Source: Actinobacteria bacterium HGW-Actinobacteria-7 (GTDB lineage Bacteria > Actinomycetota > Coriobacteriia > Anaerosomatales > PHET01). From it: a DNA stretch of 64,000 bases. Positions 1 through 64,000 of this stretch are shown piece after piece. Location of the stretch: contig PHET01000013.1 of assembly GCA_002841275.1 (NCBI GenBank), positions 1 to 64,000 of the forward strand, in the 5' to 3' direction. Both the position numbers and the translations under genes were made by a program. Position 1 is the stretch's first letter. Each line of letters begins with the position of its first letter. The notes under the pieces were generated by a model that did not search any database, was not told where the DNA came from, and saw only the letters and a list, made by a program, of their open reading frames with translations.

Positions 1-726
1 CGCACAGATGTGTCGCTCTACTGCGCCGCCGACGACCGATCAGCCGACGAACTCGTGTCCAACCGAGGACAGCGCGAGGACACGGTCGCGGTCACCGGCA
101 TCCCCGTGCGTGCGCAGTTCACCCTCGAATACGACCTCGCGGCTGCACGCGAACACTTCGATCTTCCCCATGTGAAGCGGCTGATCCTGGCGCTCGCCGG
201 ATCCACACTGCCCGGCCCCTACTCACAGTTCAAAGACGCGCTTGCTGTCTCGCTGCCAGCCCTCGCCTCGATTCCCGACACAGCAGTCGTGGTGGTCACA
301 GGACGTGACGATGAGTTCGCCGAGGATCTCAAGAGCCGGTCCGCAGCCTTCGGAGTGGGAAACGTGCACACGCTGGGGTTCGTGGAACACATGGCGCCGC
401 TCATGGCTGTAGCCGACGTCGCACTCGCCATTCCCGGCGGTGTGGTCTGCGCAGAGTGCGCGGCCATGGGACTGCCGGTCGTGCTCATGGGTCCTGCCAC
501 GGGCCACGAGCGCATCAATGCCGACGTGCTCGTCGAAGCCGGCGCAGCCCTGTTCGCACGCGACCCGCGCACGATCGCCGAGTACACGCGCAAGGCGATC
601 TCCAGCACGTCTCGGCTGAAGCGGATGAGCGAGGCGGCCACCACCATCTCGCGACCCTTCGCAGCCACAGACGTCGCCGAGCGCGTCCTGACTCTGGTTG
701 GCGTGCCTTTCGGGGAGCCGGAGTGA
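1..726 (+). CDS. Glycosyltransferase (MurG/MGDG-synthase-like C-terminal part), 5' truncated by window
   Basis: Frame open to window start; VTGIPVR motif and C-terminal GT-B features (GGVVCAECAAMGLPVVLMGPATGHE). Confidence 0.7.
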   Translation, partial: RTDVSLYCAADDRSADELVSNRGQREDTVAVTGIPVRAQFTLEYDLAAAREHFDLPHVKRLILALAGSTLPGPYSQFKDALAVSLPALASIPDTAVVVVTGRDDEFAEDLKSRSAAFGVGNVHTLGFVEHMAPLMAVADVALAIPGGVVCAECAAMGLPVVLMGPATGHERINADVLVEAGAALFARDPRTIAEYTRKAISSTSRLKRMSEAATTISRPFAATDVAERVLTLVGVPFGEPE

Positions 727-1886
727 CGGCTCTTCGCATCGGCATGTTCGTCGACATGTATCTGCCTCATGTCAGCGGTGTCACCAACCATATCTCTCTG
801 TACAAGCGGCATTTCGAACAGTTGGGCCACGAGGTCTTCGTGTTCACGTTCGGCGACCAAGACCACATCGACACCGAGCCCAACGTGATTCGCTCGCCCG
901 GCATGCCGTGGGGCCGGACGGGGTGGCGCTTCGCCCCGGCGCTCAGTGCACCCGCTCGGGAGCTTGTCCCGACCCTCGACATCGCGCATGCCCACCATCC
1001 GTTCCAGAGCGGGCGGCTGCTGGTTCCCTTGTGCAAGCGTCACGGTATCCCGCTCGTATTCACGAACCACACCCGCTACGACCTGTATTCCGACGCCTAC
1101 GCATCGCTGGTTCCGCGATCGCTGCGCTACGCGTTTCTCCGTTGGCAGCTGAGCCATTTCGACCGTGCCTGTGACCTTGTGATCGCACCCGCCCAGAGCA
1201 TCGCTTCGTGGCTCGAGGAGTTTTGCGGCTTCGCGGACGCGGTGACGATTCCCAACGGCATCGACGTGCAGCGCTTCTCCAATCCGGAACACCCCGTCAG
1301 CCGAGAAGAGCTGGGTTTCGCTCACGATGACGTCGTATTCTGCTACGCCGGTCGATTGGGTCCCGAGAAGAACACCGAGTGGCTGGCTCGCGAGTTCGTG
1401 ATGGCCGCACACAGGAGTCCGCGAGCGCGCTTGCTCGTGGTAGGCGACGGGCCGTCACGCATGGCGGCCAGCGCAGTAATCGATCAGGCGGGACTCACGG
1501 AGCGCGCGGTATTCACCGGCATGCAGTCATACGACCGCATACCCGCGCTCGAGGCTGCTGCTGATGTCTTCGTGACCGGCTCGGTCAGCGAAGTGCATCC
1601 CCTTGTCGTGCTTGAGGCGATGGCCGCCGGCCTTCCCGTTGTCGCGGTGAGTTCTCCGGGCATCGCCGACACCGTGCGCGACGGATCCACGGGCCTCCTT
1701 GCTCCCACTGCGACAGACGGTGCGCTTGCCGATCGCATGGTTGCGCTTGCCACTGACGATGCCGCGTTGGCGTCAATGGCCCAACATGCTCGCGCTGCCT
1801 CAATGGCCTTCGGATTCGATCAGACCGCAGATGTCGTCTTGCAGCACTACCAGCGACTCGTCAGCTCCAGGAAGCATACTCGGTGA
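723..1886 (+). CDS. Glycosyltransferase family 4 (GT-B)
   Basis: GTG start overlapping upstream stop (GTGA); GRLGPEKNTEWL and SEVHPLVVLEAMAAGLPVVA motifs. Confidence 0.85.
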   Translation: MTALRIGMFVDMYLPHVSGVTNHISLYKRHFEQLGHEVFVFTFGDQDHIDTEPNVIRSPGMPWGRTGWRFAPALSAPARELVPTLDIAHAHHPFQSGRLLVPLCKRHGIPLVFTNHTRYDLYSDAYASLVPRSLRYAFLRWQLSHFDRACDLVIAPAQSIASWLEEFCGFADAVTIPNGIDVQRFSNPEHPVSREELGFAHDDVVFCYAGRLGPEKNTEWLAREFVMAAHRSPRARLLVVGDGPSRMAASAVIDQAGLTERAVFTGMQSYDRIPALEAAADVFVTGSVSEVHPLVVLEAMAAGLPVVAVSSPGIADTVRDGSTGLLAPTATDGALADRMVALATDDAALASMAQHARAASMAFGFDQTADVVLQHYQRLVSSRKHTR

Positions 1887-2572
1887 ACGCGGGCGACCTC
1901 AGCGCCGCGCTTGCTTTGGGTGCCGCTGCGTTCGTCGTCGGACTGTCAGGAGCGATGTCACCAGGACCCTACCTCACCGTGACCATCACGCGGACCGTGC
2001 AGCGCGGTTGGTTCTCGGCGGGACTGATGCTGGTGGGCCATGCGCTGCTTGAGGGAGCATTGCTCGTCGGCTTCGCGTTTGGGCTCCAGCACTTCCTACA
2101 GCAACCTCTGGTCACAACCGTCATGGCACTGGCCGGCGGGGCCGTCCTGCTCTGGATGGGCTACGGGCTGCTCTCGGGCGTCTGGAGCGGTGACATCGTG
2201 CGTGACCTGGAGGTTGCGGAGCACGCTGACGGGCGGGCCGCACCGTCTCACGCCGGCTCGATTGTCCAGGGAATCGTCGTCTCACTCTCGAATCCGTACT
2301 GGACGCTGTGGTGGGCGACGATCGGCCTCAAGTTGGCGAGTGACGGACTCGCCATCGGCCCGGTGGGTGTGGCCGCGTTCTTCCTCGGCCACCAGCTTGC
2401 CGACTGGTCGTGGTACGCGCTCGTCATCGCCGCCGCCTCGCGGGGCAAGGAGCTGCTTACACCAGGGCTCTACCGCTCTGTCATGGGTGTGCTGGCGGTG
2501 CTGCTCGTCTACATCGGTGCCCGGTTCGTGGCATCCGGATTCGGCATCGAACTCCCCTGGCTGCCGTTCTGA
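1883..2572 (+). CDS. LysE family translocator
   Basis: GTG start overlapping upstream stop; GAMSPGPYLTVTITRTVQRG N-terminus; hydrophobic helices. Confidence 0.75.
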   Translation: MNAGDLSAALALGAAAFVVGLSGAMSPGPYLTVTITRTVQRGWFSAGLMLVGHALLEGALLVGFAFGLQHFLQQPLVTTVMALAGGAVLLWMGYGLLSGVWSGDIVRDLEVAEHADGRAAPSHAGSIVQGIVVSLSNPYWTLWWATIGLKLASDGLAIGPVGVAAFFLGHQLADWSWYALVIAAASRGKELLTPGLYRSVMGVLAVLLVYIGARFVASGFGIELPWLPF

Positions 2573-2629
2573 ACGCTGGCCCCGGTACTCTGGTCCGCCC
2601 CGGAACCCCCCGTCGAGATCCACAGACGA

Positions 2630-2662
2630 CCGTGGACCCCGGCGCGATGCCGAGGTCCACGG
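2630..2662. terminator. Hairpin between convergent lysE-like gene and groEL
   Basis: CCGTGGACC...GGTCCACGG perfect 9-bp arms in convergent intergenic region; no clear T-tract. Confidence 0.5.
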
Positions 2663-2699
2663 TGTCAACTCATGAGTGCCAGTGCAGGTAGCCCAGTGG

Positions 2700-4346
<1,647 letters not shown>

Positions 4347-4389
4347 TCACATAGGTGGAAACGGGGTAACAGCGGTCTTCTCAGCAGAA

Positions 4390-4680
4390 CTAGCCCTCTA
4401 CGACCGCATAGATGTCGTCGGCGCGAAGGATGATGTACTCCTCGCCCTCAACCTTGACCTCGGTGCCACCGTACTTGCTGTAGATGACGGTGTCGCCAGC
4501 CTTGACGTCGAGCGCGATGCGCTCACCGGCGTCATTGAGCTTGCCCTCGCCTACGGCGATGACCTCGCCCTTCTGGGGCTTTTCCTTGGCGGTGTCTGCG
4601 AGGATGAGGCCCGACTTGGTCTGGGTCTCTGCCTCGGCCTGCTTCACGATCACGCGATCGCCCAGCGGCTTCAGATTCAT
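4390..4680 (-). CDS. groES: 10 kDa chaperonin GroES
   Basis: [40 protein letters not shown]. Confidence 0.98.
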
Positions 4681-4819
4681 TGACGTCCCTCCTCTTTCTG
4701 TGCGTTACGGACATCCGGACACGCGTCCGGGCGTTTCCTGCTTGGTCTCGCGACGCAGATGCGCGCTCCTGAGTTATACCCACCTGCTCCAGGAACCTGC
4801 GCGTCTACCCTTGAGAGTG

Positions 4820-4846
4820 CTGGCACTCGGATGCACGGAGTGCCAA
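4820..4846 (-). promoter_or_regulatory. CIRCE-like operator (HrcA site) upstream of groESL
   Basis: CTGGCACTC-N9-GAGTGCCAA; consensus TTAGCACTC-N9-GAGTGCTAA. Confidence 0.85.
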
Positions 4847-4855
4847 CGAGGTAGG

Positions 4856-4884
4856 ATTCTACCCGCACTCAGGGCTGCGTTCAA
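4856..4884 (-). promoter_or_regulatory. Sigma-A type promoter of groESL
   Basis: Minus strand TTGAAC-N17-TAGAAT, predicted start just upstream of CIRCE. Confidence 0.7.
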
Positions 4885-4913
4885 TAGGCATGAACTGGGA
4901 CTTTGTGCGCGGG

Positions 4914-4934
4914 GTTGAGTGCCTGACACTCAGG
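4914..4934 (-). promoter_or_regulatory. HAIR-like element (HspR site) upstream of groESL promoter
   Basis: GTTGAGT-N7-ACTCAGG; HAIR consensus CTTGAGT-N7-ACTCAAG (12/14 by eye). Confidence 0.55.
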
Positions 4935-4943
4935 TCTGACCAC

Positions 4944-6479
4944 CTAGGCCGGGTCTACAACGTCCAGTCTGAGCCCCGGCATCGCGTCTGCTTCGAGCCC
5001 CAGACGGTCGCCGTTGAGGTAGCGGTGGTACCCCGCCGCGGCAATCATCGCCGCATTGTCAGTGCACAGGTGCAGAGGGGGCACACTCACGTGTACACCC
5101 AGAGGTTCGATGGCCGAGCGAAGCGCCTCGCGAAGAGCGGGATTCGCCGCGACTCCCCCTCCAAGACAAAATGTTGTGGCCCCGGTTTCGGTGACCGCAC
5201 GGACCGCCTTGGAGACCTGCACATCGATCACCGCGGCCTGGAAGCTCGCAGCCAGGTCCGGCACATCGATCTCGCGCCCTGCCGCCTGTTCGTGCCGGAT
5301 GTGGTTGATGACCGCCGTCTTGAGCCCGGAAAGTGAGAACTGGTAGTCGCCGCTTCGCATCATGGCGCGAGGGAAATCGAGCGCGGTCGGATCGCCGTCG
5401 GCCGCAAGCCGCGACAATACTGGTCCACCCGGATAGCCGAGCCCGAGGACCTTGGCCACCTTGTCGAATGCCTCGCCGGTTGCATCGTCCAGGGTCTCGC
5501 CCATCGTCCGGTACTCGCCCCAGCGGGGCATGTGGACAAGCGACGTATGCCCGCCGCTCACCAGCAGCGCGACCAGCGGCGGCTGGACCGCCGGATCGGC
5601 GAGCACGTTGGCGAAGATATGGCCCTCCAGATGGTTCACGCCCACCAAGGGCAGACCCGTCGCAAACGCGAGCCCCTTCGCATATGCCAACCCCACCACC
5701 AGGGCGCCGACGAGCCCCGGCCCGTAGGTGACTGCGATGGCGTCGAGCGCCGAGAAGTCGAGGGGCTCACCGGCCGTTGGCGCCCGCGTATCGCCTGCCT
5801 CGCGAAGTGCGCCACCAGCTTCCTGCATAGCCTCCGCGATCACGTCGACGATCGCCTCGGTATGCTTGCGGCTCGCGATCTCCGGCACGACGCCGCCAAA
5901 GCGTGCGTGGAAGTCGATCTGACTCGCCACGATATTGGCAAGCAGTGTGCGCTCACCCATGATCACCGCTGCGGCGGTCTCGTCGCACGATGATTCGATA
6001 GCCAGAATCAGCGGAGGCCTGTCTTCTGGGTAGGTGTCTTCCAGCTCGCCCCACATGATCAGCGCGTCTTCCCCGGTCTCTGCGTAATAACCGGGGCGCA
6101 GGCCCGCTGGGCGCATCCCAACCGACTCGTAGAGCGCGATCGCCGCCGTATTGGCTGGGCGCACCTCGAGTGTCATGCGCCGGGCCCCTGACTCCTTGAG
6201 CCTCACGATCAGCGTACTCAGAAGAGCCCTTCCGGTGCCGTGGCCGCGCGCGTCCGCGCGTACCGCGATGTTCATGAGATGAGCATCGTCTTGGAGCAAC
6301 CAGCCGCCCGCGTAGCCCACAAGCTCCCCGTCGCGCTCTGCGACGAACCAGTGGCGTCCGGATGCGACCAGATCCTCTGCAAAGAGACGCTCCGACCACG
6401 GGGCATCGAAGGTGACCGATTCGATCATTGCGGCGCCCGGTACATCCCCTGCCACCATCTCTCGGATACGAAGATTCAC
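4944..6479 (-). CDS. tsaD: RimI (N-acetyltransferase)-TsaD (tRNA threonylcarbamoyltransferase) fusion protein
   Basis: N-terminal GNAT domain (NIAVRADARGHGTGRALL, EVRPANTAAIALYESVGM) then complete TsaD (ILAIESSCDETAAAVI, VNHLEGHIFA, GGGVAANPALREAL). Confidence 0.92.
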   Translation of the reverse strand: MNLRIREMVAGDVPGAAMIESVTFDAPWSERLFAEDLVASGRHWFVAERDGELVGYAGGWLLQDDAHLMNIAVRADARGHGTGRALLSTLIVRLKESGARRMTLEVRPANTAAIALYESVGMRPAGLRPGYYAETGEDALIMWGELEDTYPEDRPPLILAIESSCDETAAAVIMGERTLLANIVASQIDFHARFGGVVPEIASRKHTEAIVDVIAEAMQEAGGALREAGDTRAPTAGEPLDFSALDAIAVTYGPGLVGALVVGLAYAKGLAFATGLPLVGVNHLEGHIFANVLADPAVQPPLVALLVSGGHTSLVHMPRWGEYRTMGETLDDATGEAFDKVAKVLGLGYPGGPVLSRLAADGDPTALDFPRAMMRSGDYQFSLSGLKTAVINHIRHEQAAGREIDVPDLAASFQAAVIDVQVSKAVRAVTETGATTFCLGGGVAANPALREALRSAIEPLGVHVSVPPLHLCTDNAAMIAAAGYHRYLNGDRLGLEADAMPGLRLDVVDPA

Positions 6480-7267
6480 GCGCGCTCACCGCCGCCCGCC
6501 ACGCCGTTGTCGGGGAGCGCCTCGGCGGGTCCGGTTCGCAACCGCTCGTTCTCCTCGGCATCTGAAAGGCGGGTGTAGATCGGCAGCAGCGTAGCCGCAT
6601 TGGCCTGCTCCAAGGAGCCGACAGCGCCGGCGTCTGAGCCCCCAAGGGCTGCAAACAGCCCCGCACCGGTCGTCCACCATGAGGCCTCATCCGAGAACGA
6701 CACGCGGCCCTCAAAGGCGGCCGAGAAGACCTCCCTGTACTTCGCGAGACCGTTGCCGCAGAGAAGTAACGGCTCGGTCAGCTCACTCGCCCACGACTCG
6801 GCCACGACATCCGGCTTCGCCACACGGTCCGGTGTCAGGCGAAGCGCGCATCCGTCCTCGCAGCGGAAGAGCACGGGGTAGACCTCGCCGCGCATGGCAT
6901 CGCCTAACAGCCCCAGCATGCCCTGATACCCCGTCGCGGCCACCTGCCAGGCAAGCGCATCGAGTGTACCGACGCCCGCAAGTGGCACACCCAGCCCCTG
7001 CGCCAACCCCTTCGCGGTGGCGACGCCGATGCGCACGCCGGTAAACGAGCCCGGCCCGCGCCCCACAACCACACCACCCACATCGCTCACCCGCTCACCC
7101 GCGCGCTCAAGCGCCGCAGAGAGCGTGGTGAGCAAGAGTGTGTTCGCACGACGGGGTGCGACCTCACAACCCGATTCGATGACCGTGAGCACCGTCCCGT
7201 CCAGCCGGGCGACTCCGTAGCCGACGGCCTCGGTGGCGGTGTCCAGTGCGATCAGCAGCCGGCTCAT
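6476..7267 (-). CDS. tsaB: tRNA threonylcarbamoyladenosine biosynthesis protein TsaB
   Basis: [40 protein letters not shown]; start chosen at MSRLL. Confidence 0.93.
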   Translation of the reverse strand: MSRLLIALDTATEAVGYGVARLDGTVLTVIESGCEVAPRRANTLLLTTLSAALERAGERVSDVGGVVVGRGPGSFTGVRIGVATAKGLAQGLGVPLAGVGTLDALAWQVAATGYQGMLGLLGDAMRGEVYPVLFRCEDGCALRLTPDRVAKPDVVAESWASELTEPLLLCGNGLAKYREVFSAAFEGRVSFSDEASWWTTGAGLFAALGGSDAGAVGSLEQANAATLLPIYTRLSDAEENERLRTGPAEALPDNGVAGGGERA

Positions 7268-7770
7268 CGCGACGACTCCACGACCGAGATCCCTGGGACG
7301 GCGTCGCACCCGGCAGCCCACGCGGCCGCCAGTTCTGCGCCACGCGAACCCAGTGGCGCGAGGTCGATGCGGCGTGATTCGTCACCCACGATATTCAGCG
7401 TCACCGAGATCCCGTCGTCGGGCATCGCCTCGGCGAAGCGGTCGCCCCACTCCACAACAGCCACTCCTCCGGCCTCAAGAGTCCCGTAGTAGTCCAGGTC
7501 CTCCAGCTGCGCACCGCGGTCGAGCCGATAGAGGTCGAAGTGGTACAGGGGAAGGCGCCCCTCGTGCACGAGCAGGATGTTGAAGGTCGGGCTGGTCACG
7601 GGCTCCACAACCCCGAGCCCGTCGGCCATACCCTTTGTGAGCTGTGTCTTGCCGGCGCCCAGATCGCCCGAGAGCAGCACGACATCGCCAGCAACCAGCA
7701 ACGGAGCGAGGGTCCGGCCACACTGGAACGTCTGGTTCGCCGAGAAGGTCGTTATCGACCACGTCATCAA
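7264..7770 (-). CDS. tsaE: tRNA threonylcarbamoyladenosine biosynthesis ATPase TsaE
   Basis: [44 protein letters not shown]. Confidence 0.93.
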
Positions 7771-8369
7771 AACAGCTCTCCTTGAGGTGGGTTCTGTCCA
7801 CTGTCGAGTTCTTCGAGCAGCTTCTTGAGCAGCTCGAAGTCGGCGATCAGCACGTCACGCTTGCTGCGATCGTAGATCGCCGCCGCCGGGTGGAAGATCG
7901 GCAGGACGGTGAACCGGCCAGCCTGCTGCACCGTACCACGCAACTGCGTGATACCAACGGTCGTCTTGAGCACGAACCTCGTCGCGAAGTTGCCCAGCGT
8001 CACCAGCACGTCGGGTGCGATGATCCGTATCTGTTCGCGAAGGAAGGGTGTGCACGTCTCGATCTCGATCGCCTCCGGATCCCGGTTGCCGGGAGGCCGG
8101 CATTTGAGCACGTTGGCGATGTAGACCTGCTCACGCTCAAGCTCGGCGTGGCTCAGCAGCTCGTCAAGAAATCGCCCGGCAGCGCCCACGAACGGCTCCC
8201 CGCGAAGGTCCTCGTTCTTGCCAGGCGCCTCACCGATGAACATCACTCGGGCACGGGGGTCGCCGACGCCGAAGACCAACTGCCCTCGAGTGAGTCCCAG
8301 CCCGCAGCGGTGACAGTCACCGATAAGGTCGCGCAACGCTTCGAGGCTTTCGCATCCTGGAGCCGGCAC
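7767..8369 (-). CDS. Uracil-DNA glycosylase, family 4/5-like
   Basis: [44 protein letters not shown]-terminal Cys pair. Confidence 0.88.
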
Positions 8370-8381
8370 GAACGCCTCCCT

Positions 8382-8897
8382 CTAGAGCCAGGTGGTGACT
8401 TCAGAAAGCGGTCTGCGCGCCGGCTTGCCCGCGGACTCGGCCGAGTAACCCACAGGGATCAACGCGACCGGGGTGATCGGCATCGGGAGGCCCAGAGCGT
8501 CGCGCACCGCGCTTTCGTCGAAGGCGCCTATCCAACACGCCGCAAGCCCGCGGTCGACCGCAGCCAGAAGGATGTTCGCTGCCGCAGCAGCCGTGTCCTG
8601 GATTGCGTAGAGATACTCGCCCCTGTCGCCATAGCGCGCCGAGCAGGGCCTCGGATCCACCGAAACGGCGATGATGACCGGTGCGCCGGTCGCCCAACGC
8701 TGGTGTAAGGCCCCTGCAAGCCGCTCACGGGCCTCAAGCGACTTGACCACGGTGAAGCGCCACGGCTGGATGTTGCCAGCGGTAGGAGCCGCGACAGCAG
8801 CGTCCAGCAGTGCGCGAACATCTTCATCGGACACGTCGAGTTTGGCATTGAAGTGGCGCACACTGCGCCTCTTGGCGATGACTTCCGAGAACTCCAT
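8382..8897 (-). CDS. Nitroreductase family protein
   Basis: FSEVIAKRRSVRHFNAKLDVSDEDVRALLDAAVAAPTAGNIQPWRF. Confidence 0.88.
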   Translation of the reverse strand: MEFSEVIAKRRSVRHFNAKLDVSDEDVRALLDAAVAAPTAGNIQPWRFTVVKSLEARERLAGALHQRWATGAPVIIAVSVDPRPCSARYGDRGEYLYAIQDTAAAAANILLAAVDRGLAACWIGAFDESAVRDALGLPMPITPVALIPVGYSAESAGKPARRPLSEVTTWL

Positions 8898-9025
8898 TGA
8901 ATCCCTTACACGAGGCTCGCCAGCGCGAGGACGCCGGCACGTCAGGTTACGAGACGCATTCTAGACCAAGCGCCTCGGCAGGGCCCCACTCCCGAGTGTC
9001 GTAAGATGGCATTGGAGGTGTCGCC

Positions 9026-9367
9026 ATGCACGATCCACTGTCAAAGACGCCCGACGAGGAAATCGGCATCAGGGCCTTCGAGACAAAGAAGGCCCGGGCT
9101 GTAGAGACCGCGACCAGCAGAATGCGCCACGGTATGGGCGACTCGTGGGATCAGCTCTCGACGCAGCAGATCGAGGAGCTGCGATGGACCTTGGGCGAGC
9201 TGTGGGCGTACGTGGCTCATGGAGTGTGGGACGAGCTGCACTTCGGACTGCTCTCGCACGATGAGATCAACCGCATCGTAGTGCTGGGCGCGCAGATTCG
9301 CCGCCACGAACGCCCTCCTGTGGAAGTGCTGAACCAGATTGCCGAACTCGTCAGCTCCAAGGCCTGA
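9026..9367 (+). CDS. Hypothetical protein
   Basis: 113-aa ORF with ggaggtg RBS, divergent from nitroreductase gene. Confidence 0.65.
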   Translation: MHDPLSKTPDEEIGIRAFETKKARAVETATSRMRHGMGDSWDQLSTQQIEELRWTLGELWAYVAHGVWDELHFGLLSHDEINRIVVLGAQIRRHERPPVEVLNQIAELVSSKA

Positions 9368-9381
9368 TTCGCGCACCACTC

Positions 9382-10026
9382 TCAGTTACGGGCGGACTTC
9401 TTGCGCTCGATCTTCTTCTTGACCTTCTTCAGGCGGAACAGGTCTTCCCTGGCTCGTTCGTCCAGCGTCTGTCTGATGTAGTTGACCTGCTCCGAAAGAG
9501 TTGGGAGCGTGACCTGCTCGAGCGCGTTGACCCGCCTGCTCGTCTTCTGGATCTCCTCGCCCACGCGCCTCAGCCGCGTCTCTCGACCTGCATACTCGAC
9601 GACGCCCTCGAGCATCACCTCGAACCGCTCGGCGGTGTGATCCACGCGTGAGGATATCCCGACAACGGAATAGCCACGCGCCAACGGGCCGCGGATGGTC
9701 GAGTCCGCCTTGGTGAGTACCGGAACGGGCACGCCCATGATCTTGATGCCACTTACCTCGACGGTGATCGCTCCGCGGCTGGCCATCGCAGCTGAGTGCA
9801 CCGCCACGAGACCGTCGACGGCCCGTGCGATAGTCAACGCATACTGCGCCTCGGCGGTGTTGCTCTCGAGCTCGCGAGCGAGCCGCATGGTCTCATCCAC
9901 GGTGTCCATGAACTCGACGAGCAGTGCGTCGCGCTTGCGCTTCAACAGATCCATGCCCTGACGGGCGAGCTGCATCTGTGTTCTGCGTTCGAGTAGCTCC
10001 GAGCGTGTGGGTCGAACCTCTTCCAC
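9382..10026 (-). CDS. V/A-type ATP synthase subunit D
   Basis: PTRSELLERRTQMQLARQGMDLLKRKRDALLVEF; last gene of V-ATPase operon. Confidence 0.93.
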   Translation of the reverse strand: MEEVRPTRSELLERRTQMQLARQGMDLLKRKRDALLVEFMDTVDETMRLARELESNTAEAQYALTIARAVDGLVAVHSAAMASRGAITVEVSGIKIMGVPVPVLTKADSTIRGPLARGYSVVGISSRVDHTAERFEVMLEGVVEYAGRETRLRRVGEEIQKTSRRVNALEQVTLPTLSEQVNYIRQTLDERAREDLFRLKKVKKKIERKKSARN

Positions 10027-10059
10027 GGCATGCCTCCAGCTCGCGGTCCGAACTCCGTG

Positions 10060-11571
10060 CTAGCCGACTGCAATCGCGTCGATATCGCCTTCAAGCACGA
10101 TGCCGCCGCCTCTTTCGACCACCGGGGCAGGCCCACCGTGATCCCCATCCGCCCCCTCAGGCTCGATTCCCGCTTCTGGCTCCGGGAGATAGGACATGAA
10201 GTCACGGACGCGCTTGAGCTCTCCTGGTGGCAGTCCGGCCAGCATCTCCCACGCGATGGTGAGCGACTCTTCAATCGTGCGGCCCTCGTCACCTTGACCC
10301 ACGATCCGGTTCTCGAACTCATCGGCGAACCGCAGGTAGCGGCGATCGATATCCGAGAGGGCCTCTTCACCCACGATGGCGACAAGACGCCTGAGATCAC
10401 GCCCTTGCGCATAAGCCGCATACAGCTGGTTAGCCACGGCGCGGTGGTCCTCACGCGTCTTACCCTCGCCGATTCCCAGGTTCATCAGACGTGACAGACA
10501 TGGCAGCACATCGATGGGCGGGAACACGCCGCGGCGATGCAGGTGGCGCGAAAGCACGATCTGGCCTTCGGTGATGTAGCCCGTGAGATCGGGAATCGGA
10601 TGCGTGATGTCGTCGTCGGGCATGGTGAGGATCGGAATCTGGGTCACTGAGCCCACGCGCCCCTTGATGCGTCCCGCACGCTCGTAGAGGCTCGAAAGGT
10701 CGGTGTACATGTAGCCCGGGTACCCGCGCCGTCCCGGCACCTCTTCACGCGCCGTCGACACTTCCCGCAGCGCCTCGCAGTAGTTCGTCATATCCGAGAG
10801 GACCACGAGCACCTGCATGTCCTTCTCGTAGGCCAGGTACTCGGCGACCGTGAGCGCGCATCGGGGGGTCAACAACCGCTCGACGGTGGGGTCGTCGGCG
10901 AGGTTGAGGAAGAAGACGACCCGTTCCAGGGCACCCGTGCTTTCAAACTGCGACATGAAGTAGCTTGCCTCGCGATGAGTGATGCCCATCGCTCCGAACA
11001 CCACGGCGAACTGCTCTCCAGTGGTCACGCGTGACTGACGCACGATCTGCGCGGTGAGCTCGTTGGCGGGCAAGCCCGAACCTGAGAACACTGGGAGCTT
11101 CTGACCCCGCACGAGTGTATTGAGCAGATCGATCGCCGAGATACCCGTCTCGATGAAATCGGCGGGCTTCTCTCGGCTGAAAGGGTTGATGGGCGAGCCG
11201 TTGATGTCCAGGCGAACCTCTTCCCGGACAGGGGGACGGCCGTCGATTGGACGACCTGCGCCGTCGAGAACACGGCCCAGCATCTCTTCGGAAACTCCGA
11301 TGCGGGCGACTTCGCCTAGGAACCGCACGCTCGTCCGGTCCACATCGATGCCGCTCGTGCCTTCGAAGACCTGGACTACCGCCGCGCCCTGAGAGATCTC
11401 GAGTATCTGCCCGGTGCGCTTGGTACCGTCCGCGAGCGTCACCGCGACCATCTCATTGTAGGACGCACCCTCGACACCCGAGACGAACAGAAGCGGTCCG
11501 GCGACAGAGTCGATGGTCCGGTACTCCGTGGTCAGCAACTGCGCGCCGTCGTTGAGTAGCTCGTTAGCCAT
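10060..11571 (-). CDS. V/A-type ATP synthase subunit B
   Basis: [37 protein letters not shown]. Confidence 0.95.
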
Positions 11572-13329
11572 CTACGCCACCTCGGCCTTCTTGACTTCTT
11601 CAGGGACGCGGAGCGCCAGTTCGCGGATCTCGTCGGCGTCCTCTGTGGAGCACTGCCGTGTCTTCATCGCCGTGATCTCTTCGCGCACCGGCGAGTCGAG
11701 CAGCAACTGCAACTCCGCGCCGCGGAGAAGAGATTCGGCAGCTGCGTCGTAGTACGACAGGATCGCTTTCAGCATCCAGAACTGCTTCGCCGGAGCACAG
11801 TGCGAGTCAACCTCGTCGAACGCGAACTGTTGCAGGAAGTCCTCTCGCAGCATCCGGGTCGCTTCCAAGACGAGCTTCTCGGACTCCGGCAGGGCGTCCG
11901 GTCCCACCAGCTGCACTATCTCCTGCAGCTCGGTCTCCTTCTGCAGGAGCTTCATAGCCTGTTCGCGAAGGCTCGACCACTCCTTGGACACGTGCTCCTC
12001 GTACCACGGCGCTACCTGCGCGAGGTACAGGGTGTAACTCGAAAGCCACGAGATTGCAGGGAAGTGCCGACGGTGTGCAAGCGATGTGTCCAGCGCCCAG
12101 AACGCCCCAGAGACCCGCAGCGAGTTCTGAGTCATCGGCTCGCTCATATCCCCGCCCGGAGGCGAGACCGCCCCGACCATGGTCACGGATCCCACACGTG
12201 TGTCCCCGGTGCCGTTTCCGAGCGCTTCCACTCGGCCGCTCCGCTCGTAGAACGAGGCGAGCCGCGTGGCAAGGTACGCCGGGTAGCCTTCCTCGCCAGG
12301 CATCTCTTCCAAGCGGCCAGAGACCTCGCGCAGGGCCTCTCCCCATCGCGATGTCGAGTCCGCCATCATCGCGACGTTGTAGCCCATGTCCCGGTAGTAC
12401 TCCGCCAGCGTCACACCAACGTAGATAGATGCTTCGCGCGCGGCCACCGGCATGTTCGAGGTGTTCGCGACCAGCACGGTCCGATCCATCAACGGTGCGC
12501 CGGTGCGCGGGTCCTCCAGACTCGGAAACTCCTCCAGTACCTCAGTCATCTCGTTTCCGCGCTCTCCGCACCCCACATACACGATGATGTCCACATCAGC
12601 CCACTTGGCCAAGGACTGCTGTGTCACGGTCTTACCGGTCCCGAACCCACCGGGGATGATCGCGTTGCCTCCTCGCGCTATCGGGAAGAACGTGTCGAGG
12701 ATGCGCATACCTGTCAGGAACGGCTCACCTGGGTCGAGTTTACGGGCATAGGGCCTGCCGATGCGCACAGGCCAGCGCTGAACCATCGTGAGTTCTGTTC
12801 CGTCTTCGAGCGTGGCAAGACAGTCGTCGATTCGATAGTCTCCTGGCAGTACTACCGTCTTGACGACTCCGGTGACCCCGGGCGGAACCATGATCTGGTG
12901 GACTACGGTCTGTCCTTCAGGAACGGTGCCGATCACATCGCCACCGTGAATCTCCGCACCCTCCGCCGCAACAGGCGAGAACGACCACAGCCGGTCACGG
13001 TCAAGAGCGGAAACGCTCGTGCCGCGCGTGATGAAGTCGCCCGTCTCGGCGATCACGGGCAGCGGACGCTGTACCCCGTCGTAGATGGATGACAGGAGTC
13101 CAGGGCCGAGCTCCACGGTCAGTGGCGCACCTGTCGACAGGACTGGCTCGCCGGGTGCCAGGCCGGACGTGTCTTCGTAGACCTGCACCGTGGCCATGTC
13201 GCCTTCAAGTCGAATCACTTCGCCCATCAGCCCGAGCGACCCGACCTTCACCACGTCGTACATCCGCGCGCCCATCATCCCGGCCGCCACTACCACCGGT
13301 CCTGTTATCCGCGAGATCGTGCCCTCCAT
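11572..13329 (-). CDS. V/A-type ATP synthase catalytic subunit A
   Basis: [43 protein letters not shown]. Confidence 0.97.
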
Positions 13330-13331
13330 GA

Positions 13332-13664
13332 CTACCCCCGCCTCAGAGTGATATCGAAACCGACCGCACGCCGAATCAATCTGGTCAGATACGCTCCCCT
13401 GTTCTCAGGCACCGCGAGCGTTTCCCTGACTGGGATTCCCACGACGATCGGTCGGTACAGTGACTCGATCTTGCGACGAAGCCGCTCATCTATGCTCGTC
13501 AGCCACCGCTCGTTCAAGCCGACGACGCCCGCCGTCTCCTCTTCGATCAGAGACGCCAGCTGCCGATGAGCGTCCTCTTCGGCCTCCGCTACCCGCACGT
13601 CGACACCGCCGAGACGAAAACCGTCAGCGTTCTCCGGATCGGTGAGGATGTAGACCTTATACAA
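13332..13664 (-). CDS. V/A-type ATP synthase subunit F
   Basis: Small F subunit ([23 protein letters not shown]); operon position. Confidence 0.88.
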
Positions 13665-14751
13665 GGATCAACTCCCGTCTCATCCGTTCCTCGGGAAGCC
13701 CCACGGATCGACCGGTGACCGCGATTCTGATGTTGGAAACCTCGTTCTGTTTCGCCCAGAGGAACGCCACGACCACGCCAACGCCCAGCGGATCGAGCCG
13801 GCGGGCCGCCAGCACCTCGCGGGTCGTAAGATTCTCAAGCGCCCGCTCGAGCACTGAGAGCGACCCCTCTTGGAGGTAGGTGACGGCCGCAGCCTCAAGG
13901 GTCTTCGCGTACGGCGTGCGTCGCATGGCATTGAGAATCCCTTCGATGTCAGCCGCCTCACAGAGCGACACGAAGGACGGCTGGCTGATGTGAGCTCCTC
14001 CCTCGAGCCAGTATTCGGCGATGGCCGCGGTGGTGAGCTCGGCTCCGATCAGTCTGAACGCCGTGCGCAGGTTCTCGATATCCACCATCGTCCCCACCAC
14101 GGACGCCACGAGTCTCTTCCCTGCGTCATGGCGGTGCTGGAGCCGTGCCGCGACGCTCGAGTAGTACCAGCGGTCGAGCGCGAGCTCCAGGGGAGCCAGC
14201 TCCCCGTTTCGGTGGTACTCCGGAAGCGCGGCATCAAGCGGTCTGGAATACGGCATGCGCCAGGTCGCCAGTGTGTCCACGACGGACCGCACACTCCCGG
14301 CAGCTGCCAACTCCGACAGTTCCGCGGCAGAGAGTGTCGCGGCCGGCATGAGGGAGTCGATGATCTCCGCCTGGGACAGCTGCGTGTGCGCCCCTCGGAG
14401 AATCGTCTTCAGATCGAAGATGTCCCAGTTGGCCAGAACCGCCTTGACCAACCCGACTCCTTGTTCGGGTAGGATCTTGAGCACGACCAGCCACGTTCGG
14501 CCCACATTCGCCCTGAGCGCTCGATCGACGCTTGCGACCGTATGCCCGTAGATGAGTGCCTCTTCTATGTCGGCCTTGTAGGGAGTCCCCGACAGATAAC
14601 GAATCTGAGCGTCGAGGGTTTCGGCATCGACGAGTTGCTCCAGAGACCCTCTGTCGAGCAGATGCGACCACATCCCCCTGATTCGGGCGTTGCAGTAGCC
14701 GTAGTCATGGCTCCGATCCACCTCAACATCTGTGGCTCGTGGTCGCCTCAT
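13657..14751 (-). CDS. V/A-type ATP synthase subunit C
   Basis: YGYCNARIRGMWSHLLDRGSLEQL; ATGA overlap with upstream gene; operon position. Confidence 0.88.
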   Translation of the reverse strand: MRRPRATDVEVDRSHDYGYCNARIRGMWSHLLDRGSLEQLVDAETLDAQIRYLSGTPYKADIEEALIYGHTVASVDRALRANVGRTWLVVLKILPEQGVGLVKAVLANWDIFDLKTILRGAHTQLSQAEIIDSLMPAATLSAAELSELAAAGSVRSVVDTLATWRMPYSRPLDAALPEYHRNGELAPLELALDRWYYSSVAARLQHRHDAGKRLVASVVGTMVDIENLRTAFRLIGAELTTAAIAEYWLEGGAHISQPSFVSLCEAADIEGILNAMRRTPYAKTLEAAAVTYLQEGSLSVLERALENLTTREVLAARRLDPLGVGVVVAFLWAKQNEVSNIRIAVTGRSVGLPEERMRRELILV

Positions 14752-15326
14752 CCGAACAACATCTCTCCGACGCGTTCGCGAGAGAGCTCGCGCACGCGCG
14801 CCAGTCTGGCTTCTGCGGTGTTGTCGTGCTCAACGCGATCCTCGTGCGAGAGCATGACGACGCCTGCGTCCGTGGTGATCTCACCGCGAACCGGCAGGTC
14901 GATGCCGCGCTCGCCCAACAGCTCCTCGACAAGCGACTTGTCTCGCGGATCGGCCAGCACGCCACTGGCACCGTTCGCACCGGCAAGCGCCTCATCCAGA
15001 AGCCTGCCCATAAGCACGCGGTACCCGTTGCCGCCACGAACAGCTGCCAGGGCAGTGCGCGCTCCATCGAACAGCTCCTCGATCAGGCGATCACGCTCGG
15101 CGGAGACCGTATGCCGCGCCTCCATGCGCGCCTGATTCACCATTCGCCGCGCCTGGACGGCCACGGCCCCGTTGTGCGCGTCCAGCCGTTCATGAACGAT
15201 CTCTTCGCAACGAAGTCTTGCCTGCTCGCTGATCTGCTCGGCCTTCTGGTTGGCGCCCCCACGAATCTCGGAACACCGGGCCTGCGCCTCTGCTTCCAGC
15301 GCCCGCAGAACCTCCTCCAAAGCCAT
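14748..15326 (-). CDS. V/A-type ATP synthase subunit E
   Basis: Coiled-coil N-terminus and E-subunit-like C-terminus; operon position. Confidence 0.85.
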   Translation of the reverse strand: MALEEVLRALEAEAQARCSEIRGGANQKAEQISEQARLRCEEIVHERLDAHNGAVAVQARRMVNQARMEARHTVSAERDRLIEELFDGARTALAAVRGGNGYRVLMGRLLDEALAGANGASGVLADPRDKSLVEELLGERGIDLPVRGEITTDAGVVMLSHEDRVEHDNTAEARLARVRELSRERVGEMLFG

Positions 15327-15328
15327 GG

Positions 15329-15658
15329 CTACGCTCCGATGATCATGAATGCGATCGCGAAGCCCAACAGGGCGATGATCTCGGGAAGCGCCTGCAATAC
15401 GATCAGCGTCGTTGCGACCTCAGGGCGCTCAGCGAGCGTACCCGCGCCTGCCGAGCCGATCTTCGCCTGAGCGTATGCTGCCGCCAGTGCCGACATGGCC
15501 ATGGCGAATGAAGCTCCTATGGCCTTGCCCACGGTTGCCTGCCATGGAACGACCGCAGCCGGGGCCGCCGCCTCGGCTGCCATCGCCAGCTGAGGCGCAA
15601 GAACGACCAGACATCCAGCAGCTGCCGTAAAGAGTACCTGCCCCCTACTTGGTCTCAC
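15329..15658 (-). CDS. V/A-type ATP synthase subunit K (c-ring proteolipid)
   Basis: GTG start overlapping subunit I stop; two hairpin helices with LPEIIALLGFAIAF; signal-peptide-like N-terminus. Confidence 0.88.
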   Translation of the reverse strand: MRPSRGQVLFTAAAGCLVVLAPQLAMAAEAAAPAAVVPWQATVGKAIGASFAMAMSALAAAYAQAKIGSAGAGTLAERPEVATTLIVLQALPEIIALLGFAIAFMIIGA

Positions 15659-17640
15659 GACGACTCCTCTCCTTTGGACCTTTGGAACGGCTTGTACAGC
15701 CGTGTCCCTGACTCGAAGAACTTGCCGAAGAACTCGAGGAAGTTGAGACGGAGGGCGTGAATGTTCGGGCTGAACGCCGCGATTGCGATATTGAGTGAGT
15801 GCAGAAGGACACCCACAAGCAGCGCAAGGATAAGCGCTTTGGGCAGCAGGATGAGAACCATCTCGTTGACCGCGTCCGCGAAGATCGCGCCCGCAAGACC
15901 TACTGCCATGATCCTGAGATACGAGAAGACGTTGCCCAGCTGTCCCACGATCTCGATCACACCCACGATCTTGCCGCCCTTGAACGTGAAGAAGGTCCCG
16001 ACGACCAGCAGCAGAGCGCCCGTGGCAACGGCCAGGCGGCTCCATGTGCCCGCCGTCTCGGCAGAGATCGCGGCATATGCAAGCCCAATGATGAGGAACC
16101 CGACAAGCGTCGCAAGCAATCCAGAGCGCTCGGTGAGATGCGACCAGCTACGAGTCCTCACCGCATTGATCATCCCCAGGATCAACCCCAAAGCGACCTG
16201 GACGAACCCCGTGGCCAAAGCGATGACCATGAGGGTCGTGACCTCGTTGGTCCTGGTGAACGGAAGCGTCATACCCAAAGCCTTGAAGTGCCCCGGGACT
16301 ATCCCGATCAGTTCTCCCAGGTTCCCGAAGAACTCGCCGTAGAGGAAGCCGAACGCCACAGCCATGGTCGCTGCAGGGCCCAACACGGCTGTCGCCTGCT
16401 GAATGAATGGCGTGTCTTTGTACTTGGCCCGCAACCAGAGGACGAGCACGACCATGACGAGGCCATAGCCAACATCCCCGACGATCATGCCAAAGAAGAA
16501 CGGGTAGAACAGGGCCAGCAGAATCGTCGGGTCGATCGTGCCGTATCGCGGCGCACCTGATATCGAAAGCAACCCCTCGAACGGCGCAACCATGCCTGTG
16601 TTCCGCAAAGCCACGGGCACATCCGCCATGTCCTCGGGCTTGATCTCCTGCTTCTCCACCATGACCTCGCCGCCAAAACGGCCCTCAAGACGCGACTCAA
16701 GCTTCGAGAAGTCCTCGATCGGAATCCAGCCGGTGATCACGAACGCGTACTCGGTCTGACCAAAGTCCGCGACCGCACTTATCTCTTCTGTCCGATCAAC
16801 TAGGACATCCCGGATCGCAGAGAGCCGTGTGAACCACAGGCTGGAGAGGTACTCGAGCTCGCTTCTGACCGTCTTGAGTCGCGCCGGGAGAACACGCCGC
16901 TGCTCCAGGATCTCGTCATGGGCCTCGTCGAACGGGCGGTCCGCGAACTCGGACGGCAGCTTTATCTGGCTGACATTGGCATCAGTCAGATAGCGTCGGA
17001 CCTCAAGCGAATGATCCCGAGAGAAGACCAGGATCGCGGCCGTGGTCTCTTCGTCGATATCCGTTGAGACGATCTGCGTTTGACCGCCGGTGAGGTCCTT
17101 CAAACCGCTGGCGATATCGTCGAGGGCGCCCTTGTAGCGCCGGTCGATGCGCAGCGCGACAGCCTCGAAAGCACCGGTGACCAGAACTTGGCGAGCCAGC
17201 GGCGCTATCTTGTCCAGAATGGGCGCATACCGCTCAAGGAGCACCAGCTCGCTCTCGATGGAGTCCGCCTCGGCTGCCAGGCCCGAGACCTTCTCTTCCA
17301 CTTGACCGAGCACTTCCAAGGCACGGCTCACAGACCCCGCGAGTCCGCCGTTCCAGACCTCGTTGTAGCTGCTCTGGTAGAGACGGCGGTCGACGATCCC
17401 GCCCGATACCGTCAACGCCTTGAGAAGGCCACGCACGCGGACCAGAAGGTCTTCCAGCTGGTCACGATCTCGCTGTGACTTCTTGTCTACATGCATCCGC
17501 TCGACCAGCGAGTCCCCGGAGACAGCATGAGTGACCTCTTCGATGTGCAGGTCACCCAAGTCGTGCACGAGGGAGACCACCTCCGAGAAATGCTCCTTCG
17601 GCCCGAGAATCTCGACCTTCGCCATCTCGACAAGCATCAC
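15655..17640 (-). CDS. V/A-type ATP synthase subunit I
   Basis: 661 aa; ALFYPFFFGMIVGDVGYG; FLRIMAVGLAGAIFADAVN-like C-terminal membrane domain. Confidence 0.95.
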   Translation of the reverse strand: MMLVEMAKVEILGPKEHFSEVVSLVHDLGDLHIEEVTHAVSGDSLVERMHVDKKSQRDRDQLEDLLVRVRGLLKALTVSGGIVDRRLYQSSYNEVWNGGLAGSVSRALEVLGQVEEKVSGLAAEADSIESELVLLERYAPILDKIAPLARQVLVTGAFEAVALRIDRRYKGALDDIASGLKDLTGGQTQIVSTDIDEETTAAILVFSRDHSLEVRRYLTDANVSQIKLPSEFADRPFDEAHDEILEQRRVLPARLKTVRSELEYLSSLWFTRLSAIRDVLVDRTEEISAVADFGQTEYAFVITGWIPIEDFSKLESRLEGRFGGEVMVEKQEIKPEDMADVPVALRNTGMVAPFEGLLSISGAPRYGTIDPTILLALFYPFFFGMIVGDVGYGLVMVVLVLWLRAKYKDTPFIQQATAVLGPAATMAVAFGFLYGEFFGNLGELIGIVPGHFKALGMTLPFTRTNEVTTLMVIALATGFVQVALGLILGMINAVRTRSWSHLTERSGLLATLVGFLIIGLAYAAISAETAGTWSRLAVATGALLLVVGTFFTFKGGKIVGVIEIVGQLGNVFSYLRIMAVGLAGAIFADAVNEMVLILLPKALILALLVGVLLHSLNIAIAAFSPNIHALRLNFLEFFGKFFESGTRLYKPFQRSKGEESS

Positions 17641-17663
17641 TACCGGCTCTCTTGGCTGAACCC

Positions 17664-18026
17664 TCAGCCGCCCAGAGTTGCGCGCACGACCTCATCGACA
17701 ACAGCGCGCCTACGCGCGTCTGCCACCTCTTGCATGTGGGTGATTTGGCTCAGCGCAGCCGCGCTCAGGCTGTCAGCCTCAGCGCGAGCGGACGCCATAG
17801 CCTCGGTTTCGCTTTCGACGGAGAGCCGGGCCGCCCGATCCTCGGCGTCTCTGAATGCTGCCTCCGCCTGGGATTCGGCCTCGAACACGCGCTTCTTGGC
17901 CTCGGATTGTGCAACCATGACAAGCCCGTTGTACTCAAGCTCCTTCTCGCGAATCTGCGAGAGCGTCGAGCCATTCTCGTGCTCTTCAGGAGCACTCGCA
18001 CCTTTGAGTCTTGTGCGGCGGGCCAT
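17664..18026 (-). CDS. Coiled-coil protein, probable V/A-type ATPase G/H-type stalk subunit
   Basis: Ala/Glu-rich coiled coil, first gene of V-ATPase operon. Confidence 0.65.
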   Translation of the reverse strand: MARRTRLKGASAPEEHENGSTLSQIREKELEYNGLVMVAQSEAKKRVFEAESQAEAAFRDAEDRAARLSVESETEAMASARAEADSLSAAALSQITHMQEVADARRRAVVDEVVRATLGG

Positions 18027-18144
18027 GGCGTGCGCACCCCACTCTCAGCTTCCGACACAGCTTGTACTTGAAGTATCCCCATTGTGTTGTTCTTCAGCGG
18101 TGATTCGGTTCCTGCATGGAGTGCCAATATAGTGAAACAAAAAA

Positions 18145-19278
18145 CTAGTAATCTGACCCCTCGATATACCTGCGTGCAATTCGCCTGCCAAGAGAACAGG
18201 AAAGTTCATAGTTAATTGTGCCCGCTAGTTCGGCCAGCTCATCGAGGGCGATTCTTTCACCGCCCTGAGCTCCTACCAGCACGAATTCGTCTCCTCGGGA
18301 CGCTTCTACCCCCCTGGGTATCTCAATCATGAGCTGGTCCATGCAGATGCGTCCCACCTGTGAGCAGCGCCGCCCGGCGAGAAGCACCTGCATCCGTCCG
18401 GACAGGGCCCGATGCACCCCATCGGCGTAGCCAAGAGGCAGCGTGGCGATAGTGGTTTGAGCCCCGGCCTGCCACGTGAGCCCGTAGCTGACTCCTTCGC
18501 CGATGCCGATTCGTTTGACCAAGGTCGCGCGCGCCTTCACAGCCAGCGCCGGTTTGAGATCGATCTCTTCGTAGGTGCTCGGGGCGGGGTGAAGCCCATA
18601 TATGGCTATCCCACACCGCACCATGTCGAAGTGCGCCTCAGGCACCAGAATCGTCGCCGGGCTGTTGGCGGCATGGACGATTCCCGGGTCGACGCGCTCG
18701 GAGCGCATACCGGCAAGCGCATCGTTGAACCGCTTGAGCTGGCGTGCAACGTCCCAATCGCCAGGCACATCCGCTGTTGCAAAGTGAGTGAACGTGCCCT
18801 CAAGCGAGAGACCGGGAAATTCCGAGAGCATGGCTGCGAACTTCGGGGCGTCCTCTGCCGGCACGCCGATGCGGTTCATCCCAGTGTCTATCTTCAGGTG
18901 GTAGCGCGCGTCGATCCCGCGCGTCACAGCAGCACGACCCAACGCCCCCGCGAACTCGCGGGTGGTAACCGCCGGAACGATTCCGTGTGCCAAAACGATG
19001 TCTGCGACGGAGTCCGGCGGTTCCGACAACAGCTGGATCGGCGAAGTGATTCCGGCATCCCGCAGTTCGATCGCCTCGTCAACGGTCGCAACCCCTAGCC
19101 GATCAGCTCCGGCTGCCAACGCTGCACGCGCAACTCGAACCGCGCCGTGCCCGTACCCGTCGGCCTTGACCACCGCCATGAACAACGTGCCCGGAACCGT
19201 TCGGCCCTTGAGGGTCTTGACGTTGTGGGCGATCGCTCCGAGGTCAATCTCGGACCACACCCAGCGCTTCTCGGTCAT
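18145..19278 (-). CDS. alr: Alanine racemase
   Basis: WSEIDLGAIAHNVKTLKG; MAVVKADGYGHGAVRVARAAL. Confidence 0.95.
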   Translation of the reverse strand: MTEKRWVWSEIDLGAIAHNVKTLKGRTVPGTLFMAVVKADGYGHGAVRVARAALAAGADRLGVATVDEAIELRDAGITSPIQLLSEPPDSVADIVLAHGIVPAVTTREFAGALGRAAVTRGIDARYHLKIDTGMNRIGVPAEDAPKFAAMLSEFPGLSLEGTFTHFATADVPGDWDVARQLKRFNDALAGMRSERVDPGIVHAANSPATILVPEAHFDMVRCGIAIYGLHPAPSTYEEIDLKPALAVKARATLVKRIGIGEGVSYGLTWQAGAQTTIATLPLGYADGVHRALSGRMQVLLAGRRCSQVGRICMDQLMIEIPRGVEASRGDEFVLVGAQGGERIALDELAELAGTINYELSCSLGRRIARRYIEGSDY

Positions 19279-19279
19279 C

Positions 19280-20803
19280 TCACCAACCTTCCAGTAGTTC
19301 AGCGACCGCGACAGGCAAGTAGTCAGGCAGGTCCTCAGAGGTCACACACAGCGGCGTGAGAACGCGTGCAGCCGCATCACCGGCTCGTCCATGCAGATAG
19401 GCCCCCAGCGCGGCCGCCTGGAAGGGTTCAAGGCCCTGAGCCAGTAGTGCGCCCACGACGCCCGCGAGTACGTCTCCCGAGCCGGCCGTCGCCAGCGCCA
19501 CCGAGCCACTCGTGTTGATCACCTGACGGCCTCGCATGCTCACGACGGTGCCAGCCCCCTTGAGCACCACCGTCCGAGAAGGGCCCGCCAGCGCTGCCGA
19601 CGCCGCAATGCGGTCCTCCTGGACCTGCTCAGTCGTCATGCCAAGCAGCCGACCCAACTCTCCCGGGTGTGGCGTGAGTACGGTTGAGGCAGTCCGTTGC
19701 TCAAGAAGCGCCACGTGATCGATGAACGCGTTCAGGCCGTCGGCGTCCAACACCAGCGGCTTGTCGAGGGCGGCGACCAACGTACGAACGGTCGCCGCGG
19801 TCCCGTCAGCCACAGTCAGCCCCGGGCCCAGAACGACGGCATCGAATTCGGTGGCCAAATCTCGCGCCGCAACGGCGGCCGCAGACGAGAAGACGCGGCC
19901 GGACGCTGGCAGTCCTACCACCGGCACGGCGAGCAGGTGCGTCTGCACGACCGCGACAACCGGCTCTGGTACCGCAAGCGTGACGTAACCCGCGCCCGCT
20001 CGAAGCGCTCCCCGGGCCGCGAGCACCGCCGCGCCCGGGTAGAAGCCCGATCCGGCTATCACCAGCACGCGGCCTCGCTGGTTCTTGTGAGCGTCCGGTG
20101 CTGGGACGGCCAGCAGCCCCGCATAGTCTTGGGGTGACCAGACCTCAGGAGCACCGTCCAGCAACGGGAAGTGGGTCGGAATGCCCAGGTCCGCAATCAG
20201 CAACTCGCCTGCCCGGCCTGCTCCGGGAAAGAGCATGAGCCCGAGCTTGGGACTGGTGAACGTAACGGTGCAGTCAGCGTTCACGGCGTGCACATCGCAC
20301 GAACCGGTGCTCAAGTCGACACCAGTGGGTCCGTCCACCGACAGGACAAAGGCTCCGGATTCATTGATCGCATCACACCACTGGCTCACGTTCCTGCGCA
20401 GCGGAAGTGTTGCCCCGGTGCCCAGAAGTGCATCCACAACGGCCGAGATCTCCGGTGCGTCGAGGTTCGGCGAGCCGGGAGGGACGCTCCATTCCACCCC
20501 GGCTTCAATAGCCTTCGATGCGGCATCTGCGGCGATTCCCGTGAGCTGTCCGGGCTCATGCAGCGACATCACGGTGACCTGCCGCCCGGCCGCATGCAGT
20601 TCGCGCGCGGCAACCCACCCGTCTCCACCGTTGTTGCCGGATCCCGCGAGCACGACGATTGCGCCGTCGGGCACGCGCTCCGCAAGAGCCTGCGCAACAG
20701 TCAGCCCTGCCGACTCCATCAGCGCGGCCAGCGTGGTGCCCGCCTCCGCCACGGCGCGCCGTTCCACCGCAAGTGCCTGCTTGGCGGTCAATGCCCGAAG
20801 CAT
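19280..20803 (-). CDS. nnr: Bifunctional NAD(P)H-hydrate epimerase/dehydratase
   Basis: N-terminal epimerase (GSGNNGGDGWVAAR); C-terminal dehydratase (LTPHPGELGRLLG, GSGDVLAGVVGALLAQG). Confidence 0.93.
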   Translation of the reverse strand: MLRALTAKQALAVERRAVAEAGTTLAALMESAGLTVAQALAERVPDGAIVVLAGSGNNGGDGWVAARELHAAGRQVTVMSLHEPGQLTGIAADAASKAIEAGVEWSVPPGSPNLDAPEISAVVDALLGTGATLPLRRNVSQWCDAINESGAFVLSVDGPTGVDLSTGSCDVHAVNADCTVTFTSPKLGLMLFPGAGRAGELLIADLGIPTHFPLLDGAPEVWSPQDYAGLLAVPAPDAHKNQRGRVLVIAGSGFYPGAAVLAARGALRAGAGYVTLAVPEPVVAVVQTHLLAVPVVGLPASGRVFSSAAAVAARDLATEFDAVVLGPGLTVADGTAATVRTLVAALDKPLVLDADGLNAFIDHVALLEQRTASTVLTPHPGELGRLLGMTTEQVQEDRIAASAALAGPSRTVVLKGAGTVVSMRGRQVINTSGSVALATAGSGDVLAGVVGALLAQGLEPFQAAALGAYLHGRAGDAAARVLTPLCVTSEDLPDYLPVAVAELLEGW

Positions 20804-20839
20804 CGCATCTCCCCTGCAACTAGACCGTGGGTCGGAATC

Positions 20840-21367
20840 TCACCTTGCCGAGCCCGGCTCCCCACCTTCGACGTCTGCGACTGAATCGGCCGTTCCTGTG
20901 CCCACCTCATCAAGCATGGCTCGGGCCTCTTTGAACTGGGCAGCAAGCTCTGCCTTGGGATCCAGGCGGTCGTCTTTGCGGGGACGAGCATCGACTGTGA
21001 TAGCGACTGCTGAAGCCACCGCGGTCGTGTGCGTGAATGAAAGCGAAAGGTGCATCTCGATGACGCCCAGTTCGTCCGCGCGTTCCGCGGCCCGTCCGCT
21101 CAGTCGCGGGACAGGCCTTCCCGAAGCTTCCCGCACAACCTCGACATCACAGAACCGCATGCCGCGAAACCCGGTGCCCAGCGCCTTTAGTACGGCCTCC
21201 TTCGCAGCGAACCGCAACGCGTAGTGGACCTCCGGACGAGAACGGGTCTCGCAGTAGCGGCGTTCCTCGGCCGAGAAGATCCGTTCCTTCATTCGAGGCC
21301 GGCGCGCCAAGGCGTCGCGCATCCTGTCGATCTCAACGATGTCGACTCCCAGACCCAGAACACTCAT
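20840..21367 (-). CDS. acpS: Holo-[acyl-carrier-protein] synthase
   Basis: GLGVDIVEIDRMRDAL; RFAAKEAVLKALGTGFRG. Confidence 0.92.
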   Translation of the reverse strand: MSVLGLGVDIVEIDRMRDALARRPRMKERIFSAEERRYCETRSRPEVHYALRFAAKEAVLKALGTGFRGMRFCDVEVVREASGRPVPRLSGRAAERADELGVIEMHLSLSFTHTTAVASAVAITVDARPRKDDRLDPKAELAAQFKEARAMLDEVGTGTADSVADVEGGEPGSAR

Positions 21368-21369
21368 CG

Positions 21370-23193
21370 CTACTCCACCGTCACGGACTTGGCGAGGTTG
21401 CGCGGTTGATCCACGTTACACCCGCGCCGCTTCGCCACATAGTAGCTGAGCAACTGCAACGGAACAGTGGCCGGAATGGCCGAAAGTGCCTCGCTGGTCT
21501 GCGGGATGTGGAGAACGAACTCTGCATGGTTGCGGATGTCATCGTCACCCGAAGTGGCGACGGCTATCACCTGTGCACCACGGGCGCGAACCTCCTGGAT
21601 GTTGCTCACTACCTTCTCGTACGTGTGCCCCTGGGTGGCAACCACCACCACGGGGACCTGGTCGGTAATGAGCGCGATCGGTCCATGCTTCATCTCGCCA
21701 GCAGGATAGGCCTCCGCGTGTATGTAGCTGATCTCCTTGAGCTTCAGCGCACCTTCCATGGCCACCGGAACTCCCACTCCCCTTCCAAGGAACAGGGAAC
21801 TGGTGGCGTCCGCGAACAACTCGGCACACTCCTGAAGCTCCTCGAGGCTACCCAGTATCGCCTCCACGACATCGGGAAGCGTACTGAGCTCATCGAAGAT
21901 GCTCTGTACTCGTTCAGAACCCAGCGTGCCTTTGGCCTGCGCCAGCTTCAGCCCCAGCACGTTGAGCGCTGCGATCTGAGCAGTGAAGGTCTTGGTCGCA
22001 GCAACGCCTATCTCCGGGCCGGCGTGAGTATAGATGACGCCATCGGACTCGCGGGTCACGCGGGAACCGACGACGTTCGTTATCGCGATGACCTTTGCGC
22101 CCCGCAGACGCGCCTCGCGAACTCCGGCAAGCGTGTCCGCTGTCTCGCCGGACTGTGTGATGGCAACAACGAGCGTCTCATCATCGACGATGGGGTCGTT
22201 GTAGCGAAACTCGCTCGAGCACAAGACCTCGACCGGAATCCGCGCCCACTGCTCGATCAGTGACTTGGCGACAAAGCCGGCGTGCAACGACGTGCCGCAC
22301 GCGATCACGAACACTCGCGCGATGCCAGCGATCTCCTCGGCCGTCATGGCCAATTCCGACAGTTGTATCTCACCGTCGTTCATGCGCCCGCGCAGTGTCT
22401 CTCGAAGGGCCTTGGGCTGCTCGAATATCTCCTTGAGCATGAAGTCCTCGAAGCCGCCCTTCTCGGCGGCATCCAGATCCCATTCGACATGCAGCATCTC
22501 AGGCACGACCGGCCTGAGTGCCAAGTCGAACACATCGACCGAGTCCGCCGTGACAACCGCGATCTCCCCGTCGTGCAACACCACAACCTCACGCGTGAAC
22601 TCCAGCACCGCCGGAATATCACTGGCCACGATGTTCTCACCGTCTCCGGCGCCGATGATCAGCGGAGAGTCCTTGCGCGCCGCGACGATCACGTCCGGGT
22701 GGTCGAGATGGACCACGCCCAGCGCGTAGGCACCTTCGAGGCGCTTCAGCGACTTGGCCACGGCCACCTTCAGGTCACCCTCGTAGTAGCTCTCGATCAG
22801 ATGCGCGACCATCTCCGTGTCGGTCTCGGAACGGATCATGTGGCCGGTCGCCCGAAGCTCTTCTCTGAGCTCGACGTAGTTCTCGATGATGCCGTTGTGC
22901 ACGATCGCGATCCGCTCGGTGCAGTCGCGGTGAGGGTGGGCGTTCTCTTCGCTCGGCTTGCCATGCGTCGCCCAGCGCGTGTGTCCGATTCCAACGTTGC
23001 CCGCAACAGGGCTCGTTCCGAGCGCGTTTTGCAGATTGACCAATTTGCCCACGCGGCGCGTGGTCGTGAGCTCTCCGGCATCGATGATGGCCACACCAGC
23101 CGAATCGTATCCACGGTACTCAAGTCTTGCGAGCCCACTCAGCAAGACGTCACTTGCCTGCCTGGGTCCGATGTATCCGACGATTCCACACAT
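21370..23193 (-). CDS. glmS: Glutamine-fructose-6-phosphate aminotransferase (isomerizing)
   Basis: MCGIVGYIGPRQASDVLLSGLARLEYRGYDSAG; ends PRNLAKSVTVE. Confidence 0.98.
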   Translation of the reverse strand: MCGIVGYIGPRQASDVLLSGLARLEYRGYDSAGVAIIDAGELTTTRRVGKLVNLQNALGTSPVAGNVGIGHTRWATHGKPSEENAHPHRDCTERIAIVHNGIIENYVELREELRATGHMIRSETDTEMVAHLIESYYEGDLKVAVAKSLKRLEGAYALGVVHLDHPDVIVAARKDSPLIIGAGDGENIVASDIPAVLEFTREVVVLHDGEIAVVTADSVDVFDLALRPVVPEMLHVEWDLDAAEKGGFEDFMLKEIFEQPKALRETLRGRMNDGEIQLSELAMTAEEIAGIARVFVIACGTSLHAGFVAKSLIEQWARIPVEVLCSSEFRYNDPIVDDETLVVAITQSGETADTLAGVREARLRGAKVIAITNVVGSRVTRESDGVIYTHAGPEIGVAATKTFTAQIAALNVLGLKLAQAKGTLGSERVQSIFDELSTLPDVVEAILGSLEELQECAELFADATSSLFLGRGVGVPVAMEGALKLKEISYIHAEAYPAGEMKHGPIALITDQVPVVVVATQGHTYEKVVSNIQEVRARGAQVIAVATSGDDDIRNHAEFVLHIPQTSEALSAIPATVPLQLLSYYVAKRRGCNVDQPRNLAKSVTVE

Positions 23194-23257
23194 GGGTCAC
23201 AGCCCTTCAGGTAGGGTTCTGGATTCAGAAGACTGCGCTTCCCGCACGGAGCACACA

Positions 23258-23456
23258 TGCCCCGGGGTCACGCTTGAACTCGGATCGCAGCCGCTTTGTC
23301 ACTGCGGTCGCCCGCAGGATTTGTCGGCAACGTATCGACTCCGGTGAGCCGGAGGGCCATCCGCCGAATGTTCGATAAGCCCTCACCTCGTCGACTGGCT
23401 CTGCGAGAGCATCTCGCGCGACACCGTGTCAGCGGTGCCTTGCCAGTCCTGGCGCT
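23258..23456 (-). ncRNA. glmS ribozyme/riboswitch
   Basis: Minus strand A^GCGCCaggactggc...gccagtcGACGAGGtgagggcTTATCGAacaTTCGGCGGATGgccctCCGGCT; P1 GACTGGC/GCCAGTC, GAGGGC/GCCCTC pairing; directly upstream of glmS. Confidence 0.92.
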
Positions 23457-23515
23457 TGCAACACATCAGATCAACGATGGGCAACTCCTCTCACTCGGAT
23501 ACCGGTGCCATCACG

Positions 23516-23524
23516 ATTGTATCA
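23516..23524 (-). promoter_or_regulatory. Possible extended -10 promoter for glmS ribozyme-mRNA
   Basis: TGATACAAT on minus strand about 60 nt upstream of ribozyme core; weak -35. Confidence 0.35.
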
Positions 23525-23594
23525 GCACGCGAGCGGGCTCAGTTGACGTCCGTATGACAGGATGATGGCAGCCGGATCGATGTCCGCCCGACCG

Positions 23595-24938
23595 CTATGC
23601 CTGATTGAGTTCGGCCTCAACCACCGCGACCAACCGGTCTGCAACCTCTTGTGCACGCAGCTGTTCGGCGGCCTCGACCATCACGCGAACCAGGGGTTCC
23701 GTCCCGCTCGCACGAACGAGGACACGTCCCGAGTCGCCCAGCTCCGCCTCTGCGGCATGAATCGCCTCGCCCAAGGCAACACTGGTCGCAAGCCGGGAAC
23801 GGTCTTCGACGTGAACGTTCTCGAGTACTTGCGGATAGTGCGTCATCACCGAGACGAGCTCGGAGACGGATCTGCCATCCGTGCGCGCCATACACGCGAA
23901 CTGCAACGCGGTCACCAAGCCATCCCCAGTGGTGTTGTGATCCAGGAAGATGATGTGACCTGACTGCTCACCGCCCAGGTTCGCCTCCATGGCCTGCATC
24001 TGCTCGAGGACGTAGCGATCGCCGACTTTGGTCTTGACCACCTGAATGCCTGCCTCGCGCATCGCGACTTCGAACCCTAGATTCGCCATGACCGTGGATA
24101 CCACGGTGTTTCCCGCCAACCTGCCGGCCCGGGCCATGTGCACCGCGCACACAGCCATAATCTGGTCGCCGTCAACCGGCACGCCCCGCTCATCGACCAT
24201 CAGGACCCTGTCGGCGTCGCCGTCGTGTGCGAGACCCATCGCGAAACCGCCCGCGCGCACCAGCTCGCCGAGCGGATCCAGGTTGGTCGAACCGCATCCC
24301 ACGTTGATGTCCATGCCGTCGTACTCACAGTTGATGGCCACAACCTCCGCGCCCAATCTTCTGAGCGCCTCCGGAGTGGAGATTGCAGCCGCGCCATGCC
24401 CGCAGTCCACAGCGATCCTGAGTCCCGACAGGCCGCACTCAACCGTCGAGACTGCATGCCCGATGTAGCGCTCCAGCGCATCCTCGATGTGCTCGACACT
24501 ACCCACACGCGAGCCTACCGGCCGCTGCCAGTCGCGCTCGCCGAAACAGAAGGCTTCAATCTCGTCTTCAAGCTCGTCGGGCAGCTTCAGGCCTTCTCGG
24601 CTGAAGAGTTTGATGCCGTTGTACTCGGGGGGGTTGTGACTTGCCGAGATGACCACTCCACCATCCGCGCCCAACTCACGTACGAGGTGCGCCACACCCG
24701 GAGTCGGGATGACGCCGCACAGCAGTGCGTCACCTCCCCCGGCGGTGATACCGGCAACCAGCGCCGCTTCGAGCATCTGCCCGCTGCGTCGCGTGTCGCG
24801 TCCCACGACGATACGTCCCGCGCCACGGTCGCCCAGGAAGTGTCCGGCGGCCTCACCGAGCTTGAAGGTCAACTCCGGGCTCAAGTGGGCGTTGGCTATG
24901 CCGCGAACCCCATCGGTACCGAACAGTCTTGTGCCCAC
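23595..24938 (-). CDS. glmM: Phosphoglucosamine mutase
   Basis: LFGTDGVRGIAN; VVISASHNPPEYNGIKLF; DGDADRVLMVDERG. Confidence 0.97.
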   Translation of the reverse strand: MGTRLFGTDGVRGIANAHLSPELTFKLGEAAGHFLGDRGAGRIVVGRDTRRSGQMLEAALVAGITAGGGDALLCGVIPTPGVAHLVRELGADGGVVISASHNPPEYNGIKLFSREGLKLPDELEDEIEAFCFGERDWQRPVGSRVGSVEHIEDALERYIGHAVSTVECGLSGLRIAVDCGHGAAAISTPEALRRLGAEVVAINCEYDGMDINVGCGSTNLDPLGELVRAGGFAMGLAHDGDADRVLMVDERGVPVDGDQIMAVCAVHMARAGRLAGNTVVSTVMANLGFEVAMREAGIQVVKTKVGDRYVLEQMQAMEANLGGEQSGHIIFLDHNTTGDGLVTALQFACMARTDGRSVSELVSVMTHYPQVLENVHVEDRSRLATSVALGEAIHAAEAELGDSGRVLVRASGTEPLVRVMVEAAEQLRAQEVADRLVAVVEAELNQA

Positions 24939-24961
24939 GGCTCTGCCTCCCTGATACGAAA

Positions 24962-24988
24962 CGGGGCTCGCCGCGATGGCGAGCCCCG
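24962..24988 (-). terminator. Rho-independent-like terminator after rpsI
   Basis: Perfect CGGGGCTCGCC/GGCGAGCCCCG stem followed by GTTTCGT on minus strand. Confidence 0.75.
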
Positions 24989-25017
24989 ATGTGGTTCGAG
25001 TTTGCGGTCGAATGGTC

Positions 25018-25416
25018 CTAGCGCTTCGAGAACTGCGGCTTCTTGCGGGCCTTCTTCAGACCGTACTTCTTGCGCTCGACCATACGAGGGTCACGGCGCA
25101 GCAGACCTGCCTTCTTCAGCTCGGCACGGTAGTCGTCACCGGCCTCGAGGAGCGCACGGGCGATACCGTGACGCAGCGCACCGGACTGACCCGACACGCC
25201 GCCACCGTGAAGGGTCGCGATGACGTCGAAGCGATCGACGGTCTCGGTGACCTTGAACGGAATGAGGGCGAAGTTCACGAGTGCCGTGCGGCCGAAGTAC
25301 TCAAGCGCCGGCTTCTTGTTGCAGGTGACCTGACCGGTACCGGGCACAAGGCGCACGCGCGCAACGGCGTTCTTGCGGCGGCCCGTACCCAGGTAGACTG
25401 CTTTGTTCTCAGCCAT
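25018..25416 (-). CDS. rpsI: 30S ribosomal protein S9
   Basis: [16 protein letters not shown]; ends RKKPQFSKR. Confidence 0.98.
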
Positions 25417-25419
25417 GGA

Positions 25420-25866
25420 CTAACCCTCCAGCGTGATCTGACGCGGCATCTGAGCCTCGTGCGGATGCTCGGGGCCTGCGTAGACCTTGAGCTTGCGATT
25501 CATGGCGCGTCCCAGAGTGTTCTTGGGGAGCATGCCCTTGATGGCCTTCTCGAGGATGCGCTCAGGGTGCTTCTCAAGCATGGTCTTGAACGGAACCTCC
25601 TTGAGCCCACCGGGATACCCACTGTGTGAGTAGTAGTTCTTGGTGTTGGCCTTGTTGCCGGTGAGGCGAACCTTCTCGGCATTGATAATGACGACGAAGT
25701 CGCCAGTGTCGACGTGCTTGGTGTAGGTCGGCTTACGCTTGCCCTTGAGAATCTGGGCAACCTCGCTCGCGAGACGACCAAGCACCATATCCGTGGCGTC
25801 GACGAGGAGCCACTCGCGCTCGACTTCGCCTGGCTTGGCGTGGTAGGTCTTCAACGGATCCTCCAA
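25420..25866 (-). CDS. rplM: 50S ribosomal protein L13
   Basis: [34 protein letters not shown]. Confidence 0.97.
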
Positions 25867-25923
25867 CTGAAAGTGAACATCATAGGCGTTCGCTCACGGG
25901 GCTAGCGGAAGGCGAACCCTGCC

Positions 25924-25952
25924 ATTCTATGCGGGAGCGGCCTCAGCGTCAA
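25924..25952 (-). promoter_or_regulatory. Promoter of rplM-rpsI
   Basis: TTGACG-N17-TAGAAT on minus strand. Confidence 0.75.
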
Positions 25953-25998
25953 CAAACACGCTCCCGGGCGTATCCACCCCCACTTCCGCGAGAACTCT

Positions 25999-26814
25999 CT
26001 ATCGCCACACGTCAGGCGAGTAGTCCACCGAGTGCAGCGTGAGTCCATGAGCGGGCGCCGTCTGACCCGCGGCGGCTCGTGACCGGGCCGCGAGGCATTC
26101 TTCGACCCACGACGGCTCCCTCCGACCCGCGCCCACATCGACCAGTGTCCCTACCATCGTGCGCACCATTGAGTGCAGGAACGCATTGCCCACGACTCGC
26201 ACCGTGAGGCAGGCTTCTCCCAGGTGCTCCTCCGGCATGATCTCAACGGCCTCCACCCTGCGAACAGTGGGCTTTCCCTCGGCGGAGTTGCTTACGCAGA
26301 AGCTGCGGAAGTCATGCTCGCCCTCGAACAGAGTGGCTCCCTCCCGCATTGCATCGACATCCAAGTTCTTGGTGACATGCCAGGCGAACCTGCTCAAGAA
26401 CAGCGGAGGGATACGACCGGCGACAATGCGATAGCGGTACTCGCGCCTGCGCGCATCAAACCTCGCCGAGAAGCCCGCACGAGCCAACCGGACTTCGCGA
26501 ACCACGATGGCGTCTCCTATGAGCGCGTCGAGCGACCGACGAATACGAAACGGATCCACGGTCCCTGCGCGCGCTTCAAAGCTGATGACCTGCCCAAGTG
26601 CGTGGACACCGGTGTCCGTGCGCCCCGCCCCAACCGTCTCCACCGGGTATCGCAAGACCGTTCGAAGGGCATCCTCAACGCGTCCCTGTACTGTCTCCAA
26701 ACCTGGCTGCCGGGCAAACCCGCAGAAGGGCGTGCCATCATAGGCCACAAACAAGGCGACCGATTCTGGCGCATCATTATCACGCGTCTCGCTGTCGTCG
26801 CTGAACCGGTCCAA
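25999..26814 (-). CDS. truA: tRNA pseudouridine synthase A
   Basis: VAYDGTPFCGFARQPGLETVQGRVEDAL; AGRTDTGVHALGQV. Confidence 0.95.
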   Translation of the reverse strand: MDRFSDDSETRDNDAPESVALFVAYDGTPFCGFARQPGLETVQGRVEDALRTVLRYPVETVGAGRTDTGVHALGQVISFEARAGTVDPFRIRRSLDALIGDAIVVREVRLARAGFSARFDARRREYRYRIVAGRIPPLFLSRFAWHVTKNLDVDAMREGATLFEGEHDFRSFCVSNSAEGKPTVRRVEAVEIMPEEHLGEACLTVRVVGNAFLHSMVRTMVGTLVDVGAGRREPSWVEECLAARSRAAAGQTAPAHGLTLHSVDYSPDVWR

Positions 26815-26825
26815 CCTCTTCCTCC

Positions 26826-27617
26826 CTACAACAGAATTGCCACGGCTGCCGAGAGTATCACGGTGACCACCAGAACGGCCCAGTCGGTTGGTCTCAAAAC
26901 GAGTTCACGCAGGCGCGATCGGCCACGGCCGGTGTAGCAGCGCGACTCCATGGCGATCGCCAGATCGTCGGCACGTCGGAACAGCCGCACGAACAGCGGT
27001 ATCAGCACGGGCACCCACGCCTTCGCACGCTTGAAGGGCCCGCCGCTGTCGAACACTGCGCCCCTCGCCGTCTGCGCGACCACAATCCGTTCGGCCTCCT
27101 CGGCGGTCGTGGGTATGAATCGCAAGGCTATCGAGAACATCATCGCGACGTCGTCGACCGGGAATCGTACGAGCGCAAGCGGACGCAGCATCGATGCCAG
27201 CGCATCAGTCAACGCCACGGGAGAACTCGTAAGCGTCACCAGAGAGGCCCCCAGCATCAACACGATGATCCGCAGTGCGAGAAACGCCCCCGCGGACAGC
27301 CCGAGACCGTCAACAGACACCGGTCCGAACGCAAAGGACGCTTCGGCTGACTTCCATCGCAGCGCATGAACCAACAGGGTGAACAGCAACAGCCACACGA
27401 CCGGCTTCAGACCCCGCAGCGCCAGTCTCCATGGCACACCGGCGATCCGGACGGTCATGACAACGGCGGCCGCGATGACCAGCAGCCCCGGCCACCCCCC
27501 CACCGAGAACAACGTCACAGTGAGCGCGACCATGACCGAGATCTTGACCCGCGAATCAAGACGGTGAACGGGCGAGTCGCCCGGAACGAACTGGCCAAAC
27601 GGAACCGGAACACTCAT
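26826..27617 (-). CDS. ecfT: ECF transporter transmembrane component EcfT
   Basis: HRLDSRVKI N-terminus; FRRADDLAIAMESRCYTGRGR. Confidence 0.92.
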   Translation of the reverse strand: MSVPVPFGQFVPGDSPVHRLDSRVKISVMVALTVTLFSVGGWPGLLVIAAAVVMTVRIAGVPWRLALRGLKPVVWLLLFTLLVHALRWKSAEASFAFGPVSVDGLGLSAGAFLALRIIVLMLGASLVTLTSSPVALTDALASMLRPLALVRFPVDDVAMMFSIALRFIPTTAEEAERIVVAQTARGAVFDSGGPFKRAKAWVPVLIPLFVRLFRRADDLAIAMESRCYTGRGRSRLRELVLRPTDWAVLVVTVILSAAVAILL

Positions 27618-28447
27618 CGCTGGCCACCGCCATGCGTCAAGCTGCGAGCGGCCTCAGCGGGATCCAGGGTGTATGGCATGTCTGCCGAGCGGCGAGAAGC
27701 AGCAAGTCGCTGGACCTCGAGCACGTCCGGCGCACGCAAGCCGACACGGTCGAACATCGAGGGCGTGGCGACAAGCTCCCTCGGTGTGGAAGACAGAGCA
27801 CAACCGCCTCCGCTCAGGACGATCACACGGTCCGCGTCGGCCAGGAACTCCTCGGCACCGTGGCTCACAACCACCACGCCCGCTTTGGCTCGCGCCTCCA
27901 GTAGAAGTGACCGCATGGCCCGCCGGCCCTTCGCATCCAAACCGGCAGTAGGCTCATCAGCAAGCAGATAGCGTGGGTGGAACGCGAGCACGCCAGCTAT
28001 CGCGACACGCCGGGCCTCACCACCGGATAGTGAGAACGGAGAGCGGTCCTTGAATGTCGCGGGGTCGAGCCCGACGGCGCGTAGTGACTCTGTCGCAGAG
28101 GCGAGTGCCTCTTCACGGCTCGCTCCCATGTTCCTCGGTCCGAAGGCGACGTCCTCCAGCACCGTGTCTGCAAAAAGCTGCGACTCTGCGTCCTGGAATA
28201 TGAGGCCGACGACGCCCCGCGCAGAGCCCCGATCCAGTGAGACACCATCCAGTACCGCCTCGCCCTCGTCCGCTCTCAACAGCCCGGCTGCTATCCGTAG
28301 AAGCGTGGACTTACCGGAGCCCGTCGCACCCAACACCAGAACCAGTTCTCCGGGTGCCACTTCGAGTGAGACGTCGTGGAGTGCGCGCATACCGAAAGAC
28401 GTACCACGTCCGTAGGTGTAGCCGATGGAGACTAGGCTCAGCGACAC
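27614..28447 (-). CDS. ecfA2: ECF transporter ATPase
   Basis: GATGSGKSTLLRIAAGLL; SLSGGEARRVAIAGVLAFHPRYLLADEPTAGLD. Confidence 0.93.
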   Translation of the reverse strand: MSLSLVSIGYTYGRGTSFGMRALHDVSLEVAPGELVLVLGATGSGKSTLLRIAAGLLRADEGEAVLDGVSLDRGSARGVVGLIFQDAESQLFADTVLEDVAFGPRNMGASREEALASATESLRAVGLDPATFKDRSPFSLSGGEARRVAIAGVLAFHPRYLLADEPTAGLDAKGRRAMRSLLLEARAKAGVVVVSHGAEEFLADADRVIVLSGGGCALSSTPRELVATPSMFDRVGLRAPDVLEVQRLAASRRSADMPYTLDPAEAARSLTHGGGQR

Positions 28448-29268
28448 AGCGCCTCCACTATCGCGGCGGGCGTGGAAGCGGCACGGGGAACGACGATCCC
28501 GTGATCGCGCAGCTCCTCCGCCAGTGTCAAGAGAGGCGAAAGCTCAAGCGACCAACTCTCCAGCCGGTCTGTCGCACAGAGCAGATCCCCCGGCGAACCA
28601 TCGAACACGATACAGCCCTCGTGCATGACCAGGGCGCGGGAGGCCCTCATCGCCTCGGAGAGATCATGCGTCACATGAATCACCGACCGTCCGGAATCTG
28701 CAACGGCCTCCAGGACATCAAGCACCTCCACTCGGCCCACCGGGTCCAGCATGGACGTCGGCTCGTCAAGGACCAGCCAGTGCGGTTGCATTGCCAGAGC
28801 ACCTGCAATCGCCAGTCGCTGCTTTTGGCCACCGGACAGCAGATGTGGCTCTCGCCGTTCGAGCCCGCACAGACCCACGGACTCCAGCGCCCACGCGACG
28901 CGCTCCCGAATCACATCGCGCGCAAGACCGAGGTTCTCCGGTCCGAACGCCACGTCGTCCTCCACCGAAGTCGCAACGATCTGGTCGTCGGGATTCTGGA
29001 ACACCACGCTCACTGATTCTCGAATCGTGCCGATTCCCGCTTCATCATGCGTGCCGATTCCATTGACGGTGATCTCACCAGAAGATGGGAGAAGCAAGCC
29101 GTTGATGAGTCTGACGAGGGTGGACTTGCCCGATCCGTTCGCGCCCAGAACCGCGACATACTCCGCGGGACCGATATCGAGCGAAACGTCCCGAACGGCG
29201 GGTACCGAATGCGCCCCCGTCGTGTAGCTGTGACTCACCGTATCGAAACGAATCAGTGGTTCATCCAA
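28438..29268 (-). CDS. ecfA1: ECF transporter ATPase
   Basis: GANGSGKSTLVRLINGLL; LLSGGQKQRLAIAGALAMQPHWLVLDEPTSMLDP. Confidence 0.93.
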   Translation of the reverse strand: MDEPLIRFDTVSHSYTTGAHSVPAVRDVSLDIGPAEYVAVLGANGSGKSTLVRLINGLLLPSSGEITVNGIGTHDEAGIGTIRESVSVVFQNPDDQIVATSVEDDVAFGPENLGLARDVIRERVAWALESVGLCGLERREPHLLSGGQKQRLAIAGALAMQPHWLVLDEPTSMLDPVGRVEVLDVLEAVADSGRSVIHVTHDLSEAMRASRALVMHEGCIVFDGSPGDLLCATDRLESWSLELSPLLTLAEELRDHGIVVPRAASTPAAIVEALCR

Positions 29269-29300
29269 TCATCAGAACATGCGGACCACCTGTAGACAGA

Positions 29301-29329
29301 TGTGAGGGCCCCCAATGGGAGCCCTCACA
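29301..29329 (-). terminator. Terminator after rplQ
   Basis: TGTGAGGGC...GCCCTCACA inverted repeat between rplQ and ecfA1. Confidence 0.7.
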
Positions 29330-29365
29330 TGTTACCGCTGCTCGCCTTCTCAGGCGTATCGACTA

Positions 29366-29716
29366 CTAGTCAACGAGCTCCATGATCACCATCGGAGCGG
29401 CGTCGCCCTTGCGCGGGCCTAGTTTCAGGATGCGCGTGTAGCCGCCTTCGCGACCCTCAAAGCGGTCCTTCTCCGAGAAGATCTTGGCAACGACTTCCTT
29501 GTTGCCGAGCGCCGCGATGGCCAGACGACGCGAATGCACATCGCCCTTCTTTGCCCACGTGACGGTCTTCTCTACGAGCGGACGAACCTCTTTGGCGCGG
29601 GTCTCAGTTGTCTTGATACGGTCGTTCGCGAGCACCGCGATGGCGAGGCTCTTGAGCATCGCCTTGGTGTGCGAAGCGTCCGTGCCCAGCTTGCGACCCT
29701 TCTTAAGGTGTCTCAT
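29366..29716 (-). CDS. rplQ: 50S ribosomal protein L17
   Basis: [25 protein letters not shown]. Confidence 0.97.
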
Positions 29717-29732
29717 CTTCAGCGAACTCCTG

Positions 29733-30674
29733 TTACTGCTTCAGGTTGAGGCCCATGGACACGAGCTTGTCCTTGACCTCTTCGATGGACTTCGCGCCGA
29801 AGTTGCGGATGTTGAGCAGATCCTGCTCAGAGCATTCCGTCAACTGACCGATCGTGTTAACACCCTGGCGCTTCAGGCAGTTGTAGGAGCGAACCGTCAG
29901 GTCCAACTCCTCGATCGGCGTGTCGAGCACGCTCTCGCCTTCGTCAACGGCGGCAGCGAAGATGCCTTCCTCAGAGAGAGGAGTCGATGCCTGGTCGACG
30001 AAGAGCATCATGTGCTCGTCAATGATACGACCTGCACGAGCGACTGCGTCGCTCGCATCAAGTGCACCGTTGGTCTCAACTTCGAGCGTGATCTTGTCGT
30101 AGTCAGTCCGCTGGCCCACACGCGTGTTCTCCACGACGTAGGTGCAACGGCATACCGGCGAGAACAGCGAATCCACCGTGATCACGCCGATAGGATCCTC
30201 TGCCCGCTTGTTGCGGTCAGCAGAGACGTAGCCGCGGCCGACGCCGATGCGAATGCTCATCTCGAGCTTGGCACCCTCGTTCAGCGTAGCGATAACGTGC
30301 TCGGGATTGACCAGTTCAAACTCGGACGGGACTTTGAGATCCGCGCCGGTGACGACCAACGGTCCGGTCACGGACAGTGTCGCGACGGCATCACCGTTCC
30401 CGATCTCGGTATCTCGGAATACAAGCCCCTTCACATTGAGCACGATGTCCGTGACATCCTCGCGCACGCCATCGATAGAGGCGAACTCGTGCTGGATGCC
30501 CTCGATTCGAATCGAGGTAGCGGCCGCGCCCTGGAGCGATGACAACAGCACGCGACGCATGCAGTTGCCGAGCGTGTAGCCGAAACCGCGCTCGAGCGGC
30601 TCCACTATGAATCGTGCGACTCGGTCATCGATACGGTCGACCGTGACCTGGGGCCTCATGAACTCTGTCATCAA
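29733..30674 (-). CDS. rpoA: RNA polymerase subunit alpha
   Basis: [30 protein letters not shown]; alpha-[26 protein letters not shown]. Confidence 0.98.
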
Positions 30675-30700
30675 GCAGCCTCCCTGGCTTCTCGGTCCAA

Positions 30701-31327
30701 CTACTTGGAGTACAGCTCGACGATCAGCTGCTCGCGAACAGGAGCATCGATCATCTCGCGTGTCGGCAATGACAGGACCTTGCCCTGCAGCTTCTCGATA
30801 TCAACCTCGAGCCAGCCAGGAACTTCGATCTTCTCGGACGCGATAAGCGCCGTCTTGATCACCAGAAGGTCCTTGGACTTCACGCCAACAGCCACGAGAT
30901 CCCCACCGCGAACACGGTAGGACGGGATGTTCACACGGTGTCCGTTGACCATCACGTGATTGTGACGAACGATCTGGCGAGCCTCGTCGCGCGACTTCGC
31001 GAAGCCGAGGCGATAGACGACGTTGTCAAGTCGGCTCTCGAGAATCCGAAGCAGGTTCTCGCCGGTGATGCCGGTCTGACGGCTCGCCAGCTCGTAGTAG
31101 CCTCGGAACTGCTTCTCGAGCAACCCATAGATACGCTTGGTCTTCTGCTTCTCACGAAGCTGTACGCGGTATTCACTGTCGCGCGGCCGCTTCTTCCCCG
31201 CCTGACCAGGCGGGTACGGACGACGCTCTATGGCGCACTTGTCGCCGTAGCAGCGATCGCCCTTAAGGAAGAGCTTGATCCCTTCGCGGCGGCACAGGCG
31301 GCAATCCGCCCCGGTGTAACGTGCCAT
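30701..31327 (-). CDS. rpsD: 30S ribosomal protein S4
   Basis: [31 protein letters not shown]. Confidence 0.98.
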
Positions 31328-31353
31328 CTTCTTCGATTCCCTTCAGGTAAAAG

Positions 31354-31755
31354 CTAGACCCGGCGACGCTTGCGAGGCCGGCAGCCGTTGTGCGGAACAG
31401 GGGTGCAATCCTGGATGGCCGAAATCTCAAGGCCAGCAGCCTGCAGTGAACGGACCGCGGTCTCACGACCTGAGCCCGGTCCCTTGACGAACACGGCAAC
31501 CTTGCGGAGTCCGTGCTCCTGAGCCATCTTCGCAGCGGCCTCGGCGGCCATCTGTGCTGCGAACGGTGTGGACTTCCGCGAACCCTTGAAGCCCACAGTG
31601 CCGGCGCTCTGCCAGGAGATCACGTTGCCCGAAGGGTCGGTGATGGTCACAATCGTGTTGTTGAAAGTGCTCTTGATGTGCGCCTGGCCGACGGCAATAT
31701 TCTTACGCTCGCTACGCTTGAGGCGAGTACGCACGTTCTTCTTCTTAGCGGCCAT
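31354..31755 (-). CDS. rpsK: 30S ribosomal protein S11
   Basis: [38 protein letters not shown]. Confidence 0.98.
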
Positions 31756-31757
31756 GC

Positions 31758-32132
31758 TTACTTGCCCTTCTTCTTTGCGCCGATCTGGCGACGCGGACCC
31801 TTACGGGTGCGCGCGTTGGTGTGAGTGCGCTGACCGCGGACCGGCAGGCCCTTGCGGTGGCGCAGGCCGCGGTAGCAGCCGATCTCCATCAGACGCTTGA
31901 TGTTCTGCGCGACCTCGCGACGAAGATCTCCTTCGATCTTGAGATTCTTGTCGATGTACTCACGCAGACGAACGACCTCTTCTTCCGTAAGGTCGCGAAC
32001 TCGTGTGTCCGGGCTGATGCCGGACTCACGCAATATGAGCTGGCTGGTCGTAAGACCAATACCAAGAATGTAGGTCAGGCCGACTTCAACGCGCTTCTCG
32101 CGCGGCAGATCGACACCTGCGATTCGGGCCAC
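31758..32132 (-). CDS. rpsM: 30S ribosomal protein S13
   Basis: [26 protein letters not shown]. Confidence 0.98.
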
Positions 32133-32144
32133 TCGTGCTCCCTC

Positions 32145-32258
32145 CTAGCCCTGGCGCTGCTTATGGCGCGGGTTCTCACAAATGACGAGAACTCGGCCAT
32201 GGCGCCGGATCACTTTGCACTTATCACACATCTTCTTGACGGAAGGACGTACCTTCAT
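32145..32258 (-). CDS. rpmJ: 50S ribosomal protein L36
   Basis: Translated directly: [37 protein letters not shown]; absent from supplied ORF track. Confidence 0.97.
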
Positions 32259-32383
32259 CGTTCTCGTCTTCCTTTCGGCGATTCACTTCTATATTCACGC
32301 CCAGCCGCAGGCATTGGTTTTCTGACTTTCGTGGATGTGGCTAACACGCCGCCGGGAGTGTCCACTTCCCTCTTAAAGACGTC

Positions 32384-32605
32384 CTACTTGTAGCGGTAGG
32401 TGATTCTTCCCCGACTCAAATCATAGGGTGACAGCTCAACGACGACCTTATCTCCCGGCAAAATACGTATGTAGTGCATACGCATCTTCCCAGAGATGTG
32501 AGCCAGAACCTTGTGCCCATTCTCCAGCTCAACGCGAAACATCGCATTGGGTAGAGGCTCGGTCACCGTGCCTTCGAGCTCGATAGCGTCGTCCTTCTTC
32601 GTCAC
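32384..32605 (-). CDS. infA: Translation initiation factor IF-1
   Basis: GTG start: (V)[41 protein letters not shown]. Confidence 0.96.
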
Positions 32606-32647
32606 TCTATGTTTACTCCTTGAAGGGGCCTGAATCCGCAAGTGAAT

Positions 32648-32676
32648 ATGGTATCTCAGCGCGGCACAAGCGTCCA
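32648..32676 (-). promoter_or_regulatory. Possible internal promoter for infA-alpha operon
   Basis: TGGACG-N17-TACCAT on minus strand in map-infA gap. Confidence 0.35.
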
Positions 32677-32712
32677 CACATTTCTTTCACGCACAAAACG
32701 ACATGCTCCAGA

Positions 32713-33462
32713 TCACTCCGCCGTCAGGACCAGCGGACCATTCTCAGTGATTGCCACCGTGTGCTCGAAATGGGCTGAGAGTGAGCCATCCCGGGTCACA
32801 ACTGTCCAGCCGTCCGCCAGCGCATCGACCTCGTGCCCGCCCGAGTTGATCATCGGCTCGATTGCCAAGACCATGCCTATCTCAAGCCGTGGGCCGGTTC
32901 CCGCGACTCCATAGTTCGGAACGTTGGGGTCTTCGTGCATGGCGCGACCGATGCCATGGCCAACGTACTCTCGGACAACGCCGAATCCCGCCACCTCGGC
33001 GACTTCCTGAACAGCAGCGCCGATATCGTAGAGCCGGTTGCCCTTCACGCATCGCGCGATACCGGCAGCCAGCGACGCCTCCGTCACGTGGAGTAGCCGA
33101 GAGGCCAGCTCTGACACCGTTCCGACCGCGAAGGTGCTCGCGTTGTCTCCGTAGTACCCATCGATGAGTGCGCCCACATCCACAGAGATGATGTCGCCCT
33201 CTTTCAGGGTGATACCTGCAGACGGAATACCATGCACGACCTGTGAGTTCAAAGACGTGCACAGCGTAGCGGGGAACCCATGGTACCCCTTGAAGGCCGG
33301 CACTGCGCCGTCCTCCCTGATAGCTGCTTCGGCAATGGCGTCGAGTTGGGCCGTTGTAGCTCCAGGACGTACAGCCTCGCCCACGAGACGAAGAGCCCGG
33401 GCGCTGATACGCCCGGCCTCCCTCATAGTCTCGATTTCAGCTGCGGACTTGCGGACAATCAC
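32713..33462 (-). CDS. map: Methionine aminopeptidase type I
   Basis: GYHGFPATLCTSLNSQVVHGIPS; GHGIGRAMHEDPNVPNYG. Confidence 0.97.
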   Translation of the reverse strand: MIVRKSAAEIETMREAGRISARALRLVGEAVRPGATTAQLDAIAEAAIREDGAVPAFKGYHGFPATLCTSLNSQVVHGIPSAGITLKEGDIISVDVGALIDGYYGDNASTFAVGTVSELASRLLHVTEASLAAGIARCVKGNRLYDIGAAVQEVAEVAGFGVVREYVGHGIGRAMHEDPNVPNYGVAGTGPRLEIGMVLAIEPMINSGGHEVDALADGWTVVTRDGSLSAHFEHTVAITENGPLVLTAE

Positions 33463-33468
33463 GTGAGG

Positions 33469-34104
33469 CTACGCTCCCAGCGCCGCGCGGACATCGGCCC
33501 ACACGGTGTCAACGGGGCGATCACCGTCGATCTCATGCAGCAGACCCTTAGCCTGGTAGTAGTCGATAAGCGGAGCCGTCGACTTCTCATAGACACTGAG
33601 GCGGTTGCGAACGGTCGCCTCGTTGTCGTCATCACGCTGGTAGAGCGCCCCACCGCATGCGGTGCAACTGAGCCCCTCTGACACACTGGTGATCCGTCCA
33701 CACTGCCGACACGAGCGGCGAGCGGTCAGACGGCCTACGATGACCTCGGGATCGACGATGACGGCGACAGCCGAATCAATCGTCTTGCCCACCGAGGCAA
33801 GCTCGCTATCGAGTACCTCCGCCTGAGCTTTGGTACGCGGGAAGCCGTCGAGGATGAAGCCCTTTCCCGTGTCCGGCTGGGAAAGCCGCTCCTTCACGAG
33901 ACCCACGACGATCGAGTCCGGCACAAGCTCACCGGCATCCATGAACCGCTTGGCCTCAAGCCCGAGAAGGGACCTGTTGGTAACGGCCGCACGCAGAATG
34001 TCACCGGTCGAGATATGAGGCAATCCATACGCCTCGATGATCTTGGCCGCCTGAGTGCCCTTGCCGGCTCCTGGCGCGCCCAACAGAACGATGTTCATGC
34101 CCAC
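33469..34104 (-). CDS. adk: Adenylate kinase (LID with Cys ligands)
   Basis: NIVLLGAPGAGKGTQAAKI; GFPRTKAQAEVL; CRQCGRI...CTACGG. Confidence 0.97.
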   Translation of the reverse strand: MGMNIVLLGAPGAGKGTQAAKIIEAYGLPHISTGDILRAAVTNRSLLGLEAKRFMDAGELVPDSIVVGLVKERLSQPDTGKGFILDGFPRTKAQAEVLDSELASVGKTIDSAVAVIVDPEVIVGRLTARRSCRQCGRITSVSEGLSCTACGGALYQRDDDNEATVRNRLSVYEKSTAPLIDYYQAKGLLHEIDGDRPVDTVWADVRAALGA

Positions 34105-34121
34105 TCCCCTTCGCGCAGTGC

Positions 34122-35396
34122 CTACTTGAAGAAACCGTCGTAGTGCCGCATCTTCAGCTGGCTTTCGATCTGGGTCATCGTCTCAAGCGCGACGCCTACC
34201 ATGATGAGGATCGAGGTGCCGCCAAACTGCCTGACGAGCGTGTTCTGTGTGGCCGAGAAGATCATCGACGGAACAACCGCGATCACACCCAAGAACAATG
34301 CGCCAGGGAAGGTGATCCTGTTGAGCACGTTCTCGATGTAGCGGACCGTCGCTGTGCCGGGTCGAACTCCCGGGATGAACCCACCGTTCTTGCGAAGGTT
34401 GTCCGAGAGGTCGATCGGGTTAAAGACCAGCGCCGTGTAGAAGTAGGTGAAGAACACGATCAACACGAACTCAAGTGACCAGTTCAACGGACCGTTGGCC
34501 AGCGCGTTCGCGCCCTGTGTGAGCCAAGCAGGCGGGTTGGGGACCAACTGGCTGAGCTGCAACGGAAAGAACAGAATCGCAGACGCGAAGATGATCGGAA
34601 CCACGTTTGCCCCGTTGATCTTCAGCGGGATGTACGTGCCGCTTCCGCCGTAGACCCTGCGCCCGATAACTCGCTTCGCGTACTGCACGGGGATCCGGCG
34701 CTGAGCGCGCTCCATGTAGACGATCGCCGCAATGATGAACAGCACGATCACGAACATCAAGACCGTGAACAGTCCGCTGCCGAACTGCACGGACTGGTAG
34801 ATCGCGATCGGGAATCGCGACACGATACTCGTGAAGATCAGCAGCGACATGCCGTTGCCGATACCCCGCTGAGTGATGAGCTCACCAAACCACATGATGA
34901 GCGCGGTTCCGGCAATCAACGAGATCATGATCACAAGGCTGGTGAACCAGAAGGGCGGCAGTCCTGGACCTGAGGTCGGAAGAGCTCCAGCGACGCTGCG
35001 GAACACTGTGAGCAGGCCCAAGGACGACAACGTAGCGATACCCAGTGTCATATAGCGAGTGATCTGAGTGATCTTGCGCTGACCGGCCTCCCCCTCTTTT
35101 GCCCACCGCTCGACCTGAGGAATAACGCCTTGAAGCAGCTGCATGATAATCGACGAAGTAATGTAGGGCATGATGCCCAACGAAAACACCGCGAACTTCT
35201 CAAGCGCGCCACCGGAGAACAGGCTCAACAGATTGAGCGCTGCCGTGTCCTGCACTTGTGCCTGGATGACGCTTGTGTCCACACCGGGAACCGGGATGAA
35301 CGAACCGACACGGTACAGGGCGATGATGGCGAGCGTGAAAAGAATCTTGCGGCGGAGCTCAGGTACGCGAAACGCGTTGGCAATCGCTGCTAGCAC
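34122..35396 (-). CDS. secY: Protein translocase subunit SecY
   Basis: FTLAIIALYRVGSFIPVPGVDTSVI; AQRRIPVQYAKRVIGRRVYGG. Confidence 0.98.
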   Translation of the reverse strand: MLAAIANAFRVPELRRKILFTLAIIALYRVGSFIPVPGVDTSVIQAQVQDTAALNLLSLFSGGALEKFAVFSLGIMPYITSSIIMQLLQGVIPQVERWAKEGEAGQRKITQITRYMTLGIATLSSLGLLTVFRSVAGALPTSGPGLPPFWFTSLVIMISLIAGTALIMWFGELITQRGIGNGMSLLIFTSIVSRFPIAIYQSVQFGSGLFTVLMFVIVLFIIAAIVYMERAQRRIPVQYAKRVIGRRVYGGSGTYIPLKINGANVVPIIFASAILFFPLQLSQLVPNPPAWLTQGANALANGPLNWSLEFVLIVFFTYFYTALVFNPIDLSDNLRKNGGFIPGVRPGTATVRYIENVLNRITFPGALFLGVIAVVPSMIFSATQNTLVRQFGGTSILIMVGVALETMTQIESQLKMRHYDGFFK

Positions 35397-35839
35397 GACG
35401 TCTCAACCGTCCCCCCTGCGGCCTCGATCTTGGCCTTCGCCGGTCCGGACACCTTGTCTACCTTCACGTCCAACTTCTTGGTCAACTCACCGTCACCCAA
35501 CACCTTGACGAGTTCAGCGGCCGACTTGATGACGCCCTTCTCAACCAGCGTCTCATTGCTGACAAGCTCGCCTTCAGCGTACAGACCGTCGAGGCGAGAC
35601 ACGTTGACCACCGAGTACTCAACGCGGTTGCGGTTGGTGAAACCGGGGAGCTTCGGCATCCGCATGTGCATCGGATTCTGCCCGCCCTCGAATCCCGGGC
35701 CCTTGCCGCCGCCGGCGCGAGACAGCTGGCCATTGTCTCCGCGGCCGGACGTGCTGCCGTGCCCGCTGCCGTTTCCACGGCCAACGCGCTTGCGGTTCTT
35801 GCGTGATCCCGGTGCGGGGAACAGATCGTGAATCTGCAT
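35390..35839 (-). CDS. rplO: 50S ribosomal protein L15
   Basis: MQIHDLFPAPGSRKNRKRVGRGNGSGHGSTSGRG. Confidence 0.97.
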   Translation of the reverse strand: MQIHDLFPAPGSRKNRKRVGRGNGSGHGSTSGRGDNGQLSRAGGGKGPGFEGGQNPMHMRMPKLPGFTNRNRVEYSVVNVSRLDGLYAEGELVSNETLVEKGVIKSAAELVKVLGDGELTKKLDVKVDKVSGPAKAKIEAAGGTVETSC

Positions 35840-35945
35840 GACTTGTAACTCCTTCTATATCGCTACCGGCGGTGATTCCGCCGTTGTCGGCCGCTCGCCG
35901 CCGACTGACTTGGCATGACATCTCGGCATCGTATCAGAAGCCGAA

Positions 35946-35969
35946 GGCCCGACGCATTCGCGCCGGGCC
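35946..35969 (-). terminator. Terminator/attenuator-like hairpin between rpmD and rplO
   Basis: GGCCCGGCGCGAATGCGTCGGGCC on minus strand inside the spc operon. Confidence 0.4.
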
Positions 35970-35992
35970 GGAATACTCTAAAACAAGCGCGC

Positions 35993-36196
35993 CTAGATAT
36001 CCTCGACCTCTACGAGATGCTTCACCTTGAAGATCATCCCGCGAACAGCCGGGTTGTCGACCTGCTCGACCGAGTGACGTATCCGCTTCAGCCCAAGAGC
36101 GCGAAGCGTGGCCCCTTGATCGCCGGGGCAGCTGATGGAGCTCCTGATCTGAGTGACCTTCAACGTCTTGGCCGGAGCCTTCTTCTTAGCTGGCAT
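35993..36196 (-). CDS. rpmD: 50S ribosomal protein L30
   Basis: LKVTQIRSSISCPGDQGATLRALGLKRIRHSV. Confidence 0.95.
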   Translation of the reverse strand: MPAKKKAPAKTLKVTQIRSSISCPGDQGATLRALGLKRIRHSVEQVDNPAVRGMIFKVKHLVEVEDI

Positions 36197-36198
36197 AT

Positions 36199-36708
36199 CT
36201 ACTCCTCCCAGCCGTAGATCTGGGCAACCGACTTGCCGCGCCGACGAGCAACCTCTTCTGCGCTTGAAAGCGACTTGAGGCCCTGCGCTGCCGCCTTCAC
36301 CATGTTGAGTGCGTTGTCCGTGCCGAGCGACTTGCTCAGTACATCATGAATGCCGCACAGCTCGAGCAGTGCGCGCACCGGGCCACCGGCGATGATACCG
36401 GTACCGGGAGCGGCGGGCTTGAGCATGACGCGCCCAGCACCGAACACACCGTAGATCTCGTGCGGAATCGTTCCGTTGATAACCGGAACCTTGAACATAT
36501 TCTTCTTGGCGTCCTCGATGCCCTTCTTGATGGCGACCGGGACCTCCTGAGACTTACCCATACCAACACCGACATTGCCAGCGCCGTCGCCCACGACCAC
36601 CAGTGCGGTGAGCGCAAAACGCCGACCACCCTTGACGACCTTGGAGACGCGGTTGATATAGACAACCTTCTCCTGGAGCTCCGACACCGGGGCTTCCCTG
36701 CGTGCCAT
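36199..36708 (-). CDS. rpsE: 30S ribosomal protein S5
   Basis: [33 protein letters not shown]; start trimmed from ORF. Confidence 0.96.
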
Positions 36709-36718
36709 ACCTTCCTCC

Positions 36719-37087
36719 CTAGAACTTGAGGCCGGCGCTACGAGCACCGTCTGCCAGAGCTTTGACCCGACCGTGATACAGGCGGCCACCGCGGTCGAAT
36801 ACGACCTCAGTGATACCAGCCTCTAGTGCCCGACGGCCGAGGGCCTCACCAACAGCCTTGGCGGCCTCGATGTTGGAGCCGGACTTGAGGGCCGCCTTCA
36901 TCTCGCTGTCCAGGCTCGACGCCGAAGCGACGGTCAGACCGTTCTTGTCGTCTATGACCTGAGCGTAGATGTGAGCGTTCGTGCGGTTGACGCACAGACG
37001 CGGGCGCTCGGGCATGCCGTTCACCTTACCGCGGACACGGCGGTGGCGGCGGGCCAGTGCTGCCTGCTTCGCCTTGAGCTTGTCCAT
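36719..37087 (-). CDS. rplR: 50S ribosomal protein L18
   Basis: [34 protein letters not shown]. Confidence 0.97.
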
Positions 37088-37139
37088 GACCTCGATCTCC
37101 TTGTTTCACGCGGCCCTTGCAGGGCCGAACAGACTCGCG

Positions 37140-37676
37140 TTACTTGGCAGCCTTGCCGAGCTTGCGACGGACATACTCGCCCTCGTAGCGAACACCCTTG
37201 CCTTTGTACGGCTCGGGCTTGCGCCAGGCGCGAATCTCGGCGGCCACCTGACCGACGCGCTGCTTGTCGATCCCACTGACCGTGATCTTGGTTGGCGCCG
37301 GAACCTCAAACGTGATGCCCGCCTCGGGTGTCACTACCACGGGGTGGCTGAAGCCCAAAGCGAGCTCCAGGTCCGAGCCCTTAAGAACTGCGCGGTACCC
37401 AACGCCGACGATCTCGAGGTTCTTCGAATAGCCTTCAGAGACTCCAATCACCATGTTGGCGATCAGCGTGCGGGTGAGCCCGTGCAAAGAGCGAGCCTCT
37501 CGGCCATCGTCGGGACGGGTCACCACGATGGCGCCGTCCTCCATTCCGATGGAGAGAATCTCCGTGAAACTCCGCTCGAGCTGGCCCTTGGGGCCCTTCA
37601 CACTGACGGTAGAACCGTCGATCTTTACCTCTACCCCGGACGGAACCGGGATGGGCTGCTTGCCGATACGAGACAC
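37140..37676 (-). CDS. rplF: 50S ribosomal protein L6
   Basis: GTG start (V)[35 protein letters not shown]. Confidence 0.95.
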
Positions 37677-37704
37677 GGCTTTCGCTCCTTTCCTTGGTCC
37701 GGGA

Positions 37705-38103
37705 CTACCAGACGTATGCGATGACTTCGCCACCGACGCCCGCGTTACGGGCGGCGCGCTCGGTCATCACACCGGCTGAAGTGGATATGACGGCAATGCC
37801 GAGGCCACCCAACACGCGGGGGAGCTCGTCCTTCTTCGCGTAGACACGCAGACCGGGCTTGCTGATGCGGCGCAGGCCGGTGATAGTGCGCTCCTTGCGA
37901 GCTCCGTACTTCAAGGTGATCTCGAGGCTGTCCTGCGGAGTGCCCTCGATTACCTGGTAGTCGGTGATGTAGCCTTCTTGCTTCAAGATGCGAGCGATCT
38001 CGACGAGCTTCTTGCTCGACGGCATCGTCGTGCTCGCCTTGTAAGCTGAGTTCGCGTTACGGACACGCGTCAGCATATCGGCGATCGGATCGGTCATGCT
38101 CAT
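37705..38103 (-). CDS. rpsH: 30S ribosomal protein S8
   Basis: [25 protein letters not shown]. Confidence 0.98.
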
Positions 38104-38207
38104 TTGTTCCTCCTATGGTTCGAGATGAGCCCTGTCCGCGGTTCGTGATCGCCCGTGGCAATCACGCCAGACCGGATGGGTCTCTCCGACGGTGCGACGA
38201 AATGGAC

Positions 38208-38393
38208 TTACCAGCTCGCCTTACGCACGCCGGGGAGTTCGCCTCGGAGAGCCAGCTCCCGCACGCAGATACGACACATCCCGAACTGGCGATAAAACGC
38301 CCGGGGCCTGCCGCATCGGCTGCAGCGGTTGTGCTGACGCACGCCGAATTTCGGTGTACGCATCGCCTTGGCGATCATCGACTTCTTAGCCAC
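38208..38393 (-). CDS. rpsN: 30S ribosomal protein S14 type Z
   Basis: GTG start; [24 protein letters not shown] Zn ligands; 61 aa. Confidence 0.96.
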
Positions 38394-38443
38394 TTCCAAC
38401 CTCCGTTTCGCGACGGGACGCATCTCCCGCCGAGGGGTTCTTC

Positions 38444-38986
38444 CTACTTCTTGAACGGGAAGCCGAAGGCATCGAGCAGCGCCCTGGCTTCTTCGTCTGT
38501 TTTCGCGCTAGTGACGAACGTGATGTCCATACCACGAGTGCGATCCACCCGGTCGTAGTCGACCTCAGGGAAGATCAACTGCTCCGTTACACCCATGGAG
38601 TAGTTGCCGCGGCCGTCGAAGCTCTTGGCCGAAAGCCCGCGAAAGTCGCGGATGCGGGGGATTGCAGCCGCAACGAGGCGGTCGAAGAACTCCCACATGC
38701 GATCGCCGCGGAGGGTGACCTTCGCACCGATCGGCATTCCCTCCCGGATCTTGAAGCTCGCGATCGACTTGCGTGCTCGCGTGGTCATGGGCTGCTGGCC
38801 CGTGATGATGCGAAGGTCCTCGATTGCTGCATCAAGCTGCTTGATGTCCTGAACCGCGGCGCCCACGCCCATATTCACCACGATCTTCTGCAACCGTGGG
38901 ATCTCGTTCACGTTCTCGTACTGCAGCTGCTCCCGGAGAGCCGGGACCACCTCGCTCCAGTACTTCTCTTTGAGTCTCGGTGCCAT
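38444..38986 (-). CDS. rplE: 50S ribosomal protein L5
   Basis: [42 protein letters not shown]. Confidence 0.97.
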
Positions 38987-39077
38987 GTTGCGTTCGTCCT
39001 CCATCTTGGGGTTCACAGTGCAGGATTTCTGACCCTGCACCTCCTCGCGACATTCCGCGCGGAGCCAGTCTCACAGA

Positions 39078-39398
39078 CTACTTGTCGATATCGTTGCCGC
39101 ACTTCTTGCAGACACGAACGGGAGTGCCCTCTACACGCTTCCGGCCAATACGAGTGGCCTGCGAGCAGCTCGGGCAGACCAGCATCACATTGCTCACATG
39201 AATCGGAGCCTCGATCTCGAGGATTCCGCCCTTGGGGCTGCGCTGGGTCGGCTTCGTCGCCTTCTTGACCATGTTGATGCGCTCAACGATGACGCGGGAC
39301 TTGTATGGCAAGGTCGCGATGACCTTGGCCTCCTTGCCCTTGTCCTTGCCGGCGATCACTTTGACCTTGTCGCCCGTACGGATGCTCAGCTTTGTCAT
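39078..39398 (-). CDS. rplX: 50S ribosomal protein L24
   Basis: IRTGDKVKVIAGKDKGKEAKVIA. Confidence 0.96.
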   Translation of the reverse strand: MTKLSIRTGDKVKVIAGKDKGKEAKVIATLPYKSRVIVERINMVKKATKPTQRSPKGGILEIEAPIHVSNVMLVCPSCSQATRIGRKRVEGTPVRVCKKCGNDIDK

Positions 39399-39408
39399 TT
39401 CAATCCTC

Positions 39409-39777
39409 CTAGAGCACTTCGGGCGCGAGCGAAACGATCTTCATATACCGACGGTCGCGAAGCTCGCGAGCCACCGGGCCGAAGATACGCGTACCACGCG
39501 GGTTGCCCTGAGCGTCGATGATGACCGCAGCATTGTCATCGAATCTGATGTAGCTGCCGTCTGTACGACGAACTTCCTTCTTGGTGCGAACCACTACCGC
39601 ACGAACAACATCGCCCTTCTTGACTGCACCATTGGGAATCGCTTCCTTGACGGCGCAGACGATGATGTCGCCTACGTACGCATAGCGTCTCTTTGAGCCA
39701 CCGAGAACTTTGATGCACAAGACCTTCCGTGCACCCGAGTTGTCGGCCACCTTCAGCCGGGTTTCTGCCTGGATCAT
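39409..39777 (-). CDS. rplN: 50S ribosomal protein L14
   Basis: [27 protein letters not shown]. Confidence 0.98.
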
Positions 39778-39849
39778 CTACGAATCCTCCGTTGACTTAC
39801 GGTCCGTGAGCGGTGCGCCGTCCATGACGCACATCTTCGGCCGAAGAAC

Positions 39850-40110
39850 CTATTTAGCCTTCTCGACGATCTCGACGAGACGCCACCGCTTCAGCTTGGA
39901 AAGCGGACGCGTCTCCATCACGACCACAGTGTCACCGACACCGCAGGCATTCTCTTCGTCGTGAGCGTGGAGCTTCTTGGACATAGTGATCATCTTGCCG
40001 TAGAGCGGGTGCTTCTTGCGCTCTTCGATTCTGACCACGCAGGTCTTGTCGCCGGCAGTAGATACCACGATGCCCTGACGAGACTTGCGACGATTACGGT
40101 CGGTAGTCAT
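39850..40110 (-). CDS. rpsQ: 30S ribosomal protein S17
   Basis: [29 protein letters not shown]. Confidence 0.97.
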
Positions 40111-40124
40111 ACCTTCTCCTCCAC

Positions 40125-40340
40125 CTACGACGCGGCCGCGTCACGCTGGGCCGCGATTGCGCGGGCGCGCAACTCAGTGTGCAAACGCGCGATATCCTTC
40201 TTGATAAAGGCGATCTTGCCAGTATTGTCGAGCTGTCCCGTCGCAAGACGGAACCTCATGTTGAACAGCTCGGCGCGCATGGCCTTAAGCTTCTCTGCGA
40301 GCTCAGCATCTGTGAGCTCACGAATCTCCGTTGTCTTCAT
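40125..40340 (-). CDS. rpmC: 50S ribosomal protein L29
   Basis: [33 protein letters not shown]. Confidence 0.97.
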
Positions 40341-40769
40341 CTACGCCTCCCCGCCGCTATCGGCACGGGTCACGAACTTGCACCTGATCGGGAGCTTATG
40401 TGCCGCGAGGCGCATGGCTTCCTTGGCAACTTCCTCCGAGACACCGGCGATTTCGAACATGACACGACCGGGCTTGACCACGGCAACCCACTTCTCGGGG
40501 TTACCCTTACCGGAACCCATACGGGTCTCCGCAGGCTTCTGAGTGATCGGCTTGTCCGGGAAGATGTTTATCCAGACCTTACCGCCACGCTTCATATAGC
40601 GCGTCATCGCGATACGTGAAGCCTCAATCTGCCTGTTGGTAATCCAGGCCGGCTCGAGGGCCTTGAGGCCATACTCGCCGAAGTGAACCTGGGTACCGCC
40701 CTTGGCAGCGCCCTTCCAGTTGCTACCGCGCTGTACTTTGCGATGCTTTACTCGCTTGGGCAGCAGCAT
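40341..40769 (-). CDS. rplP: 50S ribosomal protein L16
   Basis: [40 protein letters not shown]. Confidence 0.98.
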
Positions 40770-41477
40770 CTAGCGCCTCCCTTCGTTACGACCCTCACGA
40801 CGGGGACGCGGTGCACGCGTACCCTCGATCGCAGGGTTGGGAGCCTGCTGTCCAGGCAGGACCTCACCGTGATAGACCCATACCTTGATACCGACGGCAC
40901 CCATGCCCGTACGGGCAACAGATGTACCGTAATCAATCTTGGCTCGCAGGGTGTGCAGCGGAACGCGACCCTCGCGATACCACTCCCGGCGACCCATCTC
41001 GGCGCCACCAAGTCGACCTGAGCACTGGACTCGGATTCCGAGTGCACCGCTCTTCATTGCCGAAGCAACAGCCTTGCGCATGGCGCGGCGGAATGCGACG
41101 CGGCCAACAAGCTGCTCGCCAACGGACTGTGCGATGAGTGTAGCGTCGAGTTCCGGGCGCTTGATTTCGATGATATTGACCGAGACGGTTCCGCCCGCGA
41201 TCTTCTCAAGCTCCTTGCGAAGAACGTCGACTTCGGCGCCCTTCTTGCCGATGACGATGCCCGGACGAGCGGTCCACAGCTCAATCGCGGTCTTATCACC
41301 CTTGCGCTCGATCTCAATACGCGACACGGCTGCGCGACGAAGACGCGCATCCAGGAAGCGGCGGATCTTGACGTCGTTCTCAAGCGTCTTGGCGTAGTCC
41401 TTACCGGCATACCAGCGGGAGCGCCAGTTCTCGGTGATGCCTAGACGCAGGCCGATCGGATAGACCTTCTGTCCCAT
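40770..41477 (-). CDS. rpsC: 30S ribosomal protein S3
   Basis: [28 protein letters not shown]; start trimmed. Confidence 0.97.
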
Positions 41478-41484
41478 GCGGCTC

Positions 41485-41826
41485 CTACGCCTCCTCTCGC
41501 GACGTGACGACCACGGTGATGTGGCTCGTGCGCTTGTTGATGCGGAACGCCCGGCCCATGGCACGCGGCTGGATACGCTTCAAAGTGGGGCCCTCATCGA
41601 CGAAGGTCGCGCCGACGACGAGGTCATCTGCCTTCAAGTGAAGGTTGTGAACTGCGTTGGCAACTGCGCTATTGAGGGTCTTCTCAACGATCTCTGCGGC
41701 CGCACGAGGCGAGAACTTCAGGATGGTAAGTGCCTCATCAACGGACTTGCCGCGAATAAGGTCCACCACCAGGCGCGCCTTGCGCGGGCTCACACGCTGA
41801 TAACGTGCTACTGCTCTGGCTTCCAT
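41485..41826 (-). CDS. rplV: 50S ribosomal protein L22
   Basis: [27 protein letters not shown]. Confidence 0.97.
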
Positions 41827-41829
41827 CTC

Positions 41830-42108
41830 CTACCTCTTGCCCTTCTTGTCAGAGGCCTTGTGACCGCGGAAGGTCCGAGTCGGCGAGAACTCGCCGAGCT
41901 TGTGACCGACCATCGACTCGGTGACATAGACCGGAACGTGCTTGCGGCCGTCGTGAACCGCGATAGTGTGCCCTACCATCTCAGGGAAGATGGTCGAGGA
42001 ACGTGACCAGGTCTTGATGACCTTCTTCTCGCTCGCCTCATTCATCGCGTGAATTCGCTCGAGGAGACGAGGCTGGACGAACGGGCCTTTCTTCAAGCTT
42101 CTGCTCAT
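41830..42108 (-). CDS. rpsS: 30S ribosomal protein S19
   Basis: [32 protein letters not shown]. Confidence 0.98.
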
Positions 42109-42129
42109 CTGCTACTGACCTCCTTTTCG

Positions 42130-42960
42130 CTACTTCTTGCGACGACGGATGATAAGGCGGCTAGACGCCTTCTTCTTGCTTCGAGTGCGGTGACCCTTGG
42201 TGGGAACGCCCCACGGAGTAACAGGGTGGCGACCGGCAGACTTGTTCTTGCCCTCGCCACCACCATGCGGGTGGTCGACCGGGTTCATCGCGGTACCACG
42301 TACGGTCGGACGCTTGCCGGCCCAGCGGTTACGTCCGGCCTTGCCGATGGTGATGTTGCTATGGTCGGAGTTGCCAACCTCACCGATGGTGGCGCGGCAC
42401 GTGATGAGAACTCGACGCATTTCCGAGCTGGGCATACGCAGAATCGCGTAGCCACTTTCCTTGCCCATCAGCTGGATGGACGTGCCTGCTGACCTCGCAA
42501 GCGCGGCACCCCGGCCGGGCTGCAACTCAACCGCGTGGACGACGGTACCAACCGGAATGTCCGAGAGCGGCAACGAGTTGCCGGGCTTGATGTCAGCGCC
42601 CGTGCCATTGACGACCGTATCGCCGACCTTCAGACCCTTGGGGCAAAGGATGTAGCGCTTCTCGCCGTCGGCGTAGTGAAGCAGCGCGATACGAGCTGAC
42701 CTGTTGGGGTCGTACTCGATGGTTGCAACCTTCGCCGGGACGACATCCTTGTTTCGCTTGAAGTCGATGACTCGATACTGACGCTTGTGGCCACCACCCT
42801 GGTGACGCGTGGTGATGCGCCCGTTGTTGTTACGGCCACCCTTCTTGGGGAGCGGCTGCACCAATGACTTCTCGGGAGTGCTCCGCGTGATCTCTGCAAA
42901 GTCAGAGACCGACTGGAAACGACGACCCGGTGAAGTCGGCTTGTACTTCTTAAGTCCCAT
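42130..42960 (-). CDS. rplB: 50S ribosomal protein L2
   Basis: [40 protein letters not shown]. Confidence 0.98.
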
Positions 42961-43092
42961 CTCAACTCCTTCCGTCCGATCGCCCGCGCCGTCTGGGACA
43001 AACGCGACGCTGACTCCGGACTACCACGGTGCCGGGCGGCTCCATATACGAACCTACCACAACACCCTCACGACCCTTGCGAGTCGACGAAC

Positions 43093-43380
43093 CTACACTG
43101 TCGGGAAGATATCGAGCTTGTCGCCCGCCTTGAGCGTGACGATTGCCTTCTTCCAGTCGCGCGTCTTGCCCTTGGCAACGCGCACGCGACGCGGCTTGCC
43201 GGTGACATTCATGGTGTTCACGTTGGTAACAGTGACATCGAAGATCTCAGTGATCGCCTGGGCGACCTGAGTCTTGTTCGAGCTCTTGGCGACCTCGAAG
43301 GTGTAACGGTTCTGCTCGATCATCGAGTAGGACTTCTCCGAGATGATCGGACGAATGATGATATCGCGTGGATCGTACAT
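43093..43380 (-). CDS. rplW: 50S ribosomal protein L23
   Basis: MYDPRDIIIRPIISEKSYSMIEQNRYTFEV. Confidence 0.96.
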   Translation of the reverse strand: MYDPRDIIIRPIISEKSYSMIEQNRYTFEVAKSSNKTQVAQAITEIFDVTVTNVNTMNVTGKPRRVRVAKGKTRDWKKAIVTLKAGDKLDIFPTV

Positions 43381-44003
43381 TAGGACAGCACCCCCTCGAG
43401 CCAAGTCAGAGCCGGCTTCGTGAAGAGCACGGCGGTGTTGTCGACAAGATCATATGTGTTCGCTTCAGAAGCGGTGATCACACGGACGCGAGGCAGATTA
43501 CGGAACGAAAGCATGGCGTTCACGTCATCGGGCTCAACAACGATAGTGACGCGACCAGTGATTCCGAGGCCCTTGAGGACATCGGCAGCGGCCTTGGTTG
43601 CGGGCTTGTCGAAGGCGAAGCCGTCGATGACGAACAGAGACTCATCAGCGAGCTTGGCCGAGAGAACCGAGCGCATTGCCAGCTTGACGACCTTGTTCGG
43701 CACTTTGAACGCATAGCTGCGGGGATGGGGGCCGAATACCGCGCCGCCGCCCTTCCACTGCGGAGCACGCGTCGTACCCTGACGGGCGCGACCAGTACCC
43801 TTCTGACGCCACGGCTTCTTCCCGCCTCCGGAAACCATTCCGCGGGTCTTGCTATCGTGCGTCCCCGAGCGACGCGCGGCCATCTGGCTGCGCACCACCT
43901 GGTGAACGACGAAGGTGTTCGGCTCGATGCCGAAGACGCCGTCGGCAAGCTCGGCAGTGCCGACCTTCTTGCCTTTCGCGTCCTTGATCTCGATGCTAGC
44001 CAT
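43380..44003 (-). CDS. rplD: 50S ribosomal protein L4
   Basis: KPWRQKGTGRARQGTTRAPQWKGGGAVFGPHPR. Confidence 0.97.
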   Translation of the reverse strand: MASIEIKDAKGKKVGTAELADGVFGIEPNTFVVHQVVRSQMAARRSGTHDSKTRGMVSGGGKKPWRQKGTGRARQGTTRAPQWKGGGAVFGPHPRSYAFKVPNKVVKLAMRSVLSAKLADESLFVIDGFAFDKPATKAAADVLKGLGITGRVTIVVEPDDVNAMLSFRNLPRVRVITASEANTYDLVDNTAVLFTKPALTWLEGVLS

Positions 44004-44041
44004 CTTCTCTACTCCCTAAAGGTTGTCACCGGCGAAACGCA

Positions 44042-44662
44042 CTACGCCATGCGAATGGTCAGCAGCGCGCCCTTGCCACCGGGAACGGCGCCCTTGACAA
44101 TCAACAGATTCTGCTCGGAATCGATCTTGACGAGGTCGAGGTTCCGTACCGTTACAACCTCAGACCCCATGTGACCAGGCATCTTCTTACCGCGAAAGAT
44201 TCGCGCCGGGGTGGCGCATTGTCCCACGGAACCCGGCACGCGGTGAGAGTGTGAGCCATGGCCACCAGGGCCACCTTTGAAGTTGTGACGCTTCATGACT
44301 CCAGCGAAACCCTTACCCTTGCTCACGCCGGTAACGTGAACAGACTTTGCCTCAGCAAAAGCATCGACGGTAATCGTCGAGCCTACCTTCACGCTCTCCT
44401 CGTCACCGAGGCGTATCTCCATCAGGTGACGCTTGGGCTCGACTCCGGCCTTGTCAAAGTGGCCATGCATCGGCTTGTTGACCTTGCGCTCAGCGATGTC
44501 ACCGAATCCGATCTGAATGGCGCGATAGCCATCAGTCTTATCCGTCTTCACCTGGGTCACGACGCACGGTCCCGCCTCAATGACGGTGACCGGTAGGAGA
44601 CGATCGTCCTCGCTCCAGACCTGCGTCATCCCCAGCTTGCGGCCAAGGATAGTGGTTACCAT
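44042..44662 (-). CDS. rplC: 50S ribosomal protein L3
   Basis: ILGRKLGMTQVW; GVSKGKGFAGVMKRHNFKGGPGGHGSHSHRVPGSVGQ. Confidence 0.98.
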   Translation of the reverse strand: MVTTILGRKLGMTQVWSEDDRLLPVTVIEAGPCVVTQVKTDKTDGYRAIQIGFGDIAERKVNKPMHGHFDKAGVEPKRHLMEIRLGDEESVKVGSTITVDAFAEAKSVHVTGVSKGKGFAGVMKRHNFKGGPGGHGSHSHRVPGSVGQCATPARIFRGKKMPGHMGSEVVTVRNLDLVKIDSEQNLLIVKGAVPGGKGALLTIRMA

Positions 44663-44779
44663 TCGTCCGTCCTTACCTCAGGCGGTCGTGGGACTCATCG
44701 GGTGCCCAGTGGCACCGTCCCCAGAGGACCGCGTTTTCACGTTGGCGCGCCTCAGCGCAGACCAACGACTATACCAGAC

Positions 44780-45097
44780 CTAGAGCTTGATCTCGATATC
44801 AACACCGGCAGGCAGATCAAGCCTCATCAGTGAGTCAACCGTCTTGGCGGTAGGCTCCATGATGTCGATCAAACGCTTGTGTGTACGCATCTCGAACTGC
44901 TCGCGGCTGTCCTTGTTCACGTGCGGCGAGCGGATCACACAGTAAAGGCTGCGGTCGGTCGGCAGCGGAATGGGACCGCATACCTTGGCACCGGTCTTCT
45001 GCGCCGTGTCCACGATCAACTTCGTCGACTGATCGACAATCTCGTGATCGTAGCCCTTGAGGCGGATTCTGATCTTCTGGTTCGCCAACTCTTTCAC
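44780..45097 (-). CDS. rpsJ: 30S ribosomal protein S10
   Basis: [26 protein letters not shown]. Confidence 0.98.
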
Positions 45098-45152
45098 CCT
45101 CCGTCATCCGGGGACCAGGCTTCATCGCCTAGGTGTACCGGCCATTGAAGTC

Positions 45153-47240
45153 CTAGGCGTTGCCGCCGACCTTGCTGACAATCTCCTCAGCCACCGACTT
45201 CGGTACCTGTTCGTACGCTTTGAACTGCATGCTGTAGACGGCACGACCCTGGGTCTTGCTGCGCAAGTCGGTCGAGTAGCCGAACATCTCAGAAAGCGGC
45301 ACTTTCGCCCGGATGACCTGAGCGTTGCCGCGCGGTTCCATCTTGTCGATGTGACCACGACGACGATTCAGGTCTCCGATAACGTCGCCCATGAAGTCCT
45401 CGGGGGTCACTACTTCCACGTCCATCGTAGGCTCGAGCAGAACCGGCGAGGACTTGCGCAGACCCTCCTTGATCGCCATGGAACCGGCGATCTTGAATGC
45501 CATCTCGGAGGAGTCCACCTCGTGATACGAGCCATCGATCAGCTCGACCTTGACATCAACGACGGGGAATCCAGCGAGGACGCCCGAGGTGATAGCTTCT
45601 TGGATGCCCTTGTCTACCGACGGCACGTATTCCTTGGGAATCGAGCCACCGACGATCTTGCTGGAGAACTCGTAGCCCGCGCCGGGCTCCTGCGGAATGA
45701 CGTTGATAACCACATGACCGTACTGACCACGACCACCCGATTGACGAGCGAACTTCATGTCCACACGGTCAACACGCTTGCCTGCGGTCTCACGATACGC
45801 AACCTGCGGCTTGCCGACATTCGCCTCGACCTTGAACTCACGCAGAAGGCGGTCGACGATGACCTCGAGGTGAAGCTCGCCCATGCCCGCGATGATGGTC
45901 TGACCCGTCTCAGAGTCCGTACGGACCTTGAACGTCGGATCCTCCTCGGCCAATTTCGCAAGTCCGTGACCGAGCTTGTCCTGCTCGGCTTTGGTCTTCG
46001 GTTCAATCGCGATGTCGATAACGGGATCCGGGAAGACCATCGACTCCAGCAGAACCGGAGCATCCTCGGCGCACAATGTGTCGCCCGTCGTGGTGTTCTT
46101 GAGCCCAACGGCAGCGACGATGTCACCAGCGCGGGCTACATCGATGTCCTCGCGGTGGTTCGCGTGCATCTGCAGAAGACGACCGATGCGCTCCTTGTGG
46201 CCCTTGGTGCTGTTGAGCACATATGAACCCGAGTCAAGTGAACCCGAGTACACCCGGAAGTAGGTGAGCTTGCCGACAAAGGGGTCGGTCATGACCTTGA
46301 AGGCGAGAGCGGCGAACGGAGCCTTGGGATCCGCGGGACGCTCCACCTCTTCGTCGGTCTTCAGGTCGATTCCCTTGATGGCCGCAATATCAAGCGGCGA
46401 TGGTAGGAAGTCGATGACAGCGTCAAGAAGAGGCTGAACGCCCTTGTTCTTGAACGACGCGCCGCAGACGACCGGCGTGCACTTGTTGGCGATACACGCC
46501 TTGCGAAGTCCTGACTTGATCTCGGCGATGGTCAGTTCCTCATCCTCAAGGAACTTCGTCATGAGGTCATCGTCGAGCTCTGCAGCGGCCTCAACAAGCT
46601 CGTGACGGTACATCTCGGCGTCATCGACGAGCTCGGCAGGGATCTCACCGACTGTAGGGTTGATTCCGTTGTCGTCTTCGTTGAAGAACACCGCGTTCAT
46701 CTCAAGCAGGTCGACGAGTCCGATGAACTGATCCTCGGCCCCAATCGGAAGCTGGATGGGTACCGGGCGCGCGTTCAACCGATCCTTCATCATAGCTAGG
46801 ACGTTGTAGAAGTCCGCACCCGAACGATCCATCTTGTTGATGTAAGCCATCCGAGGGACACCATAGGTATCGGCCTGACGCCACACTGTCTCGGACTGAG
46901 GCTCAACGCCACCGACCGCACAGAACACCGCGCACGCACCGTCGAGGACGCGCAGCGAGCGCTCCACCTCGACCGTGAAGTCCACGTGCCCGGGCGTATC
47001 GATAATCTGAATTCGATGATCCTTCCAAAACGACGTGGTCGCAGCGGAGGTGATGGTGATCCCACGCTCCTGCTCCTGAACCATCCAGTCCATCGTCGCG
47101 GCGCCGTCATGCACCTCGCCGATCTTGTGCGTCTTGCCTGTGTAGAAGAGGATGCGCTCGGTCGTCGTCGTCTTGCCGGCGTCGATGTGCGCCATGATTC
47201 CGATGTTGCGTGTCTTCTCCAGTGAGTACTGCTTGGCCAT
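45153..47240 (-). CDS. fusA: Elongation factor G
   Basis: [26 protein letters not shown]; 695 aa. Confidence 0.99.
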
Positions 47241-47283
47241 CTCTGTCCTCAGACCTCTGTCTCTTGTCGGTTACCGGCCGGAA

Positions 47284-47754
47284 CTACCAGCGGTAGTGCG
47301 AGAACGCACGGTTGGACTCGGCCATCTTGAACAGGTCCTCGCGCTTCTTGACCGAGGAACCGGTGCCGTTGGCGGCATCCATGATCTCCCCGGCAAGGCG
47401 CTCGGCCATTGTCTTCTCGCGACGCTTGCGAGAGAAACCGACGATCCAGCGAATCGCGAGTGTGGTGGAGCGACGAGAGTTGACCTCGATCGGCACCTGG
47501 TAGGTAGCACCACCCACGCGCTTGGGGCGAACCTCCAGCGTCGGGCGAACGTTGTCCATGGCCTTCTTGAAGACGGACAACGGGTCGGACCCGGTCTTTA
47601 CTTCAATCTGATCGAACGCACCATATACGATACGCTCGGCAGTGGACTTCTTCCCGTCAAGCAGCACCTTGTTGGTGAGCTGCGTGACAAGACGGTTGTT
47701 GTAGATGGCGTCCGGTGCTACTTCACGGCGGACGGCTGCTGCGCGCCTAGGCAT
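47284..47754 (-). CDS. rpsG: 30S ribosomal protein S7
   Basis: [44 protein letters not shown]. Confidence 0.97.
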
Positions 47755-47819
47755 AAGACCTTGTCTCCTCGCAAACGTGTCAGCCGAACGCACACGCGCC
47801 GGCCGAGTATCAGAACGGA

Positions 47820-48191
47820 CTACTTAGGCTTCTTGGCGCCGTAGCGCGAGCGGGCCTGGTTACGGTTGTTGACCGCGGCGCAGTCGAGTGCGGCGCGGAT
47901 GACCTTGTAACGCACACCCGGCAGGTCCTTGACACGACCCCCACGCACGAGAACGATTGAGTGCTCCTGCAGGTTGTGCCCGATACCGGGGATGTAGGCC
48001 GTAACCTCCATCTGATTGGTCAGGCGCACGCGGCAGACCTTGCGCAGTGCCGAGTTAGGCTTCTTGGGCGTGGTCGTGTAGACGCGGGTACATACGCCCC
48101 GCTTCTGCGGATTGCCTTTGAGCGCCGGCGTCTTGCTCTTGTCGGCGACCTGCTTGCGGCCCTTCCGGACCAGCTGGTTGATAGTCGGCAA
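47820..48191 (-). CDS. rpsL: 30S ribosomal protein S12
   Basis: [51 protein letters not shown]. Confidence 0.99.
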
Positions 48192-48272
48192 CGATCTACT
48201 CCTTCTTCCGTTATAGCTACCAGCCCGGATAAGTCACGTGCAGACCACCCGAGCATGAAGTCACAAGGTCGC

Positions 48273-48301
48273 ACTCTAGCAACCTCGGCGACCGATGTCA
48301 A
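48273..48301 (-). promoter_or_regulatory. Promoter of str operon (rpsL-rpsG-fusA)
   Basis: TTGACA-N17-TAGAGT on minus strand. Confidence 0.8.
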
Positions 48302-48358
48302 ACGCCACGCACCCGGGCGTATCTACCTATAGGTACGTGTTCCTGCTCTACTCGCGAA

Positions 48359-48390
48359 CGGTGCCCCGCCTCGCGAGAGGCGGGGCACCG
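48359..48390 (-). terminator. Terminator after rpoC
   Basis: Perfect 14-bp stem CGGTGCCCCGCCTC-GCGA-GAGGCGGGGCACCG just 3' of rpoC. Confidence 0.85.
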
Positions 48391-48406
48391 CAAAGACCAG
48401 TTGAAG

Positions 48407-51400
48407 CTACGCCATGATCTGGATACCGTGGGCATCCAGGCCCGCCCGAACCTCTTCGACTGCCTTCTGCCCAATACCCGGCAGAGCCAGCAGATCGTCC
48501 TCGGAACGGCCCTTCAGATCCGACACCGTTGCCACTCCGGCCTCGGTGAACTTGTTCACCCATCGAGCGGAGACTCCGATATCGGTCAACGTGACGGTTT
48601 CGAGATCGTCAGAGATGGCAACGGCCTCGGACGCCGCCGCATCAAGCTCCTCAACCTCAACCGCTTCGTCAAAGGCAGTCAACACGTGCTCTGCCTCGGG
48701 GTCGAACGTCATATTCGCGAAGGCCGAGACGTCGATCTCAGTGGCGTCCTCGAGGTCGAAATCCCCGAACACGTTCTCAAGATCCGCTTCCGACAGTGCG
48801 CCCGGTTCGGGTCGAACGGGAAGAAGCGCCTCGATCTCCTTGAGTTCTTCAGGGGCCCAATCCGGAAGCGGTCCCTCGTGCGAAGATTCGGACTCGATGC
48901 TCTGGCCACGATAGCTGAGTTTCACGTCGCGGTAGCGCCGCATGCCGGTAGCAGCCGGAATGAGCTTACCGATGATAACGTTCTCTTTCAGACCGAGCAG
49001 CTCGTCTTCCTTGCCCGCGATCGCTGCGTCAGTAAGCACGCGCGTGGTCTCCTGGAAGGATGCGGCCGACAGGAACGAGTCGGTTGCAAGCGACGCCTTG
49101 GTGATTCCGAGCAGAACGGGATGGCCTGAGGCAGGCTCTCCACCTGCAGCGATCGCGCCTTCATTCGCAGTTGCAAAATCCATGCGGTCGATGAGCTGAC
49201 CGGGCAGCAGACCGGCGTCACCTGCCTCGGTCACGCTGACCTTGCGCAGCATCTGACGCGAAATCACTTCGATATGCTTGTCGTTGATGTCAACGCCCTG
49301 AGCACGATAGACGTCCTGGACCTGGTCGACGATGTAGCGCAGCGTGTCGTTCGGGCCCTTGAGATGCAGCAGGTCGTGCGGGTTCACAGAACCCCTTGAG
49401 AGCTGCTGGCCCAACTCCACCTTAGCGCCATCGACGACACCGGCGAGAAGCTGCATACGGCGCGACACCGTGTACTCAACCTCGGTCCCGTCGTCCGCCT
49501 TGATAGTCAGCTTGCGCGTCTTGTCCTCGTCCTCAATGCTGAGAACACCGCTGTTCTCAGCAAGAATCGCGAGGCCCTTCGGCTTCCTTGCCTCGAAGAG
49601 CTCGGTGACTCGGGGAAGACCGTGCGTGATGTCCTCACCTGCGACACCACCCGTGTGGAACGTACGCATGGTCAGCTGCGTGCCCGGCTCGCCGATGGAC
49701 TGGGCTGCGATGATGCCCACTGCAGTTCCGATATCCACCGGACGACCACTGGCAAGGTCCCAGCCATAGCAGGCCTGGCAGATTCCATGCTTCGCGCGGC
49801 AGGTCATGACTGTGCGCGCCACGACCTGCGTAACACCAGCGTCCGCGAGCGACTGAACGTCGTCGTCGTTGATGGCGTAGTAGCCCGCCTCGCGGACGAT
49901 CGCGCCAGTCTCGGCGTTGACAGCAGGCTCAAGCAGACATCTGCCCACGATGTTGTGATCGACGTTGCCATCGGACTTGAGCACCGAGAACGTGGCACCT
50001 TCGTCGGTGCCGCAATCCTGCTCGCGCACAATCACGTCCTGTGCGACATCGACCAGGCGCCTGGTCAGGTAACCGGAGTCCGCCGTACGAAGTGCGGTGT
50101 CGGCGAGACCCTTGCGTGCGCCGTGAGTCGAGATGAAGTACTCGAGAACGGTGAGGCCTTCTCGGAAGTTAGCCTTGATGGGACGGTCTATGATGTCACC
50201 CTTCGGGTTCGCCATCAGACCACGCATACCAGCAAGCTGACGAATCTGCTTGATGTTACCTCGGGCTCCGGAGTAAGCCATCATGTAGATGGGGTTGAAC
50301 TTGTCGAACGCTTCAGCCATCGCGTCACCGACATCATCGGTAGCACGAGTCCACACGTCGACGATCTGGCGGTGCCGCTCGTCACGCGTGATGAGCCCGC
50401 GCTCGTACTGGCTCTCAATCTTCACGACTTCTTTGTCAGACTCGGCGAGGATCTCCCACTTGTTCTCGGGAATCATGGCGTCGTAAACAGACACGGTCAG
50501 ACCAGCGCGCGTGGCGTAGTGGAAGCCCAGCCGCTTGATCTCATCGAGGATCTGGCCCATCTGAGTGGCGGGATAAGCCACTGAGCACTCTTCGACGATG
50601 CGGCTGATGCCCTTCTTATCGATCGAGTGGTTGATGAAAGCGTGGTCGTCCGGCAGCGAGCGGTTGAACGTGATTCGCCCAACCGTGGTCTCGATGCGCT
50701 CCCCTGCCTTCTTCTCTTCGAACTGTCCCAGCTTCACCTGCACGAGGGTATCTTCGCTCAAGCGAACGTTGACCTTGGCCTGCAGGTCGAGATCGGCCCT
50801 GTTGTCGTACGCCAACACCGCCTCGTCGGCGGACATGAACGTCCGACCTTCCCCAGGCATGCCGTCGCGGTGAGCGGTCAGATAGTAGAGACCGATGACC
50901 ATGTCCTGCGTCGGCGTGGTAAGCGGACGACCGTGCGCCGGGCTCTTGATATTGTTGGTGGAAAGCATGAGGATGCGTGCCTCTGCCTGCGCCTCTGTCG
51001 AGAGAGGCAGGTGAACAGCCATCTGGTCGCCGTCGAAGTCCGCGTTGAAGGCCGTACACACCAACGGGTGGATGCGGATGGCCTTGCCCTCGACCAAGAT
51101 CGGTTCGAAGGCCTGGATGCCCAGACGGTGCAGCGTAGGCGCGCGGTTGAGCATCACAGGATGGTCAGCGATGACTTCCTCGAGAACGTCCCACACGACA
51201 CCCTTGCCACGATCCACAAGACGCTTTGCAGCCTTGATGTTCTGAGCATGGTCGAGGTCGACCAAGCGCTTCATCACGAAGGGCTTGAACAGCTCGAGCG
51301 CCATTGCCTTGGGCAGACCGCACTGGTGCAGCTTGAGCTCAGGTCCAACCACGATGACCGAACGGCCGGAGTAGTCAACGCGCTTACCCAGAAGGTTCTG

Positions 51401-52684
51401 GCGGAAGCGACCCTGCTTACCCTTGAGCATGTCGGAGATCGACTTCAGGGGCCGGTTGCCGGGTCCTGTGACCGGGCGCCCGCGGCGTCCGTTATCGAAC
51501 AACGCGTCAACGGCTTCCTGGAGCATGCGCTTCTCATTGTTGACGATGATCTCAGGCGCGCCTAGATCAAGAAGCCTCTTGAGGCGATTGTTGCGGTTGA
51601 TGACGCGACGATACAGGTCATTCAAGTCGCTCGTAGCGAAGCGGCCACCGTCGAGCTGCACCATCGGACGCAGATCGGGCGGGATGACCGGAACCGCGTC
51701 GAGAATCATCCACTGGGGACGATTCTTCGACTTCTTGAAGGAATCCACGACCTTCAGACGCTTGATCGCCTTCTGGCGCTTCTGCCCTTTGCCGTCACGA
51801 ATCGTCGTGCGGAGTTCCTCGGCGAGGAGCTCAAGGTCCAGCTGAGCAAGGAGATCCTTGACCGCCTCAGCGCCCATGCCACCGCGGAAGTACGTGCCGT
51901 AGCGGACCTTCATCTCACGATAGAGGGTCTCATCGTTGACGAGTGACTTCACGGACAGCTTGTTGAAGGCGTCGAAGGCCTCCTGGAGCAACGACCTGCG
52001 ATCGGCGTACTCCTCGTCGACGTCCTTGATGTCGCGGTCGGCTTCCTTGTTGAGCTTCTTGATGCGATCCTCGACCGGCGTCTCATCGTCGTGGTCGTCA
52101 TGCTCTTCGGGCTCGATCTCTCCGCGGGCGACAGCAATCAGTCTGTCACGCTCTGCCTCGATCTCGGAAAGCTCCTCAGCCTTCTCCGCTTCCAATTGCT
52201 CGATATCGGCCGTCAGCTCGTCCTTGAGCATGGCGATATCCGCCTCGCGATCCTCTTCATTCACCGAGGTGATGATGGAGGAAGCGAAGTACAGTACCTT
52301 CTCGAGGTCCTTAGGCGCGATATCCAGCAGGTAGCCCATGCGCGAAGGCACACCTTTGAAGTACCAAATGTGGCTTACCGGTGCGGCAAGCTCAATATGT
52401 CCCATCCGCTCACGACGGACCTTGGCGCGAGTGACCTCAACACCACAGCGTTCGCACACGATGCCCTTGAAGCGGACACGCTTGTACTTGCCGCAGTAGC
52501 ACTCCCAGTCCTTTGTCGGGCCGAAGATCTTCTCGCAGAAGAGTCCGTCCTTCTCAGGCTTGAGCGTACGGTAGTTGATGGTCTCCGGCTTCTTGACCTC
52601 GCCACGTGACCACTGGCGGATCTGCTCGGACGACGCCAGGCCGATGCGCAGGCGGTCGAAGTTGTTCACATCGACGTCGAGCAC
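48407..52684 (-). CDS. rpoC: RNA polymerase subunit beta' with actinobacterial-type N-terminal insert and alpha-CTD-like C-terminal HhH domain
   Basis: [16 protein letters not shown]; 1425 aa; C-terminal extension ...[43 protein letters not shown]. Confidence 0.98.
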
Positions 52685-52687
52685 GTG

Positions 52688-56203
<3,516 letters not shown>

Positions 56204-56314
56204 CAGGCGATTCCTCCTTCAGAAGATGGAGCGGACGACATTAGTCGCAAACTGCTATGTTAGTGAAACGCCTCTAGCGCGTCAAGATGCTTTCTCGGCT
56301 CACCAGAGCGCGTC

Positions 56315-56348
56315 GAAGGGCCGAGGTCAGTGGGGACCCCGGCCCTTC
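56315..56348 (-). terminator. Attenuator/terminator-like hairpin between rplL and rpoB
   Basis: GAAGGGCCG...CGGCCCTTC inverted repeat. Confidence 0.6.
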
Positions 56349-56396
56349 TGTCACGGCCGAACCTCTTCTCAGCGGAACGGCCGACCGCGATCAGAA

Positions 56397-56777
56397 CTAC
56401 TTGATGGTAACCGCAGCGCCAGCATCCTCGAGCTTGGACTTGGCCTCCTCGGCCTTGTCCTTCGCTGCGCCCTCAACAACGGCCTTGGGCGCGCTCTCGA
56501 CGAGATCCTTGGCCTCCTTCAGACCGAGGCTCGTGAGCTCACGGACGACCTTGATGACGGCGATCTTGTTGTCGCCATAGCCCTCGAGCACGACGTCAAA
56601 CGCAGTCTGCTCCTCCTCGGCGGCAGCGGCCTCGGCGGGAGCCGCCGCAGCCATGGCGACCGGAGCGGCCGCGGAGACACCAAAGGTCTCTTCCATCATC
56701 TTGACGAGCTCGGCGAGCTCCAGTGCCGGCTTGACCTTGATAGCCTCAAGGATCTCCTCATTGGTAAGTGCAGCCAT
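56397..56777 (-). CDS. rplL: 50S ribosomal protein L7/L12
   Basis: [52 protein letters not shown]. Confidence 0.98.
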
Positions 56778-56852
56778 GTTGTCTCTCTCCTTCGATTCAT
56801 CGTTTCGCGGGGGCTTCGCCCCGCTACGCTTGTAAGTGAAGCCGAACCGCGA

Positions 56853-57374
56853 CTACGCGGCGGCTTTCTGGTCCGCGACGGCCTGTACGGTCCGTGCGAA
56901 CGCCTCGGTCGTTCCATTGAGCACACGGGCGAATCCGGTAAGCGGGTTGAGCATCGTACCCAGGAGCTTGGCGATAAGCTGCTCGCGTGAAGGCAGCATG
57001 GCAATCGCTTTGACTCCGTTTGAGTCAACGATCTGATTCTGGACGAAGCCACCTTTGAGTCCGAGAGCGGGATTCTCCTTCGCGAACGCGGTCAGTGCCT
57101 TGGCGGGAGCCACGGCGTCTTCGGCGATGAACACGAAAGCTGTGGGACCCTCGAGAAACGCGTCCATGTTGGGCAGCGCCAGCTCGCGGACCGCGATTTC
57201 GGTAAGAGAGTTCTTGTAGATCTTGATCTCTCCGCCGACCTCGCGAATCCTTGAACGCAGAATCTGCATCTGCTTGACCGTCAATCCACGATAGTCGGCC
57301 ATGATCACGGCTTCTGAAGCGTTGAAGCGCTCCTTGATCTCAGCGACGAGCGACTCTTTGTTTTCAGTTGGCAT
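56853..57374 (-). CDS. rplJ: 50S ribosomal protein L10
   Basis: KESLVAEIKERFNASEAVIMADYRGLTVKQM. Confidence 0.97.
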   Translation of the reverse strand: MPTENKESLVAEIKERFNASEAVIMADYRGLTVKQMQILRSRIREVGGEIKIYKNSLTEIAVRELALPNMDAFLEGPTAFVFIAEDAVAPAKALTAFAKENPALGLKGGFVQNQIVDSNGVKAIAMLPSREQLIAKLLGTMLNPLTGFARVLNGTTEAFARTVQAVADQKAAA

Positions 57375-57399
57375 TTACTTCCCTCCTTCCTGTCACACG

Positions 57400-57662
57400 C
57401 ACTCCCCGGCCTGGTCCCGCAAGGGACCGGAGGTCGGGTCACGCCCTTCCGGAGTTGTCCGGAAACAGACGCGGCCCCCGACTGCCATCGAAGGCAACGG
57501 GGGCCGCGAGCAGTTCTATCTGCTGAGAGCCGCAATGCGGCTCATGCGACCACCTCGGCAGGCGGGGTGCGGTGGCTCCCCCTTAAGCCCGGACACTCTC
57601 CGGACGCCGGCTGTCTTCGGCAGCGGTTCGTACGCGATTTGTGATTGTCAATGCGACGTCGA
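57400..57662 (-). ncRNA. Probable L10 leader (autoregulatory 5' UTR of rplJL)
   Basis: Roughly 350-nt structured gap upstream of rplJ with several hairpins; boundaries approximate; position-based call. Confidence 0.45.
57471..57507 (-). terminator. Hairpin within rplJ leader (attenuator-like)
   Basis: GCGGCCCCCG...CGGGGGCCGC with nested TGCC/GGCA. Confidence 0.55.
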
Positions 57663-57691
57663 AGTCTGACGCTGCGTGATTGCCCTGTCAA
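57663..57691 (-). promoter_or_regulatory. Possible promoter of rplJL leader transcript
   Basis: TTGACA-N17-CAGACT on minus strand, just after rplA. Confidence 0.45.
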
Positions 57692-57719
57692 GCGACAACC
57701 TCGGGTTGATCGAGAAGGT

Positions 57720-58427
57720 CTACTCCTCGGTCAGGTTGCGCACTATGCTGGGGTCGATCTTGACTCCGGGACCCATGGTCGAGGCGGCAGTGACCGACTT
57801 CATGTACTTGCCCTTGGCCGCGGACGGCTTTGCGCGGATGATCTCATCGAGCAGAGCGGCGTAGTTCTCGACGAGAAGCTTCTCATCAAATGAGACACGC
57901 CCGACCGGGACATGCGCTATTCCGAACTTGTCGGCGCGATACTCAACACGACCGGCCTTGAGCTCGGTGATGATCTGCCCGACATTCATGGTCACAGTGC
58001 CGAGCTTCGGGTTAGGCATGAGTCCACGCGGTCCAAGTGCCTTACCCAGCTTGCCGACCTTGCCCATCATGTCCGGTGTTGCGACAGCGGCGTCGAAGTC
58101 AAAGAAGCCGCCTTCAATCTTGGCTACGAGGTCATCGCTGCCAACGATGTCCGCGCCAGCCGCCTCGGCCTCGCGAGCCTTGTCGCCCTCGGCGAATACC
58201 GCGACGCGAACATCCTTGCCGGTTCCGTGGGGCAGAGAAACGCTTCCGCGAATCTGCTGCTCGGCCTGGCGAGTGTCGATGCCGAGCCTGAAGTGGACTT
58301 CTACAGTCTCGTCAAACCTTGCGGTCGCGGACTGCTTCACTGTTCTCATCGCTTCAAGCGGTGAGTGTAGACGTCGCCGGTCGATCTTCTCGGCAACCTC
58401 CATGTACTTCTTGCCGTGCTTTGGCAT
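57720..58427 (-). CDS. rplA: 50S ribosomal protein L1
   Basis: [51 protein letters not shown]; start trimmed. Confidence 0.97.
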
Positions 58428-58523
58428 TGCTACCTCCTGTGGTTCAGGCGGGCACCCTGATGGCACCCTCCCACGAGCGCGACGTGTGTCGCGCATTCCA
58501 ACGGTTGCTTGCACCTAGTGGTG

Positions 58524-58949
58524 CTAGTCAACTACTACGACGCCCATCGAGCGAGCCGTGCCGGCAATGATCCTCATACCGGCCTCGACGTCATTGGAGT
58601 TCAAGTCAGGTTCCTTGAGCTCGGCGATCTCGCGCAGCTGGGTCGAGGTGATCTCGCCAACCTTCGTGCGGTTGGGTACGCCGGATCCGCTCTCGATACC
58701 CAAGGCTTGCTTGATGAGCACAGCAGCCGGGGGGGTCTTGAGGATGAAGTCGAACGAACGATCCTCGTAGACCGAGATCTCGACCGGAATGATGGTGCCG
58801 GCCTTGTCGCTCGTCGCGGCGTTGAATGCCTGACAGAACTGCATGATGTTGACCTGATGCTGGCCGAGTGCCGGACCCACGGGGGGTGCGGGGTTCGCCT
58901 GAGCACCAGGAATCTGTAGCTTGATGAAGCCGACAACTTTCTTGGCCAT
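58524..58949 (-). CDS. rplK: 50S ribosomal protein L11
   Basis: [44 protein letters not shown]; start trimmed. Confidence 0.97.
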
Positions 58950-59078
58950 CTTTGGACTCGTCCCTATCTCGCGTGCGACCGGGTTCTGGCCGCCCTGATG
59001 TCCCATTCAAACAACGACCCTGCCGAGAGAAGCGTCCGCGAGTCTCCTCGCGGCCCCACAGGACCGATAGTTTCCTTC

Positions 59079-59609
59079 TTAGACCCGTGCCACCTGGTCG
59101 AAACCAAGCTCGACAGGCGTATCTCTGCCGAAGATGGTCACCATGACCTTGACCGTGGATCGGTCGAGGTTGACCTCGGCGATAGTGCCATCGAACTCCG
59201 CAAACGGACCCGACGTGACCTTGACGTTCATACCCTCAACAAAGTCGGTCGTCGTCTTCTGCTTCGCGCCGGTCTCGGTCCGCTTCATGATGCGGTTGAA
59301 CTCCTCGCGAGAAAGCGGAACCGGCTTGCCTTGACTCCCTACGAAGCCCGTGACTCCCGGCGTATTGCGCACGACATACCAAGACTCGTCGTCAAGCTCC
59401 ATCTGCACGAGGATGTACCCCGGGAAGACCTTCTTCTCCGAGGTGACCCGCTTACCGCCCTCTTTGATGTCCGTCACAGTCTCGGTGGGAATCTTCACGT
59501 CGAAGATCTTCTCCTGCATGCCCATCGAATCAATGCGATGCAGCAGGTTGGTCCTCACCTTGTTCTCGTAGCCCGAGTAGGTATGGATGACGTACCACTT
59601 CTTTGCCAT
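59079..59609 (-). CDS. nusG: Transcription termination/antitermination protein NusG
   Basis: MAKKWYVIHTYSGYENKVRTNL; start trimmed. Confidence 0.97.
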   Translation of the reverse strand: MAKKWYVIHTYSGYENKVRTNLLHRIDSMGMQEKIFDVKIPTETVTDIKEGGKRVTSEKKVFPGYILVQMELDDESWYVVRNTPGVTGFVGSQGKPVPLSREEFNRIMKRTETGAKQKTTTDFVEGMNVKVTSGPFAEFDGTIAEVNLDRSTVKVMVTIFGRDTPVELGFDQVARV

Positions 59610-59917
59610 TACTTGCCTGTCCCTGTAAGCAACCCGAGCGCCCAAACGACGATCGCGTCTGTGAAGAACGTGAATGCGGCGAAGAAGATGAGCGTCACTG
59701 CAACGACCATGCTCGAGTTCAACACCTCGGGTCGCTGCGGCCACACGACGCGCTTCATCTCTGAGCGCACGTCGCGCATATATTGAGCCAACCGCGCGAA
59801 GACGCCCGGCTTGGCAGGCTTGCCCGCCCCACCAGACTTGGTCTTGTCTGACTTCTTCGTCTTGGTACCCGTGTCGCCGATGGTCATAGTGCCGTCGGCG
59901 GTACTTGCCTTGGCCAT
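59609..59917 (-). CDS. secE: Protein translocase subunit SecE
   Basis: YMRDVRSEMKRVVWPQRPEVLNSSMVVAVTLIFFAAFTFFTDAIV. Confidence 0.93.
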   Translation of the reverse strand: MAKASTADGTMTIGDTGTKTKKSDKTKSGGAGKPAKPGVFARLAQYMRDVRSEMKRVVWPQRPEVLNSSMVVAVTLIFFAAFTFFTDAIVVWALGLLTGTGK

Positions 59918-60006
59918 CTCTTCATCCGTCCGTCCCAGTGAGTCTGCTTTCGTCGACTCACTTACGCAACAAACGCCGCGACCTCAAAGTCGCGACGGAG
60001 GTGATC

Positions 60007-60083
60007 TGGCAGGCCAGGAGGGGCTCGAACCCCCAACATCCGGTTTTGGAGACCGGCGCTCTACCAATTGGAGCTACTTATGA
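60007..60083 (-). tRNA. tRNA-Trp (CCA) missing a complementary 5' acceptor strand (probably incomplete)
   Basis: Anticodon arm CCGGT-CTCCAAA-ACCGG, T arm, D arm and 3' CTGGCCT-G-CCA present; 5' side reads TCATAAG instead of AGGCCAG. Confidence 0.7.
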
Positions 60084-60205
60084 GTCTTGCACCACTTGCA
60101 GTACTTCTTGAACTCGATACGCTCCGGGTTCGACTGCTTGTTCTTGTTGGTGGTGTAGTTCCGGCGTTTGCACTCGGTGCACGCCAACGTCACCAGGGTT
60201 CGCAT
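60074..60205 (-). CDS. rpmG: 50S ribosomal protein L33, apparently C-terminally truncated
   Basis: Translated directly: [43 protein letters not shown]; stop TAG coincides with tRNA-Trp positions 8-10; absent from ORF track. Confidence 0.9.
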
Positions 60206-60323
60206 TGGTCCTCCTTGTGTCCGCGCCGACAAGCGCACAGGGGCGCAGGCACGGTAGGGTACTCTAGCACCCCTTTTTCGGCACTGTCAAACTCACTACC
60301 GCCCCAGATAGAGGGGCGAAACA

Positions 60324-60347
60324 GGGCCCGGCAAGGGTGCCGGGCCC
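60324..60347 (-). terminator. Terminator after tuf
   Basis: GGGCCCGGCA-N4-TGCCGGGCCC followed by TGTTTCG on minus strand. Confidence 0.75.
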
Positions 60348-60371
60348 CACGTGTTTCGCTGCGTAGCAGTT

Positions 60372-61559
60372 CTACTTGATGATCTTGATGACGCGGCCTG
60401 AACCCACGGTACGTCCACCCTCGCGAATGGCGAAACGCAGGCCGTCTTCCATGGCGATCGGCTGAATCAGCTCGCCACGAATCTCGACGTTGTCGCCCGG
60501 CATGACCATCTCAGTGCCCTCGGGCAGGTGAGCAACGCCGGTCACGTCGGTGGTACGGAAGTAGAACTGGGGACGATAGCCATCGAAGAACGGCGTGTGA
60601 CGACCGCCCTCCTCCTTGGTCAGGATGTAGACCTGGCCCATGAACTCCGTGTGCGGGGTAACCGAACCCGGCTTGCACAGAACCTGGCCGCGCTCGATCT
60701 CGGTGCGGGCGATACCACGGAGCAGCACGCCGACGTTGTCGCCAGCCTGCGCCTCGTCGAGCAGCTTGCGGAACATCTCGACTCCGGTGACGACAGTCTT
60801 CTTGGTCGCGTCGTGAATACCGACGATCTCGACCTCGTCGCCGACCTTGACGACTCCACGCTCGATACGACCGGTGGCCACAGTGCCACGACCGGTGATC
60901 GTGAAGACGTCCTCGATTGCCATGAGGAACGGCTTATCGGTGTCGCGCTCCGGCGTCGGGATGTAGGAGTCGACGGCATCCATGAGCTCGTCGATGCTAC
61001 CGACCCACTTCTCGTCGCCTTCGAGGGCCTTGAGCGCCGAACCCTTGATGATGGGGGTGTCGTCGCCAGGGAACTCGTACTCGCTGAGCAGCTCGCGGAC
61101 TTCCATCTCGACGAGCTCAATGAGCTCCTCGTCGTCGACCATATCGCACTTGTTGAGGTAGACAACGATGTAGGGGACGCCGACCTGACGGGCAAGCAGG
61201 ATGTGCTCGCGGGTCTGGGCCATGGGACCGTCGGTTGCTGCGATAACCAGAACCGCGCCGTCCATCTGGGCGGCACCGGTGATCATGTTCTTGACGTAGT
61301 CTGCGTGACCCGGGCAGTCAACGTGTGCGTAGTGCCGGGCCTCGGTCTGGTACTCGACGTGGGCGATGGCGATGGTGATACCGCGCTCGCGCTCTTCGGG
61401 AGCCTTGTCGATCTGATCGAACGGGGTGAAGTCGGCAAAGCCCTTCTCGGCCTGGCGCTTGGTGATCGCCGCGGTGAGGGTGGTCTTGCCGTGGTCAACG
61501 TGACCGATCGTACCAATATTGACGTGCGGCTTAGTGCGCTCGAACTTCTGCTTCGCCAT
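60372..61559 (-). CDS. tuf: Elongation factor Tu
   Basis: [33 protein letters not shown]. Confidence 0.99.
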
Positions 61560-61692
61560 GAGTCTCCTCCTTCGGGGACTGCTCTCGACGGGTTCGGCGA
61601 TAGGCCGCTACTTCCCCGTCAAACGCTTCCATTTCTCGTGCTGTCTACAAACATTCAGAACCTCAAGCACCGCTGCGGCGGTGCGCTGTACC

Positions 61693-61770
61693 TGGTAGCG
61701 GTGGCTGGACTTGAACCAGCGACTTCACGGGTATGAACCGTGCGCTCTAAACCAGCTGAGCTACACCGCC
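61693..61770 (-). tRNA. tRNA-Met (CAT), probably elongator
   Basis: GGCGGTGTAGCTCAGC...CACGG-TTCATAC-CCGTG...CACCGCT-A-CCA cloverleaf. Confidence 0.92.
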
Positions 61771-61808
61771 ATGCTGCCCGAGCTGACAACTCGAGTCTAG
61801 CCGTGTGA

Positions 61809-61884
<76 letters not shown>

Positions 61885-61919
61885 GTTCTCAACGCGGGAA
61901 GCACCCGCGATCGAATGCG

Positions 61920-62004
61920 TGGTGGGGGCGGATGGATTCGAACCATCGTAGGCATAGCCAATGGGTTTACAGCCCATCCCCTTTAGCCACTCGGGCACAC
62001 CCCC
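61920..62004 (-). tRNA. tRNA-Tyr (GTA), class II
   Basis: GGGGGTGTGCCCGAGTGGC...ATGGG-CTGTAAA-CCCAT, long variable arm, GCCCCCA-CCA end. Confidence 0.94.
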
Positions 62005-62080
62005 GGGATACAAAAAAAGAAAACCTGTCTACGCTTTTCAAGTTGCACGCCGAAAACCAGCCTTCGGCGAGGGCAGAGGC

Positions 62081-62110
62081 ATGGTACTCCATGGCATTCT
62101 GCGGTGTCAA
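62081..62110 (-). promoter_or_regulatory. Promoter of tRNA-Tyr-Thr-Met-tuf transcript
   Basis: TTGACA-N18-TACCAT on minus strand upstream of tRNA-Tyr. Confidence 0.65.
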
Positions 62111-62167
62111 CGCCGACAACGGTGCCGGGCGTGCCCATACCGCAATAGGCTAGTCACTGAAGCTGCC

Positions 62168-62785
62168 CTATACGAGCGTACGGAACACCGCTCCCACATC
62201 AGTAGCAGTGACAACCCCCCGCTGGAAGTCGGCACGAGGCACCAGTCGAACCCATGTCGAAGCGCCCCCTACGATAACAGGTCGAGCGTTGTAATCCTGA
62301 TATGAGTGCTCAAACCACTGGCGAGTGTCGCGCATCGGCATGATGACAAGGTCGTCCCTATCCACTGCGAGTTCGGAGAAGAAGACCTCATCTGGCTCGT
62401 TCATCAGCGCGCGGACCTCGTCTTCGGACTGTGACAGCGCGACGAAGTAGTAGTAGACATCATCTGCCGGCGAATCAATGACCCACCCTGGCTCCCTTGT
62501 CGCGGTGTTGGCGACCGCCTCGAAAGCGAACGCCGCAGAGTCCGGACGGTAGAAGACGAGGTTGCGATCACGAATCTTGGTCGCGTCGGTCCCAAAGTAC
62601 GGATCCGGCTTGACCTTGATCAGGTGTCGTCCTCCCTGCCACGCGTATGAGATATCCACAGCACGGCCGCCGAGCGATTCGCGACCTTCGGTGCTTCTGA
62701 CGTCCAGTCTCCCCCGCTGCTCCAACCACCGCGTGAGAATCCGCTCGGCGACGTGCTGCAGTAACTGGGTGCCCATAACCGACAT
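62168..62785 (-). CDS. Hypothetical protein, possibly restriction-endonuclease-like fold
   Basis: 205 aa; GGRHLIKVKPDPYFGTD...FYRPDSAAFAFEAVAN; no confident family assignment. Confidence 0.65.
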   Translation of the reverse strand: MSVMGTQLLQHVAERILTRWLEQRGRLDVRSTEGRESLGGRAVDISYAWQGGRHLIKVKPDPYFGTDATKIRDRNLVFYRPDSAAFAFEAVANTATREPGWVIDSPADDVYYYFVALSQSEDEVRALMNEPDEVFFSELAVDRDDLVIMPMRDTRQWFEHSYQDYNARPVIVGGASTWVRLVPRADFQRGVVTATDVGAVFRTLV

Positions 62786-62800
62786 GCGATTTCTCCCTGT

Positions 62801-63214
62801 CTAGCGACCCAGATGCTCGTCAGCGACTCGAAGTCGCCTGCTGAGCACCTCCAGCAACTTTATTGCGATTGATGGGTGCTTCTCGAGCAAGGACTTGAAG
62901 TCCCAACTGGACAACATCAGACATTCAGTCGGCTCCAGCGCGCGAATAGTGGCCGAACGCGGGGCCTGGTCGAGCAGAGACATCTCGCCAAAGAAGTCTC
63001 CCGGGCCGAAGGCGCCGAGGGAACGGTTGTCTCGCACGATCTCGACTCGACCGGAGAGCACCAGGTAGAAGGCCTGACCCGGTGTTCCCTGAGTGACAAT
63101 GATCTGGCTCGGCTCGAATTGGCTGGACTGAGCCACCCCCGCGACCGCAGCGATCTCGTCAGGCGTGCAGCTTCCGAAAATGGGCACTCTTGCCAAGAAC
63201 TCTTCGTGGGTCAC
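62801..63214 (-). CDS. Cyclic nucleotide-binding (Crp/cNMP-type) domain protein
   Basis: QGTPGQAFYLVLSGRVEIVRDNRSLGAFGPGDFFGEMSLLDQAPRSATIRA. Confidence 0.9.
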   Translation of the reverse strand: MTHEEFLARVPIFGSCTPDEIAAVAGVAQSSQFEPSQIIVTQGTPGQAFYLVLSGRVEIVRDNRSLGAFGPGDFFGEMSLLDQAPRSATIRALEPTECLMLSSWDFKSLLEKHPSIAIKLLEVLSRRLRVADEHLGR

Positions 63215-63350
63215 CGGAGGCCCCTCTCATATGGTCGGACTGTTCTGTCACTGACATGCTCAGGATTCTACCGCAGACGGACACACACCCATGCGTCACA
63301 ATGTGTTTGTGCCCAACATCCTTTGAATCGATACAGCAGACAAGGGGCTG

Positions 63351-64000
63351 ATGACGCTGAACATCAGGCGCAGAAACCACGACCTTCTGGGTTGGCTCAG
63401 GGCGGCTTTGATCGCGTTGACAACCTACGGCGCACTTCTCGGCATGAGCTTCAGCCCAGCTTGGGGCGCGGCGGCCCTGGGACTGACGGCCGGGGTGTTG
63501 GCCGCGCTCTCAATAGACTTGGGCGTGCTGGCGGCAATCGTCGCGATAGCCCTGCCTCTCTCAGCAGCAAACCCCGTGATAGGCATCGCCTTCGCGGTGC
63601 TGGGGATTGTAGGCATCCGGTACCTCGGCACAGACGGCGGAAGCGCCTTTCTTCTGATGGCGGGGGCAATCGCGGGCGCGTTCCTTGGCCCAGCGTGGAT
63701 GATTGTCCCCCTTGCCGGCTACCTGCTCGGCGCAGGAGAAGGGGCCCTCGCAGCGGCACTCGCATGCATCTGCCTCGAGCTTCTCGGAATCGCGCTGGGA
63801 GGCCGATCGCTTGCGGAGGGTGTCACCCTCCACGGCGGAAACACCGTGCTGGCGTCTTTTGCTCATCCCCCGGCGTCTTTGTTCGCCATGAAGTGGGTCC
63901 GGGACGCTATTGACTCGATCGGGGCAAGCTCGGTGGACAAGGTCGTGGCGGCATTCGCTCACACGCGAAATCTGGCCGCACTGATCATCCAGCCGCTGGT
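63351..64000 (+). CDS. Multi-pass membrane protein, 3' truncated by window end
   Basis: ATG at 63351 then open to window end: MTLNIRRRNHDLLGWLRAALIALTTYGALLGMSFSPAWGAAALGLTAGVLAALSIDLGVLAAIVAIALPLS...; absent from ORF track (no stop). Confidence 0.7.
   Translation, partial: MTLNIRRRNHDLLGWLRAALIALTTYGALLGMSFSPAWGAAALGLTAGVLAALSIDLGVLAAIVAIALPLSAANPVIGIAFAVLGIVGIRYLGTDGGSAFLLMAGAIAGAFLGPAWMIVPLAGYLLGAGEGALAAALACICLELLGIALGGRSLAEGVTLHGGNTVLASFAHPPASLFAMKWVRDAIDSIGASSVDKVVAAFAHTRNLAALIIQPL

Follow-up and report, generated by a model that had tools for sequence, protein, structure and literature searches.

The gap between glmM and glmS in the DNA analysed here (the window: 64,000 nucleotides of contig PHET01000013.1 from Actinobacteria bacterium HGW-Actinobacteria-7) carries on its minus strand an RNA that, judged from its sequence, is a genuine glmS ribozyme and an ordinary, well conserved member of family RF00234. 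It is very probably functional and exerts negative feedback on GlmS, and its conservation and the GlmS tree establish such ribozymes as inherited and routine regulators in a lineage other than the Firmicutes, for which 45 close homologues with strong covariation are now available. The leader upstream of its cleavage site contains a Shine-Dalgarno (SD)-like element with no open reading frame (ORF), which offers a testable answer to the question of why intact glmS message stays stable until self-cleavage. Both this leader element and the relatives in which the ribozyme has other target genes may merit specialist follow-up.

The identity of the RNA was established with Rfam cmscan, which returned a significant, full-length match to RF00234 (model positions 1–167 of 167) at 23276–23467 on the minus strand, scoring 99.3 bits against a gathering score of 37 (E 5.4e-22). 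This is the covariance-model search that the original prediction had proposed as its check, and the result, together with flanking genes that both exceed their NCBIfam cut-offs, upholds the placement of a glmS ribozyme in the glmM–glmS gap. The predicted span of 23258–23460 had the right location, but its ends were off by about 7–18 bases relative to the covariance model. The RNA ends shortly before glmS, as had been noted, with 82 nt between its 3′ end and the glmS ATG (23193) on the same strand. Upstream lies glmM, and downstream of the ribozyme follow glmS, acpS and a gene for NAD(P)H-hydrate epimerase/dehydratase. The principal features are:

21370–23193, minus strand: glmS, the target gene, encoding glutamine--fructose-6-phosphate transaminase of 607 aa (TIGR01135, 842.5 bits, cut-off 418)
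23276–23467, minus strand: full-length glmS ribozyme (RF00234) with P1, P2, the P2.1 and P2.2 core, P3, the P3.1 pseudoknot, P4 and P4.1, assigned by cmscan and covariation
23595–24938, minus strand: glmM, phosphoglucosamine mutase, 447 aa, the upstream neighbour (TIGR01455, 553.8 bits, cut-off 447.6)

The ribozyme is present as a single copy in the host genome (2.53 Mb searched) and is one of five Rfam matches over threshold in the window, the other four being tRNAs. One Rfam tRNA match, at 60016–60078 on the minus strand (41 bits, anticodon loop CTCCAAA, tRNA-Trp-like), is absent from the ARAGORN output.

At the level of individual motifs, the core strands and the P1 and P2 pairings quoted in the original prediction were all found in the right order, and the covariance model places the cleavage site exactly where it had been predicted, between 23456 and 23455. 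GCGCC occupies 23455–23451, P1 is formed by GACTGGC (23448–23442) and GCCAGTC (23399–23393), and P2 by GAGGGC (23384–23379) and GCCCTC (23357–23352), all on the minus strand. The corresponding elements are:

23455–23456, minus strand: predicted self-cleavage site, A(-1) at 23456 and G(1) at 23455, by homology to the glmS consensus
23393–23448, minus strand: P1 carrying two inserted hairpins, P1a (GGCACCG..CGGTGTC) and P1b (GCGAGA..TCTCGC), predicted by folding to form a three-way junction
23372–23392, minus strand: core strand GACGAGG (23392–23386), the P2 5′ strand and TTATCGA (23378–23372), from the sequence
23352–23368, minus strand: core strand TTCGGCGGATG (23368–23358) and the P2 3′ strand GCCCTC, from the sequence

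The predicted P1 junction folds at -29.8 to -32.8 kcal/mol (z -2.4), and both members of its family that also carry the ribozyme (L121 and L122) have similar P1 inserts.

The fold was examined in an alignment of 45 ribozymes from the host's order. AGCGCC, GACGAGG, ATCGA and TCGGCGG are invariant across these sequences and all are present in the window. The named structure is paired in 96.4% of cells, and compensatory changes, affecting both sides of a pair, were identified in 26 of the 39 tested pairs, including pairs of P3.1. Double-changed cells numbered 206, where column shuffles yielded 58.2 (sd 9.9); the covariation score was 0.369, versus at most 0.087 for slid versions of the structure, which were at most 46% paired. 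Covarying helices comprise P1, P2 (100% paired, 5/6 pairs covarying), P3, the P3.1 pseudoknot (91% paired, 4/5 pairs covarying), P4 and P4.1; the P2.1 and P2.2 strands are invariant, hence covariation is uninformative for both. Unguided RNAalifold recovered P1, P2 and P4 as well as hairpin P4.1 and a long-range pairing of the P3 loop with the 3′ end, the counterpart of P3.1 in the known fold. The double-pseudoknot fold is supported by covariation. Single non-standard pairs in P1, P3 and P4 of the window copy might point to a degenerate, inactive ribozyme kept by chance or merely as a structured leader, but this is highly improbable: the strands of the active site are complete and do not vary within the order, the helices are kept by compensatory change, which decay would destroy, and relatives without the ribozyme show no remnant of it.

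The window RNA shares with RF00234 ribozymes of the B. subtilis and B. anthracis type (P3–P4) the consensus, cleavage site, core, P3.1 and P4, as well as a site directly upstream of glmS and the presence of RNase J in the host. It differs from them in being G+C-rich, in the replacement of the P1 loop by the two hairpins of the three-way junction and in its location within a glmM–glmS cluster; the ORF-less SD of its leader also occurs in many Bacillota members and is therefore not unique. In B. subtilis, cleavage close to the 5′ end is triggered by binding of glucosamine-6-phosphate (GlcN6P), and RNase J1 degrades the 5′-OH product (PMC3997798, PMC11780869). The host of the window encodes two RNase J homologues (L203 and L204; 577 and 560 bits, TIGR00649 cut-off 400). 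These two genes, together with the fold, core and context, make feedback through cleavage and decay the most likely mechanism, with cleavage, GlcN6P dependence and RNase J decay carried over from the family and RNase J assumed to act on 5′-OH ends in this lineage. The message would start from a promoter in the glmM–glmS gap, ~54 nt before the cleavage site. Plentiful GlcN6P would then fill the ribozyme pocket as cofactor, the RNA would cut itself between 23456 and 23455 to leave a 5′-hydroxyl end, and RNase J would degrade the 5′-hydroxyl product, such that GlmS synthesis would fall.

The leader upstream of the cleavage site has two recognisable elements:

23516–23524, minus strand: predicted promoter with extended -10 TGATACAAT and a predicted transcription start at about 23509, from the sequence and a like element similarly placed in relatives
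23485–23492, minus strand: Shine-Dalgarno-like element GAGAGGAG, located on the 5′ side of the cleavage site and lacking a usable ORF, identified by its anti-SD duplex

In relatives an extended -10 (TGnTAnnnT) precedes the cleavage site by about 60 nt; a strict -35/-10 sigma-70 scan of the gap gave no promoter match, and a terminator scan of the glmM–glmS gap found none. The leader that cleavage would remove is 54 nt long. Nearly all order members have an AGGAG-like SD element ~20 nt after the predicted start. In the window, the anti-SD duplex of GAGAGGAG reaches -12.7 kcal/mol, and shuffles give a p of about 0.02 for the window as well as for its family. The calculation used the usual anti-SD sequence, which was assumed and not read from the host genome, where the 16S tail GGATCACCTCCTTTCT had no exact match. 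When the best 16S-tail duplex between positions -12 and -52 was compared with dinucleotide shuffles, the leader SD had p<0.05 in 34 of the 45 order members, with a mean of -13.5 kcal/mol, compared with 1/45 in a control window covering the next 40 bases upstream and 2/45 in one between the ribozyme and glmS. This mean exceeds in strength that of the true glmS ribosome sites (-10.5 kcal/mol). A scan of the full leader reached p<0.05 in just 12/45 single leaders. Related sequences are not independent, and by family the result is weaker, with a median p below 0.05 in 7/14. Similar ORF-less SDs were also identified beyond the order: a sister family has them, several further families of the phylum have them at different distances, and they occur in 9/13 of the non-Paenibacillaceae Bacillota tested. 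Five ribozyme-less genomes of the order keep the promoter, and inspection of them revealed no second SD.

One possible reading, put forward tentatively, is that the leader SD is a candidate 5′ stabiliser of the STAB-SD type that cleavage severs. STAB-SD elements stabilise Bacillus mRNAs at the 5′ end (Agaisse and Lereclus 1996, cited in PMC3997798), and the likeness consists of a strong SD near the 5′ end, the lack of a usable start codon and occurrence in organisms with RNase J; ribosome-site protection in gsiB and hbs offers a further comparison. Unlike STAB-SD, the window element lies 5′ of a self-cleavage site and would thus be removable on demand, and a stabilising effect here is hypothetical. 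The ORF-less leader SD would allow a 30S subunit or a whole ribosome to settle close to the 5′ end, where it would shield the intact message from RNase J, and cleavage would both create an RNase J entry site and discard the ribosome shield. The glmS ribozymes of Actinomycetota and many Bacillota could accordingly form a two-part decay switch, in which cleavage removes a purpose-built 5′ stabiliser and opens RNase J entry, though we hold this generalisation, too, as doubtful; no statement of it was found in the literature searched, which covered a minority of the primary glmS papers. Against a stabiliser stand the Paenibacillaceae, whose ribozymes have no leader SD element, and the sister family f3, whose leader is paired, with the SD placed in its loop and not in an open stretch.

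Alternatively, the purine-rich leader element could act through RNA structure, for instance as a P0 helix or by competing with P2, and not through ribosome binding. Family f3 would fit such a role, as its leader pairs into a helix that ends at the cleavage site and shows sequence changes on both sides, but the leaders of the host's order are unstructured, folding no better than shuffles (mean z +0.3), and their element stays AGGAG-like where the P2 sequence changes, so that we consider structural action unlikely. A structured leader was rejected for the order on the same folding result. A leader hairpin seen by eye in the window (GATGGCA/TGCC(C)ATC) was likewise discarded, being neither the predicted minimum nor conserved. 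The f3 helix itself (AACGG../..CCGTT or AACAG../..CTGTT, about 45 bases upstream of the cleavage site; L155–L160 and L191–L202) may be an additional P0 domain whose loop contains the SD-like stretch. Far less credible than a structural role is that the leader SD serves as the ribosome site of a leader peptide translated through the cleavage site and P1, coupling the ribozyme to translation. An open frame (ATG TGT TGC ... TGA, start 23466, 27 codons) does run through P1 in the window, but it is not conserved in the order, where 1/45 members has a suitably spaced start codon followed by an ORF of at least 10 codons, and start codons behind the leader SD are rarer than chance (3/45 versus 13.2 expected; binomial p 2e-4, uncorrected for kinship); the leader peptide was therefore rejected.

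Whole-genome searches identified the glmS ribozyme in 59/297 genomes sampled across the phylum and in 65/400 genomes of the class. The host's order includes 49 carriers, counting the window's own genome, and at least 20 other genomes without a match, and the arrangement glmM–ribozyme–glmS is constant in the order wherever flanking sequence was covered. The original prediction had described the ribozyme as a less typical occurrence in comparison with Firmicutes, which is half right, as within its own lineage it is normal. In a GlmS tree of 131 sequences, the proteins of the host's order form one group (support 91), nested in a larger group (support 98) to which further ribozyme-bearing families of the phylum and Candidatus Solincola, a named actinomycete, also belong, so that most ribozyme carriers of the phylum stand together. 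Bacillota GlmS, with or without a ribozyme, falls on the other side of the tree; an exception is formed by the phylum families f31 and f33, which fall with Deinococcota. This grouping favours old vertical inheritance for the order, with a very old transfer still conceivable; the ribozyme is conserved in the order and common in the phylum. Recent horizontal transfer, a question for which the prediction had proposed a phylogeny, is unsupported: a recent arrival of the ribozyme from Firmicutes, alone or together with glmS, has next to no likelihood, for although the family is best known from that group and Bacillota GlmS was among the best named matches in a single-protein search (50–56%), the collection behind that search may omit near relatives, GlmS of the order joins other families of its phylum and Candidatus Solincola in the tree, away from Bacillota, and synteny is constant.

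The host had also been taken for an actinobacterium, which is probable from the GlmS tree and gene content. WhiB is a marker of many Actinomycetota, and none was found when it was sought in the host; the assignment to phylum is therefore probable, not proven. Ribozyme loss is indicated by five order genomes that keep the vertical GlmS (74–79% identity to that of the window) without the ribozyme, and other order members without it have a GlmS just 49–51% identical to the window's. Three of the latter, G324, G325 and G304 (L176, L177 and L178), have in place of the order's glmS a distant one whose product falls with Gemmatimonadota in the tree.

Relatives in which the ribozyme serves other amino-sugar or nitrogen genes would bear on how fixed the pairing of ribozyme and glmS is. 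For example, in six genomes of one genus in the same class (g306 of family f3) a glmS ribozyme lies immediately ahead of a distinct nagB, as at L158, where the ribozyme (3882–4031, plus strand) precedes nagB, encoding GlcN6P deaminase, at 4079–4870; L194, L196, L197, L200, L201 and L202 belong to the same set. The ribozyme-linked NagB scores 381 bits against TIGR00502 (cut-off 237), and its four full-length copies are 87–100% identical to each other and 37–41% identical to the relatives' ordinary NagB. The ribozyme core is intact in all six nagB-linked copies. Both glmS and nagB carry a ribozyme in G667, and in the other five genomes glmS has none. Because GlcN6P would turn this nagB off, the ribozyme-linked NagB may, as a speculation, run in the GlcN6P-forming direction. 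Neither this arrangement nor the glnA–glmS arrangement is mentioned in the titles and abstracts found, the main distribution papers lying outside the search. The latter occurs in family f27 (three AT-rich genomes), where the ribozyme lies before glnA (TIGR00653) and, in the genome checked, glmS stands directly behind; at L166 the ribozyme spans 1530–1772 (plus strand), glnA 1890–3221 and glmS begins at 3268, and L205, L206 and L207 belong to the same set. Through this arrangement, GlcN6P would govern glutamine supply and GlmS together. The cleavage-site strand of the glnA-linked copies read is GCGCA instead of GCGCC.
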